64,000 nucleotides of DNA from Alitta virens (Eukaryota; Annelida; Polychaeta; Phyllodocida; Nereididae): positions 17,860,058 through 17,924,057 of the forward strand of contig OW028575.1 in the NCBI GenBank assembly GCA_932294295.1, given 5' to 3'. The notes under the pieces were generated by a model. It searched no databases. It was given only the letters and a program-made list of their open reading frames with translations, and was not told the DNA's origin. The translations under genes and the position numbers were made by a program. This document shows positions 1 through 64,000 of the stretch, in pieces. Position 1 is the stretch's first letter. Each line of letters begins with the position of its first letter.

Positions 1-852
1 ATTGCCCTGCAATTATTTTCTAAAGGATACTATCTAACACAAATAGATAATTTCTAGAAATTAAGGAGATTTCTACAATCCCTGTTGTCATGGTGATAGA
101 ATTAATTAGCCTATTTGTGGTTCTCTTTATTGCACATTAACACATAAGACCAACAAGAACACATGATTTGGTGAGTGGATACATTTGCCACATTTATTGA
201 TTGGCATAAAGGAATGTTACATGCTTGTGTTTGTGGACACCCTTAGTGGGGACACATTAATACAAGTAATGTTTGTGGATACCCTTAATGGGGACACATT
301 AAATAATAATTGGTAATACATATAGCAAGAGTAAACAAGGTTATATGTGACATTTTGAGAATTTTTAAGGAAGGAAAATTTGAATTTTAAGGGGACGGTG
401 GGAGGGAGTAAAAAGAAGCGAATGACCATGCAGTAGCATGGGGGAGATCCTTATATACCTCGGACAACTGGATTAGCCCAGCTGGCAGTCCCTGGTGGAG
501 GCTGCAAACGTAACATGACCCTGGTTGCCATCAAGGTATTGCCTGGAATGAATGTTGCCTTACCCAAGATGGTGTTAACCCCATTTACACATTAGTAAAC
601 ATCATTTATATGTACTGTTAACTATTTTGCATGAAAATGTGTATTGAATCATTGCTCAATGGTCTGTATAGTTTAAAGTTAATACCTGCAGCTATAACTT
701 TAAATATTAAGCACAGAATTAATAAGGACAGTACACATAGATATGTCTGCCTACAGTGACTCAATATCTTGTCAAAGCCATGATGTTATTTCAGTTATTC
801 ATGCATGATTATAATTAATCCTAGTACGGATGGCACCATAGTCTGCCTGATG
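1..852. other. Intergenic DNA, no gene seen
   Basis: AT-rich sequence without a convincing coding region. It holds a short two-unit tandem repeat at 229-312 and a somewhat more GC-rich patch around 420-580. In that patch a short open stretch ends in CATCAAGGTATTG, which could be a weak exon-donor boundary but has no supporting evidence. Confidence 0.5.
229..312. repeat. 42-bp tandem duplication
   Basis: Two adjacent imperfect copies, each beginning GTTTGTGGAYACCCTTARTG, start at 229 and 271, a period of 42 bp. The copies differ at a handful of positions, so the duplication is not recent. No function is suggested. Confidence 0.8.
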
Positions 853-3800
853 GTTGCCATGGTAACCATACAATGTTGTTGGAACAATAAGATGCCTGAA
901 TAATTGACTTTCTAAGGAGAAATGTTACAACAACTGAGTTCCGAGCCAAAGAAACTTTAAGTTTGCATGCCAAATGTATGATTCTTTAGACCAGGTAAAG
1001 TCAATCATCAATACCAATTAAGAACTGACATTCTTAATATAAGCATATTCACAACAATGACAGCTAGAAGTACACAAGAAATGATCTTGTGAAGAAATTA
1101 CCAGGGCAACAAAAAGGTCCAATCGTTAACTAGAGACTTTTAACCTAGACGCATGCATTGTGGTGCCATTTTAAATTATGGGAGGTTGCTTTCTCAAATG
1201 TCAACCGCCTATATAGGCCTAATTATGAAAAGTGTCATGCAAGCCAACATATATTACCTTATATTGGATATGAGATAATATGTGAAATATGGGATAAGAC
1301 AATTGTCTAATTGCATAATTTATGTTACTTTTATTGAGAATGAAAAAAAAATTTGGAATATTTTTGCAACCTTAATTTTTGGAAATGAATTTGCTATCAG
1401 CATTTGAAAGCTTGACTAAATATCCTGATCGAGCTGAAAGGAATCCTAGATTTTTTAAAGTGGTTGCTAAGTAACTAAGCTGTTGAAAAATTACCATGGC
1501 AACCAAGATGACCATTTGTTCATCTATTCTGTCGTCAGATTTATTTTTCTGTCGTCAGATTTATTTTTAGGAATGATCGCCCAAATCAGAAAGTACCATA
1601 ATTGTGACAATGTTGGTGTGTTAAGAAAATCTGTTTTCATGACCTCGTATAGCAGCATTGGCTTGTCAAGTTAATTTTCATAACATTGATCGAAATGATA
1701 TTTAGCAGAAACAAGGCTCCTTATAGAATATATTTGTGTTTTTCCTGAATGGAGCAAGAACAATTTGATAGCACTTCATGGCTTCACTTAAAATCCTAGC
1801 AGGCTGGTGCATGCAATTGATAGATTTTAAGTTTGGTTACTAAGTAAAAGAGCTTTAGTGGAAATTACCATGGCAACCAAGGGGTTATTTTAGCCATACA
1901 TAAATATTGCGCTATCTTTCTTATTAATACAAAATGCGCAAGAAACGTCAGCTAAAATAAAAAAAAACTTTCAATTAAAATAGGTAATATGAGTCATGCA
2001 TCACTTGTATCTGATATTTACGATCAAAATCATCTAAGATATGCCCTTATATGGCAAATACTACCTTAATTTGCATAACTATGCATTTATTTTTTTATTA
2101 AGGATGCAAATTTAATTTTATTGGGCGTTATTGCAGCCTATGTTTATTAGATTTAAGTATAAAAGCATATGAAGGCTCAACTTAAAAAATCCTACAATAA
2201 ATCAGATAAAAAGGGTGTTACTAGCTGTTAGAAAAGTTACCATGGCAACCAAGGAGTTATATTATCCATACCTAAACTTCCTGTTGGTTGTTCTTTCTAT
2301 ATATACAAGAATGATTTGTGCAAATAAAAACAGTCCATAATTACAGATATATATTCTATAGCTTAATTAATGATTCCTTGGCCATATATCAATTTTGCTT
2401 CCAAACATGTAGATTCTCAGGGAGACATTGCAATCATGTTCTATGCCACTAGTTGTAATTTCCAAAAATATGCTGCCATGGCAACTGTACATCTCTATTT
2501 TCTTGGGACATGTGCAATGTCATGGGATACATTGCAAAAAAAATGGTTTCAACCCTTTGTTTGGAAATGAGACCAGTATGTCCATAGCTAATGATGGCAG
2601 GGCAATTGCATTAACATGGCATGGGCTTAATAAGAAGCACCAGGGCACTTATTTCCATGGCATCCAGTTAAGATCGCCATTTCAAATCACCACATGTGTA
2701 CTTCAAGATTTACAGTCGTTTTCTGTATGTGAAAATCAATTTTTTCCCGCAAAGATTGTGGAGTACATTGATATTACCTTTTCACAAACACAGGTAACAA
2801 AAAAAAGGCCAATTAATTCTGTTTCCATGGCAATACATTGAAGCTGATCAACATAAGATGCAGAGATTTGAAAATATTGGCAAAAGTCATGTGTTACCTG
2901 TTACTGATAAAATTTGAACAATAACAATGTACACAAATTTATGTTACCATATCAACCTATTTATCACTTCATAAATTGGTGCAATTAAAATTGGTATTAT
3001 TTCTAATTTTATTCGACAGGAAACTAGCTCCACTTTCACCCTTAGCCTTTGCAGTATAATGAACTTTCCAAAGTCTATTTGCTACAATTTGGTAACTTCC
3101 AACATGTTGGTTACCACGGCAACAAAGGAAAACTGGGAAGTGAAAATTTTTGGCATATGAATGATTGTTTCATCCTGTAAAAACGTAAAGATGTGCACAT
3201 TATATTAATAAAATTATTAAAGAAATAGTTGTGTATTTGGTTTTATCTGCAAAAGCAGAATAGTTGCTATGGAAAAACAAATAGCAAAAACCTGACCCAC
3301 CTTTTTAACTCTACACCACCCGGATTTTGAAGGTTCCAGGTCTTGGTCTCTGGTTCCCTGAGTGAAGAAACACTCAGGTTGGGTCTGGCGAATTCTGTGA
3401 TCTCCTTATTTGAGATGGGAACGAGTCAGGGTACATGAGGTCTAAAAGGTGACCTGCAAGTTAACCAGCTAAAACCATATCCCCTTGTACTAACTTTGCT
3501 CTATTTTAGGGCTTTGTTAACAATAAAAACGATTACCATGGTAACCAAGTTAGTTTTTTTCTATGGTATAAGAAAAACGGGGTTTTCTTCTGTAATTTTG
3601 TGTTTTCTTATCACAATTAAAAAGTATCTGCCCCATTGATCATTTTGATACCAGGAAATAATTCCCAGTAAAATACCCAGAGTTTGCAAAAAATATGGTT
3701 ACCAGGGCAATGGTTTTAATGCCAAAATTGTCATTTTTATGGCTAAAGCTATCAAAGTGTTTTTTTATTTTCATGGCAACTTTTGGAAGGATACTCCATC

Positions 3801-4049
3801 ATCATAATAGTGATTTCCCCCTTGAAGTACTTGCCAATGAAAGACATGAAAATGTATTACAAGGAAATAAATCTATAACTGTTGCCTTGGCAGTGTTCTT
3901 GAACCTAATTTGTTTGCTGTAACTCTGGTGGTATTTTTGCAGAAAGAATATACAATGTATTACACATGTGTCAGATGGACATGTTTATGGTCTGACATTA
4001 TTTGAATTACATGGATAATCTAATTATTCATTTTTGTTGCCATAGAAAC
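853..4049. promoter_or_regulatory. Dense array of RFX-type X-box palindromes
   Basis: About 13 matches to GTTRCCATGGYAAC with no more than two to three mismatches lie at 853, 1097, 1490, 1864, 2236, 2472, 2821, 2943, 3110, 3532, 3698, 3881 and 4036. Weaker ones lie near 2651, 3263 and 3767. The copies at 853 (GTTGCCATGGTAAC) and 2236 (GTTACCATGGCAAC) are exact. This is the inverted-repeat site known for RFX winged-helix factors, which drive ciliary genes in animals. The rest of the window has only a few scattered matches (for example 34475, 47757 and 53229). The array ends about 450 bp before the start codon of the cysteine-rich gene at 4499, so it may be its promoter or first-intron enhancer. 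Part of the array comes from local tandem duplication, so a purely repeat-driven origin remains possible. Confidence 0.6.
1118..2260. repeat. Diverged ~372-bp tandem repeat carrying the X-box
   Basis: Three X-box copies sit at 1490, 1864 and 2236, spacings of 374 and 372 bp. Their surroundings are also alike. Each is preceded by an AATCCTA motif, then a GTTACTA- or GTTGCTAAG-like string, then a GTTGAAAA/TTAGAAAA stretch, and is followed by CCAAGG or CCAAGA. AT-rich blocks containing TTGCATAA recur at similar offsets. The units are heavily diverged while the palindrome is nearly unchanged. Confidence 0.6.
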
Positions 4050-4315
4050 CATTGTCTAGATTTCAAATTGATTTTGATCATTTGAGGGTTATAGTGACAT
4101 GGCAGGGCAGCAGAAGGCTCATTTTGGAGATTGACCCTTCACAGACATACAGCAGAAATGTCAACTTTCTGGAACTGAACAAAATATATTTGCATTTATT
4201 TTAAATTGTGTCTGTCTGAACAAGCATCAAATTTTAAAGTACCCGAGATGACTTCACTTGTTGAGAATCAATACTGATCAGGACATCGTTTTGGTTTCTC
4301 TCTATACTGTTGCAT

Positions 4316-4350
4316 AGACTGCCCTCCAAAAATTATGAAACAGTTTGAGC
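4316..4350 (+). mobile_element. Fragment of a short TIR element (CGCCCTC family)
   Basis: The string TGCCCTCCAAAAATTATGA followed by AACAGTTTGAGC matches the left half of the complete small element at 12505-12579. The right terminal repeat is absent here, so this is a truncated copy. Confidence 0.5.
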
Positions 4351-4468
4351 ATGCACATACATAATGGGCAAGTGGTCATATATTTTGAATTGTGGTGTAT
4401 ATTGTAAATGTTTGCACTAATCATATTTATTTATAAACTGAAAGATTTGTATGGTGTTTATTTTTCAG

Positions 4469-4498
4469 AAATCATCACACAACTATATACATCTAAGG
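4469..4498 (+). other. Probable 5' untranslated exon start with splice acceptor
   Basis: A pyrimidine-rich tract ending TTTATTTTTCAG occupies the bases up to 4468. It is followed by a short leader and the start codon at 4499. The pattern suggests the coding exon begins at 4469 and that at least one upstream non-coding exon exists, which I cannot place. An in-frame ATG at 4451 would then lie in the intron. Confidence 0.55.
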
Positions 4499-4966
4499 AT
4501 GGCCGATTGCGGTGACTGTGGTGGATGTGATTGTGGTGGATGTGACTGTGGTGGATGTGACTGTGGTGGATGTGACTGTGGTGGATGTGACTGTGGTGCT
4601 TGCGGTGGCTGCGAATGTGGTGATTGCGGTGGCTGTGAAAGTTGTAGTTACTGTGACAGTTGTGTCTGCGGCACTTGTAACTGTAATGGCTGTTGCGAGT
4701 GTGAAAATTGCGAAGCTTGCCTCCAAAGTGCCTGTTGCAATTGTTCCTGTTGTTCATGTTGGGACAGCCTCTGTGGATGGTGCGACGACAGTTCTTCCTC
4801 CTGTAATTACGGTTGTATTCTTTGTGATGATGCACCTCCGGTTGTAACAGCTGGACCAGCACCAGTTACAAACCAACCATTTAGTCTTGTCAATGTCCAG
4901 GGAATTTTTCAAGAGCCAATCGTACCTGCACCAATATTCAATGAAGACAAAACCTGGCCAGTATAG
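4499..4966 (+). CDS. Cysteine-rich DCGGC-repeat protein
   Basis: The protein has 155 residues and begins MADCGDCGGC. Residues 1-109 contain 39 cysteines. First come five DCGGC pentapeptides plus a DCGAC, encoded by near-identical 15-nt units. Less regular CxC, CC and CxxC clusters follow, mixed with Asp, Glu, Asn and Ser. Residues 110-155 have no cysteine and are rich in Pro and Val, ending NEDKTWPV. There is no signal peptide or membrane segment. I chose the ATG at 4499 because a splice acceptor lies just before it, and the in-frame ATG at 4451 precedes that acceptor. I do not recognise an orthologue. The composition resembles metal-binding or disulfide-linked structural proteins (metallothionein-like, keratin-associated, or sperm-tail Cys-Gly repeat proteins), but only by composition. 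The X-box cluster upstream hints at ciliated-cell or sperm expression; this is an inference. Confidence 0.8.
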   Translation: MADCGDCGGCDCGGCDCGGCDCGGCDCGGCDCGACGGCECGDCGGCESCSYCDSCVCGTCNCNGCCECENCEACLQSACCNCSCCSCWDSLCGWCDDSSSSCNYGCILCDDAPPVVTAGPAPVTNQPFSLVNVQGIFQEPIVPAPIFNEDKTWPV

Positions 4967-5162
4967 CTGTCCAAGAATACTCTAGGTTAACAAACGAAAA
5001 AATATCAACTCTATGTAATTACGATTTATTACTGAATTTTCATTTATGTTATATTTCATATGTAATCATCATGTGCAATTATTTCTACATTTAATGATGA
5101 TGGATTGCATTTACAAATATTACTCAGTTATCATTATCTTTTTTTGTAACTATACATATTTA

Positions 5163-5182
5163 ATTCAATTCAATTCAATTTG
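5163..5182. repeat. (TTCAA)n microsatellite
   Basis: Three to four units of TTCAA lie inside the presumed 3' untranslated region of the cysteine-rich gene. Confidence 0.8.
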
Positions 5183-5297
5183 TTGATTCATTCATTTGTT
5201 CATATCACAGATTTATAAACAAATCATGGCACTGTAAAAATAATTGCCTCGCATTTTCTCTTGTCTAAAGGCTATCTCTCATACTGACTAGATCTCT

Positions 5298-5303
5298 AAT
5301 AAA
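5298..5303 (+). terminator. Candidate polyadenylation signal of the cysteine-rich gene
   Basis: AATAAA lies 332 bases after the stop codon and is followed within about 30 bases by a GT- and T-rich stretch. No earlier AATAAA was seen in the 3' flank. Confidence 0.5.
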
Positions 5304-5387
5304 GCAACCTGTATGATGTCCTCTTTACGACTCTTGTCTAACTATAATAATATAACATTGTGTGATATATCGTTAGTTATTGTGACC

Positions 5388-6440
5388 TCATGGCATTCTC
5401 AAAATGCATGAAACCACACCATTTAAATTCTTGACAAAATATTTGTGAATTCTATGATGTATAACAGTATGCATAGGTACACTATCACATATGAAAGGCA
5501 ATATATTATTGTGGGTTCTATAAGGCAGCTTCCAAGTTCTACGTGTAGATTTACACCACATGATATTTACAGTCCTCATGTCAGCACTTCTAAAGTCACA
5601 AAAATATGATCCGTACAAAGAATAACAATACTTTTCAACAAGCTTCTGTTTAAAATAAGAGTTTACACATGAGAAGTCAGCCAGAGCTGAGTTAAATTTA
5701 CCAATGAAGTCTCTCGTAACATAGTCCACAAGAGGATCATTCCTATTACAGTTGATTTGATGTCCCAAGTAATTAATACTATCGACACAAGGCACAGCTT
5801 GTTGGAAAATCTAGGCTTTGATGACACATAAATGAGTTTTCTTTTGCTTCCATTAAACTTTATACTATACACTACTGCCAACTCCTCTTCTATCTCTACA
5901 TGCTTATGTTAAGCCTGGACAGTAGGAGCTAATAAAATCACATCATCAGCATAAGCAAAACAACCTGTACAGCAATCACCAACATGACAGCCAACCTTGG
6001 CTTTTTGCAGCCTCTCGCTAACTCCATCGGTATAACAACTGAACATGTCGGGGAAAGGACTTCGCCTTGCTAAACCCCATTGGTTACAGAAACGAAATCT
6101 GAGGATCTACCATTAAAGCTCACAAGAAGCTGCTTACGATTGACATACATACTATGCAGTATGACTGAATTGTGGTTGCAATAAAATATTAAACAATTTA
6201 GAGAATTCAGTTCTGTCAAAGGCCTTATTAGCCTACACACTGATAACATAGTATTCTTAAGTTTCATGGACAACTGCAGCTACAGTACCAGCAGACACCA
6301 CCTCTTTAAAATTGAATTGAAGGTCTGAGCTTTGCAAATACTGTCCCTCCTTGTACATAACTAAATCAATGATCTTACAAGTTACATTTTGTAGACATAT
6401 CCCTGTGAAATTGTCTCAATTACTAGTACACAACCGCTCC
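5388..6440 (-). pseudogene. Non-LTR retrotransposon reverse transcriptase fragment
   Basis: Read on the minus strand in several frames, this is the C-terminal half of a LINE ORF2. In order it shows a finger/palm remnant (DLQFNFKE near 6330), a region matching the stretch before motif B, NGV*QGEVLSP with a stop replacing the usual charged residue (near 6060), FAYADDVILL with the catalytic YADD (near 5930), FNGSKRKLIYVSS (near 5840), and YLGHQINCN plus the C-terminal 'connection' region (5790-5390). Frameshifts and stops make it inactive. The style is that of CR1/L2-like elements. No endonuclease domain remains. The C-terminal 135-residue stretch (5388-5795) is still open. Confidence 0.88.
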
Positions 6441-8350
6441 ATCCTGTACCATCCTAAGCTGTTAAGTCTATTGGGCCTGCTTATTAACCCCTAATGGTTG
6501 TACATGGTATTAGTCCTAATTAGTCCTAAAGATCTGCTCATTGGCACCATTATTACAATTCCTAAACATAACAGACTTCTGTTTTTTTAAGCTATAAATT
6601 ATTTTACAAGGTTCACCAATAATAACAGTAGGCCTAGGTTTCCTTCAATTCAATAGGCTACTAAGCTGTCCATGGCTGGGGTACATTTTTCCTTTGCCTG
6701 GAACTTAACATGGTAACACTCTACTTAAAGAAAAATCATCCTCCAATTTCAGTGTTACAACTGTAGCTGAGGCTACGTCACAAAAACTTCACAGTTCTAT
6801 TTCATGAAAAGCAACTGACGGAACTAAAATTCCAGTTTTGTGTGTTATCAAGCCTTTTTAGAGTCCCTTGGGATGCATTTTTGGGAATATTTTGCAAGTA
6901 TGATGACCTTAAATTAGTGCGGGCCAAATCACATACTTTGTCTGAACGGCAATTCCTAGGACTTCAGTGGTAACTTTGTTGTTGATCAACATTGACAGCA
7001 AGTGGCAGTTTTGAGATCTCCTGCACAACATTTTAAGGTATTGGTACTCTCAGAAATGTTCTGTATTTATAGAATAATGAAAGAAAAATCATTTGCATCC
7101 ATTTTTTCTAGTCTGAAGACTTCTGTATATTAATTTATGTAGAAAATGCCACACTAAAAGTCCTAAATTTGTCATTGTTTTGAACAAAACAAACTGATAG
7201 CAACAGCATTTCATTGGCCAGTTCAATTTTGGAGGTGTGTCCCTTAAATTACTCCTGATTGGTGGAAATCAATTTCATCCCTGTTTATTGGTTGCTAATT
7301 GGTCAGAAATGTAAAAAGCAGTATCGTCCCTGCAGTTCTTGTCTCTGATTAGCTGAATCTTGTATCATCCCTTGAACAGCCGTATTGTCCCTCCAAGCCG
7401 TATTGTCCCTCCAAGCCTAGAGGCAACACTAGAACGCATTTTATCTGCATAATCATATACAATGTATAATAGAAATAATGTATTGCTTTATTTGTTGTAA
7501 TTAATAATGTACAATCTGGGCAAGCAAAAAAAAAATCGTCTTGAGGCATTAATTTAATTTTTTAATACAGCAGATGGCGCACATATACAGAGACAGGATG
7601 GAGCGACCTCTGTTCTCTTCAGTACACAAAAACCAACATTTGATCATATAGCCTACACCAGTGGCTTGCTTAGAGAGTGGTTTTACAATATTCTAGTCAT
7701 TTCACAAGATTTATCATAAAATCAAGATGATAAATAAAACGGATGAATTTTAAAATACATGTTGATCTACGTCATTTGTACATAGGTATAGGTGCTCAAA
7801 AAATGTAAAAAACAAAATTCGTGGGTGTTACGTCATTTTCCCGCCTGACAGGTAGCTGGCACAGCGACACTTTGCCTCCGATGGCTCAGTAAAGTGTGGT
7901 TAGTCATATCATTTCTGCACTCAACTCACGCCGGCAAAACATATGAAAATTGAGGCGCTTCGTTCTGACCAACCATCCAGTAAATGTGATCCCTAAAGAA
8001 AAAAAATCTCAAAGAAAAGTTCCGTTAAACGAGAAACTAGACCCAAATTTAGGTGTTTTAAAGTTTCCGAAAATGTTTTGTCAAGTTTACAAGTTCTTCT
8101 ACTCACTGCGTTTGAATAAATGTAGAACATTCGTCTTGAATCCTTTTGCCATAATGCAATAGAATGTTAGCATGTTATTGCATAACCGATCCCTAGATTA
8201 GTTATTAAGTCTGCTATTTACACAGATGCAAGCCAATCTCCGAGACGTCATCAGATCAAATTTGACCACATATTGAGACCACGCCTCAGTTCCTAAGAAA
8301 ATTTGCCTTATCATGCTTATAGTGAGATCATGAATACTACCTATAAGTCG
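6441..8350. other. Intergenic DNA, no gene seen
   Basis: No supported gene. Contents include a two-unit 19-bp tandem repeat (7380-7417) and a CpG-containing, moderately GC-rich patch around 7800-7970. That patch could be a promoter, but no exon could be defended there. Confidence 0.45.
7380..7417. repeat. 19-bp tandem duplication
   Basis: CCGTATTGTCCCTCCAAGC is present twice in a row and a related TATCGTCCCTG lies just upstream. Confidence 0.8.
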
Positions 8351-8354
8351 AAAT

Positions 8355-8560
8355 GTCATTTCGTCAGTGGTGGGCCAACTTGACAGTGGGCTGACCTGAA
8401 ATTAGGCCAACTGTTGGCCAAGAAGACACTGAGTCGACAGTGAGTCAACAGTGGGCAACCATTTGGCCAACATTGGGACTACATTTGGCCTAGCTCGACT
8501 GGGTGCTCCTTCATATATACAGGGTAGTCCTCCCCAGATAGCTGACCCGATTTTTAATTC
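8355..8560. repeat. Dispersed GGCCAAC-type repeat
   Basis: Irregular copies of TTGGCCAAC, GTGGGC and CAGTGAGTC occur every 10-20 bases, ending at CCCAGATAGC. The same sequence type recurs at 26041-26120, 30830-31065, 31388-31525 and 60060-60110, often adjoining CCAGATGGCATGCC or CCAGATAAC. It behaves as a dispersed, internally repetitive element, not a local minisatellite. Confidence 0.6.
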
Positions 8561-8734
8561 TATCTGGTTCCAACATTGGTGCAACTATACTTAGTTATCA
8601 TGAAGTTCTGTGGGGTGTGATAAATAAAAATGTTAAAGTCGAAGTTCTGAACATTAGCTGCTATGAGCCGACTTCTCGCTGATATCTAATCCATCTAGTA
8701 TGTTATCTGAGTTTGGTATTCTGTACCACTTGTG

Positions 8735-8880
8735 CTTATCTTATCTTATCTTATCTTATCTTATCTTATCTTAACTTACCTTATCTCATCTTATCTTATC
8801 TTATCTTATCTTATCTTATCTTATCTTATCTTATCTTATCTTATCTTATCTTATCTTATCTTATCTTATCTTGTCTTATC
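8735..8880. repeat. (TTATC)n pentanucleotide array
   Basis: About 29 units of CTTAT/TTATC run with three or four single-base interruptions. The opposite strand reads GATAA repeatedly. The same unit in the other orientation occurs at 22710-22752 and at the 3' end of the LINE at 50905, so the array may have grown from a LINE tail. Confidence 0.95.
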
Positions 8881-9284
8881 TGATAAAATGGCAATTTAGG
8901 GACTGGGACAACTGACTTATTTGGCTTTCGATAGTTGCCAATCTACTTTTTCAGCAGCAGATGTCTCATATAAGCCTCTCTCTACATTGTTAGTACCTGT
9001 ATCAAAATAATCTTATTTTTTCTATTTTATACAATCTCACATTTTTCTTCATTTTCATGTTCTATTCTGTCATTGTTTCTCTGCAAAACGCAAATATTGT
9101 TATTTTTCCATCTTCCTCTCTTTCTAACACTCTTCTTTTCCACTCCTGTCACTCTCCAATTCAACAAAGAAGTCTGTAGTATAGTAGATTACGTAATGAT
9201 CCTTATCACCTTGCAGCGTTGAGCAAGCGCAGAACAAGAGCAATACCTTGCAGAACTCCTCAGCTGGCGTAACCTGGAATATAG

Positions 9285-9412
9285 ATGGCGCTCCCAGCTG
9301 CAGTGAAGGCCAGCATGGCCTGCCAAGGCTGCGGGCCCAGATGTAGCAAGGCTTTCTTTAAGATAACATCTATTGGACTTTACGCAGCGGTAGCTAGCAA
9401 GGACATTTTAAG
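9285..9412 (+). CDS. Candidate first coding exon of an unidentified gene
   Basis: An open frame from the ATG at 9285 (or the in-frame ATG at 9315, giving MACQGCGPRCSKAFFK) runs 42 codons plus two bases to AAG|GTAAGT, a consensus splice donor with GT at 9413-9414. Past the donor the frame stops at once. The segment 9190-9412 is distinctly richer in GC and CpG than its surroundings, as expected for a promoter-proximal exon. The peptide contains CxxC-like cysteines and a mildly hydrophobic stretch (ITSIGLYAAVA). I do not recognise the family. No downstream exon was found, so the rest of the gene could be far away. Confidence 0.4.
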
Positions 9413-9419
9413 GTAAGTT

Positions 9420-10108
9420 GCAATGTCGTTACAGTTGTTGAAATGTATTAGTAGTATGTTGATAAAACTGTAACATGGTAAAGTATTGACACTTGCAGAA
9501 ATTTACTCAAGTGCAAATTGGGATAGAAGTGATTTACCTTCAGATACAAACAGACATCATTTAAGTATCATATCAGCAGCTCTTTGTGACCATTATTTCA
9601 AGGCATCCCTCGTTGTAGTTTACAAGTTATACCAGAGGGTTATATATTTGCTAAAGCCAAAACATATTTCTATTTTAGATACTTCAGATGGGTTTAATAT
9701 ATATATATATTTAAACTAAATCAAGTTTTAAAACTTTTCATCACATAAAAAATATAAAGAACGTTAAATTGTAATGAATGGTGTTACACCTGAACCCAAA
9801 CTTGTGGGTACATTTCTTCTGCTGCTTCAGTTTATTGATTGACATAAATGAAATAATAATCAGTTTTGGCCAGATCATTTTGTAGGTTGGAAAGAAGTGA
9901 AACATCGTCAGTTTAGTGTATTGTTATGATACCAATCATCTTTTGCAGGAGTATCTGAAGATTTTTATCATTGCAAACATAATACTGTCGGACCCTAGAC
10001 AGCTTTAAATTACGCAGGCCGTAATCAGAGATAATTGATCATTAGGCTTTGCATTATATGATACGGATTACTAGGCCTATAATTGAAATATGAGGAAGGA
10101 TACTTTCT
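9420..10108. other. Intergenic or intronic DNA, no gene seen
   Basis: AT-rich sequence with a short AT dinucleotide run near 9700. If the exon at 9285-9412 is real, this is the start of its first intron. Confidence 0.45.
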
Positions 10109-10110
10109 TA

Positions 10111-10415
10111 CAGTTAGTTTCATTAAAAACGGCCTGTCAAGTTGAACCTAGACATAGCTCGACAACTTCTTTTATACAATGCTACCTGTCACTACTCAAA
10201 GACGAATCTAAAAGTACATGCAGCACCATTTGGTGAATCAGTATATTTATGATATATTAGATAAATTTCTTACATTTCCCAATGGTTTGAAGTTTTGAAT
10301 GGTGGTAGGTGTAGGCCGACTATAAGCTAGGACTAAAAGCTATGAGCAGAAGCAGCTGGCTTTAGCCAGATATGGCTACAGCCAAATGACGTAGATACAG
10401 TAAGTTTCATAAAGT
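10111..10415 (+). mobile_element. Tc1/mariner-type MITE, copy 1
   Basis: It begins TA|CAGTTAGTTTCATTAAAAA and shares its interior with the copies at 12843-13187 and 17055-17287. Shared landmarks include a CATCTAAAAGTACATG-like block, ATTAGATAAATTTCTTACAT, a GCCGACTATAAGC block and GCTGGCTTTAGCCAG. Its right end is disturbed: a second CAGTAAGTTTCAT lies there in direct orientation instead of the expected inverted end. Confidence 0.65.
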
Positions 10416-10419
10416 ATGG

Positions 10420-11610
10420 TCGACTTTAGCAACCTATTTCTGTTAAGTGATCAAGATCACTTCCTATAAACTAAAATGAATTAGCTGTGATAATGCACGT
10501 TTCATTATTCAGAGCCAAAATATTCTGTCAATCAGAATTAAGCGCCTCTTTGCACTCGTGTTGATGCCCATTCAAAGCAGATATGCTGTTGTTGCCTATC
10601 AGCAAGTCACTGACATTCCGCTTGTAATGGTTGGGCATGATTGTAATGCATTTGCTGGACAGGCTACACTTAGGGGGACTAATCAATGCAGTCTGTGGAA
10701 TAATCGCCATAATCATTCATCCAAATTTGCATCGCCTACTTCCTATTGCAGCAGGCTCTGTTCTTGCATCTTTTATGCATCTGACTGCTGCTTAGTTGGT
10801 GGTTCTGCCTAGACGTGGGTCGATCCTAGAAAAGAGCTCTACAAAAAGAATCAAGAGAAAGCCTAAATCGAACTACATGAGCTCCAACAGAATGTACTGT
10901 GCATGAGACACTAATTATAAGATAGGCAAGTATTAGCAGCCTGGGTGGCCTCATTAATGTTTAAAACAATAGACTCTACACACATTTGGGGACAAATTTC
11001 GTTAAAAAAACCAATGTATGTTTAATTTTATTTTACAGAAATCCATTGGACACTTTGGTTTTTCAAATAACCAACGGGAGTTTTAAATGTTTACACTTTG
11101 TAAATCACACAGTGGTGTAATAATTGTTTTCCCTTTGCATTGTGTTTTAACAGACAAAAAGGAAGCTATAATGTTAGAAACTCAATTTGATAGTTTTGAA
11201 TGGTTATAAAACTGGTATATTGGTTTTTTTTAGAAATCAAAACTGGCATTGTATATGAAATTTTCAGGTATACATGGATAATTGTAAAAAAAAACTGACC
11301 TAAGCTAGTTTGGACCGCTGTATTAATGTAGCACACAAAGAAACCAAGGTCACATCATCAGAATTGATCACATTCAGTATTAAATATTCTTTCTGTAAAT
11401 GACTCATATTATTATTATGACAGCTTTCTTAGCACATCTTCACTGCAGGTCATTTGGACGCACGTAATTAGGTTAATTTGTGCATAGGTCAGCTGTTCGT
11501 GCAAGTAATAAGAGAATAACAAAGAAAATGGAGTGTTATTTGAGTGCAGAGCTCTTACCTGGTATAGGTGGGTGGGTCAGCGGAAACCAGGTAGACCCTC
11601 CCAGTGCATG
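10420..11610. other. Intergenic DNA, no gene seen
   Basis: AT-rich sequence with short spurious reading frames only. No repeat family was recognised apart from homopolymer runs. Confidence 0.4.
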
Positions 11611-11613
11611 ACT

Positions 11614-12336
11614 TATAAAGGGTGGATCTCACATAGCCGTAAAATGACGCAATTTCCGTGGTTGATACGTAGACCCTAAGTTGAAAATAGGGCGTGGCTA
11701 AAGCGTTGACATATGGCTAACTATGTGCATACGTAGCTTACGTCCACTGTATGCAGAAAGAGAGACGGAAGTACGACGTATATGACGTATGATCCATTGA
11801 CTATGACGTACGCTCTGTATGGTCCACGTTATCAATGTATAATCTGCTGTATCAACCACGGAAGTGAAAAGAAAAGACGCAAAATCAAAAGAAATAGCCA
11901 AAAATGATTGCCGCAACCACGTACAATACGTGGTAGCTGCCTTTCAATCGTCGTAATCGTAGACTCTTCCATTGTCTCCCGTAGATATTGATTTTTCCAT
12001 ACTTTGCTTACTTGGTTTCCGTTGAAACTGACGGAAGCCACTGAAAACTGACGGTAGGCAAAGTAAGACTCACGAATGCCATGTATAATCCGCCGACTGC
12101 GGCACATTCTCAAAGTATTAAATGTTTAATAATCTTTCCGGCCCAATATGGCTCGGTTTCATGAAATTTTCATGCATGTTTAGTCGCTACAGCCGGAAGT
12201 TGACGGAACAGCCACGAGGGAAGGCAAAGTAAACCCACATAATCCCCACGTAATCCCACGTTTACCCATGGAACCCTTTCCGTGGCCGTTACAGCACTTT
12301 ATGTCGACGATTCCGGCTGTGTGAGATCATCGCTTA
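11614..12336. mobile_element. Fold-back DNA element with TCTCACATAGCCG ends
   Basis: The left end GGATCTCACATAGCCG (about 11622) is mirrored by CGGCTGTGTGAGATC (about 12315). A TTAA lies directly outside the right end and a degenerate TTATAA outside the left. A perfect internal inverted repeat pairs TTCCGTGGTTGATAC (about 11652) with its complement (about 11850). The interior is CpG- and ACGTA-rich, unlike its surroundings. The ends match those of the larger element at 60647-61774, so both belong to one non-autonomous, probably TTAA-targeting family. Confidence 0.6.
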
Positions 12337-12504
12337 AACCGAACATGAACCACAATGATGAGCAGTCATGAACTATATTGAAATAGGATCCTCATGGTAA
12401 ATATGATAATCGAAAATTTGAATTCTATTTCACGTGTAATACGAAATAGCAAAAAATGTCACACAACCTCTCTATTAGTATTTAGTTCAGCCATAATTCC
12501 TCAA

Positions 12505-12579
12505 ACACCGCCCTCCAAAAACTATGAGACAAATTGAGCAATGTTGTCTTTTTTTCTTTTCTTTTTTGGAGGGTGGTGT
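12505..12579. mobile_element. 75-bp TIR element (CGCCCTC family), complete copy
   Basis: ACACCGCCCTCCAAAAA at the left is mirrored by TTTTTTGGAGGGTGGTGT at the right, an inverted pair of about 17 bp around a short core. A second complete copy is at 36998-37078 and a fragment lies at 4316-4350. The element is too short to encode anything, so it is a tiny MITE. Confidence 0.75.
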
Positions 12580-12624
12580 AAAAGTGTTCTTATGAATTGT
12601 TAAAGCCCTTATGATATCTGCTCA

Positions 12625-12790
12625 ATGTCCTGGATACGATCCTAGGCCTGGGCATTGATGGTGCTTTATGCTTGGTGTCTGTGATGACAAGTAAAATACC
12701 ACCTATGGGGTAAATCTGTAAGATGGCCGGACTTCAAGCTTTAAACCTCTTTATTTCGTCTGCCTCGGACAGCTATGTAAATGTATAAAC
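12625..12790 (+). mobile_element. SINE fragment (GGTGTCTRTG family)
   Basis: This piece shares the body of the SINE at 41665-41945: a GGTGCTTTATGCTTGGTGTC start, AGTAAAATACC, ACCTATGGGGTAAAT, then CGTCTGCCTCGGACAGCT. The tRNA-like head is missing. Confidence 0.55.
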
Positions 12791-12842
12791 TGATTGAAGT
12801 TCATACCAGTAGCATTGGAACGAATGGACTGACGAATATATA

Positions 12843-13187
12843 CAGTTAGTTTCATCCTGTAAAATTGAACCTAGACTAAGCTACCTAACTTTTGCTATGT
12901 GATGCTTCCTGTCACTAAATGGAACTCAAAGCTGGATCTAAAAGTACATGGAGCGCCATGTGGGGCACAAGTTGAGAGTTATGCATATTTGTCATTTATT
13001 GTTGAAAAGATGCATGTCTATTGCACATACATAGATGTTATATTAGATAAATTTCTTACATTTGACAAGTTTGTATTTTTTTCAGTGGTGGTAGGTTTGA
13101 GCCGACTATAGGCTAGGAGTAGACAGTGGCTGGCTTTAGCCAGTGATAGCTGCAGCCACGAATGGGTTGCTTTTATGAAACTAATTA
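12843..13187 (+). mobile_element. Tc1/mariner-type MITE, copy 2
   Basis: The element is flanked by TA at 12841-12842. It starts CAGTTAGTTTCATCCTG and ends TTTTATGAAACTAATTA, the imperfect inverse of its start. The interior matches copy 1 (10111) closely, including GCTGGCTTTAGCCAG and ATTAGATAAATTTCTTACAT. At 345 bp without a transposase it is non-autonomous. Confidence 0.7.
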
Positions 13188-13773
13188 TATACCTAATATG
13201 CAGATTTAGTTGGATGAATTACGTCTCACCTAAAAGTAATTTTCATAACTTTGTCACCATATTACAAATGATATCTATAAAGGCTAAAACATGTCTGCAA
13301 GTAGTGGAAAATGATGTATCCTCTGCGGATTGTGGAGAAACTGTATGGCCTCCAATGCCTTCAATGGTCACCTCATTAGCCTTAATATCACAACAGTTAA
13401 ATTCATATTATTACACTGAATATGACTGGAATTTACATAGTGTATACATGTACCTCACGTTCTTGTCAGTCACCTTTTGAAGGGTCCAAGTTCAAGTTCA
13501 TCCATCATATACCACTTTCATTTGGTCAGCTTAGACTCAGCTACAGGTTATATATTTGTGGATGACCTTTGCAATGGCATAAATGAGTCATGCCTGGCGT
13601 ACTCCCACATTGGTAATACTACAAAGGGTCTTATATGTGGCATGTAATGATTACTGTACCCCCGCCCCATCACGTGAACAGCTCGTGGTGCCCTAGATGT
13701 AATGTGCAGGCCTTATTATGCACGCGCCATCCCTGTCGATTTTCTTGCTTCCTGTTTTATTTGTTACATTCCT

Positions 13774-13862
13774 ATCTATCTATAAAACTATCTATCTCTA
13801 TCTATCTATCTATCTGTCTGTATATCTATGTATCTATCTATGTATCTATCTATCTATCTATA
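13774..13862. repeat. (CTAT)n tetranucleotide microsatellite
   Basis: About 20 imperfect units of CTAT/TATC are interrupted by TGTCTG and GTAT variants. Confidence 0.9.
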
Positions 13863-13869
13863 AAACGGA

Positions 13870-15170
13870 AATGCTAACAAAATTAGAATAGATAGCTCAA
13901 TTAATGAGAAAGACAAATTCGTCTTTACAAAAAAACACGAAATCCATTAGTTTTAATGTGATTTAGTTTAACAAAATTGCATCTGATAAATATAACATTT
14001 TGAAAAGTGAAACGGGATGCTTGCGATCGTTTGCAGTCCACTTAAAATTATCTTTGTAGCATGTTTATTGCTGCCCAAAAACCTCTACTAATTCCAGCTG
14101 CAGTTTCAGGGCATTTTACTTGACCAATTAACCAAGATTGCTTGTAATTGAAAACGCTTTTTACTGAAGTGTAACTTTCCACAAGATGTAAATTACAGTG
14201 GTGACTGTAACAAGATAATTCAGCAATACTGTGTAATAAATCTGTTATTGAAAAAAAAAAAACATTCGGTAATTGTGCGTTTTTAAGACAGTGTAGACGC
14301 AGTTGTTGTAGGTTTGGAGGTCTGCATTATGTAATGAATGTACTCTAGTGACTTAAGAATTACACCCTTGGCATGCTGATTATATCTAGAGTCTTTCTCA
14401 ATTATCTGGGGAGTATTCAGCCTTGAACTTGGGGATAACCACATAGGCTTGGTCTCTCACACCAGTGCCGTCACAGCGAAGGAAGATCGATCTGCCTATA
14501 TCCATCACAAGACCACAGCATCTACGAACATTTTTGTGTATATTTACATGAATTGCGTGTATATCGACACTTTATCGATTACATGAATTGTACTAAATAC
14601 ATTTACTACAGGCATAGTACAGCGTTTGGACAGTTTTTGTTCTTAATGGCTTCACAAGAAAGTAGCCAAGATTGGCTAACTATCCAAGTCGTCAGGTCTG
14701 TAAAGTATCTTTTAGGACACAGCAGGTCAAGAGCCTAAAGGTTAAGGATTGTGAAGGATAGTGGAGGCTCCAGAGCAGCTCCTTGCTCAATGCCCAATTG
14801 ATTTCTATTTACTGTAGGTTTCCTTCACCTCAGTTAGTGCTTTTTATTTTCCCCCAACAGTTTGTTTTGGGTAAACACCAATGTAAATAGGTAAACCCAC
14901 TCCCCAGGCTTGGATCGATTCACACTTCAGGCAGTGTTATTAGAAATGGAGAAACTTATAATATCGTTCTACTAAACTGCTCAAACATTTTACATCAAAA
15001 TCGTCGGCACTTTCTTCTGAAAAATAAAAAAAGACAAAAAAAAAGGTTTAGTTTATTTCTTATCAATGCAATATCTATATGTTTATCCTTAAATTCATGG
15101 AAGAGTAAAATCAAAGTTAGATATTCTGAAAGAGCAGACCGTAGTCTTGATCCGTGGTGTTTGCTTTGCT
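13870..15170. other. Intergenic DNA, no gene seen
   Basis: AT-rich sequence with an A-run near 14250. Short reading frames show no family features. Confidence 0.4.
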
Positions 15171-15176
15171 TTGTTA

Positions 15177-15240
15177 TTAGCAGTGTACAATTTCCTGTTA
15201 CTACACACTTAGCAGTGTACAATTTCCTGTTACTACACAC
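15177..15240. repeat. Perfect 32-bp tandem duplication
   Basis: The 32-bp unit starting TTAGCAGTGTACAATTTCCT is present twice without a mismatch, at 15177 and 15209, so the duplication is recent. Confidence 0.9.
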
Positions 15241-15249
15241 TTATGCTCT

Positions 15250-17050
15250 AGAGTAACACCTCAATGCACGTATAGTCTGTCATTCCATTATTGTCGACAG
15301 CCTAAACATTCACTGTGACATAACAGTTGCATTTGGTTACAACAGCTTTTTACATGACCTTTGGTTGGACATCGAACTCATTGAATTAGCTGCACGCCAG
15401 TCGTGACCTACACGTTTGACCGCACCCACGCAATGCTAGCAATTGAGGAAGCACAGCAGCGATCACTTTGTTAGTATTTTATCAGATGATTGTGTTGTTC
15501 TGGGAACTGTAGGCCAAGAAAGTTAAGGCAGCCTTAGCTTTAAGTGCGATCTAATTAGCCTAGGTTACTAGGTTACTTTAGGCCACCGGTAATTAAGTTC
15601 TAAATAGTGTTATTACATGGAAAACACGATTCGTGATACTAAGTAAAATGACCATTTTTTCTGTGGTAATATTGCCACTTAGTATGCAGTTTAATGGTTC
15701 ATAGTGTTTCCACTGTTTCCGGTAATTTGTCGTCACATTTTATCCCAAGCATGGAGATATATGGACAGAATTTTAACAGTAAGAAAAAACCAAACTTTCT
15801 ACCTGATAAAACAAGTTCTCTCTACCAATTAACTAAAGTGTCGCTTACAATAAGTTCTAGTAATTTGTTAAAGAGGGGGGGGGGGGGCTTTTACCAGTTG
15901 TGAAGTTGCTAAATTGTCTGTCCATGATGCATATGAATTACATAAAACGGATAGACATTCATTTTGAATCACATTGCATGTGGTTAAATTGTTTGTCAGC
16001 TGATGTGGAAGTCCCGGGTTCAAATTGTGGGCTAGAGTGAATACATATCTCAGCTGGACATCGTAAATAAAAATTTAATTGTTAATGACTTGAAGTGCCT
16101 ATGACTATAATTATAAGCTGAGCTTCTTAATTTATATCCTTTATACTGGAGTCTATACTAGATGGACACCTACTTTAAACACAACTGGTATTAACAATCA
16201 ATCCTTGTGAGACTCACATCAACATAGTCCCAGATAATATATGCCACTTCGGTTTGCAGTCGGCTCTGCATGCGTCGCCCATGTCGGCCCGAATGGCATG
16301 CTACCAGTGATTGGGAGATTAAAAATATTATATTTTCATATTTCCAATTAAACTGAGGTTGGATTTGTAAGAGTACCCATGCGAAAGGGCATTCATTTTA
16401 AGCATTCAAATTGAACATCAAATGAAAGTTTCTCACAGTTTTGTTAGTTTAAGAAATAATTTGATATTCATATGAATACGAAATGCTCCCCAAGACGTCA
16501 CATGATTTCCTTATAGCAAGCGGAAGTTGAAATTGTGGATTCAGTCCATCAAAACGTTGACTCATTACTTTAAAGTATAGATTGGATTCTGCTAGTTAGG
16601 ATTGGCTCGGAAGGGCGTGCACATTGAATACCACGAAAAATACAAGCACCGCTGCATGGTCCTCTTTCTGCGAATTTGGTCGCAAATGAGGGACAGGTTT
16701 GCCTGGCTCCATTAGATCAACCCTCACCCCACAAGTAGCTCGCCATAATATTATCACGTCTAATAAGTCTAAATGCGCAAAAGACAAATAACAGCTAGCA
16801 TTTCAGCAAACTTTCACCGCGAAGAAGGCACAAAATGACTGTCAACTATGTCATGAAATTACAGACCGCCCCCCCCCCCCCTCCCCATCTTCATCGTTCA
16901 GTACCTGCAACTTTTATGATCTTGTTTACGTCACTATCCATCACGTAAAATCTCTCTTGCACAATTAATTTTGGTCTGTGCCGAGCATAATGTAGACTTC
17001 TTTGCTGTCACATAACATGCTAAATACCACATTCAGCGCATTCTTTACTT
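15250..17050. other. Intergenic DNA with homopolymer G/C runs
   Basis: No gene was found. Thirteen consecutive G lie at 15875-15887 and thirteen C at 16869-16881. A tRNA B-box-like GGGTTCAAATTG occurs near 16017 without a recognisable A box, possibly a SINE scrap. Confidence 0.45.
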
Positions 17051-17054
17051 GTTA

Positions 17055-17287
17055 CAGTCAGTTTCATCAAAAACGGTTGACTGTGATCTGAACATGCTAC
17101 TTCTGTCCACTTCTTTAGCTAATGCTCGGCTTACATTTAACACCAGAAAAGTGTAAACATTGGCAAATGTAAGAAATTAATGTAATATATCATAAATATG
17201 TACTTTTAGATCCGGTTTTGAGTAGCCAGCAATTACAGCTTTGGCTAGACTCAATTTGATGGGCCATTTTTTTAATGAAACTTACTG
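17055..17287. mobile_element. Tc1/mariner-type MITE, copy 3
   Basis: It starts CAGTCAGTTTCATCAAAAA and ends TTTTTAATGAAACTTACTG. The ends are inverted repeats and are bordered by TA on both sides (17053-17054 and 17288-17289), the duplication expected of Tc1/mariner transposition. The interior carries, in the opposite orientation, the GTACTTTTAGATCC and GTAAGAAATT blocks of copies 1 and 2. Confidence 0.8.
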
Positions 17288-17356
17288 TACATCAGCACAA
17301 GCTCTAAAGTGTAGCTGCCTGCTTCAACAAATACAGTGAAGATGGTTAAGAAAATA

Positions 17357-17431
17357 AGTACAACCCAATTAAATCACTGGCATCAGGAGAAAGAAATTCT
17401 CTGGTGCCAGTGAATTAATTGGGTTCTACTT
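17357..17431. repeat. 75-nt near-perfect hairpin
   Basis: Arms of about 31 nt (AACCCAATTAAATCACTGGC with extensions, and its complement ending AATTGGGTTCTACT) enclose a loop of about 13 nt, with only a few mismatches. Arm length and loop size fit a microRNA precursor as well as a tiny MITE. No second copy was seen in the window. Confidence 0.7.
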
Positions 17432-17439
17432 GTTGGTTG

Positions 17440-18125
17440 TAATTTGTCAGAATAAGACAAGGCAGTATCTTTCTGCGAACTCGAAAATTAGAGAAATGCT
17501 TGGCTAGGTATTGTACAAATGCAATAGCACGGAGGAGATGCTGTCTCCCTTGTGATTGACAGGCTTTAATTGTCATTATTAGTGTCATGCAGTATGTTGC
17601 ATAGACCGAATTGCTATTAAATAAATTAAAATGTGAGTGAGGACCAATTACTTGGTGAATATATTTTGATTCAATTGGATATTACAAAATGAATAATAAA
17701 TTTAATTTGAATGGATGGATATTAGACTTATAGTAGACTCTATTATCCGATATTGCTCAGGTCAGAATTAAAAATGAAGTGCTCTTCAAAGGAAGCCTTA
17801 CTGAGATACGTAGTTGTGCGTAACTGAAAATGGTTAGAATTATTTTACAAACATGACACTGTAATCCATAAAATCAGATTATGTGTTGCTGTTGTTGACA
17901 CGAAACACTCCTCATATTGTACTTTTTGATTAGTTTATAATACAGAAATAATTCCTCCCAGTGAGGCTCCCACCGCCAATGCCTTAACAAGTACCAAAAG
18001 TAAAAGATCCTTTTGTCAAGAGAAGCACAGTACGTAACTCCATGAAAGATTAATTTATTTGACACACAGGCATTTAAAAACTGTGACCGCTACATTAGAA
18101 AATGTCTGCATAATTTTTTTAATTA
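17440..18125. other. Intergenic DNA, no gene seen
   Basis: AT-rich sequence with no recognised repeats or genes. Confidence 0.4.
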
Positions 18126-18130
18126 ACATC

Positions 18131-18136
18131 TTTATT
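18131..18136 (-). terminator. Candidate polyadenylation signal (minus strand)
   Basis: AATAAA on the minus strand lies just after the possible terminal exon at 18181-18515. Confidence 0.35.
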
Positions 18137-18180
18137 CACGCTCAAAGCATATATGTGAAAAATTGATCGGTTACATTTAA

Positions 18181-18515
18181 TTAAGAAATACAGATGAATT
18201 CAATTATATCATATAGTTCTTTTACATTTAAAACAGTTGTCATAAGACCATCTCTGGTGGCACACAGCTCTTTTATAGCAAGTCCATCACATTTTGTAGT
18301 CCCTGGCTCACAGACTCTCACAGATTACATCAATATGTTGTATAATTGACCCAGCATATGTGCCAAGTTCGAGCACATTCGAATCATTAAAAAAATATTT
18401 CACATTGCTATGGAAAAGTGAAATGTCATATTGCATAGAGTTCTGAAAAATGTACTTGATAACATATTGCGTCGAAAAGATAAGCAACAACAGGCTGAAC
18501 AACCCCTGAAACCCT
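18181..18515 (-). pseudogene. Candidate terminal exon or broken ORF, family unknown
   Basis: On the minus strand a TTTGCATGCAG acceptor-like site (about 18516) is followed by an open frame. It reads GFQGLFSLLLLIFSTQYVIK and continues through NDSNVLELGTYAG to a stop at 18308-18310. A single shift then opens a second frame reading KCDGLAIKELCATRDGLMTT and on to EFICIS and a stop at 18181-18183. AATAAA on the same strand (18131-18136) lies 45 bases downstream. The acceptor, coding-like text and poly(A) signal together suggest a last exon that has suffered a frameshift, or a transposon gene remnant. I cannot name the family. Confidence 0.35.
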
Positions 18516-18697
18516 GCATGCAAACAGAAGTCAATGAAAAATCACCATATTATCACTCCATAGCAATGGACTATTTCCCCCACCTCCTTAATTTCCTGCT
18601 ATAAATGCCCCAGGAGTCGACTATCGATATTAATTTTACCGTCAAAATCCCCCGCGATCACTAGCGTTCGAAACTATCGTACTAATACCTATCTTGT

Positions 18698-18850
18698 ACA
18701 TGGCCAAATGTGCCACGTGCGTTTTCCAGGAGAAGGATAAACACATGAAAAACGCATAGTTTTTAGCTAATAATAATGAGGCAAAAACCATGCGTTTTCC
18801 ATGTGTTTATCCAAACGCATGGAAAACGCATGTGGCACAATTGGCCATGT
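18698..18850. mobile_element. 153-bp fold-back element with AAACGCATG repeats
   Basis: ACATGGCCAAATGTGCCACG at the left pairs with its near-complement ending GGCACAATTGGCCATGT at the right. Further inside, GGATAAACACATG pairs with CATGTGTTTATCC. Almost the whole element folds on itself around a loop with TAATAATAATGAGG. The motif AAAACGCAT occurs four times, twice in each arm. Confidence 0.85.
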
Positions 18851-18884
18851 AGATAAATACAAATATGAGGTTACAGTAGGTCCT

Positions 18885-19080
18885 GCAACGGAAATCGGTG
18901 TGGTCTTACCTGCCCCATCATAGACACCGAGTACAAGGTACCCACCAATTTAACATATCATGGAGTCATCGGACAGTCAGCTGTGACAAAGATCTTTGAG
19001 TTTGTCCTGGATTCGAATCCAGGACCCTCAGGGGAGCTATAACCACAACATGTAAACCATTAAGCTGTGATCTTCAACAA
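18885..19080 (-). mobile_element. tRNA-derived SINE
   Basis: On the minus strand the head reads AGCTTAATGGTTTACATG (A-box-like), then GGATTCGAATCC (B box) about 40 bases later. The family body follows (GGTACCTTGTACTCGGTGTC). Pol III-type boxes in the right order identify a tRNA-derived SINE. The body also occurs at 12625, 20780, 25765, 41665 and 61775. Confidence 0.7.
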
Positions 19081-19084
19081 CCTT

Positions 19085-20035
19085 GAAAACGAGTGTCATC
19101 CCTAGCTTGCATGCATCACTTCAATTTGATCATACATTATGCCACCCACGCATATGGACTTTCTGGATTAATGAATATGAAAGTCAGTCCCTAGAGAGCA
19201 TCTGTGCCGGGCCCGTGAGGCAGATGTGCACATGTGCACCCCAGCATATGCGCACCAATTGCATTATGTGCGATAGCAATCTTCGTTATGTGTTTAGATC
19301 TTAATGTGTATGGAAAGTGCATGCTCAGCAATTGTTTCATCTGATTGTGGAGTGGACGTATTTCCTCTGCTCAGCATTGGGCTTCAATAAGCGTTTCCAA
19401 TTTTAAATAGACTTCATTGACAGTTATAGAAGTCAAACATTCATTAAGTTTCCTTTCATTTCTTAAAACTGCTTTTTCATTCGCTTGATAAGCGGAAGCA
19501 AGGGATGAACAGGATTAAATCCCAGGTGCTTTGTCTTTATTGAAAGGAGTGCAGGAAGCTGTAGAATTTTTTGATGGATGCGTTAAAAATCCAAATTACT
19601 TCACCGCAAACTGCTGCAATAAATCAAGCGCAGTACAAATGTGCAGCTCAGAGCCACAACACCCACGCTCAACTTGGTTTATGAGACTTGAAAGCTGAGA
19701 TTTGTCACAAATTACTTTGAAAACTAATCACAGAGCAAAGTGAATCGACCAAAAGGATCTATCTATATGCATGCTCTTACAGATTAAGTAGCCTCGTGAA
19801 TTGATGTGAGGTCTAGATATTGTGTCCTGCTATATTTATAGCAATTCAAGAAGCTCTCATTATCTAACTACATACTAATTAGATTTAAGGTGCTGACTTA
19901 AGATACCCTGAGAACATTATATCAATAGTGAATAGTGAGGAGTTCAAAATGCAGTTTTGTGGGATAAGGAAAGAGTATATTGCACGAGGCGAAGCCGAGG
20001 GCAAAAAACTGCATGTGGAACTCCTCAAGCCATTG
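19085..20035. other. Intergenic DNA, no gene seen
   Basis: No supported gene. Around 19940-20030 the phrase GAGGAGTTCAAAATGCAG is partly mirrored by GCATGTGGAACTCCTCAAG, an outer inverted pair around GAGGCGAAGCCGAGGGC that may belong to another MITE. Confidence 0.45.
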
Positions 20036-20040
20036 ACTGT

Positions 20041-20290
20041 ATTCTCTGATCAGCTGCTGAAGGTTAAAAGAGGCACACAAAAAAAATATTAACAGTTACA
20101 AACATAATTTATTCTATACATACAGAATACAACTTTAATTATTCAACAAATAGTAGGGATAGTTTGACAGGAATAATTCATTTCTGAAAATTGTAATTGA
20201 TAGTAACCGAATAGCTATCAAAAACTGGATACATAAATATTGACTGGTATTCCTGCAATCTGATTGGTGGTTAGCAGCTGATCAGAGAAT
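20041..20290. mobile_element. 250-bp element with perfect 18-bp terminal inverted repeats
   Basis: ATTCTCTGATCAGCTGCT (20041-20058) is exactly complementary to AGCAGCTGATCAGAGAAT (20273-20290). The AT-rich interior has no ORF, so this is a small non-autonomous DNA element. No clear target-site duplication was seen. Confidence 0.8.
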
Positions 20291-20779
20291 ATTGGCTGTA
20301 TGTTAGCTGATGCATATTATCTATGTTTTAGGAAATATGTTTAACATGAGGACTAGTAGTTTTTAAAGCTTAAGTGAAAATAATGAACTAATACAAAAAC
20401 AAAACTTTCTTTTTAAGAAATGAAAAAAATAATCTGTGACGGAGCATATGATTTCAATTTCAAATGGTCGCTAAATAACATCTCAGTTATATAGAATACA
20501 CAAATCCAAGACATAATAATAACACCATAATTACAGAAAGTGAAGTTTGTGCAATTATAATTGCCATATACCATGATATACGAACTATACACTGCATAGG
20601 GTTATCAAAGGTCTGTGCAAAACAATTTTCAGAATACATACTGCAGTATTATCCCGAGGAACTCTTCCTGGCCGCATGTCGCTGTCGGCTCTTATTCATA
20701 TTGTGACGTTTATAGTGAGCTCACAAAATATCAGATAATAAATAAGAACTAATAGACGAACATCAATGTCTTAATGTCT

Positions 20780-20975
20780 CAATGCCACTAGATCTGAAGC
20801 TTCGTCAGCTTATTGAACTCCTCACAGGACTAGCTGCCAGAAGCAGACGTAATAATAATAATGAGATGATAAGAGTCCGCACTAATTTACACATTTACCC
20901 AGTTGGTCAGGTCTTTTACTTGCCTCAGCACAGAAACAACGCGCCTCCAATTTAACGTCTCATGTGACTTTTAAT
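20780..20975 (-). mobile_element. SINE, degenerate copy
   Basis: The copy shows GATCTGAAGCTTCGTCAGC, GACTAGCTGCCAGAAGCAGACG, TAATGAGATGATAAGAG and TTTACCCAGTTGGTCAGG. This is the same order as the SINE at 25765-25940, and the reverse of that at 41665. Confidence 0.6.
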
Positions 20976-21460
20976 TGTCCTTTATGGTTAGAAAAAGGTA
21001 ACTTGATCTGTCAGAAAACACTATGAACCATCTGACCTATCTTAGGGGTATTTGTAGCCGAATGTCACCCTTTTCGAACGGAAGCAATTAAGGAGCCATA
21101 TTGTCCAGTAGACGTCCGCTAGAATGACAGGATGTGTGCCTAATTTGACATTGTCTTCTCCTTGAATCTCATATTTCATTCAGTGTCAGATTGTTATATG
21201 ATATGGTCAGTTATAATTAATGCTCCCTGATTACACCTGCCGAGCAGTTGACCCACTAAAGCAGTTGCAAGGTCATACAAAGACAATGGTTAGAATTTGT
21301 ACACAAAATCAATAAAATGACTGAGTAAGACAGGGCTTTGTTTACTCATATTTGGGCTTAGACGTAAGAAAAACAGCCTGTTTCAACGTTACCTGTGTGT
21401 GTGGCAGTTCTGTGAATAATACGCTTTCATATAACATGTTATTACAGTGGACATATGAAA

Positions 21461-22172
21461 GGCTGGTGGGTAGGGTGTGGCTGGTGCCAAGCAAATTTGA
21501 AAATATTATCAGATACAACCTAACTTTTTTTTTTGGTATTGCCTTTTGACCAAAGGAACATGCATGTGCAATTTCATGGAAATTGGTGCATTTCTACCTG
21601 TAGCGCAACTCAGGTGAAGTTTAACACTAGTTTATATAGGATTTCTCATTGAATTTCCGCTTTTGTCAGATTTTACACTGGATAAATGAAATTGTTTGCA
21701 GATTTTTCATCTGGTCAGAAGAGTGTAGTCATTAGATGTAAGATGCAGGTGCTTATGTAGTCCCCTGAACACTTCAACAGGTTTCAGCAGCAACATCATC
21801 AGTGAAATGAATACGAACAATAGTATATATATAATATTGGATCAAGTAGGATAGAAGAGTTCCGAAACAAAATTATATCAGTGGATCGGGACTACAAAAT
21901 ATTTGTCACAGACCTGTATCTCACTTCTATTGACTAGACACATGAATAAGGAATCAGCAATAAAAATCAATTTACCTAGTGCCAAATCTGACGAAAGCGG
22001 AAAATCAATGGAAAAATCCTAAGTGTAAAGCTTCATGTGAGTTGTGCTATAGGTAGAAATGCATCAATTTCAATGAAACTGCACATGCCTGTTAGTTTGG
22101 TCAAATGGCAATACCAAGAAAAAGATCTGTTGGATTGGGTAACTTTGGGGCACCAGCCACAACCTACTGGGG
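21461..22172. mobile_element. Fold-back element with ~220-bp arms
   Basis: The left arm (21461-21690) contains TGTGGCTGGTGCC, TTGGTATTGCC, TTTGACCAAA, GCATGTGCA, TTTCATGGAAATT, TGCATTTCTACCT and TTTCCGCTTTTGTCAGATTT. The right arm (21960-22172) has all of these, inverted and in mirror order. The arms differ by perhaps 15 percent, and the ~270-bp spacer holds no ORF. Confidence 0.85.
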
Positions 22173-22423
22173 GGCCTGCTTTCTTAATTAAGGCCGGGAA
22201 GTTTTTTCACAGTGATCCGTGGTTAAATCACATCTCGTGATCAAAAGAGAAGTAGCCAGATGTGGCCTAACGGGCTATGAAATAAAAATTTTAGTTAATA
22301 GTTTATTTCACACGAATGTGCTGACAGAATCGGCTGACAGTACCTTCTTTTACTGCTGGTTAAATTTTAAATAACGCATACAGGGCTAGTTTGTAAATTT
22401 ATATTTTGACAGTATAACTAGCT

Positions 22424-22426
22424 AAT

Positions 22427-22460
<34 letters not shown>

Positions 22461-22473
22461 TTTTTTTTTTTTT
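22424..22473. repeat. (TA)n microsatellite and T tract
   Basis: About 18 TA units are interrupted once by AA and are followed by 14 T. Confidence 0.9.
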
Positions 22474-22709
22474 GTGGCGATTGTAAAAACTTTTATTTAC
22501 GTGTGCAGATACATTAAATAGTTCCCAATATATCAATATAAGTAATGGTAAACCAACCCGACCTGTATATTTCCCGTGTTACGTGCCAAAAGTAAAAGGT
22601 AAAAGAGCAAAAATCTAAGTTTCGACAATTTATTAAAATCACAATTTATATAATAAACAGTTCTTTAATCCGGAGGATTCTGTTCTTCGGTGACTTTCCT
22701 ACTTGGTGA

Positions 22710-22752
22710 AAAGATAAGATAAGATAAGATAAGATAAGATGAGATGAGATAA
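22710..22752. repeat. (GATAA)n microsatellite
   Basis: Six GATAA units are followed by two GATGA units and a final GATAA. It is the same unit as the array at 8735 in the opposite orientation. Confidence 0.9.
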
Positions 22753-24347
22753 TGCTGTTTTAACCCATCAAAACAATCCAGTATAATCTAATGCAATGAC
22801 AGCTGCATTTCAGAAGCCCTAGAAATTCCCAGAAGTTCTACAACACTCCTATCCGAGATTAAAAAAAAAAAAGAAGATTTTTGCGAGAAAATTACTAAAT
22901 TGAAACAAAAGTTTAGTGTGACTTTTACGATAGGCACTTCCTTCAAAAAATACAAGACACCTTGAGTATGGCATGCAAAACCGAACTTGCTGTGTCATTT
23001 TGCTTCTTTTTCAACTTCTCTTTATCGCCTGAAACAAAATAAAGAAACATATGTACCTTGCAGGATCTCCTGTCATATATGTGTGTCATTAACAGATATG
23101 TATGTGGAATTTTCCATATTATCACTGTTTGTGTATAAATCGTTCCATTTATGGACTGTATTAATTTGCAGTGTTCGGTGTCCATTTCATATACACCCAT
23201 TAATTAGCAAGATTTTTTTATGAAGAAAAAATAATAATAATAATTTAAGGTCTTGTCTAGTAGAATGTCTACCTATGTATGGACAATTGTCTATAAGCCG
23301 TACACGTTTTTCTTATATAAACTGATTTAATACGATCAGTATGCCATAACTTATATCAATTACTGAAGAACGCCTCGCCATTGATGAAATACATAAAATT
23401 TCATTATACTGGAAGAGGAGACCAATAAATCACCATAGCCTTTATAGGGCATATCCTAGGCCCATATATGTGCCTGTTGACAGCATGAAATATGAGCCAA
23501 GCATCTGAGCAGCATGTAAACAACACATGAGGGACGAATCACTCACATTTCGCCCTTTTTATCAAGTTGACAGCAACGCTCTGCAGCAAGAAATTATGGT
23601 GAAGATTTGAGGTCTTTCCTTAAATAATGAATGTTGATAGAGGGGTTTCAATCTATGATCCGATTGGTAAAAATCCAGTTTTCATGAATAGCTAGTTGGT
23701 CAACAAGCATCTGATTGGTTTGTCAGGATGCATTACAAACCAATGATATGCTTGCCAGAAAATGGATACTGGTCATCTTAATGGTTCCTCTATACTTTAA
23801 GTAAATGTAAACCTTCAAAAATTCATTGATGATGTCAACTTGTGATATGCACTGTGCAGGCAACGAGTTTACTTTGAATGCAGAGAAGTCTTATAGTATG
23901 CTTATTGCATCGAAGTACAATCATCAAGGTATATCAAACGATGCACTAGATAATACTTAGGCTCTGTTTCAATGTTTACTCTAGACTTTTCTCAACTCCT
24001 TGGAAAGCATATATGGGGCAGTGGTTTCAGGAGGATCTACTCAGTTTAGCCATAGTGTGACTGGGTTTGATTTTGGATTACATTACCCAGAAATACACTT
24101 GTATTGACCCAACATGGTTATAGGTTGGCATGGTCGTGTTGGGGAACCAATTTGACCCAACTCATCATGATAGATTGCCATCATTTTATTGTTTAATTGC
24201 TTAGCTTATAGATAAGCTCTCGTGGAATGTTGGCGACATGTACAAAGTGTGGTTGGGTTAACGTTGCCCAACCAATGATGCATTATTAGATAATTAAATA
24301 AATTTGTATAGCGCCTGTTTCGGTAGTTTACTGGCACTTAAATTACA

Positions 24348-24518
24348 GCCAAATTCATAGAGTTGGAAACCAATCTTTTGGATTTGGAAGCTAAACCCCA
24401 GAGGACTTCATGTGAATCCAGCAGGACTCCCATTGGTTAAGGCAATCCCACAGCCAATGAGAGTCCTGGATTCAAATGACGTCCTTTGGAATTTAGCTTC
24501 CAAGTCTATGAAATTGGC
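24348..24518. mobile_element. 171-bp fold-back element (GGACTCCCATTGG family)
   Basis: GCCAAATTCATAGAGTTGGA at the left pairs with CCAAGTCTATGAAATTGGC at the right. GAAGCTAAACC pairs with ATTTAGCTTC, and GAATCCAGCAGGACTCCCAT pairs with GAGAGTCCTGGATTC. The core is shared with a hairpin at 63847-63903, so this is a dispersed family. Confidence 0.8.
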
Positions 24519-24524
24519 TTTGAA

Positions 24525-25215
24525 GTAACTTATTTTGTTCAAAGCAAGTTATGAATAGATGATTTACTCTTAAAGCCATCATTGGTGGATATTTAGTAAT
24601 TTCAGCTCTTTTATTTTATATTTAAACTTTATTTATTTATTAATTGTGACAATAAATAAATGAAGTGGAGATTCATGTCATACCTTCTGATAGTTTTATT
24701 ACAGTAACTTACTAGGCTACATTAGTAACTGGTTGTGTGGCACGCTCTTGAATATCCTAGTAAGGGAACTGAGGGAGTCTGGAAGCTACAAGCAACGAGT
24801 CTGTCATTTAATCACTACCTTGGTGTCCTACAGAACCATAATATCGATCCTGTAGCGTGTGCTGGTGGAATGCCAATGAAATTGGGGATAAAAAACATTG
24901 ATGACACTGGCAGAACTTCTCCCTACTTCCTCTAACCTCTACGCACTTCCTTTCACTTGTGCAGAACTTCCCTTAACTTCATTCTGGACGATTCCATTTG
25001 CTACTATTGAGTATTAACCCTCACTGGATAACGTCATAATGGTTGCACAGTACTGTTAGTACACCTCATTATCAAGACCACTCACAGTCCAAAAATAGTG
25101 GACTGCATTACGAGGTGGTATTTGTGTGGTCTTCATTCTGAAGATAGGATTTTACTGCTTGGTGTATTGGCGTTTAAATAACATCATAAATGACGTCAGA
25201 AGTAATAACAGAAGG
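24525..25215. other. Intergenic DNA with a TIR-element remnant
   Basis: No gene. Around 25058-25135 a sequence with CACCTCATTATCAAGACCAC and ACGAGGTGG resembles a degraded relative of the element at 25221. Confidence 0.4.
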
Positions 25216-25220
25216 GCTTA

Positions 25221-25404
25221 CAGTGGAACCTCTCATTTAAGACCACTCTCAGTGCAAATTGTAGTGATCTTAATCTCGAGGTACTTGGTATGAATAGAGG
25301 ATTGGAATACAATAGTAAGAACACATGCGTGTCAAAAAATGGACGGTTTTATTGGTTAGGTGGTCTTTAGCAGTGAGCGAATCTTAAAACGGGGTTCCGT
25401 TGTG
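25221..25404. mobile_element. MITE with CAGTGGAACC ends
   Basis: It is preceded by TA and begins CAGTGGAACCTCTCATTTAA. It ends with ATCTTAAAACGGGGTTCCGT, an imperfect inverse of the start. CAGTGG ends next to TA are usual in Tc1/mariner/pogo elements. Related ends occur at 32680 and 46870. Confidence 0.6.
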
Positions 25405-25764
25405 TTTTAGGTGAGGAATAAAACGAATGCTGCAATGTCACCGACATTGATTTCTGGCCACCACTGAGTGTGTATGGTTACATCGCATGCAACTGACATT
25501 AATGGCAAACTCGTGGCAGGATTCAATTCAACCAGTAATGTACCTAGATGTAGTTGTTTGGTCATGTTGTGAGGTTGTCATGATCAAACGAAAATTTGGT
25601 TCAGCTTAATTGTACATTCACGATATTATTGTAAAAGGTAGTGATATATAGCGGTTAGATAGATAATATTATTAAAGTCTTCACTTTCGTTGCAATAAGA
25701 ACAGTGATAAAATCAGACACAATTGAAAGCCACTCTAAATGGACTTACGAGAAGCTGTTTTCGA

Positions 25765-25940
25765 CTGGTCTGAAGCTTATGGTCACCTTATATGACCAGC
25801 TGCCAGAGGTAGACGTAATGATGAGATAAGGCTTGCACCTCCCCACCATGTTTCACATTTACCCCATGGGTGAGATATTTTTACTTTCCCCTGTACAGAC
25901 ACCGAATGCAAGGCACCACTACTTTAACGTATCATGCCAC
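25765..25940 (-). mobile_element. SINE copy
   Basis: The copy runs GTCTGAAGCTTATGGTCACC, ATATGACCAGCTGCCAGAGG, GACGTAATGATGAGATAAGG, ACATTTACCCCATGGGTGAG, then CAGACACCGAATGCAAGGCA. This is the reverse complement of the body of the SINE at 41665. Confidence 0.7.
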
Positions 25941-26040
25941 TGACGTTCAGCCGATATGTTACAAATACAAAAATTTATAATTTCTGCAAAAATAATACAT
26001 TTTTAGACTTTTGTTATCGTTTTTTACTAATACCAAGATA

Positions 26041-26120
26041 GCGTGCCATGTTAGGCCAACGTTGGGCCGACATTTGGCCGACGTGGCATACTGTATGCCA
26101 GGGTGACGTCAAGCCGATAT
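26041..26120. repeat. Dispersed GGCCGAC-type repeat
   Basis: CATGTTAGGCCAACGTTGGG, GACATTTGGCCGACGTGGCA and GTCAAGCCGATATGGCATG follow one another. The type is the same as at 8355 and 30830. Confidence 0.6.
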
Positions 26121-26749
26121 GGCATGTTATTCATCTACACTAATTGGTACAAATGACGTTGGGCCACTGTTTCCTTGACAAACACTCATAGCGATGCCAA
26201 GGCCATGAAGTCATTGAAATTAATCGTCAGATTTGATGTAATATTAATCATATGGTGGCTGAAAAACAATCACAAAACTACAATTAACTACATTCTTGAC
26301 AACACATGTTGTCCTCCATAGAAACCTACCCTGACTACTCATTGACAAGTGGTTTTGTGTATTTGGAATTCGGTGTATAATGACTCATCTTCTCGGTCAG
26401 TGTTAAGAGTTGGCCAAAAAAAATTGGTGTCACTAAGCGTGTCACAAATAGACAATCTCCGCGTTCAAAGATGGCAATCCACATCAAATGCAGAGTTTAC
26501 TATATTGTAAATTCGTGGGATTACATAAGTAAATTAATTGAACCAGTAAATGAGATACAAAAGTTTGGTATGACAGTATTTAATTTAGTTTTTTCTATTA
26601 ATATGTCTCAAATAAAGGGATGATATGTTAGATATGCAATGTTACAATGTGATATATCCAAGGGCTTTGCAAGGATGGTATATTGTAAACAGAATGTACC
26701 GATCCATTAGGCGTTAACCACTGGTGTTAACCACTGCCTCCGAACAATG

Positions 26750-27331
26750 CCTTTCGCTGAGTAGCTTTAATTCGGCAAGCAGGCTTGTTTGCTGGTCTAC
26801 TCAGTTGGAAATAATGTCTTTGTGGTGACGGCCAGGCGCTAGATGGACACATTCCCATGGAGAGTAGAGTCGTGGGGAGGGGGGGGGGGGTGTTCTTCCG
26901 GGGGGGGGGCGGCTGCAGTCGATGGGATGATAGATTGAAGTTACTTCCGCATTCCTGGTGGAAGAGGGTTACATTGGCTGCCTGCTAGCTGCGTGGGCCT
27001 GCCTCTCCCACACAACGAGTAGGCAGACAGATGAAGCTACCAAAGCGATCAATAGCGCTTCTACTTTGAAGCAAGGCCAGGCCAGCATGGAGCTTCCAAC
27101 CATAAACAAAGCCCACTTCCTGCCTCAACTGTAGCTATTTGAGGAAAATGTTGGTTAGAGTTGCCCAAAATACATGTTGCTCTTCTTGGATATTGATGTT
27201 TCCTCATTTGTCTTTTCATTCTTTGCGTTTTTCAGAATGGACGGCTTTATGATCACGTGATGTTTACCTCCGCCCCCAGGGTGACGTAATCACACTCTGA
27301 CCAATCGCAGAGCAGGACTCGAGTCACAGCC
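26750..27331 (+). promoter_or_regulatory. GC-rich leader and putative promoter of the GPCR gene
   Basis: This stretch is clearly richer in GC and CpG than the surrounding AT-rich DNA and leads directly into the GPCR start codon. It has two G-runs (26879-26890 and 26900-26909) and an acceptor-like TGCGTTTTTCAG ending at 27236. The 5' untranslated region could therefore be spliced, with the coding exon beginning at 27237. No TATA box was convincing. Confidence 0.45.
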
Positions 27332-28570
27332 ATGAATGGAAACGATTCTACGTTCCCATTCAGCCTGCTGCTGGAGGACATTTTTCCATTCAACTTCAGT
27401 GACCAGACGAACTTCAGCGACTTCTTTAGCGCCTTTGATATGGATGGATCTGAATCGTATTTTAAATCAGCCATTCACTACTTGGACCTCTACGTCGTCC
27501 CCCTGGTGGCTCTCGTGGGAGTTGTGGGCAACGTCCTTTCATTCACTGTCTTTGTCTGCACCTTCATGCGTCGTCTGTCATCGAGCATCTACTTGGCAGC
27601 ACTGGCCTGTGCGGATTTAGGATTCTTAATCTGTGTTCTTGTATCCTGGGCTCGACATACTGGGGTAGACCTGTATGTCCAAGAAGGATGGTGTCAGACA
27701 TTCACTTACCTGACGTACGTCAGCAGTTTCCTCAGTGTCTGGTATGTGGTGTCATTCACGACAGAACGCTACATCGCTGTCCACTTTCCCTTAAGAAGGC
27801 AAGGGTTGTGTACTACAAAACGAGCCAAGATCATTGTCATCACCCTGGCTGTCTTTTCTGGTATCATCTACAGTTTTGGCATCTGGACTAGTGGGGTGAT
27901 GCAAATACCTGGGCCGCATTTAATATGCGGTCCTCTCCCCCAGTATTCTACCCTGGTGGACGTAGCTCATAATTTAGACACTATTATTACGTTACTGTTG
28001 CCTTTTATAGCTATATTTGTTATGAACGTTCGGATAGCTTTCAAAGTGGCTAAATTCTACAAGGAGCGGAAGCACATGGCCCTCAGGTCAAATTTCTCTT
28101 CGCGCAGGCGCAGTGACAGCACCACCGGCTGTCAGATCCACTACCACGTCAGTGTCAATAGGTCTGCTGTTTACACACGGACGCAGGTTCGAGTCACCAA
28201 AATGCTCTTGACTGTTTCATCCATATTTTTGTTACTCAACTTGCCTCATCATTCATCCCGATTTTACCTCCTCATCATGAAATTAACGGATGAACATTAT
28301 GTCCCCACACACAACTACATAGTCTGGGAGAAACTATTTCGCACTCTTTATTATTTCCAATTTTCCATCAACCTGTTCCTGTACAGCGCCTTTGGAAAGA
28401 ACTTCCGGCGAGCGCTCTGCCATCTGGTGAGACGCGTCAAACATAGCGTTGGGGAATTACTATCGCGTAGCTATAACTGGAGCAGCCGCAAGACCACAGT
28501 TCGTTCTACGCGAGCGGAAATAACTCTTAGGGATTACCGACATATATCTGTGGAAAGCCGTTATGTGTGA
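27332..28570 (+). CDS. Class A (rhodopsin-like) peptide-type GPCR, intronless
   Basis: A 412-residue seven-helix plasma-membrane receptor. The ATG at 27332 is the first after an in-frame stop at 27287. The N-terminus (1-50) has three N-glycosylation sites (Asn4, Asn21, Asn27). TM1 lies near 52-76 with GN (66-67) and TM2 near 86-106 with LACAD (91-95). TM3 lies near 122-144, with Cys121 and ERY (145-147, for DRY) at its ends. TM4 is near 166-188, and Cys199 is the likely disulfide partner in loop 2. TM5 is near 212-236 and TM6 near 288-313, with NLP (303-305) where CWxP is usual. TM7 is near 335-353, with NLFLY (347-351) for NPxxY, then a basic helix 8 and a Ser/Thr/Arg-rich tail. The NLP..R and NLFLY variants recall invertebrate FMRFamide- and other neuropeptide-receptor-like orphans. 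Ligand and exact family are not resolved. Its coding sequence is less AT-biased than the flanks. Confidence 0.93.
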   Translation: MNGNDSTFPFSLLLEDIFPFNFSDQTNFSDFFSAFDMDGSESYFKSAIHYLDLYVVPLVALVGVVGNVLSFTVFVCTFMRRLSSSIYLAALACADLGFLICVLVSWARHTGVDLYVQEGWCQTFTYLTYVSSFLSVWYVVSFTTERYIAVHFPLRRQGLCTTKRAKIIVITLAVFSGIIYSFGIWTSGVMQIPGPHLICGPLPQYSTLVDVAHNLDTIITLLLPFIAIFVMNVRIAFKVAKFYKERKHMALRSNFSSRRRSDSTTGCQIHYHVSVNRSAVYTRTQVRVTKMLLTVSSIFLLLNLPHHSSRFYLLIMKLTDEHYVPTHNYIVWEKLFRTLYYFQFSINLFLYSAFGKNFRRALCHLVRRVKHSVGELLSRSYNWSSRKTTVRSTRAEITLRDYRHISVESRYV

Positions 28571-28720
28571 CACAAGAACTGTTTGTCACACAAGACACAC
28601 TACACTCTCATCCCAAAATGTGCTCCTACAAATCTGACCAAGCCTAGCTGCTGCAACAGACAGTCTAGCTGCGTTGATACTGTTATGTAATACATTAGGA
28701 AAGATGCTACTAGCCATTTA

Positions 28721-28726
28721 AATAAA
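28721..28726 (+). terminator. Polyadenylation signal of the GPCR gene
   Basis: AATAAA lies 151 bases after the stop codon in AT-rich 3' sequence. It is the first such signal downstream. Confidence 0.65.
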
Positions 28727-28739
28727 AAATCTATTTATG

Positions 28740-29390
28740 GTTTCTTTATAACTTTTTATACTGAGCCGGACTCAGTGTTTGCCTGCCACGCTATTTTTGG
28801 TGGATATGTGCTGTGACGTCACTTGAACTTGTCGTGATTGGCTTTACCGGACAAAAATGAACTACATCTGACTGACCAATGGGTATTTTTCAAACGGACA
28901 ACTTTTATTTGTTATTAGGCGTTATATCATATGTTATACGATGTTTCATCATGTTGGATATCTGCCTTGTGTTTATTCCTGCAGGTTTGTCAATTGTTAT
29001 TTTTGTAATTGCAACAATGTAATTCCGGTTTGTGTAACATCGTATTATTGTTGAGTATACTGTATGATGGTTTGGTAATATTTATGAATGCGGATTCCGA
29101 ATGAACTGACAACTTTCCAATCCAAGCCTTGAATGTGAAACCTGTACTAAACTATACAATACAATATAATACATTACAATACAATGTATAATGTGTTTTG
29201 ACATTTACATGCAAAACACGAGGATTAGCCCATATCATTTGGCTGTCATTGAATTCTGTGTAAGTTTTCAAGGGGTCAATATTCGCTGCTCGTCATTCCA
29301 AAGTTTGTGATTAATATCACTAGAGAAGTCTTTTAATTAGTAAACCACGTTCAAATTCCTTCAGCCTCCCCCATTTGCTTGGTAGGCTAT
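28740..29390. other. Intergenic DNA, no gene seen
   Basis: It holds a short (TACAA)n-like run at 29153-29190. Otherwise unremarkable. Confidence 0.5.
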
Positions 29391-29392
29391 TA

Positions 29393-30539
29393 GGGTGGAT
29401 GGACCTCATTCCAGCCTGGAACCAATTCCAGCCACTTTTTGATTTCTTCTTCTTCTGTGTTCCCATGGGTCAAATTGTGCCAAAATTGGCAAATTCTATA
29501 TTTTGTGAATTTTTTCCTGGGCAATGGCATGTTCTGAGATTCTAGGAGGACTTAGATAAACACAATAATTTTGCGCTTAAATCTGTCTGTATTCCAGATG
29601 GCATTTAAGAAAGAGACATTTCTGGTTAGAAACAGAATAGAATACTAGTTAAAAAAAATTCAACTTGATAAACTCACTTAATGGCATAATTATAACAACA
29701 TGTTGCTTCATTAGACATATACATGTATAAGCTTCTCAAATGGAAGCATTTCACTCCTATTCTCTTAAAACGTTTTTAATATGATAAGATAAAGATAAGT
29801 TTGTCAAATGAACTTAATTCAAGCCTACAATGCCCTAATTCCAGCCACTAGGTGCCTAATGTCTGCATACTAAGGGTCTTTAATCCAGCCATTGCTAGAA
29901 TTAAGACGACTTATTCTAAACATGCAAAACGTGGCTGGTGTGTTTTGGGGGGTTAAAGCCTGGATAATGAAAAAATTCCTTGTTATTTAGGTATATGTAT
30001 TGCACACAAAGAATTTATATTTGGGTATGAGGTGATCAAATCGAAGCCAAATGTATGCATGCTTCAAGTCTTCTTAATTTCAAAGATGTCTTTGTAAAGT
30101 ATGAGATATATATTGGAAGGCCATCACACTTGCTACCATTGTACAACAAGTTTGAATTCAGGCAAAGGCTTCAAAATTTCAGTCATAGATTAAGTTAATC
30201 TGTTAACTCACATATGCACCATTAATTTCCATTTCCATAACATAGGCAAGTAGTTAAAGATTGCAGGAATTGTTTGCAAGAATATGGCTGGAATTTGGTA
30301 TACCCTAGGCTGGAATTAAGACCAAAAGGTTGGAATTCGGTTATCTTTTAAGTTTGTGACATGTCTGATTTGAAGTTATTGGTTATCAATGTAAATCAAT
30401 ATCTTTTACTCATTTATAAGCAAATAACATTCATTTTCAATATCAATCAACCTATTTCCTCAAGTATGTCTAGGAATTACGTTATTTTGGTGGAAGTTAA
30501 CGGCACCATGATTTGGGGCTGGAGTTTGGTCCATCCACC
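29393..30539. mobile_element. 1.15-kb DNA element with oriented AATTCCAGCC subterminal repeats
   Basis: The left end GGGTGGATGGACCTCATTCC is mirrored by the right end GGAGTTTGGTCCATCCACC. In the left half AATTCCAGCC or a one-base variant appears at 29407, 29424, 29837 and 29881. In the right half the same motif appears inverted (GGCTGGAATT type) at 30286, 30308, 30328 and 30517. Oriented subterminal motifs of this kind are known as transposase-binding sites in several DNA transposon superfamilies. No transposase-like ORF is present, so the element looks non-autonomous. No clear target-site duplication was seen and the superfamily is unknown. Confidence 0.75.
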
Positions 30540-30829
30540 TGAAGAATCAAAGTACCCTTAGGCTTACCAATTACCAGTTGTAATCTGAAATGTCGACAGT
30601 GTGATTTGGGGTCGGCCTATTTTGCAGTAAATGACAAATTTTCCCCGAGGATTTTCTACCTGTAATTTACTGTAAACTCTCAAATTACAGTTGATTGTAG
30701 GGCATAGTTTGCTGGCACAGAATCCTGACTGCAGGAACTTTGAATTGAAGTTTTCAAGTTCAACAGAATTCCAACTGTCATTTGAGCATTTTTAATAAAT
30801 ACCTTGCTCGCTAAAATAAAGCCCACTTC

Positions 30830-31065
30830 CCAGATAGCATTACAAATCAGGCCAATGTAATTTCTACTTCAACTACCATCGGTACAACATCGCATCCCCA
30901 GATGGCATGCCAAGTCTGCTCAATGTTGGCCCGACGTCGCTCTGATGTCCATCTGGTATGATATCTGGGTAACTGGTATCAAACAGGACCAGCCGACCTT
31001 GTAACAGTGGGCCGACCTTGAGCATATCGAATACGGCCAATGTTGAGCCTAAATGGCATGTCATA
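30830..31065. repeat. Dispersed CCAGATGGCATGCC / TTGGCCCGAC repeat
   Basis: CCCAGATAGCATTACAAATC, CCCAGATGGCATGCC, GTTGGCCCGACGTCGC and GTGGGCCGACCTTG follow each other. The ends CCAGATAGC and GGCATGTCATATG recur in the copies at 31388 and 60060. Confidence 0.6.
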
Positions 31066-31387
31066 TGTTATTGCACTAAGCAAAAAAAGACATCCTGCGG
31101 TTTCAATGTAGAAAAACTAAATGTTTCAAGTCAGAAACGTTGCGAGTCTGGCTTAATGGTTGGGTTTCATGGTGTCTATTCACAGAATCTTAGATTGAAA
31201 TAATTTTATTGTATTGTCCATTTATTGACATGTTGACATGTGCTGTACTCTCACAACAGGGTAAATGCTGAATAGCACAACATTTTTAACTTCTGTAATT
31301 TGTGTATTCACTACCATTGTTTGTTTTTGATTGTTTACATATTATGAAAGAGTCTGTATTAGTGTTACCTCGATTTTTGTTGATCCT

Positions 31388-31525
31388 TCCCAGATAACAT
31401 GCCATGTTGGCTCTACATGGTGAAGGCCATAGTTGATCCGACATCAACCCAATTCAGGCCAACATTGGGCTGATTATTGCCAACAAGGGGCCAACATTAG
31501 GCTAACATTGCTGACATACTTGCCA
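31388..31525. repeat. Dispersed GGCCAACATT repeat, second nearby copy
   Basis: CCCAGATAACATGCCATGTT is followed by GGCCAACATTGGGCTG and GGGGCCAACATTAGGC. It belongs to the 30830 family. Confidence 0.6.
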
Positions 31526-31529
31526 AATA

Positions 31530-32675
31530 AAATTGAATCAATGAGGCATGTTATCAGGTTAGGAATGAATTGTGATATTCTAAATATATTCCTCACAATA
31601 TCTCATGAAACTTACCATTGGAGTATTTGTTAAGTAAAAACCCTGCATATTAAAGAGTCCGTTTATTTGTTATATTTGGGTATACATGTATTGGATTTTA
31701 CATCTGCATAAATAAGTCGTTTTACACTCAGTCTGTTGTAAGTTGTACTTATGTGGCACTTTGTAAGTGAATTCTGGTGAGGGCTTGAAATATTTGAATA
31801 TTGTTATTTTTGTACCAAAAGTGACCCGTATGAATAAAAGAAAATGTGCATAAATGCTGTTATTTGCTCCGTTCATTTTTTCTGTTAAATAATTTTGGTT
31901 GTTGAATTATACCTGTTATTCATTCAATTTCTTTCGAGCCTTAGGCAAGCGAGGGAAACAATTACTGCCTTTAACTTCACTGAAAACAAAATTAAAGGCT
32001 AAAAGTAATATTGATATTACCCTGAAATTGGGTCACATTATTTCTAAGTGATCATAAGTGCATGTCGGAAATCAAGAAAACATTTTCTTTTTCTGATAAA
32101 GTGAAATATTTTCGGTGTCAGTGAGTAAAATGCATAAAATTTTTCATTGACAAAAACTGACAGAGGATAGATTAGAAATAAAAATTTGTTATAATCAGCA
32201 CACAATCAGAGTACAATCATGTAACTGATATGTTGTTCTTGCTTTCTGGAAAAATATGGTTGCCATTTCTTTCAAGCAACAGCTTTTGGGAGAACTGGGC
32301 CACCTCAGGTGCGGAGAATTGGGCCGCTGTCCTAGGCCTCCTTCTGTTATAAAATACAGTCAAACTTTCTGATAAGGAAATTATATACCACCTGGCATTA
32401 GAAATTATGCTAAAACGCTAGCTTACACTTAGAAAATGAAAGGAAAACCACAATCTATGTCACATCATATTTCACTTATGGCTTACCATACAAGCTGGTT
32501 GAACCCATGCTTGGACTTTCAGAGTTTAAATTATTCAAACATAAATTCTGCAGGCATATTTACTCTACATTAAATCATTCGTCACATGTTTATATGACAG
32601 TGATTTACTGTTGTATACAGCTAAAGTTAACATATAGTAGGTCTACATGCTACATTTTTGTGTTATTATAATGGG
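31530..32675. other. Intergenic DNA, no gene seen
   Basis: AT-rich sequence. Only short chance reading frames occur on either strand. Confidence 0.4.
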
Positions 32676-32678
32676 ATA

Positions 32679-32770
32679 CAGTGGTACCTCTATCTTGCGC
32701 ACCTAGGCCAGGGGAATATGCCTTGTCAACCGCCTCAGAAACAACGTGTTCGCTCAAGCGGAACGATCGC
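32679..32770. mobile_element. Single end of a CAGTGGTACC transposon
   Basis: TA|CAGTGGTACCTCTATCTTGC resembles the terminal repeat of pogo/Tc1-type elements. No matching right end was found nearby. Confidence 0.4.
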
Positions 32771-32779
32771 GATTTTGGT

Positions 32780-34890
32780 TGCCTAGACTGTTACGTGATT
32801 CCTGAATCACATGAGATGTATTACATCTGACTTCTTGGCTCATTCTTACAATTAAACGAATAGGAATTGCAATTAATTCATTGTAGTTCCGTGGCTTGAA
32901 TTTGTCAGGATCGATATCCTTGGTGTCAAGTAATAGGGTTGCAACTAATTAGTAATAAAACCGAAAACAAGCAACTTTATTTTTTAGCATTTTGTTACCC
33001 AATTAAGTAGAAGTGATATTACCCTCATGTATGAAAATGGCATCAAAGTATAATTTTAGTAAATCACACCTGCGGCCTCTCATGCACATTGCATTATCAT
33101 ATTATGAAATTAAGGATATAAAAACAACTGGAATTACCGTAAATGCACTGATCTTGGATATATTAGATGATATTCACATGCCATATTGGTGAGCATTTTC
33201 TTTCAGTTGATCTTTGACATTTAATTGAATGACGATCACATACTATATTTGCGTAGCAGTTTCTTTAAGTTGATCAAAAAGTGCATTTATACAGTACTTC
33301 TTGTCCAGACAGTCATTTTGATATTACATAAACTGCAGCATTAATTCATATGCTAGTTAAAAGATATAGCTTATTAGAGAGGAGGGGTTTGTAAAAAATA
33401 ACTTTAGACATCAAGGGCCAGAAATTAAAGCACAATTCCGAAGGAACCTATATTTACAAAAAGACATGTACACAAACAGGAGGGAAGAAAGAAGAATCCC
33501 AAGATAGTTCGGGTGGGAAAAAGTGCAGTATAGTGGATCCAGATTTAGCGAGTCCCATTGCAAGGCCTATGACGTCAAATGCGTGGTTTTCATATTCATG
33601 GAAATCACTTCTGAAAAAGACAGCTGAAAAACACATGCAGTCACTATGTTTAGTAAGTTGACTTCAGAAACCCTGAAAGTACGAGAGAAATGATTGCATA
33701 CATCCTTAGTTTATGCAGTTATTCTATTCTACCTGCATTTAAAACATTTTTCAAGCGTTGAATGAGCTCAGTATTAACACAACCGATCTGCAAGACAATT
33801 AACAATATATAATTAATGTCATGAAACATAGGAGTACAAAACATAAATCATTTTTAAATAAAAAGCGTAAATTAGCATAAATTATAAAACCATTTAAAAA
33901 AAAATAGCATGTAAAAACATGTAAATAAAATGGGACATGCGATCAGTATTTTGATAAAAAAAGTCAATCTATGTTTAGTTATTTACATATGTTGTTCACT
34001 CTGTGAGCTTAACCAAAGTTCATTTATCACTCCTGTTTCCAAAATATTTCATATACAATGTAGGTATTCATGGCTCAGAAATAATAGTTATAATAAATTA
34101 ATGACTGCGCAGCCTTTTAGTTTGACTGTATTTTTTGTATTTGAGACATATATCAATTCTAAGCTGAAATTCATGTAGGCTTCTAGAGAAAATGGTCAAA
34201 TAAGTCCAACTGGGTCAACTAGAAATGTGAACTTGTAAGCCTAATTTTTTTTTTTCCTCTGGGCAGCAAATAGTGTTAACCCACGTGAGACTCTATCATC
34301 TCATCGTTTTATCTGCCAATGGTTACGGATTACACCAATGGAACACCTTTGTGACAACATGGATGTACCATGTGGTAAATGTGTAACATGGTGTCAACTC
34401 CAAGCCTTACCATTGCATCATATGCATTAAATAGATTTTTTTTTTCTATTTTAGGAGGGCAGTTTTCAATGGACGTTGCTATGGTAACACTTAATGTAGT
34501 GTCCATTGTTGCAGCAAAAACAATAGCGCATTCATGGAAGCAGGTAGCACGGGTGAACATTTAGCGCAGGAGCCATCTTGGCATTTTTGCCTAATTGACC
34601 TCATTTTGGTTACGTCATATATTATGATATCATTTCTTCTCCATTGTTCCATTGTTCCATTGTTGCAAGATATGAGTGTTCATACTAACCTATTATCAGT
34701 CATGAAATGGCTACTTATTAACATCACTGTGATGACAATTATATACGAATTGATTGGCCCCTATGAAAAGACCCTGACCTCAATAACATTTTGGAAGAAG
34801 TTTCTGCACAGTCCATGAAATGAGCAAGATTTCTTAATTTAATTTTTTGTCTAAATTTTGTATGGACTATTTTGCCAGGGCATGCACTTG
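32780..34890. other. Intergenic DNA, no gene seen
   Basis: No defended gene. An isolated X-box-like GTTGCTATGGTAAC lies at 34475-34488. A CATTGTTC decanucleotide is repeated three times near 34640. Confidence 0.4.
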
Positions 34891-34894
34891 ATCA

Positions 34895-35390
34895 GTCAAT
34901 AGAGCTTTTACCCCTGGAGACTATGCAGTGACAAAGTGACTATAGGGAGACTGTGACCGAATAGCGACTGTGAGATTACAGTGCCAAGAGAGCATGCAGA
35001 AATGTTACAGCATTGAAATCAATTTACTGCAAAGAGCTCTTGGCAGTTTTTGAAACAGGAATGTCTTGATTGGAAGTTAAGCACACTACAACAAGCAGGT
35101 GATATTGAAAGCAGAGTTTTCAGGCTCAGATCACTTGCTTAGGCCTTGCCCACCTGACAAAAGAGGCACTACTAGTCAATGTTCCCTGAGACTATAGCAG
35201 GACTGTGATGTGATTGAATTGTGACTATCCAACCAAAGTATGACTGAGTGACTAATGTAGGTTTCCATGACTGTGTTCAAAGATATCAAAACCATATATT
35301 GATGGGAGTCCCTATCAGTTTTGAAGCAAGAACGTTGGGATCAGAGGTTGAGCACACTACCACTGAACCACTGAACCACTGAAACAGATA
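34895..35390 (-). mobile_element. Two tRNA-like SINE pieces
   Basis: On the minus strand 35270-35385 reads GGTTCAGTGGTAGTGTGCTC (A-box-like), then AACGTTCTTGCTTCAAAACT (degenerate B box), as expected for a tRNA-derived head. A similar pair of strings is found near 35030-35100. The left flanks share the GACTGTG/GTGACTAT vocabulary. Both are degraded. Confidence 0.5.
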
Positions 35391-35394
35391 GTAT

Positions 35395-36300
35395 TGGCCG
35401 TAGTGAATTTTGAAAAACACAGCAAAAATATTGGACAACTTAGCAAAAGATGCATTATTTGCCTTAACTACCTGTTTGGCCATCAGTGTGCAACAATGCC
35501 ATTGCTTGTAATAAAGATAGAGAAAATTGAGAAGCTTGCCAGTATTCAAACCAAGAATACATTTCTAAGTCCTTGCAGGCTAGTCCGAAGTCAATTTTCC
35601 CTTTCTTTCCTAACTATTAACAATTCCATCCTTTGTTTGTTAAGTTATAGCATTACTGCAGATTATAAAAAATTATGCAATGCTTAAATCTATCATTTTA
35701 ATATTCTTTATTGCATAATTTTTAAGACCGAAAATTGTCATGTATTATATTAATTCGATCTGACACATAGATTGAACCGAATCAATGGTTCCTTGAATAT
35801 CTGGCCATTGCCTGCACCAAAGCATACATTTTGCTAGCACGCTACTTGAACATAATACTTTTTCGCAGCCGCACAGGTGCATTAATAGAAAAATATGAAT
35901 TCTTAGCCTAGGCTAACATTGTGCTATTTTATCAGTATTTTATTCAACAACAGTGAGCGAACCATATTTTTTTGAGGATTAAAAAAGTATTTGGTGTGCG
36001 AAGACGTATTTCCACCTCTGCATGTGACAGACATAGTTGAGAAATCGTATTGGAGTTGTTCCGTTGCTGGTTGGTTCGTCCATACAGAATAAATTCTCAA
36101 ATTACCGTTATTGTTCTTAATATTACATAAAACTTAAATCAACTTCCGGCGAACCAATTTCCGCATGTGGCAGAGCACGTGAAAACTGCATGTAGGGCAG
36201 GTGGTCGGAGATACATACATATCATGGTGTGTGAGAAACTTCCATATGGCAAGAGGCTGAAAGAACTGCTGTTATATCGCAACTCAAAAACCAACGCTAA
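35395..36300. other. Intergenic DNA, no gene seen
   Basis: AT-rich sequence. No repeats or genes recognised. Confidence 0.4.
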
Positions 36301-36302
36301 AA

Positions 36303-36352
36303 GGTGGCTAAAGGTTGGCTAAAGGGTGGCTAAAGGTTGGCTAAAGGTTGGC
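36303..36352. repeat. ~11-bp minisatellite GGCTAAAGGTT
   Basis: Four to five head-to-tail units of GGCTAAAGGTT or GGCTAAAGGGT occur, followed by a short (GTATAT)n run. Confidence 0.85.
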
Positions 36353-36354
36353 GG

Positions 36355-36990
36355 GGTGGTCGCTGTCGGGATCTTTACTACATGTATATGTATATGTATA
36401 TGATACAGCAATTCACAAAAGTGCGGAAGTGTAGATCTCGACTGGATATATTCCTCTCTTTATTGCATCGATGACCCTTAAATACTAAATGTGCATAGTT
36501 TCCAGAATTGAAAGTTCAAATAAGCTTGCGCGTGTCAGTCATCAAAAAATCAAATTTGTTTGTTAAGTTATAGCATTACTGATGGACATTTTTTTTCCAT
36601 GTATTTTACTAATTTATAATTAGATTCATCCAGTTAAATATTATCTTTTTCATTCTCATAAATTATTCGTGTTGACTGTTCACAAACGGAAGATTGATAC
36701 CAAAGATAGTAAAAGCAAAGTTTTCTAATAATATCCATCATAAAGGGAGTCAAAGGCTGATTCAGAATTACATTCAGATATCCCTTTTCATACATATTTA
36801 AATAAAATTTTGCAAAGTTAGCAATGAATATGAAAATTGGCACTTGGAAAGAAAATGTTAATGATACTTTGTATACTTCGATCACCGGTTTAATTATCAA
36901 GAGTAGTCATTAATATGAGCAGAATATCAATTAGATATTTCAAACCAGATGGTCGACTAATAATCAATAATTATGAAGATTCAGAATTAA
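36355..36990. other. Intergenic DNA, no gene seen
   Basis: AT-rich sequence with chance open frames only (for example 36634-36900, minus). Confidence 0.4.
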
Positions 36991-36997
36991 TGAAAAA

Positions 36998-37078
36998 TAC
37001 ACCGCCCTCAAAAAATATTAGACTGCCTTACTACTTTGTACATAATGAAGTTTTCTTGTATTTTTCGAGGTCGGTGTA
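36998..37078. mobile_element. 81-bp TIR element (CGCCCTC family), second complete copy
   Basis: TACACCGCCCTCAAAAAAT at the left and TTTTTCGAGGTCGGTGTA at the right are inverted repeats. Both outer ends carry TA. It is the sister of 12505-12579. Confidence 0.75.
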
Positions 37079-37084
37079 TTCACC

Positions 37085-37675
37085 TGGTTGCACCAACATG
37101 TGAACCTAATGTGTCCTATATGTTGTGACACAGAGATAAGGCGTATTTCACTGTGATCTTCTTTCTCCTATAAATAGCATTTCCCGATTGGCAGTAGCCC
37201 TAGTTCTTTTTCTGCCATAAGAGCAGTCTGTGATGAAACAAATGAAAAGAATTAATGAAGGACTGACCAGTGGCTACTTTTGCGTCTGGCCGATCATCAA
37301 GGGACATTATGAGATGCGAAAGCCTGCAGGGATAACGCAAGATGGATAAGTCTGAAGACATTTTTTCATTTGCACTGCATATTACCCACCAGCAACATGG
37401 AAGTTTTCAATCATTTATAGGAAAATTCAAAGTAATAAGAGATGTCACAAACGTTATACTTTGAAATTTAGTTGAACTATTGATAACAGAGCAGGGGTGC
37501 CGATTCCCCTCGGCCAATATAATTTTTCCGATTCCCACTAAATTCTACATATGTTGAAAGACATACCATCCGCCTTGCTTATATTCTTCACAAAAGAGAC
37601 CACCACTGTACAATGTGCTTTGTTGTCCATACAGCAGTCCAATATACTCTGCTGTTATACAACAGCTGGGTGAAT
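37085..37675. other. Intergenic DNA, no gene seen
   Basis: No gene. A stretch near 37525-37600 (TTCCGATTCCCACTAAATTC and following) is partly repeated near 37935-38010, on the other side of the LINE fragment at 37680. Confidence 0.4.
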
Positions 37676-37679
37676 AATT

Positions 37680-37822
37680 TTAAAACTTACACCAGCAAGT
37701 AATACTCTTAAAGTTCAAATGCCTGAATGTAGAACAAATTTATGGAATCACTTTCCAGCCAATATTCATGAGAGTGCTTCATGTGATGTTTTTAATACTC
37801 AAGTCAAAAATGTTTTCTGTTA
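37680..37822 (+). pseudogene. C-terminal scrap of a LINE reverse transcriptase
   Basis: The frame reads ...LWNHFPANIHESASCDVFNT and on to VKNVFC and a stop. This matches the usual ending of CR1/L2/Jockey-like ORF2 proteins (x-LWN-LP--I----S-D-FK--LK). Only about 40 residues remain. Confidence 0.6.
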
Positions 37823-38523
37823 AATGTTATTTTAACCATTGATTTTATTGTGAATTTTACCTTAACTGGACAACATGAAAAACAGTTTTACAGATTGTGT
37901 ATCCAGTGACAAAATATGTTTTTAAATAAATAAATATAATTGTTCCGAATCCCACAAAACTCTATGTTGGACGACACACCATCTACCATTGCTTTTACCC
38001 CTCCAGTGTATTTTGTATTTGACAAGATTGATGCAGACAGCCAGAACCGATCCTCCATTGTAGCTAGATGCAGCATATCTGCCATATCAATTTATAATAA
38101 CATCAGGTTAGATATTATTAACTGATCAAATTATGATACAAACTTGTGAGGATGAAATGACTTTATAGGAAGGGTGTAAACTGTTCAAAAATTAGGTGCC
38201 TGTCATCAACGGAAAAGTCAGCTAACAAAATGTTTATCCTGCGAGATTTTCACACAACAGGCGTGACACAAAATATTCTTCTGATTCTGATTGTGTTATA
38301 AGTTGCATTGTTTGTTCAATGCAGTGCAGTAGCCTATAGTATGTATTGCATGTGTTGGATCCTCTTACACCTGCAAGCGCCTGATTGATGATGTCTGCAG
38401 CCTTTACTACAGTTAATGATGGTATGACATATTGTGCTTCCTGTAAGTTTCACCAGCAACGTATTATATTGTTTGTTCTACAACAATAATTGTCTGAGCC
38501 GACCAACATAATTGTTTGATATA

Positions 38524-39391
38524 CAGGGTGTGGCATAAAAACTTGCACCAGCAGCTACTGCTACCTCTTTTGTTATTGCCTCAATTAACAGGTCATACAC
38601 ACGCAAGTAATAATGGTCCTAAATTATCTTTATAAATATATTTTCTTGTTTCCTCAAGAATTATAGATAATATGGATCTAAATATAGCACATGCACATTT
38701 ATCACACCTTTGGGTGATTTTCGCCTCGGCTTTTGCAATACAAGCATTAGATTATGTCACTGATCATACAGATGTGTTACAGCCACCTTTCTTGACCTTC
38801 GCCGTCAAATAGATAAATTTTTGATAAACCTTTAAGGTGGAAAGTGCCATTTTGGATTTTGATCAATTTTCTGTCTTTTCTGTTTAATTAACTGGCCAAT
38901 CCTCAATTATTTCCAGATTAGTTGTAGTTTCAAAAAGTCCACCTGGAATGCCATTATATTTCTCCATTTTAATTTCATGACCTTGCTGAATCAAAACTGG
39001 AACCAACCTTCTTATCATCTAATACCATGATATATAAAAAACATTGAAGGAGGATTCTGTGCAAATATTATATTTTCTGTGGCTTCACAGGTGTAGTAAC
39101 TAGGAAATCTCTAATTTGTAAACTTTCTGCAACTAGAGACACCATGCAAGCAGACAGAAATTTGACTTCTGTGATGTGTGTCACTCAGAATAAGCCCTGC
39201 AGCATGAACCACCTCTATAATTCAGATACTGATATTGTCTGACATTATAAGGTCAAAAATATCACAATGACCAATTGCTTATACCCCTAACTAAATGTGG
39301 CAAAACTTTAAAAGACTTCATAAGCATTTGAGTAACCTAGAGCTATCCCGAAAGAGGAGATGCCTGGTGCAAGTTTTTAGACCGCTCCCTG
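38524..39391. mobile_element. Mariner-like element, internally degenerate
   Basis: The left end CAGGGTGTGGCATAAAAACT followed by TGCACC is mirrored by GGTGCAAGTTTTTAGACCGC followed by TCCCTG. These are inverted repeats of about 26 bp with a few differences. TA flanks both sides (38522-38523 and 39392-39393). The CAGGGTG start and TA duplication are typical of Tc1/mariner. The 868-bp body shows no recognisable DDE/D transposase, so it is a decayed or non-autonomous copy. Confidence 0.75.
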
Positions 39392-39542
39392 TATGCATTT
39401 ATTGTCTGAGGACACACAATATGTTGGCTGACTTTAAACAAACTTTTGAGTGGACACCAGCACCCAAATTGTTTTCCTGAGAAAAAAATAAGTCATTTTT
39501 TCGAGTGCACTAGAGGAGACATAACTAGAGATTATTTCATGT

Positions 39543-40164
39543 CACACTCTAAGAAATAAAGAGGTACAATGAGGTATTTCATAGCACCCATGGGTGCTGT
39601 GAACTTCCCCACAGTCTTCATACATATTGAGGTTTTTTGTCTCCACCAAGCCCTGAAGAAGTTCCTCAGAAGTATTTCAGTTTTGGAAGGTTCTTCAAAA
39701 GCTCAGCTTCAGTCTAGAAAGCTGAGAATGAGTGAGAATCAAACTCTGGTTGCCCACCCAGAAAGCAGCCATGCTAACCATTACACCATGGATGCCGTGA
39801 TGACTCAAGGAGTAAAGCAGCAGTCATCAATGGGCGTAGATTCTTGTCAAAGGAATCAGCTGTCTGTGGCTCATTGGGTGCCACACTAACTTGTGAATAC
39901 CATGGGCACAACATACATGGGTTTGAATCCATGGTTTTTTTTTTTTTGGTTTTTTTTACCATTTTTTCTTACAGGAGTCTTTTAATGTTACTTATTTGAT
40001 TTTGGGTAATACATATATAAAAGGTATTACAAAAACCTTGAAGGTCCCTTGAAATACCATGTATTCCCAAATACGTCCCACGTGAGACCATATATGGTTC
40101 TGTATTTGTGACAAGCTGAAAAACCTAATTTGGTTCTATGTGGCACCTTTTTACCTAAGAGTGC
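39543..40164. mobile_element. TIR element with CACTCTWAG ends and an internal tRNA-like head
   Basis: CACTCTAAGAAATAAAGAGG at the left is an imperfect inverse of CCTTTTTACCTAAGAGTG at the right. Inside, the minus strand of 39700-39800 reads ATGGTGTAATGGTTAGCATG (A box) and AACCAGAGTTTGATTCTCAC (B box), so a tRNA-derived SINE head is inserted or captured. Confidence 0.55.
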
Positions 40165-40221
40165 ATTAAATTTTAATGGAAACAACAAAAGGAAGACAGA
40201 TGTATGAACTGAATACACCGG

Positions 40222-40305
40222 ATAAATTGCAGTGCCTTGCTCTATCATCATAAATTGCAGTGCCTTGCTCTATCATCATAAATTGCAGTTCCTTGTGGTA
40301 TCATA
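40222..40305. repeat. 28-bp tandem repeat, about three units
   Basis: Units of ATAAATTGCAGTGCCTTGCT plus CTATCATC start at 40222, 40250 and 40278. The first two are essentially identical and the third is diverged. Confidence 0.9.
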
Positions 40306-40309
40306 TCTG

Positions 40310-41660
40310 ATGTAATAGACTCCATACATCAGGTTTTTTCAGTGACCTTAGGGTAATCCTATCTAAGGGATGTATTTGAAATGTTATGAATATGTCAGAC
40401 TCTTTAGCTGAGCTGCTTCATTTTTATGGGCATATTCACCAAAAAGAGCCAGAAGTACATATAGCCATGCCATGGGCATTGTTGTCTGTAACATATATCT
40501 GTAGCAATATCATAGTCCCTGCAATGCATGTCTTATTGAAATTATTACAAGGGTGTCATCATGAGTTGATAAGTTGGGGTTTGGTTATTAGTATATTACA
40601 TGATTTGTATGAAATTAATATGACCGATGAATATATATTTCATGTTATCATCAAACTCATTATTGATTTTTGTAAATTCTATAAAGCTTTGTTTTGATTT
40701 GAGATAGGAACCTCAAACTGTTATAATATACGAAATCCTGTCACCATCAAGGGTCTCGTGGCGCCCTAATTAATTGTCGATGTTATTTGATCCAGTTGTT
40801 GATGAAAGAATGAACACTTTTTGATATTTAAGGGAAGAAGTCACTGAGTATCAGCTGTCATATCCATACTCATTTTGTTAAACGATAGGGCTCGAAGCAT
40901 AAACTATCTAATTTATAAAATGAAAGCTTAACACAACTGTATATATAAATTAAGGATTATTTTTTCTTTTCAGGAAACTAAAAGGCCTTCCAGGCATTCA
41001 TTTACAAAAGCAAAAGTGTAAAACATATAGGCCTAATATGCCAACATTAATTGTGTTTAACATCTAATGTATTTTGTTTTTAAGCACATAATGAGATTTG
41101 CTTAATCAAATGACTAATGATAGAAGTAAACTTTGCCATAATATGTCAAAAATAGTGTAATGGTGCCTTTCGAAGGTCTTATGGTCGTAAATGATGTCGA
41201 ATTTCTACAATAAGAGAAGAATATATATATCAAATACACTACTACCCTACATGAGTGAATTTTTTCAAATAACATATCTGATTTATTGTATTTTCTCTTT
41301 TTTGACATCTATGACATCTTCATGCAATGCACCTACCACAGTTGTTGTACTCTACTGTAGTGCTACGGTAAAGTATAACGATTTTTATGATCAAACTATC
41401 AAATCTCTTCGCTCTCATGAGTGTATAATTTACACAAATCACTGTATCAAAAAAGTTGCTTACCGTGGAAATTTTTAAAAGGGTACTACTGTCTCCACTT
41501 ACATATACGTATGATCGCATTGTTACATGTTAGCTGCTGAAAACCCCTCATTGTTAAGTACCCAGCAAAATAAAATTTAACCATTTTTTCCTTCTTTTGT
41601 TTCTTCTACTTCCACATCCACATAAACTTTCAATTTTGATATCTAATCCCAACATATCAC
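40310..41660. other. Intergenic DNA, no gene defended
   Basis: A 103-codon open frame at 40386-40697 (+) has no recognisable family and could be chance. Overlapping frames near 41114-41520 are mirror images on the two strands and are not credible. Confidence 0.4.
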
Positions 41661-41664
41661 AGGA

Positions 41665-41945
41665 TTTTTTAGATGGCCAGCTCTGCTCAAGGTCCCGGGA
41701 CCCGTTTTCGATCCCAGGCCCAGGCACTCTTCCTGAGCTACATCTCGGCTGGATATCGATTGCATGAGACATTAAATTGGAGGTGCCTTGTACTCGATGT
41801 CTATGCTGAGGCAAGCAAAAGACCCCACCCATGGGGTGTAAATGTGGGACATAGTGTGGACTCCAAGTCTTATTATCTCATCAGTACGTCTGCCTCTGTC
41901 AGCTGGTCATATAAGGTGACTATGCTTCAGACCCAGCAGCATTAA
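41665..41945 (+). mobile_element. Most complete copy of the SINE family
   Basis: A B-box-like CGTTTTCGATCCCAGGC lies near the left end. The body follows: GTGCCTTGTACTCGATGTCT, GAGGCAAGCAAAAGACC, CACCCATGGGGTGTAAATG, TCTTATTATCTCATCAGTAC, GTCTGCCTCTGTCAGCTGGT, then CATATAAGGTGACTATGCTT. A short tail ends in CTTTAGATTAAAAAATAA. Six copies of this body in 64 kb define the family. Confidence 0.75.
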
Positions 41946-42099
41946 GACATTAGACAAGTAATTCTTGTCTTTAGATTAAAAAATAATTTCCAAAATTTAT
42001 AAATATCAGGAATACATCAACCAAATAAATTGAAGAATTGAACAATTACCTATTTCAACAAAATATTATGACAAAGCAAGACCCAAATGCAAACTCAAA

Positions 42100-43236
42100 T
42101 ACAAATTATAACACAATGGCACAGATATTAGAATTAGGTTCAAATAGATTTATGCCAAATAAGACCATACAATTCTGCAAATATTAACACAAGAAATCAA
42201 ACTGGATAAGTATAAGGGTGTGATCAATTCCATCAAATATAGAGAAAACTTTACCATAAACTGAGAAAAACACCCATTGACCATCCATTCTATAACGAAA
42301 AGAATCAATCTTTGAACATACAATAAAATACTTAGAAAAAGTATCCGGCAAGCCAAATATCAGTACTACAATAATCTTTTTACTAAATTAAAAAGTGACA
42401 TCAAAAAATACCTGGCTTACAATAAAAGTTATAATAAATGATAATAAAAAAGAAGGAATTTATAGACTACTTCTCCGTTAAGCAAGAAAATATCCATGAT
42501 AAACATAGAATTGCAGAAGAATTAAACTCATTTTTCACACACAGTTTGCTTCAAACATTACTGTGCCACAAGATAAAGGTTTTGCAGATTATTTGAAGTA
42601 CCCATTCCCAGTTGATTTCAGCTTTACTGAAATAACTGAAAAAAACCTACGGCAGATGATATGCAAATTAAAATCAAAACCAAGTTCAGGTCCTGGCATT
42701 ACAACTATATTACTAAGAAGATACACATCCACTTTAAGTTCTTAAACCTGTTACTTTTATAATTAATCAGTCTATAAATCAGGGAATATTTCCAGAAAAA
42801 CTTAAAATTGCTAAAATTACATCAGTTTAAAAGAAAGGTGATACACACCAGATGACGAACTATCGACCTATTTCTATACTTCCAGTGATTTCTAAGTTAT
42901 TCGAGAAAGCCATCTACAATCAAGTACATGGCTTCTTACAACAGAATGATTTGTACAATAAAATTCAATACGGGTTCAGAAAAGAACCCTCCACAGAACT
43001 CGAAGCCTTGAATTGGTCGATTGATGTATCTCTGAAATGAACAATGGTGATATTCCACTAACCATATACACAGAATTATTGAAAGCATTTGATTCAATAA
43101 ACTGCGAAATATTGCTACAAAAGCTCCATTATTATGCAATAAGAGGCAAGCATTGACCCTATTTAAACAGAAAACAATATGTACAGTGCAATGAAACATA
43201 TTCAGAATACATCACGGTATCAACAGGAAATTTGCT
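42100..43236 (+). pseudogene. LINE ORF2, linker and reverse transcriptase N-half
   Basis: Multi-frame reading gives, in order: the linker after the endonuclease (KGVINSIKYRENF, TYNKILRKSIRQAKYQYYN, 42200-42400), ITEKNLRQMICKLKSKPSSG (42630), NYRPISILPVISKLFEKAIY (42855), DLYNKIQYGFRKEPST (42950) and ELLKAFDSINCEILLQKLHY (motif A, 43075). NRKQYVQCNETYSEY (43165) follows. It breaks off before the YADD box. Several stops and frameshifts are present. Style: CR1/Jockey-like. Confidence 0.9.
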
Positions 43237-43239
43237 GAT

Positions 43240-44940
43240 AATAGCATAAGATATCAACTGCCAATTACTCTAAACAAAACCCCTATTAACGTACTTGAAA
43301 AACTAGATACACATAGTAACACTGGCTATAAATTACATATACAGTAGAAGATTGCTATACATGTCAGCTAAATGATACTGTGTAACACTCTATATTTCAC
43401 ATTATGCTTTTTGACAGACAAGGGGCACCCATGCTAGTGTCCTAATTGAGACAAAATAGGTGTCCATTGACCCTCTATTTTTCTAGTTTTTATGTAATCC
43501 AAAAAATCATGGTAATTAATTTTTGGGTCAAATAAATTATTTTCATTGTCATGTCATTCATGGAAATGAAATTATGTTTTCTCAAACCTCCATATCTCAA
43601 CTTCTATTATGCCTACATGCATGTTATTTAGCTGTAAATATGTCTAAATCCTAGTATTTTCACTTTCACATTTTTAGTACATCTGTTTTAAACGGTTTAG
43701 TAAAAATATAAATTATAAAAAAACTGCCAACTATTTTGTTTTAGTTCACAATGATATCCATAAAACTTCGAAAAATTAAAGTGTATATTTGAAAACATTA
43801 TTTTATATTCTTTGAATGTATGACATATAATGAACTATAATGAGGGTAAACGTGGAAAATTCATATATTCTAAACCCTCTACACCTCAACAGCTATTATA
43901 CTTTCATTTTATAAAAATTAACTTTATACATCTAAATCATAATACTTTAACTTTCAAATCCCTAATTTAACATTTATTTCATATTTTTTTAAATGATAAA
44001 TAAATAAAGAATCTGAAGAACTTCATTGTCATACTCTTTGTATATAAGACATTACATATAAATAATTGAAGAAATTTTACACTAAGGATATAATTCATTT
44101 TCTCAAATTTGTCGAGGGTATGCTGCTGCTGCAGCAGCTTGTTTTGGATCCATCCAGGTGAAAACCGCACGTGTTGAAAGTTGAGATTTTTTCAGGAGAA
44201 CTTCTTTTCTGAAAGCAAATCCTGCAACACTGAGCTGCACTGATGCCTTATAAATAGCGATAATGGAAAATGTAGCAAAAGCTATTAATAAAAGCTATAT
44301 ATAGTGTAGGCTTTGTTCCCAAAGGGTTATTGACACTTAGAACAATCAATCCATGGGCAGGTAAGAGGGTTTTAGGTGGTTTTTTTTAAATAAAATTAAT
44401 CTTTTCATTTTCGTTGATAATATGGAATTTGTATAATAAGCTAATAAGTCAAAAACATGAAAAAATCTAATATACCTCCATATCAAAGACACTATTTATC
44501 CAACTTGAGTGAAATTTTGCAAATAACTATAGAGTACTTTCACTTTACAAACTTCAGTTTACGTCCATTTCAAGCTTAAGGAAAATCTGGAAAAATGCTA
44601 AAAATTCTGCAAACTTGTGTTTCCGGAGCAGAATGAACTGACCCTGACAAAATTTCATACAGTGTTAATATTTTGGTAGTCACATTGACATAGCTCTGCT
44701 CTCTTTTTCAAATAACAAAATATTGAGAAAAGAAAAATTGTACTGGAGAAGAACTGGAACACAAATGCACCAAGAGGTATGAAACAGAAATGAAACAGGT
44801 ATGAAACATTAAGAGAAAATAGTGTAGTTATGCCTTTTGGTAGGCTCATATACATGAATAATGTAGAATTTTTTTTAAATTAGGAGAAAAATCCAACGCC
44901 TTTCTAGACAGGTTGAACTGTTGTTTCACAAACACCAGTG
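43240..44940. other. AT-rich DNA between two LINE pieces
   Basis: No coding text. It separates two parts of what could be one LINE (42100-43236 and 44950-45600) and may be a later insertion. No terminal repeats were recognised at its edges. Confidence 0.4.
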
Positions 44941-44949
44941 CTTATAGTT

Positions 44950-45600
44950 CAAGTAAAGCGTTTGATTATAAACACTTTTGAGTGTTGTTATATACATCTT
45001 GAATGTACATAAGTCTACCCACAATAAAATGCCAAAATATTTATCTACGCAGGCCAATAAAGCAATCTTTGCACAACAAGGTAAAACTAAATCAGCCTTA
45101 GGATATATTCCACCAGCACTAGCATTAAAAATGTTTGACACTTACATCCTCCCTATACTTGAATACAATAACATGTTATGGGGTAAATGAGATGAAGTTA
45201 AAATTGTACAAAAAAGAGTAAAACAGAATCATATATGCAATACATGACTCCGAAGTAAACCCCAAACTAAGAACTCATAAGATCTTTGAAACCAACTATA
45301 GTTTTGAAACCTACTTAAACCTCAACCTCCCAAAAAAGACTTACAGTAACATTGCTAGGTTTAGAATAAGTTCGCATAACCTCAAGATAGAAAAAAGGTA
45401 GACGTAAAACCCCTAGGTAGAAGGTGAATTTCACTGCCTCTTAAAATGTATTGCCAATAATGTGCCAATAATAGAGCTAAATAAAGAACTTAGTAAATAT
45501 ATTTCTGACTTCAATAATCTAACCCCAACTGTCCAGCAAAGAAGCAGATGTAATTCATGCTCTTGGCATATTTCTAAACCGTAGGATTAGCTTTGAAAAG
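44950..45600 (+). pseudogene. LINE ORF2 C-terminal part
   Basis: The frame reads KSALGYIPPALALKMFDTYI and LPILEYNNMLWGK (45095-45190). After frameshifts it continues FRISSHNLKIEK (45360) and EFHCLLKC (45425), the last two being the C-terminal region of ORF2 with its cysteine/histidine motif. This would follow the piece at 42100-43236 in an intact element. Confidence 0.8.
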
Positions 45601-45604
45601 GTAG

Positions 45605-46200
45605 AAATACTTTTTGTGTGATTTGAAATTTGGCAGTGATATTAAGATTAATAATAGCTATGTGTATCATAATATACATATTATATCAATCTGCCAACTG
45701 TGTGATTAAAAATCCTGTAGTATAATATCTTTACCAACTTCAGTAAATGAAAGTAGGAAGAGGGTATTGTTATCAGTGATGTCTGTCCAACAGGTGGGTG
45801 GGTGGTTATGATAGCATGCATAGACAGTAATCTGTACTGTCTACAGATAGTTGGCAAGGGAGCTTATTCACATTTTGTAAACTATTTTGGCATAAATATA
45901 ATGTCTTTTATCAAAGAATATGACAATAAAGTTATCCATTTTACATAATATTATACATTTTAACTCTCCATTTTTTTTATGGAGTGTACAACATGACAAG
46001 ATTTTGTTGAATATATGTGATGAAATTGCCAGGTAACAACCTAAGTAGATAAACACATCTATCTGCATTTATATTCTTCAATTCACTGAATGCTGATATG
46101 CACTCTTTCAACAGGAATCATTGAACAGTTAACCTGGTGCTGTTCCTAGAAGGAATGTAACCAAAGACAAAGGAATGAAGGTAAATGTTTAGCATGATTA
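45605..46200. other. Intergenic DNA, no gene seen
   Basis: AT-rich sequence, no features recognised. Confidence 0.4.
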
Positions 46201-46208
46201 TTGATATA

Positions 46209-46340
46209 CAGTGGGTTGCAAAAGTATTCATTCTCCTGAAATTTGCATGTGAATATGTCAACTATAATTCCACACAGGACAAAAATGGCACATGCAAAAA
46301 TAAAAATTTATTTGGATCGAGGTGATAATTTACCACATTT
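46209..46340 (+). mobile_element. Left end of a Tc1-like transposon
   Basis: TA|CAGTGGGTTGCAAAAGTATT followed by CATTCTCCTGAAATTTGC closely resembles the Tc1-family terminal repeat (CAGTGnnTTGCAAAAGTATTCA type). The right end was not found. Confidence 0.6.
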
Positions 46341-46344
46341 TTCA

Positions 46345-47660
46345 AATTTTAAAGCCACTTTTTGACGTTTATGTATTACTAAATAACCTATGAATGTTTG
46401 AACACATATACATGCCATTTTACGGGTAGGGCACATAATCTTATATTATATGTGAGTAACCTCGAATTTGTGCAACAAGGCACACCACCATTTGGGCCTC
46501 GATCGTGCCATGGCCTACCTCCTTCTTTCTATCTTCTCCGGTTCTAACTAACTGTCACTCTTACAACTTAATTTGCTCTCTATTCCTATATTTCACCCAG
46601 GCTACTTTCCCCTAAGTGAGCACATGCTTGCTACTAATATGGTCACCATCATTTAAAAAAAAAAAAGGCTGAATAGGTCCACAGAAGAGACTTGCAGGCT
46701 TTGCAGTGAGCGGGCGCAGGCAGAGACTTGTTCTGGCACAACACATTAATGAAGCAGTCCATTGTTTAATATGGAGTTATTCAGAAACTGTATAATAAAA
46801 ATCAGTGATAAGGTTTAACCAGCTGTATTTATGAAATACAACAAAACCCCCAAGGTTTAATCAACTGTATTTTGAAATATAGCGAAACCCCATTTTAAGA
46901 CCACCTTACTATAAAGACCACCTCACAACTAAAACCATTCTGATTTGTCGCACACTCACAATTAAGACCACCTTTTCATTAAAGCCAGTAAAAAAAGCAC
47001 TTTTCTTTTAATGAAATACATGCAATTACATCACAATCAAGATGTTAATGCTAGCCCAGATGGTCATTTTGATTTTAGGGAATATCCATAACTGGAAGTA
47101 CATCCTAGGGCAAAATTTCATATTGTTTAAAAATCACAATTTCGCAACTAGAAAATTATCACTACAGAAGTCAATCAGGCTTTGATAAACAGCTGATGCA
47201 AAAAAAAAGGGAAAAAATATAGAAGAGAACCCTAATGTTTTGCCTCATCATGCTTATATGCCAAATGGGTAATACAGGTTCACCATATTTATTAGATTTG
47301 ATCCATGAAATCTGAATGCCAGTAAAATGAAGTCCAATTCAAATGTTTAAATGCTTTTGTCAGGAAAATCTGCTTTCCAGTACAACCATATTGTGGCTGT
47401 TTTTCTTATCAAGTACCCTGTGCTTAACTGGAGTGTGGCTATCAAAATGATTTGTACCCTTCAAATTAAAGTGAAATACATCAACTGTGTGTCTTCATCT
47501 GTAAGCCAAGCAACCTAATTATGGACATTATTTGCTAGTTTACCTAGTTAAACAAAATGATTGGTTAAACTATGTAGCCGATATGCTAAGTATACACTTA
47601 AGAAATATTCTTTAAAAAATACAAGAGAAATGGATCTATATTTTTTTAGTTTAGGCAATT
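46345..47660. other. Intergenic DNA with a TIR-element scrap
   Basis: No gene. Around 46870-46985 CGAAACCCCATTTTAAGACC with repeated AAGACCACC recalls the ends of the MITE at 25221. Confidence 0.45.
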
Positions 47661-47667
47661 TTTCTGA

Positions 47668-48190
47668 ACACCCTGTAGAGTATACAAACGAAACATAAAG
47701 CAAATCCAGTCACCCGAACAGAATTAGAGCATTTTACCCATCATGGGGTAATAACCCCATGGCAACCATGAAATTCTAAGAACACAATGGTAACACCTTG
47801 TAGAGTATACAAACCAATTTCAGTAAGATCCGATTACCCCAACAGAAGTTACAGCATTTTACCCCATAATGGGGTAATTATCCCATGGCAACTATGAAAG
47901 TGTAAAAATATGATAGTGTAACACCCTGTATATACAAACCAAATTCAGCAAAGATCCGATCAACCAAATAAAAGTTATATTATCACAATTTAATTACTCT
48001 CATGGGGTAATTACCCCAAGGAAATCATTACCCCATGGTAACAACATAAGTTTCAGGACCCTAAACCGGTTTCACCCTGCAGATCATATGAACAAAGTTG
48101 GGCAAATATCTGATCACCCAAACATTAGTTATAGCATTTTACCCCATCATAGGGTAATTACCCCAATGCAACTATAAAAGTTTCAGCACT
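47668..48190. repeat. Four-unit ~125-bp tandem repeat with an ATGGGGTAA palindrome
   Basis: Units start at about 47668, 47793, 47921 and 48072. Each begins CACCCTGTA or a variant, then TATACAAAC, then GATCCGATYACCC, then ACAGAAGTTA. Next comes the palindromic core TTACCCCAT-ATGGGGTAA, then CCCCATGGCAAC or CCCCATGGTAAC and CTATGAAAGT. Spacings are 125, 128 and 151 bp. The core is the best-conserved part of every unit. Confidence 0.85.
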
Positions 48191-48354
48191 GAAGTTACTA
48201 TGCTCGAGATCTCACCAAAATATCATACCCCCAGGGTAATCTTTTGAAATTTCCCTTGTAGGTTGACAGGGAATGCTCCAAACAAGATTGATAAAGAGGC
48301 TCCAACTGCCATGCATTCGTTAAAAAGCCTACACAGTGGAAGACTGAGATGTTT

Positions 48355-48505
48355 TGATACAAACACTTCAGTTGGTAAACATATTGTACACTGATTCATT
48401 TGATATAAACACTTCATCCTTGTTAAACATAGTGTTAATAAAGTGTAACAAGCTTATACAGGTGTTTTAGTGTTTATTTTCATAAACACCTCAACATGTT
48501 TATCT
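48355..48505. repeat. AACACTTCA / GTTAAACAT direct and inverted repeat
   Basis: GATACAAACACTTCAGTTGG and GATATAAACACTTCATCC are followed by TAAACATA; they start at 48355 and 48401. AGGTGTTTTAGTGTTTAT is then mirrored by ATAAACACCT (48460-48491). A small composite repeat of unknown origin. Confidence 0.5.
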
Positions 48506-48699
48506 TAATTGTCGTTAACTAAAAAAGTGTTTTAAGAGTGTGATGCTCTAGTACTATGTGGGCATTCAATGAAGAATTGCCACAAAGCTGCCAATGTTAC
48601 TTTTTTATTGTTTTGTAATTAGCATGTTTCAAATATCGACAGGATGGAGATATTTGTTTTCGTTAATATTTATCATGTATAAAGTGTGGGTCCGTATTG

Positions 48700-49260
48700 A
48701 GAAAACAGCACAAACAGAAATTTGCTCGTCCAGCCTTATTATCTCACATTGCTGTGTCCAACTGCAAAAGGTCTTCAAGAGCAAATCAGCCTTTGTGAAC
48801 AATATGGCTGTGAATATGGGATGACTTACAATCCTGTCAAGACAAAATGTGTGTTGTTTTCAAGGCAGAAAAAGGTGTCACCATGTTTGACCCTGAACGG
48901 AACTGCACTTCAGTGGTGTGAAATTTTAATGCACCTAGGTAATACCTTGACTTGGAACTTGAGTCACACCAAAGACCTTCAAATCAAACGAGGTTGACTT
49001 GCAGGAAGAACCAATACTATGTTGGGAATGTTGAATTATCTATCAGGTGATATCCTGATGAAAGTTTTTGCTAGCAAGTGTTGCCACTACTATGGGTGTC
49101 ACAAAGCATTGTGAAATATTACTCAACAATGTGACAGTGACAACAAGATTGTTAAGTTTATTGCTGAAAGAGCAGAGAAGGACCACAGACCTATCATATC
49201 AGGCAATATCAGTTGAAGAACAGTGCACAGTTCAGGATGTGAGAGAATTTTGATTTCAGT
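48700..49260 (+). pseudogene. LINE reverse transcriptase fragment
   Basis: The open frame 48722-48997 reads AKGLQEQISLCEQYG, MTYNPVKTKCVLFSRQKK, LTLNGTALQWC and MHLGNTLTW, the thumb region after the YADD box. The YADD itself is eroded just upstream. After a stop it continues (LAGRTNTMLGMLNYLSG) to about 49260. Same general type as the copy at 5388. Confidence 0.8.
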
Positions 49261-49264
49261 GACA

Positions 49265-50900
49265 ATCCATTAAATTTGTCACCACTTGATAAATGCCACT
49301 TTTTATATTTTCTCTGTACTATTTGAATTTATCTGAGTAATTTGTAATATGGGTCTATACCTGAATGCCGTGTATGAAATAAATATATATATTACAACTT
49401 CAAGTCAAATTGCACCTTGCCTCTGGAATAAACTACGGCATTTCAAAACTAAGCAGTACTAATAAAGGCTCTAAAAGGCTTCATGATGTAATAATTACGG
49501 TTTGGCGCCTGTTGTCAATGGCAACCATACTACAACATGCCTGGCTGCTCAAAAGATCAAAATTAACCTGGGCGACAAAAAGTCAACTGCACCTCTTTGA
49601 AATTGTTGCTGAATCTAAAAATAACTTCACAAAGAGAAATCAATAGACCGGAGCTTTTGGAAGGCAATTTGAGATAAGTGTTGTCATCTATCGCTCTCTA
49701 TTTTGCCAATAAACTGACGGTCATTCATACTGTTTGCCCATCATTGATCAACCCAATTTTCTAAATGCTCACAGTTGGTTTATTTCATCGTAAAACTGAT
49801 TTAAAAGTAATTTCCAGGATATGGTCAATACTAACGTTGTCGATGTCTGCTGTAGGCTGTCAATTTCCAATATTCCCGTCCATGCAGTGCTGTCAGTTGC
49901 AATGGTTGTATGTGCTCTGATTTCAGATTTAGCTGGTTCTATGAGACCATGAAAATGTTTGCTCTACAGCTTCCAGTTTTAAAACTGAGAACGGTACCTT
50001 TGAAATTTTGTTAACTTTCATATTTCGCAGACGCATTGCTAAAGTCATTATTTGCATGTCACAAAATTTTAAAAATTAATTATTTGATGACATACCAACT
50101 TAACCACAAGTGAATCCTTCTCAATGTTCTCACTCATAACCCCTCCTTGTGTCTAGCCACACATTTAAATGCAGGCATTACACAAGGAAAGTCCTTGAGT
50201 GAATTTAATCATTATTTATTGATATATGTTTGCAGCTGCCATAGGTCGGCAGATATTGGAAGATCGTGTACAAAGGAAAGCACAAAAAAAAAAAAAAGAT
50301 TAATGCTCAAAACCAACTGAAGAAACTAATGGCTTTGTGAAAGAATTGATTCCGGAACGAAGGATTGAAAACCACGGTAACCATGGATACCGTAAAATTG
50401 AAAGGCTGTTGATTGATCTTTTGTGTCAAATTCAAATGGAGACCTTTCAACGAGGTCGGTAGACTGGCCTCAAGGGCTGGGGACCAATGTGAGTGATGTG
50501 TGGATGAGGAATAAAGAAACAAAACACTGAAATACATTTTCGTGTCTTAATGTTACGTTTTGATGTATGGGGGCTTCTCAGAGTGTTAGATGACAGATGC
50601 ATGCAATGTGTTAATGTGTTATCTGTTATACTTTTAGCTTCTTCAGTCCTGACTGTGATATTCTCAATTCATGCATGGGTGGATTGAAATTGTGATGAAG
50701 GCCGTTACAGCCCCTTGGACCGTCACATGCTTTTTTTTTGGGGGGGGGGGGGGGGGGGTGGAGGGGGGAATTATAATCACCTCGATGAAAACTTATTTTA
50801 CAACATTTTTGTGTGTGTAATGAATGTTGTCAAAGTATTATGGCATTAGTTCTTTTTTAAACAACAGTCTATACAGGCAGCGAGAAATATTTGATAAATA
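49265..50900. other. Intergenic DNA with simple sequence
   Basis: No gene. A 14-A run lies near 50284, and nineteen or more consecutive G after a T run at 50732-50760. Confidence 0.45.
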
Positions 50901-50904
50901 CTGA

Positions 50905-52140
50905 TAAAGATAAGATAAGATTAGATACAATTTTATTTAAAGTCGGTGGTTATACAAATAACAATAAAACATAAGCTATAAAAGATTTTCACTGACAGAA
51001 AATTGTGACCAAAAAACAAGGTGAAATATTTACAAATTAATAGATGAGAAATAAATAGATTAGTTGGTAACATTGTGTAAATTAAATTTTACAGTCTACT
51101 TCTTAACAAATTTTTGAATTGCACAAAGTCAGTTGTGTTCTTTACATTGATAGGTTACACATTCCATACCAGAGGACCTTGATAAGCTATTGAACGCATG
51201 CCAAATTGGACTGTATTGTATACTGGTTTCATTAATTTGAAGTTATCCCTCATATCATATGGAGTGACTTGTCTGGTAAAGAAGGAATTTTCCACAGGAG
51301 GTCCCGTATCATAGATCCTGAGTTTACTTGTAAAGCCTCTGTAGGGCATTCATCTACCGAGCTGAATTTTTACAGATAACTGATACGTGTTTTTGAAAGT
51401 CTAACTCGTTATCAAAGTTTACCCCAAGTAGTTTAACAGTGGTGTCTGACTTGATTACATGACTACCAATTTCAAAGTCAATAGATACATTCTCTTTGCT
51501 AAGGCAGATGGCCTGAAATTTAGATGGGTTGGCTTTCATGAAGTTTACATTAACCATCTCATTGTTTGTTGAGAGGCTTGTTCTAATGTACTTTTAATTA
51601 TAGATGGTTGTTGGTTACTGTGAGAAAGACAGTGTGTTGTCATCAGCATAATTTATATACATGGCATGTGCTTTGCAGATCATACAAGAAGTCATTAATA
51701 TTAAATATTAAACAGAATAAGACCCATGAGAGATCCTTGGGGCACACCTGTTTTAAGGTTGAGCCATTCACTTTTAATGTTACCTAATTTTACAGCTTGC
51801 TTTCTATTTCTTAAGTAATTAGGTATAAGATTACATGATTTGATTGATACACCCTGGGTATTGAACTTTGCTATTAAGCTTTGCTATTAAAAGTCCATGA
51901 GGTAGGCAATCAAATGCCTTTGACAAATCTATTAGAATGCATCCTACATGGGGGTTATTGTCGAGCGCTTTTCTTCAATTTTCAACACATTTTACCAAGA
52001 CATTGCTGCAATTATAGGATTTCATCCTAATTTGAGGAATTTTGGAGATATGTTATCAAATCCACTTTCTTTATTTGTCTGCATAAGTTTAAGTTTCTTT
52101 TCAGTGATTTTTTGAGTAACTTGTTTGAAATAAAATTGTT
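50905..52140 (-). pseudogene. LINE ORF2 reverse transcriptase with 3' end
   Basis: The minus strand shows KESGFDNISPKFLK-like text (52080), LIDLSKAFDCLPHGLL (motif A, 51910), LKTGVPQGSLMGLILFN (51735), YINDFLYDLQ (51690), NYADDNTLSFSQ (51630), ANPSKFQAICLSKENVSIDF (51500), KLLGVNFDNELDFQKHVSVI (51420) and RDNFKLMKPVYNTVQFGMRS (51240). YQGPLVWN (51165) ends the coding text. It ends in (TTATC)n-like tail repeats near 50905. Multiple breaks; not functional. CR1-like. Confidence 0.9.
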
Positions 52141-52260
52141 GCCATGCCCGTACCAGCTTTAATTTTTATCACAGGCCCATAACATGACTGACAAGGACAT
52201 CTGAAAGTCATGCTTTTGCCCCCCCCCCCCCCCCCGGTAGAGTCAGGGCTGGATCTGCCA
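52140..52260 (-). mobile_element. PolyG-containing MITE, copy 1
   Basis: The reverse complement of this region gives TGGCAGATCCAGCCCTGACT, CTACC, a run of 17 G, then GCAAAAGCATGACT, TGTCAGTCATGTTATGGG and GCATGGCA. The same order is found at 59427-59577 on the other strand. The left part is truncated relative to that copy. Confidence 0.65.
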
Positions 52261-52269
52261 GTGATTAAC

Positions 52270-53705
52270 TTCCCCTTGGAATTGAATATTCAAGAATTGT
52301 TATGTTTGAAAAAGTAATGATAAACTGCATGCATATAATTAATTTGCGCTTGTTAATTGTAACTTACTATGGAGACACTGTCAGGCATATTTTTCCGGAA
52401 GGCATATTTTTCCGGAAGTGTATATATACATACTCTGCATGCAGAATGTATCTGGCAATTTGCATTATGATTAATAATTAATTAATTATTGTAAGAAATC
52501 CAATGTTGATAGAGTCTGTGATCATATCTGGACTATGGAAATATAAATATTTAACCATCATAGCAATGTGTGATGATGAGGAATGATTCTGATTTCTGGT
52601 TCTGCCAATGAATATTTGTCAGATAAAGATGACTAATGCTTGATCGACTAACCGGACACAGTGGAGCTGACTAGGGTCTGTTTGAAGACAGGCACAACAA
52701 ATTATCTAAGAACATTTAATCAAGAAGACTGATAAATGTACAGCATTTCTCAGGCTTCGCCTGTTACAGTATTAATAAGGTACGTATTTATGAGGTGAAA
52801 AATTGGGTAAAAATTTGATGTGAGATGTTGAAATTTGAAATTGTTCAGTTGTCCAAAATATGGCCAAATTGGGCTATAAGTGATGCACTTATGAAATTTG
52901 GCGCAATGATAAACTTCACTTGCAGATAATTTTTAGATGTGGCCTTGATTTCAGCCAATAACACCGTTATTTTGCCGGTTATATGGCAACCACTTTAAAA
53001 ATCTAAAACAAATCACATTTTTGATCTTATCTCTTATAATTTTCTGCTGTAAAGTGCCTGTGATACAGTGACAACCATGTACTCTTTGCTTTAAAGCAAA
53101 AGTAATGTTAATAATACCTCATCTACAATAAGGAATGTAAGTTGGATATATATTGGAATTTACTGTACTTCAGATGTTTTAATTAGTTAACACTTAATAC
53201 ATAGAAAAATACCTCATTTGAATCCTCAGTTACCATGGCAACAGGAATCTTGTCGTTTATAATGAACATTGCTATCCCAGGAATATTGCCAAAAAAACGG
53301 GTTTTTAGCTATTTTCAGCTTGAAATGTGCTAATAGAAATATTTTCATATTAGATACCCTGGAGTTCTAGTGTTTACTTATTTGGCATATGTGGGAGGAA
53401 TTAGAAGTTATTATATTGGATTGCAAGAACATTTGCTTTTTATTAACATTGGGTGGTTATTTTGGCAAAAGCAAAATATACCTCACAGTAAATTTCACAG
53501 GCTGAAATACTAATTTTGTATGGTTTTACCAAGGAATACGCAACAAATTTAAATAAACTATCCGCCAATTTAAATATGTGAAACATTCTCTACCGAATAA
53601 ATACATTCTAAGTGACTGGCATGCATACAGTAACTGCTGAGACATTGAAACATAACTGTACCTAGAGCAGCATAGACTGCAGTAAATGGTTATTTTTGTT
53701 ATATT
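52270..53705. other. Intergenic DNA, no gene seen
   Basis: AT-rich sequence. A perfect X-box-like GTTACCATGGCAAC stands alone at 53229-53242. Confidence 0.45.
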
Positions 53706-53711
53706 TGTAGA

Positions 53712-54490
53712 ATGCTAATAAGTGTATTGCCAAGAAAAGACAAAAATCTCACAGAGAAAACAAAACAGGTGAATGGAAAACTGAAAAGCATGTGTCATAA
53801 TGAAGGACTGTCATTTGTGGACAATGATCTATCATTCGACTTCTTGAATGGAAATGTGAATGACGCTTGCCTTGTGAATGATGGATTATATTACATTTGA
53901 CAAAACGTAGTGTTGACAGCCTGCTTCAAAACTGGAGTAATCATGGAGGGATCTGCATTCATTCTAACCAGATACCCAAAGTCCGACAAATCTGACACTT
54001 AACGCTTCAGGGGACACAAGCAAACATATCCAACTTCTTTGAAGTCACAATAAACATAAAAGGGAAACAATTTGGATCCACAGAAGTGGCCTATCAGCAC
54101 ATGAAGGCTAAAGCTATATGAGAATTGGGAGAAAGTTAAAACAAATGAACAATGGCAATAAAGAAAAGTTAAAGTAATGGAATTCCTTCTGAGAAGCTCA
54201 GATTATGTGATGAAGCACAAACTGCCCTACTTGAGTCTGGATGAAAACAGATGGTGGAAGATATGGTACATGAATTTTGGGGACGCAGCATGAACTTCAG
54301 ACAAAAACTTCTCAGAAACTGGGCATGGAAGAGACAGTGTCGCAAACAGGAGACTGTGTCCTGCTGGGTGTGTCGTCTGGTAGGACACAAGAGGAAGCAC
54401 TGCAGCCACAACTCAAGACAACCTGGGACCTACAGAAACACCTACTAGGACCGGTGATCCAACAGTTGCATACCAGCGGGAAAATGTTAA
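53712..54490 (+). pseudogene. Broken SGNH hydrolase - NADAR - CCHC ORF (retroelement-like)
   Basis: Three domains can be read in order. (1) The C-terminal end of an SGNH/GDSL-type hydrolase (53712-53945): ISVLPRKDKNLTEKTKQVNG, FVDNDLSF, NGNVNDACLVNDGL. A 5-bp duplication (TATTA, about 53889-53893) precedes the expected LHL and destroys the DxxH catalytic pair. (2) A NADAR (YbiA-like) domain (54002-54300): ISNFFEVTINIKGKQFGSTE then VAYQHMKAKA. After in-frame stops at 54119, 54137, 54146 and 54170 it resumes DEAQTALLESG*KQMVED and HEFWGR. (3) A CCHC zinc knuckle CWVCRLVGHKRKHC (54362-54403). Apart from the 5-bp insertion all parts share one frame, so they were once one protein. SGNH and CCHC domains occur in ORF1 of CR1-like LINEs, and a LINE ORF2 lies 0.7 kb downstream on the same strand. 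Membership of that element is inferred. The SGNH N-terminus is not visible. Confidence 0.75.
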
Positions 54491-54499
54491 GATAAGTAA

Positions 54500-55165
54500 A
54501 TTTCTATCTCAGTTTTATGAATTAGATGTTAAAGTGATATGAAGACTTATCTCTAGGTCAACTGAAAGTTTCTTTTAATTTACCACTGAATGATAGTGGA
54601 GGATGTGTATTGTCAGAAACCACTTTGCTTTGTGCGCATCCATTTGTTAGTAATGAGTATTTCAGTCTTAAAATCGGCTGTAGTGATTTTGGTGTACACC
54701 GAAATAATTTGAAACTTGGCTTGGGTCACATGACCACAGCCAGGCAGAGCTAAATTCCAACCACCAGGAACCACAAGGGTTTTGTTTACTCTGGAAATTG
54801 TGTTTATATATTAATTGAAGCTATGAAAAGTGATTTTGAACAAGGTAAACTGTTTTCACAATTCATATGAGTAAATATGATACACTGTGAACGGAGGACA
54901 AGCCCATCTATTGTTTCTGTTAGTTTGACAGCTCTGACCACATGGGCCACATGAATAAATTATGATAATACCCCATAGCCAGCAGCAGCAGCAGCCAATC
55001 ACACAGTAACTCCTCCATAATGCTCAAATCTTGCCTAACGGATTTTGCCAGTGCTTTCATGCTGTGTACTGTCAAGATTATGACTTAAATGTTCAAAAAA
55101 GTACAAAACAAGTAAGTTTAGTGGTAGATGTACCTATTTCTTTAGTTAAGGGCTGGATTTGCCTG
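54500..55165. other. Non-coding spacer between ORF1-like and ORF2 remnants
   Basis: No coding text recognised. A (CAG)n-like AGCAGCAGCAGCAGC lies near 54985. Confidence 0.4.
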
Positions 55166-55167
55166 GG

Positions 55168-57110
55168 AAGGTCTGAGACATCATATCACGTACTTTAAAG
55201 ATTCGTGTGTGGACTTAACAACAGAGGTAGTATGTAATGATGCTACAAATAACATAACTGAACACAATGATGACAGAGTTGAACGGGCAAATAGTGTAGA
55301 AAATGATCAAAATGATCAGATTGATCGGGGTGATCAAAATGATCAAAGTGATCGGAGTGATCAAAATGATACTTCAGAGGGGCTTTTTAGCAAGGTAAAA
55401 ATGTACAAACGAAATATGCTAATCGTATAATTATTTCTAACTTGAATATTAACAGTCTGGTGAATGGTGAAATTGTAATAGATGAGCAAAAGGTCTGTAG
55501 CATATTTAACACATTCTTTCAAAGTATAGGGTCCGACATTGGACATCCAGAAAACAATGAAAAGCCACTTTGTGATATTATAAGCCAAAACTCCAACAAA
55601 GAACAGATAAAAGGAAACTCTCGGGTAACAATAAATGACATGAAATATCCATCATTAAAGATGGCCACAGGTTATGATTTAATCAAAGAGTTAGGTAGCG
55701 CACTTGTGAAGCCCCTGACATTGCTAATAAATAAGTGCATATTAAGTTCCAGGAAAGGTCATAGTTGTCAAGATCTGCTAATTAGAATGACAGAAGATAT
55801 TAGACAATCTCTTGATCTTAGGAGTAATTGCAATTGATCTGTCAAAGGCCTTTGATTGTATACCACATAGGCTTCTTTTAGCTAAATTATATCTGCATAT
55901 GGATTTGATTTGAATTCCTGTGAACTTATGAAATCTTACATAATGCATAGGCAACAATGAGTGAAAATAGGAGAAACACTATCCAACTGGGTTTATAACG
56001 TTAAAGGTGTTCCACAAGGTTCCATTTTAGGACCACTTTTATTCAATGTATTTATCAATGACTTTTTATTTCTTAAACTCAAAAGTAATATCTATAATTA
56101 CGCTGATGATAACGCCTTCTGTTGTATAGACAATGAAATAGTAGTTCTAAAGGAAAACTTAAACAAGGATTGCATAACTGCCATGAAATGGTATGATTCA
56201 AACTGCATGAAAGCAAAGCCAATAAATTTCAATTAATGTTTATGAGTAGAAATACTGATATTTACCTATGTTTTGTGAAACTGAGATTAGAGCATCCCCA
56301 TCAATAAATGTACTAGGAGTACAGTTGGATATGAATTTAAAATTCAGTTCTCATATTAATTAGGTATGCAAGCAGACAGGAAAACAGATAAATGCTTTGA
56401 AAAGAATTAAACACCATCTTGACAAAGAGACAAAAAAGATTATATACAACAGCTACATAAACAGCAACTTCAACTACTGCTCTGTGGTATGAATGTCTTC
56501 AAACAAAACGAGTATTGCCAAGCTAGAAAGAACAAACAAACACGCACTTAGATTTGTCACAAATAAAGGACAATTAAGTTATGAAGAAATCTGTAAACAA
56601 GAAAAGCAACTCAGTGTATATAAATGATGTAATAAAAACGTTGCTATATTGCTATATAAAGTGAAAAAGGGTATGGCACCAAGTTATGTCTCTGATATAT
56701 ACTGCTCAAAACTCACAGTACGTATGGGGCAATAACATCCCAGTGGAGATCAAAAGAAGCGTCTCACTCAGCACCTTCAAAACAGCAGTCACTGAATGGC
56801 TACTAAACTGTTAAACTGCTATTTAAGAACTGAGTTGTTAATTTGATCAATCAGTTGGTCAAAAAGGGAATAGCACTACAATCCATCTCTTTTTACCTTC
56901 AGGTGCAGAATCAGAAGATAGATACCAAACTATGGAAGTTTATACTGTGTGATACATTATATGGACTTTGAACCAGACAACATATTGGATGGACTCTCTG
57001 ATTTTAAGACTTTTTTAATTTTTTATTTAACTACATGTCGTTCAGAAGTTTGTAACTTTTATTACCATGTAATCTGACAATATACGACTAAATAAATTAT
57101 ACATACATAA
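55168..57110 (+). pseudogene. LINE ORF2 with internal deletion of the endonuclease
   Basis: The N-terminal text is acidic, with a DQN/DRS repeat (55305-55370). It runs KMYKRNMLIVIISNLNINSL, the usual start of the ORF2 endonuclease, but jumps at once to EQKVCSIFNTFFQSIGSDIG (55480), normally several hundred residues later. Next come a shortened RT N-region, AIDLSKAFDCIPHRLLLAKL (55830) and VKGVPQGSILGPLLFNVFIN (56000). NYADDNAFCCIDNE (56095) and, after breaks, NNIPVEIKRSVSLSTFKTAV (56730) complete the ORF. The 3' region ends near CTAAATAAATTATACATACA (57088). Many stops; not active. CR1-like. Confidence 0.88.
55305..55370. repeat. 9-bp minisatellite with GATC in exact register
   Basis: GATC occurs at 55305, 55314, 55323, 55332, 55341, 55350 and 55359, every 9 bases, in an in-frame repeat coding for [ND]-D-Q/R triplets. 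It lies near the N-terminus of the LINE ORF2 remnant. Confidence 0.9.
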
Positions 57111-57114
57111 TAGG

Positions 57115-57985
57115 ATCTTATCTAACAAACATAGGTTAAAGCTGGATTGTCACTCAGTATTACAATGTTTAAAATCTGGTGCATTCAAATCCCATCAGGG
57201 CTCTATGCAATTAATAAACTTCCCCTAGCATTTAATTTTTCATGCCATCAAAAATTGCCCATTTTGAGACATAAAGGAACGTCATTAGCGTCGTCGGTTC
57301 GTAATGCATTTCATTATTTAATGCCATCAATTTCCGACTTTCAAAATTTAAAGTTTATTATGTACAAAATGTTGTAGGTGTTTCGCTTGTAGCATGAATT
57401 ATCACGTTGCAATGAATGAAGTAAATTCCTCTGATATTTATTAATTTAGCTCAATCTAGACAATGATAGCTTTTTTAATGGTACAAAAACCGTTTGACAA
57501 TCCAGCTTTAATTAACTATATTGGGCCAATTTAGAAATTTAACAAAATCCTTGTTTTCATAGGCGGCCTAAGTCACAAACGAAGGGCTTATGTAATTTAC
57601 AATAGACTTGTTATTTAGAACATGCACTAAAAGTACCGTTTAGAAAGTCTTCACTCTCAGTCTCTCTCCTTTTCTGTTTTCTGAAAATTCAAAATCCGCA
57701 ATCATGTCAGTTTTCAACAACTTAATGGATTGTCATTCACAATTACAAACAGGAAGCCGAAGATTTTATTGCTTTCATCAATAGCTATCAATTAAGCAAT
57801 GTGTTTTTGCAATTGCCAATGATTAATGAAGGCTGATGAAAGCAATTGTAGACAACAACATAATTGCAATTACGGTTGAAAAAATACTTTGTATATTGAT
57901 AATATATAGCCAACCAATTAAAAAAAAAGATCATAAATATTTTCTTACAGAGAAAAAATTTAATTTGTGTAAAATACGATAAACT
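57115..57985. other. Intergenic DNA, no gene seen
   Basis: AT-rich sequence. No features recognised. Confidence 0.4.
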
Positions 57986-57988
57986 TGT

Positions 57989-58150
57989 ATGAAGTTTGAA
58001 GTTTGAAGTTTTTTATTTTTTCTTGGTACAAAAAAACATACAAATACACATGTATAAATAGAACATACAATTACATATAAATAATCAGGTACCAAGAAGG
58101 GCTGCAACAGAGTCCATAGAAACTATATTAAGTTGCCCCCATAATTAAAT
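57989..58150 (-). mobile_element. 3' end of a LINE with (AAACTTC)n tail
   Basis: On the minus strand the order is GCAGCCCTTCTTGGTACC, an AT-rich stretch, TTTGTACCAAGAAAAAATAA, then three AAACTTC units. This is a typical 3' untranslated end with a microsatellite tail. No coding part is visible. Confidence 0.5.
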
Positions 58151-58154
58151 TTTT

Positions 58155-59275
58155 ATATAAATATTAATATTGACACATATATTAGATAGTATAACATTTT
58201 TTTCCCAAATAACACTAAAAAAACACATCATGATAATATCATCATCAAATTATACACAAATTATTATTGAAAATGACCAGCTGATTAACCAGAAAGTAAC
58301 ACAATTTTATTTTATTTCATAAATATTTTATATATTTTAAATTATTTTTCACAATTGCTAGTAATACAATTCAATAAGTAATGGGAGTTAACACAATTTG
58401 AAAGTCTTGATTGTGATGTAATTATTTCTTCATCAAGAACCTATTCCAATCTATGACTCATGATCATATCATGGCAAAAAAAAAAAAAGTAGGAATTTAT
58501 TAATTATTTAATGATTTTGTTGTTGTTGTTGTGGTATATTACTGATTCTGTACCCGAGGGTAATTAAGCAACACAATACTCTTGCTGAGCCAACATTTAT
58601 TGTCTACATAAAGTGTCAGGTAAGTTATTTAAACCTTGGATAAAACTGGTTTATCCAAGTTTAAACATTCAGGGCAAACCCAAGATCAACGTGTTTACCA
58701 TGAGGTTGAAAATCCTACAAAACAGTTTCATTTCTCAGGTTGTTAATATATATATATATAAATTTTTTATTTATATGCTGTGCAGGTTTAAATTTCTAGG
58801 ATATTAACAATTGACATTAGTTTTAATGTCTGTAATGCCCATTCATCTGATTCATGTAAATTTTATGTTGCCTTACTTTTGATTATATAGCACCAGTCCA
58901 GTTTAAATCAAACTTTGATCAAAGAATCAAATATTTTAAAAGCAAAAGACATACTTAGTGTAATTAATGAATAAATTATCTTCTAAAGCTTTGCACAAAA
59001 CATAATTTCAAAGGGTTAGCAGAAAACTGCATCTCTCTGTCATTTCTTGAAATGGAGTTCTGCACATTTTGACTGAATTGATATCTTTCTGGTAAATCTT
59101 TGATTATTATTAAGAATTATAAAGAAATTCAAGTGATAGGTCAAGTCAAGTGCAAACACACAGGCAAAATATTTTCAGACATTGTTTATGTCTGGACCAT
59201 TAGTTTTTGCTACAATGTGTGTTGTCACTAATTAGTTACATTGTAGTTGACATAAAAGAGGCAAAACCCAAGAAA
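58155..59275. other. Intergenic DNA, no gene seen
   Basis: AT-rich sequence with a short (TA)n run near 58748. No gene. Confidence 0.4.
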
Positions 59276-59280
59276 AATAC

Positions 59281-59396
59281 AATTGGCCATCCTTGCAAGT
59301 GGCCGTTTTCTCATTTGGCCGTCCTGGTAGGCTGGCCGTTTTGGTGATTGGCCGTCTTAGTATATTGGCCGTTTTGAATTTGGCCGTTTTGTCCAA
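59281..59396. repeat. TTGGCCGT minisatellite
   Basis: About seven irregular units of ATTGGCCGTTTTG type with 13-20 bp spacing (TTGGCCAT, GTGGCCGT, TTGGCCGTC, CTGGCCGT and so on). Confidence 0.85.
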
Positions 59397-59426
59397 CCCC
59401 CCTTAAGATAACATTAGCAGAGGCAA

Positions 59427-59577
59427 TGGCGTATCCAGCCCTGACTCTACGGAGGGGGGGGGGGGGGGCAAATGGCCAAAATCATGACTGAAAGATCGAT
59501 GCCCTGTCAGTCATTTCATAGGTCAATATTAGACATTAAGACTGGTAGCATGGCCCCTATGCCCCATGGATCCGCCA
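59427..59577 (+). mobile_element. PolyG-containing MITE, copy 2
   Basis: It starts TGGCGTATCCAGCC and ends CATGGATCCGCCA, imperfect inverted ends. CCTGACTCTACGGA is followed by a run of about 15 G, GCAAATGGCCAAAATCATGA and TGTCAGTCATTTCATAGG. The copy at 52140-52260 has the same blocks in reverse orientation. Confidence 0.7.
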
Positions 59578-60054
59578 GTGAGTAGAGTCACTTATTCACG
59601 TACGGTAATGCCAAGAAAATGTAATTCATAATAGTCTGCGTAGTTAAGCCAACAGGTTCACCAGAGTTTTCAGGCACCCAACAATGAGTATATAGGTACA
59701 GAACTGGTGCAGAATCAATTCCATTTCCTTCCATTCCCTGTTTTTCCACAAAGTGGTGAGGCGAGTCGGTTGCAGACAAAAGACATCAATGAATGTGATA
59801 GCTGGTGATGAGCCATTTGAAGAGGCCAGCTAATTGTTTAGCAGAAGACCAGTTCTAATATTGAAATTAGTGTATGCTATATGGACAGATACAGAAAACT
59901 TGCAATTAAGACAACTCTTGGTGCAAGCTTTTGGTCATAATTGAAAATTTTAATTAGACAGCACTCTAAACAAAGAGTTGTCAAAATTACTAGAGTGAAG
60001 TCATACACGGCACTCAATCCCTAACAGGTGAGCATGGTGAGTGAGTTAGGTAGT

Positions 60055-60110
60055 TTATCCAAGATAGCATTCCAAATCAGCCCAGCATTGTTCCCATATT
60101 GGCCACTTTC
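60055..60110. repeat. Short CCAGATAGC-type repeat copy
   Basis: TATCCAAGATAGCATTCCAA, ATCAGCCCAGCATTG and ATATTGGCC match the left end of the 30830 repeat. Confidence 0.5.
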
Positions 60111-60111
60111 G

Positions 60112-60298
60112 TTTTTATAGGTGGTGGTGAATTAGGGCTTTACCTCCTGTATTTCTGCACCTGATGGGCTAATTAGGCTAGGTAGGGACCAGGGCAATGA
60201 GACGAAGGATGAAACAGCCATCCAACATAGGCTCGACCGGGAATTAAACCCGGGACCCAGTGGTTGGAAGCTCAGCGCAATACCACTGAGCTAGGCCC
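60112..60298 (-). mobile_element. tRNA-derived SINE with clear A and B boxes
   Basis: On the minus strand the element opens GGGCCTAGCTCAGTGGTATT (A box TAGCTCAGTGG) and continues GGGTCCCGGGTTTAATTCCC (B box), with normal tRNA spacing. An unrelated body follows. The head is still close to a real tRNA, so the copy is fairly young or the promoter is conserved. It is not a functional tRNA: the cloverleaf arms do not close well by eye. Confidence 0.75.
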
Positions 60299-60299
60299 C

Positions 60300-60646
60300 C
60301 ACTCTTCGTTTCTATAAGAAACCACACGAGTCCCTGATCTGTTTTAAATATTTAAACTTTGTTGTGTAGCTTAATTTCATAACTAACAGAATGTAAAATT
60401 ATTATTAATCTATCAGAAAAACTGTTCGCATGAGCGGTTTTTCGGCGGTACGCGTTTCGTCCTTATTTGGAAATAGCAATGTCTTTAGTTTCCTTATTTT
60501 GGCATTACATGATCGTCATTCCGTGTGGTATGAAATGCAAATCACCCAGCCTGTATCACCTGGTAAAGTGATAAAGCTGCAATTGGGGAATAAAACATTG
60601 CATGTCCCAAATTGGAATGCTATTTGGGACAGGGGTTAAGCAGTTA
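60300..60646. other. Intergenic DNA, no gene defended
   Basis: A 69-codon open frame (60430-60639, +) starts MSGFSAVRVSSLFGN and stops just before the fold-back element. No family is recognised. It may be chance. Confidence 0.35.
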
Positions 60647-61774
60647 AAGGGCCTATCTCACATAGACGAGTGACAATGCCGAGTGATGCCGAGTGCTTAA
60701 TAAATTAGGCAGTCGGGAATACACGGCCCTGCACGCCGACCACTCTGGAAAGACTCGTAAATACACGGCAATACTCGTAGAACGATCGTAGAGTTTTAAA
60801 CATGTTTAAAACTTTTAAGAATTGTCGCCGTGCAAAATTGCTCTGATATTGCTCGAGATTTAAACGGGATTAACTCGCCGTGCACTCTGGGTGTACACTT
60901 GGTCACTCTGGGTGTACACTTGGTTACTCTGGGTGTACACTTGGTTACTCTGGGTGTACACTTGATCAGATGAATTGCTGTGTGGACGTGATTTCCTCGC
61001 CGAGTGGTCGGCGTGTGAAGGAGGCGAGCAATTGGCGAGCGATCTGCGAGTGATCGGCGAGTGATTGGCGAGCGATCTGCGAGCGATCGGCGAGTGATTG
61101 GCTTTAAGCCACTATCTCACATAGCCGAGTGACGATGCAGAGTAATGACGATCGCTGGAAAGCAATCAATCGGCTTCACTCTTGGTCATTTGATGACTAG
61201 AAAAAGCAAGTCAGCAACGTCTCGCCGATCGCTCGCAGATCACTCGCCGATCACTCCCCGATCGCTCGCCGATCACTCGCCGATCACTCGCAGATCGCTC
61301 GCCGATCACTCGCAGATCGCTCGCCGATCGCTTGTCTTCTTCACACTCCCCGATCGCTCGCTGATCACTCGCCGATCACTCGCAGATCGCTCGCCAATCA
61401 CTCGCCGATCACTCGCAGATCGCTCGCCGATCGCTCGTCTTCTTCACACGCCAACCACTCGGCGAGGAAATCACGTCCACACAGCAATCCATCTGACCAA
61501 GTGTACTCCCAGAGTGACCAAGTGTACTCCCAGTGTGATCAAGTGTACTCCCAGTGTGACCAAGTGTACTCTTTCAGAGCAAATTTGCTCGGCGACAATC
61601 TTAAAAAGTTTTAAACATGTTTAAAACTTTACGATCGTTCTACGAGTATTGCCGTGTATTTACGAGCTTTTCCAGTGTGGTCGGCGTGCAGAGCCGTGTA
61701 TTCCCGACTGCCTAATTTATTAAGCACTCGGCATCACTCGGCATTGTCACTCGGCTATGTGAGATAGGCCCTTA
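60647..61774. mobile_element. 1.1-kb fold-back element with mirrored minisatellites, TTAA-flanked
   Basis: TTAA precedes the left end (A)GGGCCTATCTCACATAG, and the mirrored right end CTATGTGAGATAGGCCC is followed by TTAA. Both arms, about 450 bp each, contain the same series in mirror order: a GCCGAGTG block, TTAATAAATTAGGCAGTCGG, CGTAAATACACGGC, TCGTAGAACGATCGTA and the palindrome GTTTTAAACATGTTTAAAAC. Then come four ~21-bp units (CACTCTGGGTGTACACTTGG at 60886-60964; the complement at 61494-61570), GTGTGGACGTGATTTCCTCG and an ~11-bp GCGAGCGATCG/GCGAGTGATCG array (61020-61100; the complement at 61221-61440). A third copy of the end (CTATCTCACATAGCCGAGTG, about 61114) sits in the middle in left-end orientation, so the structure may be two nested insertions. 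The long open frame at 61145-61624 is an artefact of the repeat array. Confidence 0.9.
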
Positions 61775-62170
61775 AGGCCTCGGCCAGCTTGGCAGATCCT
61801 GGTTCAAGAGCTATATAGTGTCTTGCATTTGGTGTCTATGCTGGCGCAAGTGAAATATCTCACATGCACATTGGCTGGACTCTTCTCTCTCTTTTCTCAA
61901 TCAACCCTAGTGAGTTTATCCCACTGATTGCAGGTCAATTTTCAATCTTCTTGGTCCGGATTTCTCATTCTGGGTTTCAGAATCTGACAGCCTCCAATGA
62001 AATTACCAACTCTCCAAGCTGTAAAATGATCTGCAATCAATTAATGCCTGTCAGCAACAGGATGATAGCAGCCTTTGATGGAGCCCGACTCGTGTGATGG
62101 GTAAAATGGTGATAAACTTCAGAAAGAACGTGGGGGAATTGTGTCTTGGCCCAATTGAGACTCTCGAGGG
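61775..62170 (+). mobile_element. SINE, degenerate copy
   Basis: GGCCTCGGCCAGCTTGGCAG and CCTGGTTCAAGAGC (B-box-like) are followed by GTGTCTTGCATTTGGTGTCT and ATGCTGGCGCAAGTGAAATA. This is the same order as at 41665. The downstream part is diverged. Confidence 0.55.
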
Positions 62171-62175
62171 ACCAT

Positions 62176-62245
62176 ACATGGCAGCGGGGCGGTCAAATGG
62201 TTAAGGTGTTGGCCAGCTCCTCTGAATGTCAAAGTTGCCTTTTAA
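62176..62245 (+). mobile_element. tRNA-like head of a further SINE
   Basis: GGCAGCGGGGCGGTCAAATG followed by GTTAAGGTGTTGGCCAGCTC has the form of an A box region. The B box is not clear. Confidence 0.4.
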
Positions 62246-62249
62246 TCAA

Positions 62250-63840
62250 TGTATAGGATATATGTATAAACTAATGCATCCGACAGATGACAATTATTGC
62301 ACTTATATAATATTTTATATTTATTCTAACTCTATAAATGGATGCATAGTACAATTGATGATTAATGTATTTGTATGATGTTTATATTTTAAATAATGCT
62401 CGTAATGTTTTAGGTGCTCGCTGAAGTGCCTTAATGCTTTAAATAATTGATGAAGGACATCTTTGTTTTAAGTTTCACAAGGTTAGTTTTGATACAATTT
62501 GGTGCTAGTGCTATGTGGTGTTGACAGATAATAACCTATCCACTGATAATAACAGTAATTGATTGGTTTAATTAATCTTCAGTATGTTATCTGCAGTCGT
62601 TTAATTGTTTGGATAAAATAAAATTAACAAAAACAGTTGTTTTTCTTAGAAGTTATTCTGCACTACCATTAGCACGTTTTTTGTTTCAGTTTTACAGCAG
62701 TTTTTTGTATCAGAATCTAAATCCTTAAGATACTCTCTATATATCAGAACTCTTGTTGATTGATTGATATATATTCTAAAATCAGGTCTACAAACTTTTT
62801 CTGAGCCTTGTGAAGATTGCCAGTGACATCATTGATTTTTGTGTACATTTAAGCTGTGGCCAGATCACTGATGTTCACATCCTTGAAAATGGTCTAACTA
62901 AGGCGCATTAATCTTCCTTGAATAAAATGGAGCAACTTTGAATCGAGGACCATAGGTCAGAAGTGCCTTGTTTTATTGTACCAATATTATTGAATCTTAA
63001 CTCCAACATCAATGGACTCATCCATGTTAGTCTGATTTGCCGGAAATTGGCATGGTTCAATTTGGTCTTAGAGATGAAAGCTTACGGAGGTTTTCAACTA
63101 ATATCTGTTGGAGGCCGAATGTAATGCCAAGTAACTCAACAAAAGCTTAATATCTACTTAAATTTTTTCATTCCAATGAAAAGTGATGTGATTTTAATTG
63201 TAACAATGGTGTTTTGGCTGTACAAAAAAAATCTATCATAAATATTTGCTTGTGATGCTGCTGGCCAGTTGTGGTACACACCCACATTCTGACCCATAAA
63301 AGGAATGAAACTGCTCTCACTCTTTCTTAAGTGAAACAGAGTAATTACACAAATTGGATCTGTCAATTGCTCTTTATGTTTCTGATAGCTGATTGCATTT
63401 AGGTACTAATAATATATATTAAAAAGAACTAGAAAAAATTCTATACAACTTAACAGCAGGAAATTTTGAAATATATTTAGTTTTTTTTAAAGTAGTACTA
63501 ACAAGCAAAGGTCTTTTTTATTATAACTAATACCGTAGATGGTGCAAGCACTTGAATTGCAGACAGTTGTGGGTAGCTAGGCAAGAGTAGTGAGGATCTA
63601 TGGAAAAGTAAATTTTATATCAATTTTGGCAATAAAGATGAGATGTACTAATTGATTGTAATATTTTGATATTTTGATATTTTGACTTGACACAATGTCA
63701 ATATCTGTTACCTACAACTTATACCCTTTAGTCTATACAAAATATATCATTGTGTCATCAATTCATTTTTTTGTATGTCTAGACTACTTCAACCAATTCT
63801 GATACAGGTCTCTTTGCTTGTGTAAACTGAACCCCAGTGA
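62250..63840. other. Intergenic DNA, no gene seen
   Basis: AT-rich sequence; chance open frames only. A TTTTGATATTTTGATA triplicate lies near 63663. Confidence 0.4.
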
Positions 63841-63846
63841 TCATGC

Positions 63847-63903
63847 GAATCTAGGACTCCCGTTGGCCAAGGCAGTGCCCTGGCCAATGGAAGTCCTGGA
63901 TTC
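63847..63903. mobile_element. Hairpin core of the GGACTCCCATTGG fold-back family
   Basis: GAATCTAGGACTCCCGTTGG followed by CCA is mirrored by TGGCCAATGGAAGTCCTGGA followed by TTC across an 11-nt loop, with 20 of 23 bases pairing. The core matches the element at 24348-24518. Confidence 0.75.
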
Positions 63904-64000
63904 ACATAGCTATTGTAGACGTTTAACATGGACGTAAAAAAACGGTATCTTTATTTGCAGGGATTTGTAAGAAAAAATGGACTATTTCCATTAGCATCAA

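Follow-up and report, generated by a model that had tools for sequence, protein, structure and literature searches.

An array of RFX-type X-boxes in the annelid Alitta virens is very probably a decayed copy of an interspersed inverted-repeat element

Why does one short stretch of an annelid genome hold so many copies of a palindrome resembling the X-box of RFX transcription factors? The window analyzed here, a 64,000-nucleotide stretch of the Alitta virens genome, carries such an array at positions 853 to 4049. A sequence-only reading had listed 13 sites there and had taken them for a promoter array of a cysteine-rich gene, with a satellite-like origin as the alternative. All 13 positions are correct. 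At ≤0, 1, 2, and 3 mismatches to GTTRCCATGGYAAC, the region contains 2, 7, 12, and 16 sites, whereas 1,000 dinucleotide shuffles of it gave means of 0, 0.004, 0.042, and 0.50 and maxima of 0, 1, 1, and 4; the comparison with shuffled sequence proposed in that reading thus bears out the density. The window beyond 4049 yielded 1, 2, 3, and 7 sites at the same thresholds, in agreement with the claim that the remaining 60 kb holds few. Two of its three sites at ≤2 mismatches (34475 and 53229) lie inside exon-like frames, called by eye, that encode ..VAMVT... The array also extends upstream of the window, with X-boxes at -943 and -237. The sites within the window, with no strand assigned, are as follows.

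853 to 866: X-box GTTGCCATGGTAAC, 0 mismatches to GTTRCCATGGYAAC
1097 to 1110: X-box, 2 mismatches
1463 to 1475: X-box with a 1-bp spacer, GTTGCTAAGTAAC; a one-mismatch relative lies at 1836
1490 to 1503: X-box, 1 mismatch
1864 to 1877: X-box, 1 mismatch
2236 to 2249: X-box, 0 mismatches in the window; the 6-sequence majority has 1
2472 to 2485: X-box, 1 mismatch in the window; the 6-sequence majority is a perfect GTTGCCATGGCAAC
2651 to 2664: eroded X-box, 3 mismatches in the window; the 10-sequence majority has 1
2821 to 2834: X-box straddling the end of module M2, 2 mismatches
2943 to 2956: X-box, 2 mismatches, likewise in the 19-sequence majority
3110 to 3123: X-box, 1 mismatch; the 21-sequence majority also has 1
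3263 to 3276: X-box, 3 mismatches in the window; the 21-sequence majority has 2
3532 to 3545: X-box of element B, 1 mismatch
3698 to 3711: eroded X-box of element B, 2 mismatches; perfect GTTACCATGGCAAC in 3 of 3 other copies
3881 to 3894: eroded X-box of element B, 3 mismatches; perfect GTTGCCATGGCAAC in copies L051 and L053
4036 to 4049: X-box, 2 mismatches

The motif is an X-box of the RFX type, as had been proposed. The consensus given in two published sources is GTNRCC N0-3 RGYAAC (PMC10530576, PMC3414849), and the array sites have the same palindrome and the same spacer. Among 1,260 palindromes with permuted half-sites, solely near relatives of the X-box motif gave more than 2 sites at ≤2 mismatches. 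When GTTRCY and RGYAAC half-sites were sought with ≤1 mismatch, a 2-bp spacer gave 11 sites (average of 60 shuffles, 0.05), a 1-bp spacer gave 2 (1463 and 1836, absent from the earlier list), and the remaining spacers gave 0. The strict form, with GTNRCC and RGYAAC 0 to 3 bp apart, has three exact matches in the array region versus four in the next 60 kb, and 10 of the 13 listed sites fail it. The loose fly consensus RYYNYY N1-3 RRNRAC fits 12 of the 13 sites in one orientation (2943 fails) and is found 16 times in the array region versus 71 times in the next 60 kb, where other 3.2-kb stretches hold at most 7. Substitutions relative to GTTGCCATGGCAAC fall at positions free to vary in the published RFX consensus in 16 of 28 cases (expected, 12 of 42 types; P = 0.0014), or in 14 of 24 (P = 0.002) once two duplicate sites are removed. 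Forkhead (Fox) motifs were not enriched around the X-boxes (0.63 per site versus 0.65 at randomly chosen positions nearby in the array region), and with the X-boxes masked, no other word in the region was strongly enriched for the number of words tested. No Rfam family or tRNA was found in the window.

Most of the array is repeated elsewhere. Of 674 candidates in its own 671-Mb genome, 40 were scored, and these yielded 73 matching pieces spread over 12 contigs. Grouped by eye, the pieces represent about 38 places beyond the array's own locus; both counts are lower bounds. The sequence-only reading had said that an interspersed repeat present at hundreds of loci would speak against it; the repeat is there, at tens of places, and copies at hundreds of places are likely. 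The array is very probably a decayed copy of an interspersed TIR element, here called element A, and pieces of other X-box repeats follow to its right, at 3430 to 4286. The parts, again with no strand assigned, are as follows.

1 to 3344: element A, in-window part of a long inverted-repeat transposon copy, delimited by genome matches that stop at 3344
1357 to 2345: module M1, three diverged ~372-bp tandem units with one X-box each, recognized by unit homology and dispersed copies
2374 to 2833: module M2 of element A; contains X-boxes 2472 and 2651; 10 sequences aligned
2833 to 3344: subterminal module M3 of element A; contains X-boxes 2943, 3110, and 3263; 23 sequences aligned
2590 to 3344: right inverted arm of element A, pairing upstream with window -1162 to about +17
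3430 to 4177: element B fragment (second X-box repeat), 73 to 79% identical to L051 (contig C9), L052 (C10), and L053 (C8)
4224 to 4286: short match to the L012/L013 X-box family, 81% over 58 bp to L012 and 76% over 63 bp to L013

The arms of element A pair in inverted orientation at 86% over 242 bp and 73% over 257 bp. The left end lies outside the window at coordinate -1214 (C3:17858841-17858857, TA included), and the terminal sequence reads 5'-TA followed by GTCCAGGAGCCAAGG. The right end of the window copy is missing past 3344, where many genome matches stop; the inverted upstream arm runs past this point, as do other copies, and 7 of 8 aligned copies reach a common end. Genome-wide, 80 ends were found at ≤1 mismatch (41 forward and 39 reverse), versus 0 for the control. 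Five pairs of ends face each other 0.7 to 6.3 kb apart, for example, C12:21320121+ with 21320825- and C3:58070648+ with 58074122-. Among the ends found by pattern, TA stands next to 6 of 8 in family A and to 2 of 2 for the L012/L013 family, and it may represent a target-site duplication. Foldback elements consist mostly of their arms, a form that the window copy of family A has only in part. The element with these long inverted arms encodes no recognized protein, and the longest frame in its in-window part, read from stop to stop, is 142 amino acids.

Could the array instead derive from a satellite, now decayed, whose ~170- or ~372-bp monomers carried a conserved box? Alpha satellite monomers, which carry a conserved CENP-B box, offer a model. 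The three ~372-bp units of M1, at 1490, 1864, and 2236, are mutually homologous on alignment (z scores of 7.6 to 7.9), so the tandem duplication that the sequence-only reading described is genuine. The nucleosome-sized spacing and its multiples would also suit a satellite, as would a weak likeness between the flanks of some nonadjacent sites (z up to 4.2 in 238 comparisons). However, neighboring X-boxes of M2 and M3 are absent from the 16 best flank pairs, and the copies are short, lie dispersed, and terminate at a fixed inverted end. Long head-to-tail arrays were not found: M1 has only three diverged units, Tandem Repeats Finder with periods up to 500 gave no long monomer array at M1, and the sampled sequences contained no long homogeneous single-monomer arrays. 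A satellite is therefore highly improbable. That earlier alternative was nearer the truth in its conserved palindrome, and the repeat that carries the palindrome is a transposon instead.

X-boxes in the elements are mostly 140 to 190 bp apart, or about double. Among intervals of ≤450 bp, those of 140 to 190 bp make up 35 of 57 in family A, 5 of 6 in element B, 9 of 17 in the L012 family, 3 of 4 in L011, and 1 of 7 in L010. Taken by itself, the window array shows no clear periodicity (at ≤2 mismatches, P = 0.51; at ≤3, P = 0.04 with a best period of 108), and a test on four arrays at ≤2 mismatches peaked at 204 bp rather than 170. Exact X-boxes 150 to 180 bp apart form 13 pairs, five of them element B-like by eye, versus 0 for the reversed pattern.

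Comparison of copies revealed modest excess conservation of the X-boxes, and in each of the three modules of element A the earlier claim that the sites are conserved above their surroundings held. X-box columns scored 0.903 versus 0.829 elsewhere in M1 (permutation P = 0.039; 6 sequences, the window's included), 0.924 versus 0.812 in M2 (X-boxes 2472 and 2651; P = 0.006; 10 sequences), and 0.925 versus 0.845 in M3 (P = 0.004; 23 sequences). Element B gave 0.915 versus 0.839 (4 sequences, no significance test), and L012 versus L013 showed almost no excess (0.944 versus 0.925). Across the older tandem units of M1, 13 of 14 site columns are invariant, versus 34% of ungapped flank columns. In a comparison of eight copies with the window, ignoring gaps gave P = 0.017, with 4 of 94 slid controls equally good, and counting gaps gave P = 0.0008, with 0 of 94. 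Certain other 14-bp windows match the X-boxes in conservation.

The same comparisons bear on the idea that selection at this locus maintained the sites for RFX control of the adjacent gene.

4499 to 4966, plus strand: cysteine-rich protein gene, 155 amino acids with 39 Cys, outside the element; member of a local tandem family

Three relatives of the gene lie upstream. The protein has no Pfam match, and a protein-database search returned no homologues (0 scored among 48 candidates). A host array would fit the dense X-boxes upstream of a gene with TATAAA at 4432 (located by eye), the palindrome conserved in three tandem units, and site 2236, which is better in the window than in the family majority. 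It is at odds with the finding that the sequence is an interspersed repeat and with 15 other array loci (two overlapping, most with 1.5 kb of flank; the scan left out L035 to L056) that have no cysteine-rich gene beside them. Sites 2472, 2651, and 3263 are worse in the window than in the family majority, and 3698 and 3881 fall below the element B copies. Of the site positions at which the window differs from eight single copies, 29 are better in the window and 23 are worse. The window copy is thus about as worn as other single copies, with no sign of special care. Functional X-boxes in the published work are typically single and near a transcription start site, whereas here 12 to 16 are spread over 3.2 kb within a transposon; pairs are known, and the significance of multiple X-boxes per target is called unclear (PMC4168999). 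The promoter array first proposed for the cysteine-rich gene does not survive these comparisons, and we regard host regulation as very unlikely.

Another possibility is that the elements' own transposase binds the X-boxes, which would then resemble RFX sites by coincidence or through an ancient shared fold. The sites are palindromic, multicopy, and present in both inverted arms. Moreover, the in-window part of the element lacks a long coding frame; therefore, a cis motif needed for mobility is expected to be conserved. Against this, the X-boxes occur throughout the element and are not limited to its ends, and their spacing of close to 170 bp differs from that of the dense subterminal repeats in Ac and CACTA elements. 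The motif is, in addition, the exact RFX consensus and is strongly overrepresented genome-wide, also away from the sampled arrays: the host genome contains 1,741 exact X-boxes versus 4 for the reversed control, and in 12 of 18 sampled neighborhoods an exact X-box has at most one other site at ≤2 mismatches within about 5 kb. These solitary X-boxes had no spanning match among the sampled sequences, although other repeats could still contain some; in the L018 neighborhood, a 68-bp piece of family A lies about 1.1 kb from the exact X-box. Because exact sites are abundant genome-wide and often solitary, the motif may also be a host regulatory word. We consider transposase binding sites unlikely, although a good deal less so than host regulation of the gene.

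The reading that we favor, and hold to be reasonably probable, is that the array is an interspersed DNA transposon that retained RFX X-boxes, with fragments of other X-box repeats at its right. As to why the sites were kept, we lean slightly toward binding by host RFX. We infer RFX binding, a chromatin effect, and a tissue as follows: in RFX-expressing cells, host RFX dimers would occupy the element X-boxes, one per nucleosome-sized interval, and bound RFX would maintain the element in an open state that lets it transpose, perhaps in the germ line. RFX DNA-binding-domain exons gave six matches at about five places in the host, one with a stop, and amplification of an RFX-domain gene along with the elements was rejected on this count.

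Element A is one of several X-box repeats. The second array family has at least 307 pieces (40 of 380 candidates scored), and its full copies are ~5-kb inverted repeats; the copy at C9:28230655-28235664, with a plus-strand match over its first 2.2 kb and a minus-strand match over the remainder, has the foldback form. A family A profile found no match in the L010 to L013 and L022 arrays; L033, a family A copy, does share a 42-bp piece with L022 at 81%, and L010 and L012 are 69% identical over 281 bp. A broader proposal, which we put forward tentatively and with less confidence than the favored reading, is that several foldback-like families with little or no detectable mutual internal similarity all keep an X-box per nucleosome-sized interval. 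RFX binding would then be a shared chromatin-opening or phasing device in germ cells that express RFX, and the families may have seeded a sizeable part of the 1,741 exact X-boxes.

Inverted-repeat DNA elements that are dispersed and mediate the action of a host transcription factor are already known, and element A resembles them. In the published account of those elements, the host factor is transposase related and co-option is reported for about a third of germline-specific promoters. The elements described here, by contrast, are several kilobases long, carry arrayed RFX X-boxes, and are known from sequence alone. Drosophila Foldback and Galileo share very long inverted repeats and internal repetition with them, a likeness of structure. 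The target-site length of Foldback and Galileo differs from the TA of the elements here, and we know of no X-boxes in them. Caenorhabditis Helitrons with heat shock elements reportedly carry few sites per copy. They likewise spread the sites of a conserved host factor, belong to a different transposon class, and had HSF-1 occupancy measured (PMC6927752). No description of X-box arrays in a transposon was recognized among titles and abstract openings in the open-licence literature.

Transposons that spread host-factor sites are known, and a multikilobase element with an X-box-array interior would be an unusual case. In such genomes, X-box density alone can mislead scans for target genes. The normal work of RFX in cilia and sperm is well known, and these elements offer a ready test of transposon use of RFX in the germ line.

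The sequence-only reading described about 13 copies of the 14-bp RFX-type palindrome (X-box) GTTRCCATGGYAAC between window positions 853 and 4049, and 13 of 13 were present where it placed them. With up to two mismatches allowed, this stretch contained 12 matches, compared with 3 in the following 60 kb. In 1,000 shuffles of the array stretch, the mean was 0.042 and the maximum was 1, and of 1,260 palindromes made by permutation as controls, none unrelated to the motif scored above 2. The spacer enriched among half-site pairs was 2 bp. These data establish that the array is real. The best X-boxes outside it (34475-34488 and 53229-53242) both lie in exon-like frames encoding VAMVT and are probably coding coincidences. 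A period-126 tandem repeat at 47667-48180 carries X-box-like sites with a spacer of 4 (ATTACCCCATGGTAAC and variants); its sequence appears distinct from that of the main array.

The strict RFX consensus, GTNRCC N0-3 RGYAAC as given in excerpts of two papers (PMC10530576, PMC3414849), was matched exactly at 3 array sites, and the loose fly form fit 12 of the 13 sites in one orientation. The loose form had 16 matches in the array versus no more than 7 in any other 3.2-kb stretch and 71 over the next 60 kb. Substitutions fell at positions that the strict consensus leaves free more often than expected (16 of 28; P = 0.0014). In the animal's own genome (671 Mb, 23 contigs), exact GTTRCCATGGYAAC occurred 1,741 times, versus 4 times for the reversed pattern. 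Eighteen exact-site neighborhoods were sampled on contig C1 in listing order, skipping two places about 10 kb from ones already taken. In 12 of the 18, the exact site had at most one other site of up to two mismatches within about 5 kb, and these 12 sites had no spanning match among the sequences fetched by then. The X-box therefore seems to be frequent in this genome beyond the arrays too, and the 12 exact sites are candidate host RFX sites. Five other neighborhoods held arrays (L010, L011, L012, L013, and L022). The sixth, L014, contained two close X-box pairs (4951-4979 and 6225-6253), each just 15 bp apart and within two copies of a duplicated stretch of about 230 bp.

The array had been read as RFX sites kept by selection upstream of a cysteine-rich gene. 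That explanation proved mostly wrong, since the array is an interspersed repeat: a genome search with window 853-4049 returned at least 73 matching pieces on 12 contigs. This count comes from 40 scored candidates of 674 found at first look and includes the query along with three pieces from the upstream arm of that copy. Grouped by eye, the remainder lie at about 38 other places; identities are 65 to 90% once the query and two short pieces (28 and 33 bases) are left out. The features concerned are as follows.

Features in and around the array (negative coordinates lie upstream of the window)
Window -1214: left end of the window's copy of family A, a probable inverted-repeat transposon
From window 3430: second X-box repeat (element B), known from contigs C8, C9, and C10
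After element B, at the right side of the array: scrap related to the L012/L013 family
L006:7844-8263: Cys-rich tandem family, same strand as the other members
L005:1604-1990: Cys-rich tandem family, same strand
L005:6842-7232: Cys-rich tandem family, same strand
Window 4499-4966: Cys-rich tandem family, same strand

Many family A matches stop at window 3344, including one in inverted orientation that lies upstream of the window. When eight copies were aligned across this point, the common sequence continued past it in the others, and in 7 of the 8 it stopped at one shared end, which reads GTCCAGGAGCCAAGG going inwards; the eighth, L033, diverges sooner. The right end of the window's copy is lost. 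A pattern search of the fetched loci located 8 ends, 6 of them preceded by TA, and the end plus TA, at up to one mismatch, occurred genome-wide 41 times forward and 39 times in reverse (control, 0). Five facing end pairs lie 0.7 to 6.3 kb apart. The inverted arms of the window copy are 86% identical over 242 bp and 73% identical over 257 bp.

The element architecture is best seen in a second family. A search with L013:3945-6952 returned at least 307 pieces (40 of 380 candidates scored), with identities of 75 to 98% among the matches listed, the query itself excluded. Copies of about 5 kb (for example, C9:28230655-28235664 and C7:8424233-8429109) consist of plus-strand and then minus-strand matches of the same sequence and are giant inverted repeats. 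The family's end, TA|GTCAGGGGGCCAGCC (two ends), resembles by eye that of family A. A profile search showed no relation between the family A interior and the L010-L013 and L022 arrays; L022 shared one 42-bp match with family A copy L033, and L010 was 69% identical to L012 over 281 bp.

The Cys-rich gene encodes 155 residues, 39 of them Cys, and has three relatives on the same strand within 20 kb upstream. We scanned 33 loci, 15 of which are array loci apart from that of the window (with an overlap between L031 and L034, and with flanks of about 1.5 kb at L026 to L034). Relatives were found only at L005 and L006, beside the window, and at none of the 15 other array loci; thus, the loci scanned give no indication that array and gene move together. 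The two other hits, at L018 and L020, were repeat-like frames at loci without an array. The L005:6842-7232 copy is split across two frames and has ..QPFSLVN.QGI.. in common with the window gene, and the L006 copy carries a PPxY-like tail at its end. Just downstream of the window gene, a minus-strand fragment (5388-6279) resembles, with a YADD motif noted by eye, the reverse transcriptase of a non-LTR retrotransposon; Pfam gave no match on 5388-5810. Elsewhere, at window 27335-28570, a single open frame encodes a rhodopsin-type receptor that shares 82% identity with an unnamed assembly protein. Among named proteins, it is closest to a partial one from Capitella teleta (56% identity across 64% of the query), which makes the animal a probable annelid. 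The stretch 61023-61571 is dense in short tandem repeats (periods 11, 21, and 33; some GATC-rich), and its long open frames are probably not genes.

X-box columns were more conserved between family A copies than the remaining columns in module M1 (0.903 versus 0.829, 6 sequences; P = 0.039), M2 (0.924 versus 0.812, 10 sequences; P = 0.006), and M3 (0.925 versus 0.845, 23 sequences; P = 0.004). All eight X-box windows scored were above the 75th percentile of their own module, but some other windows were equally conserved. When eight copies were compared with the window, P was 0.017 if gaps were ignored and 0.0008 if they were counted. Element B (four sequences) gave descriptive values of 0.915 versus 0.839, and L012 versus L013 showed nearly no X-box excess. 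The clearest case is an older duplication within M1, where 13 of 14 site columns are invariant, versus 34% of flank columns (P of about 1e-5, simple binomial). At sites 2472, 2651, and 3263, the window copy matches the motif less well than the family majority does, and at 2236 it matches better; its sites at 3698 and 3881 are poorer than those of the element B copies. Of the site positions at which it differs from eight single copies, 29 favor the window copy and 23 the others, so its overall wear is comparable with theirs. The constraint thus seems to have acted on the family during its active period and not on this locus in particular.

Intervals of up to 450 bp between neighboring sites were mostly 140 to 190 bp, with a second group at 320 to 380 bp. 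The 140-to-190-bp class accounted for 35 of 57 intervals at 24 family A loci, which are mutually related and so do not count as independent samples. For element B the share was 5 of 6, for the L012 family 9 of 17, for L011 3 of 4, and for L010 1 of 7. When four arrays were tested together for a period, P was 0.002 with two mismatches allowed (best period, 204) and 0.001 with three (best near 172), compared with 0.51 and 0.04, respectively, for the window array by itself. Genome-wide, 13 exact X-box pairs were 150 to 180 bp apart (reversed pattern, 0); by eye, five of these resemble element B, and one is within a family A locus.

A noncoding element would have little evident reason to keep a motif unless some factor acts on it in cis, and either host RFX proteins or a transposase could act on the X-boxes. 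Host RFX is the favored candidate for three reasons: the motif is identical to the host's own word, it occurs throughout the element and not at the ends alone, and its variation follows what RFX sites tolerate. RFX-domain exons occur at about five places in the host genome, and among these we found no amplified copy of the kind that would suggest a transposon-borne RFX protein. RFX2 is described in an excerpt of one study as a major regulator in mouse male germ cells (PMC4498915); by extension, an X-box-bearing element could be open there, where transposition is inherited. The closest precedents are Caenorhabditis transposons that spread host-factor sites. The transposon explanation that replaces the first one is more interesting than an ordinary repeat.
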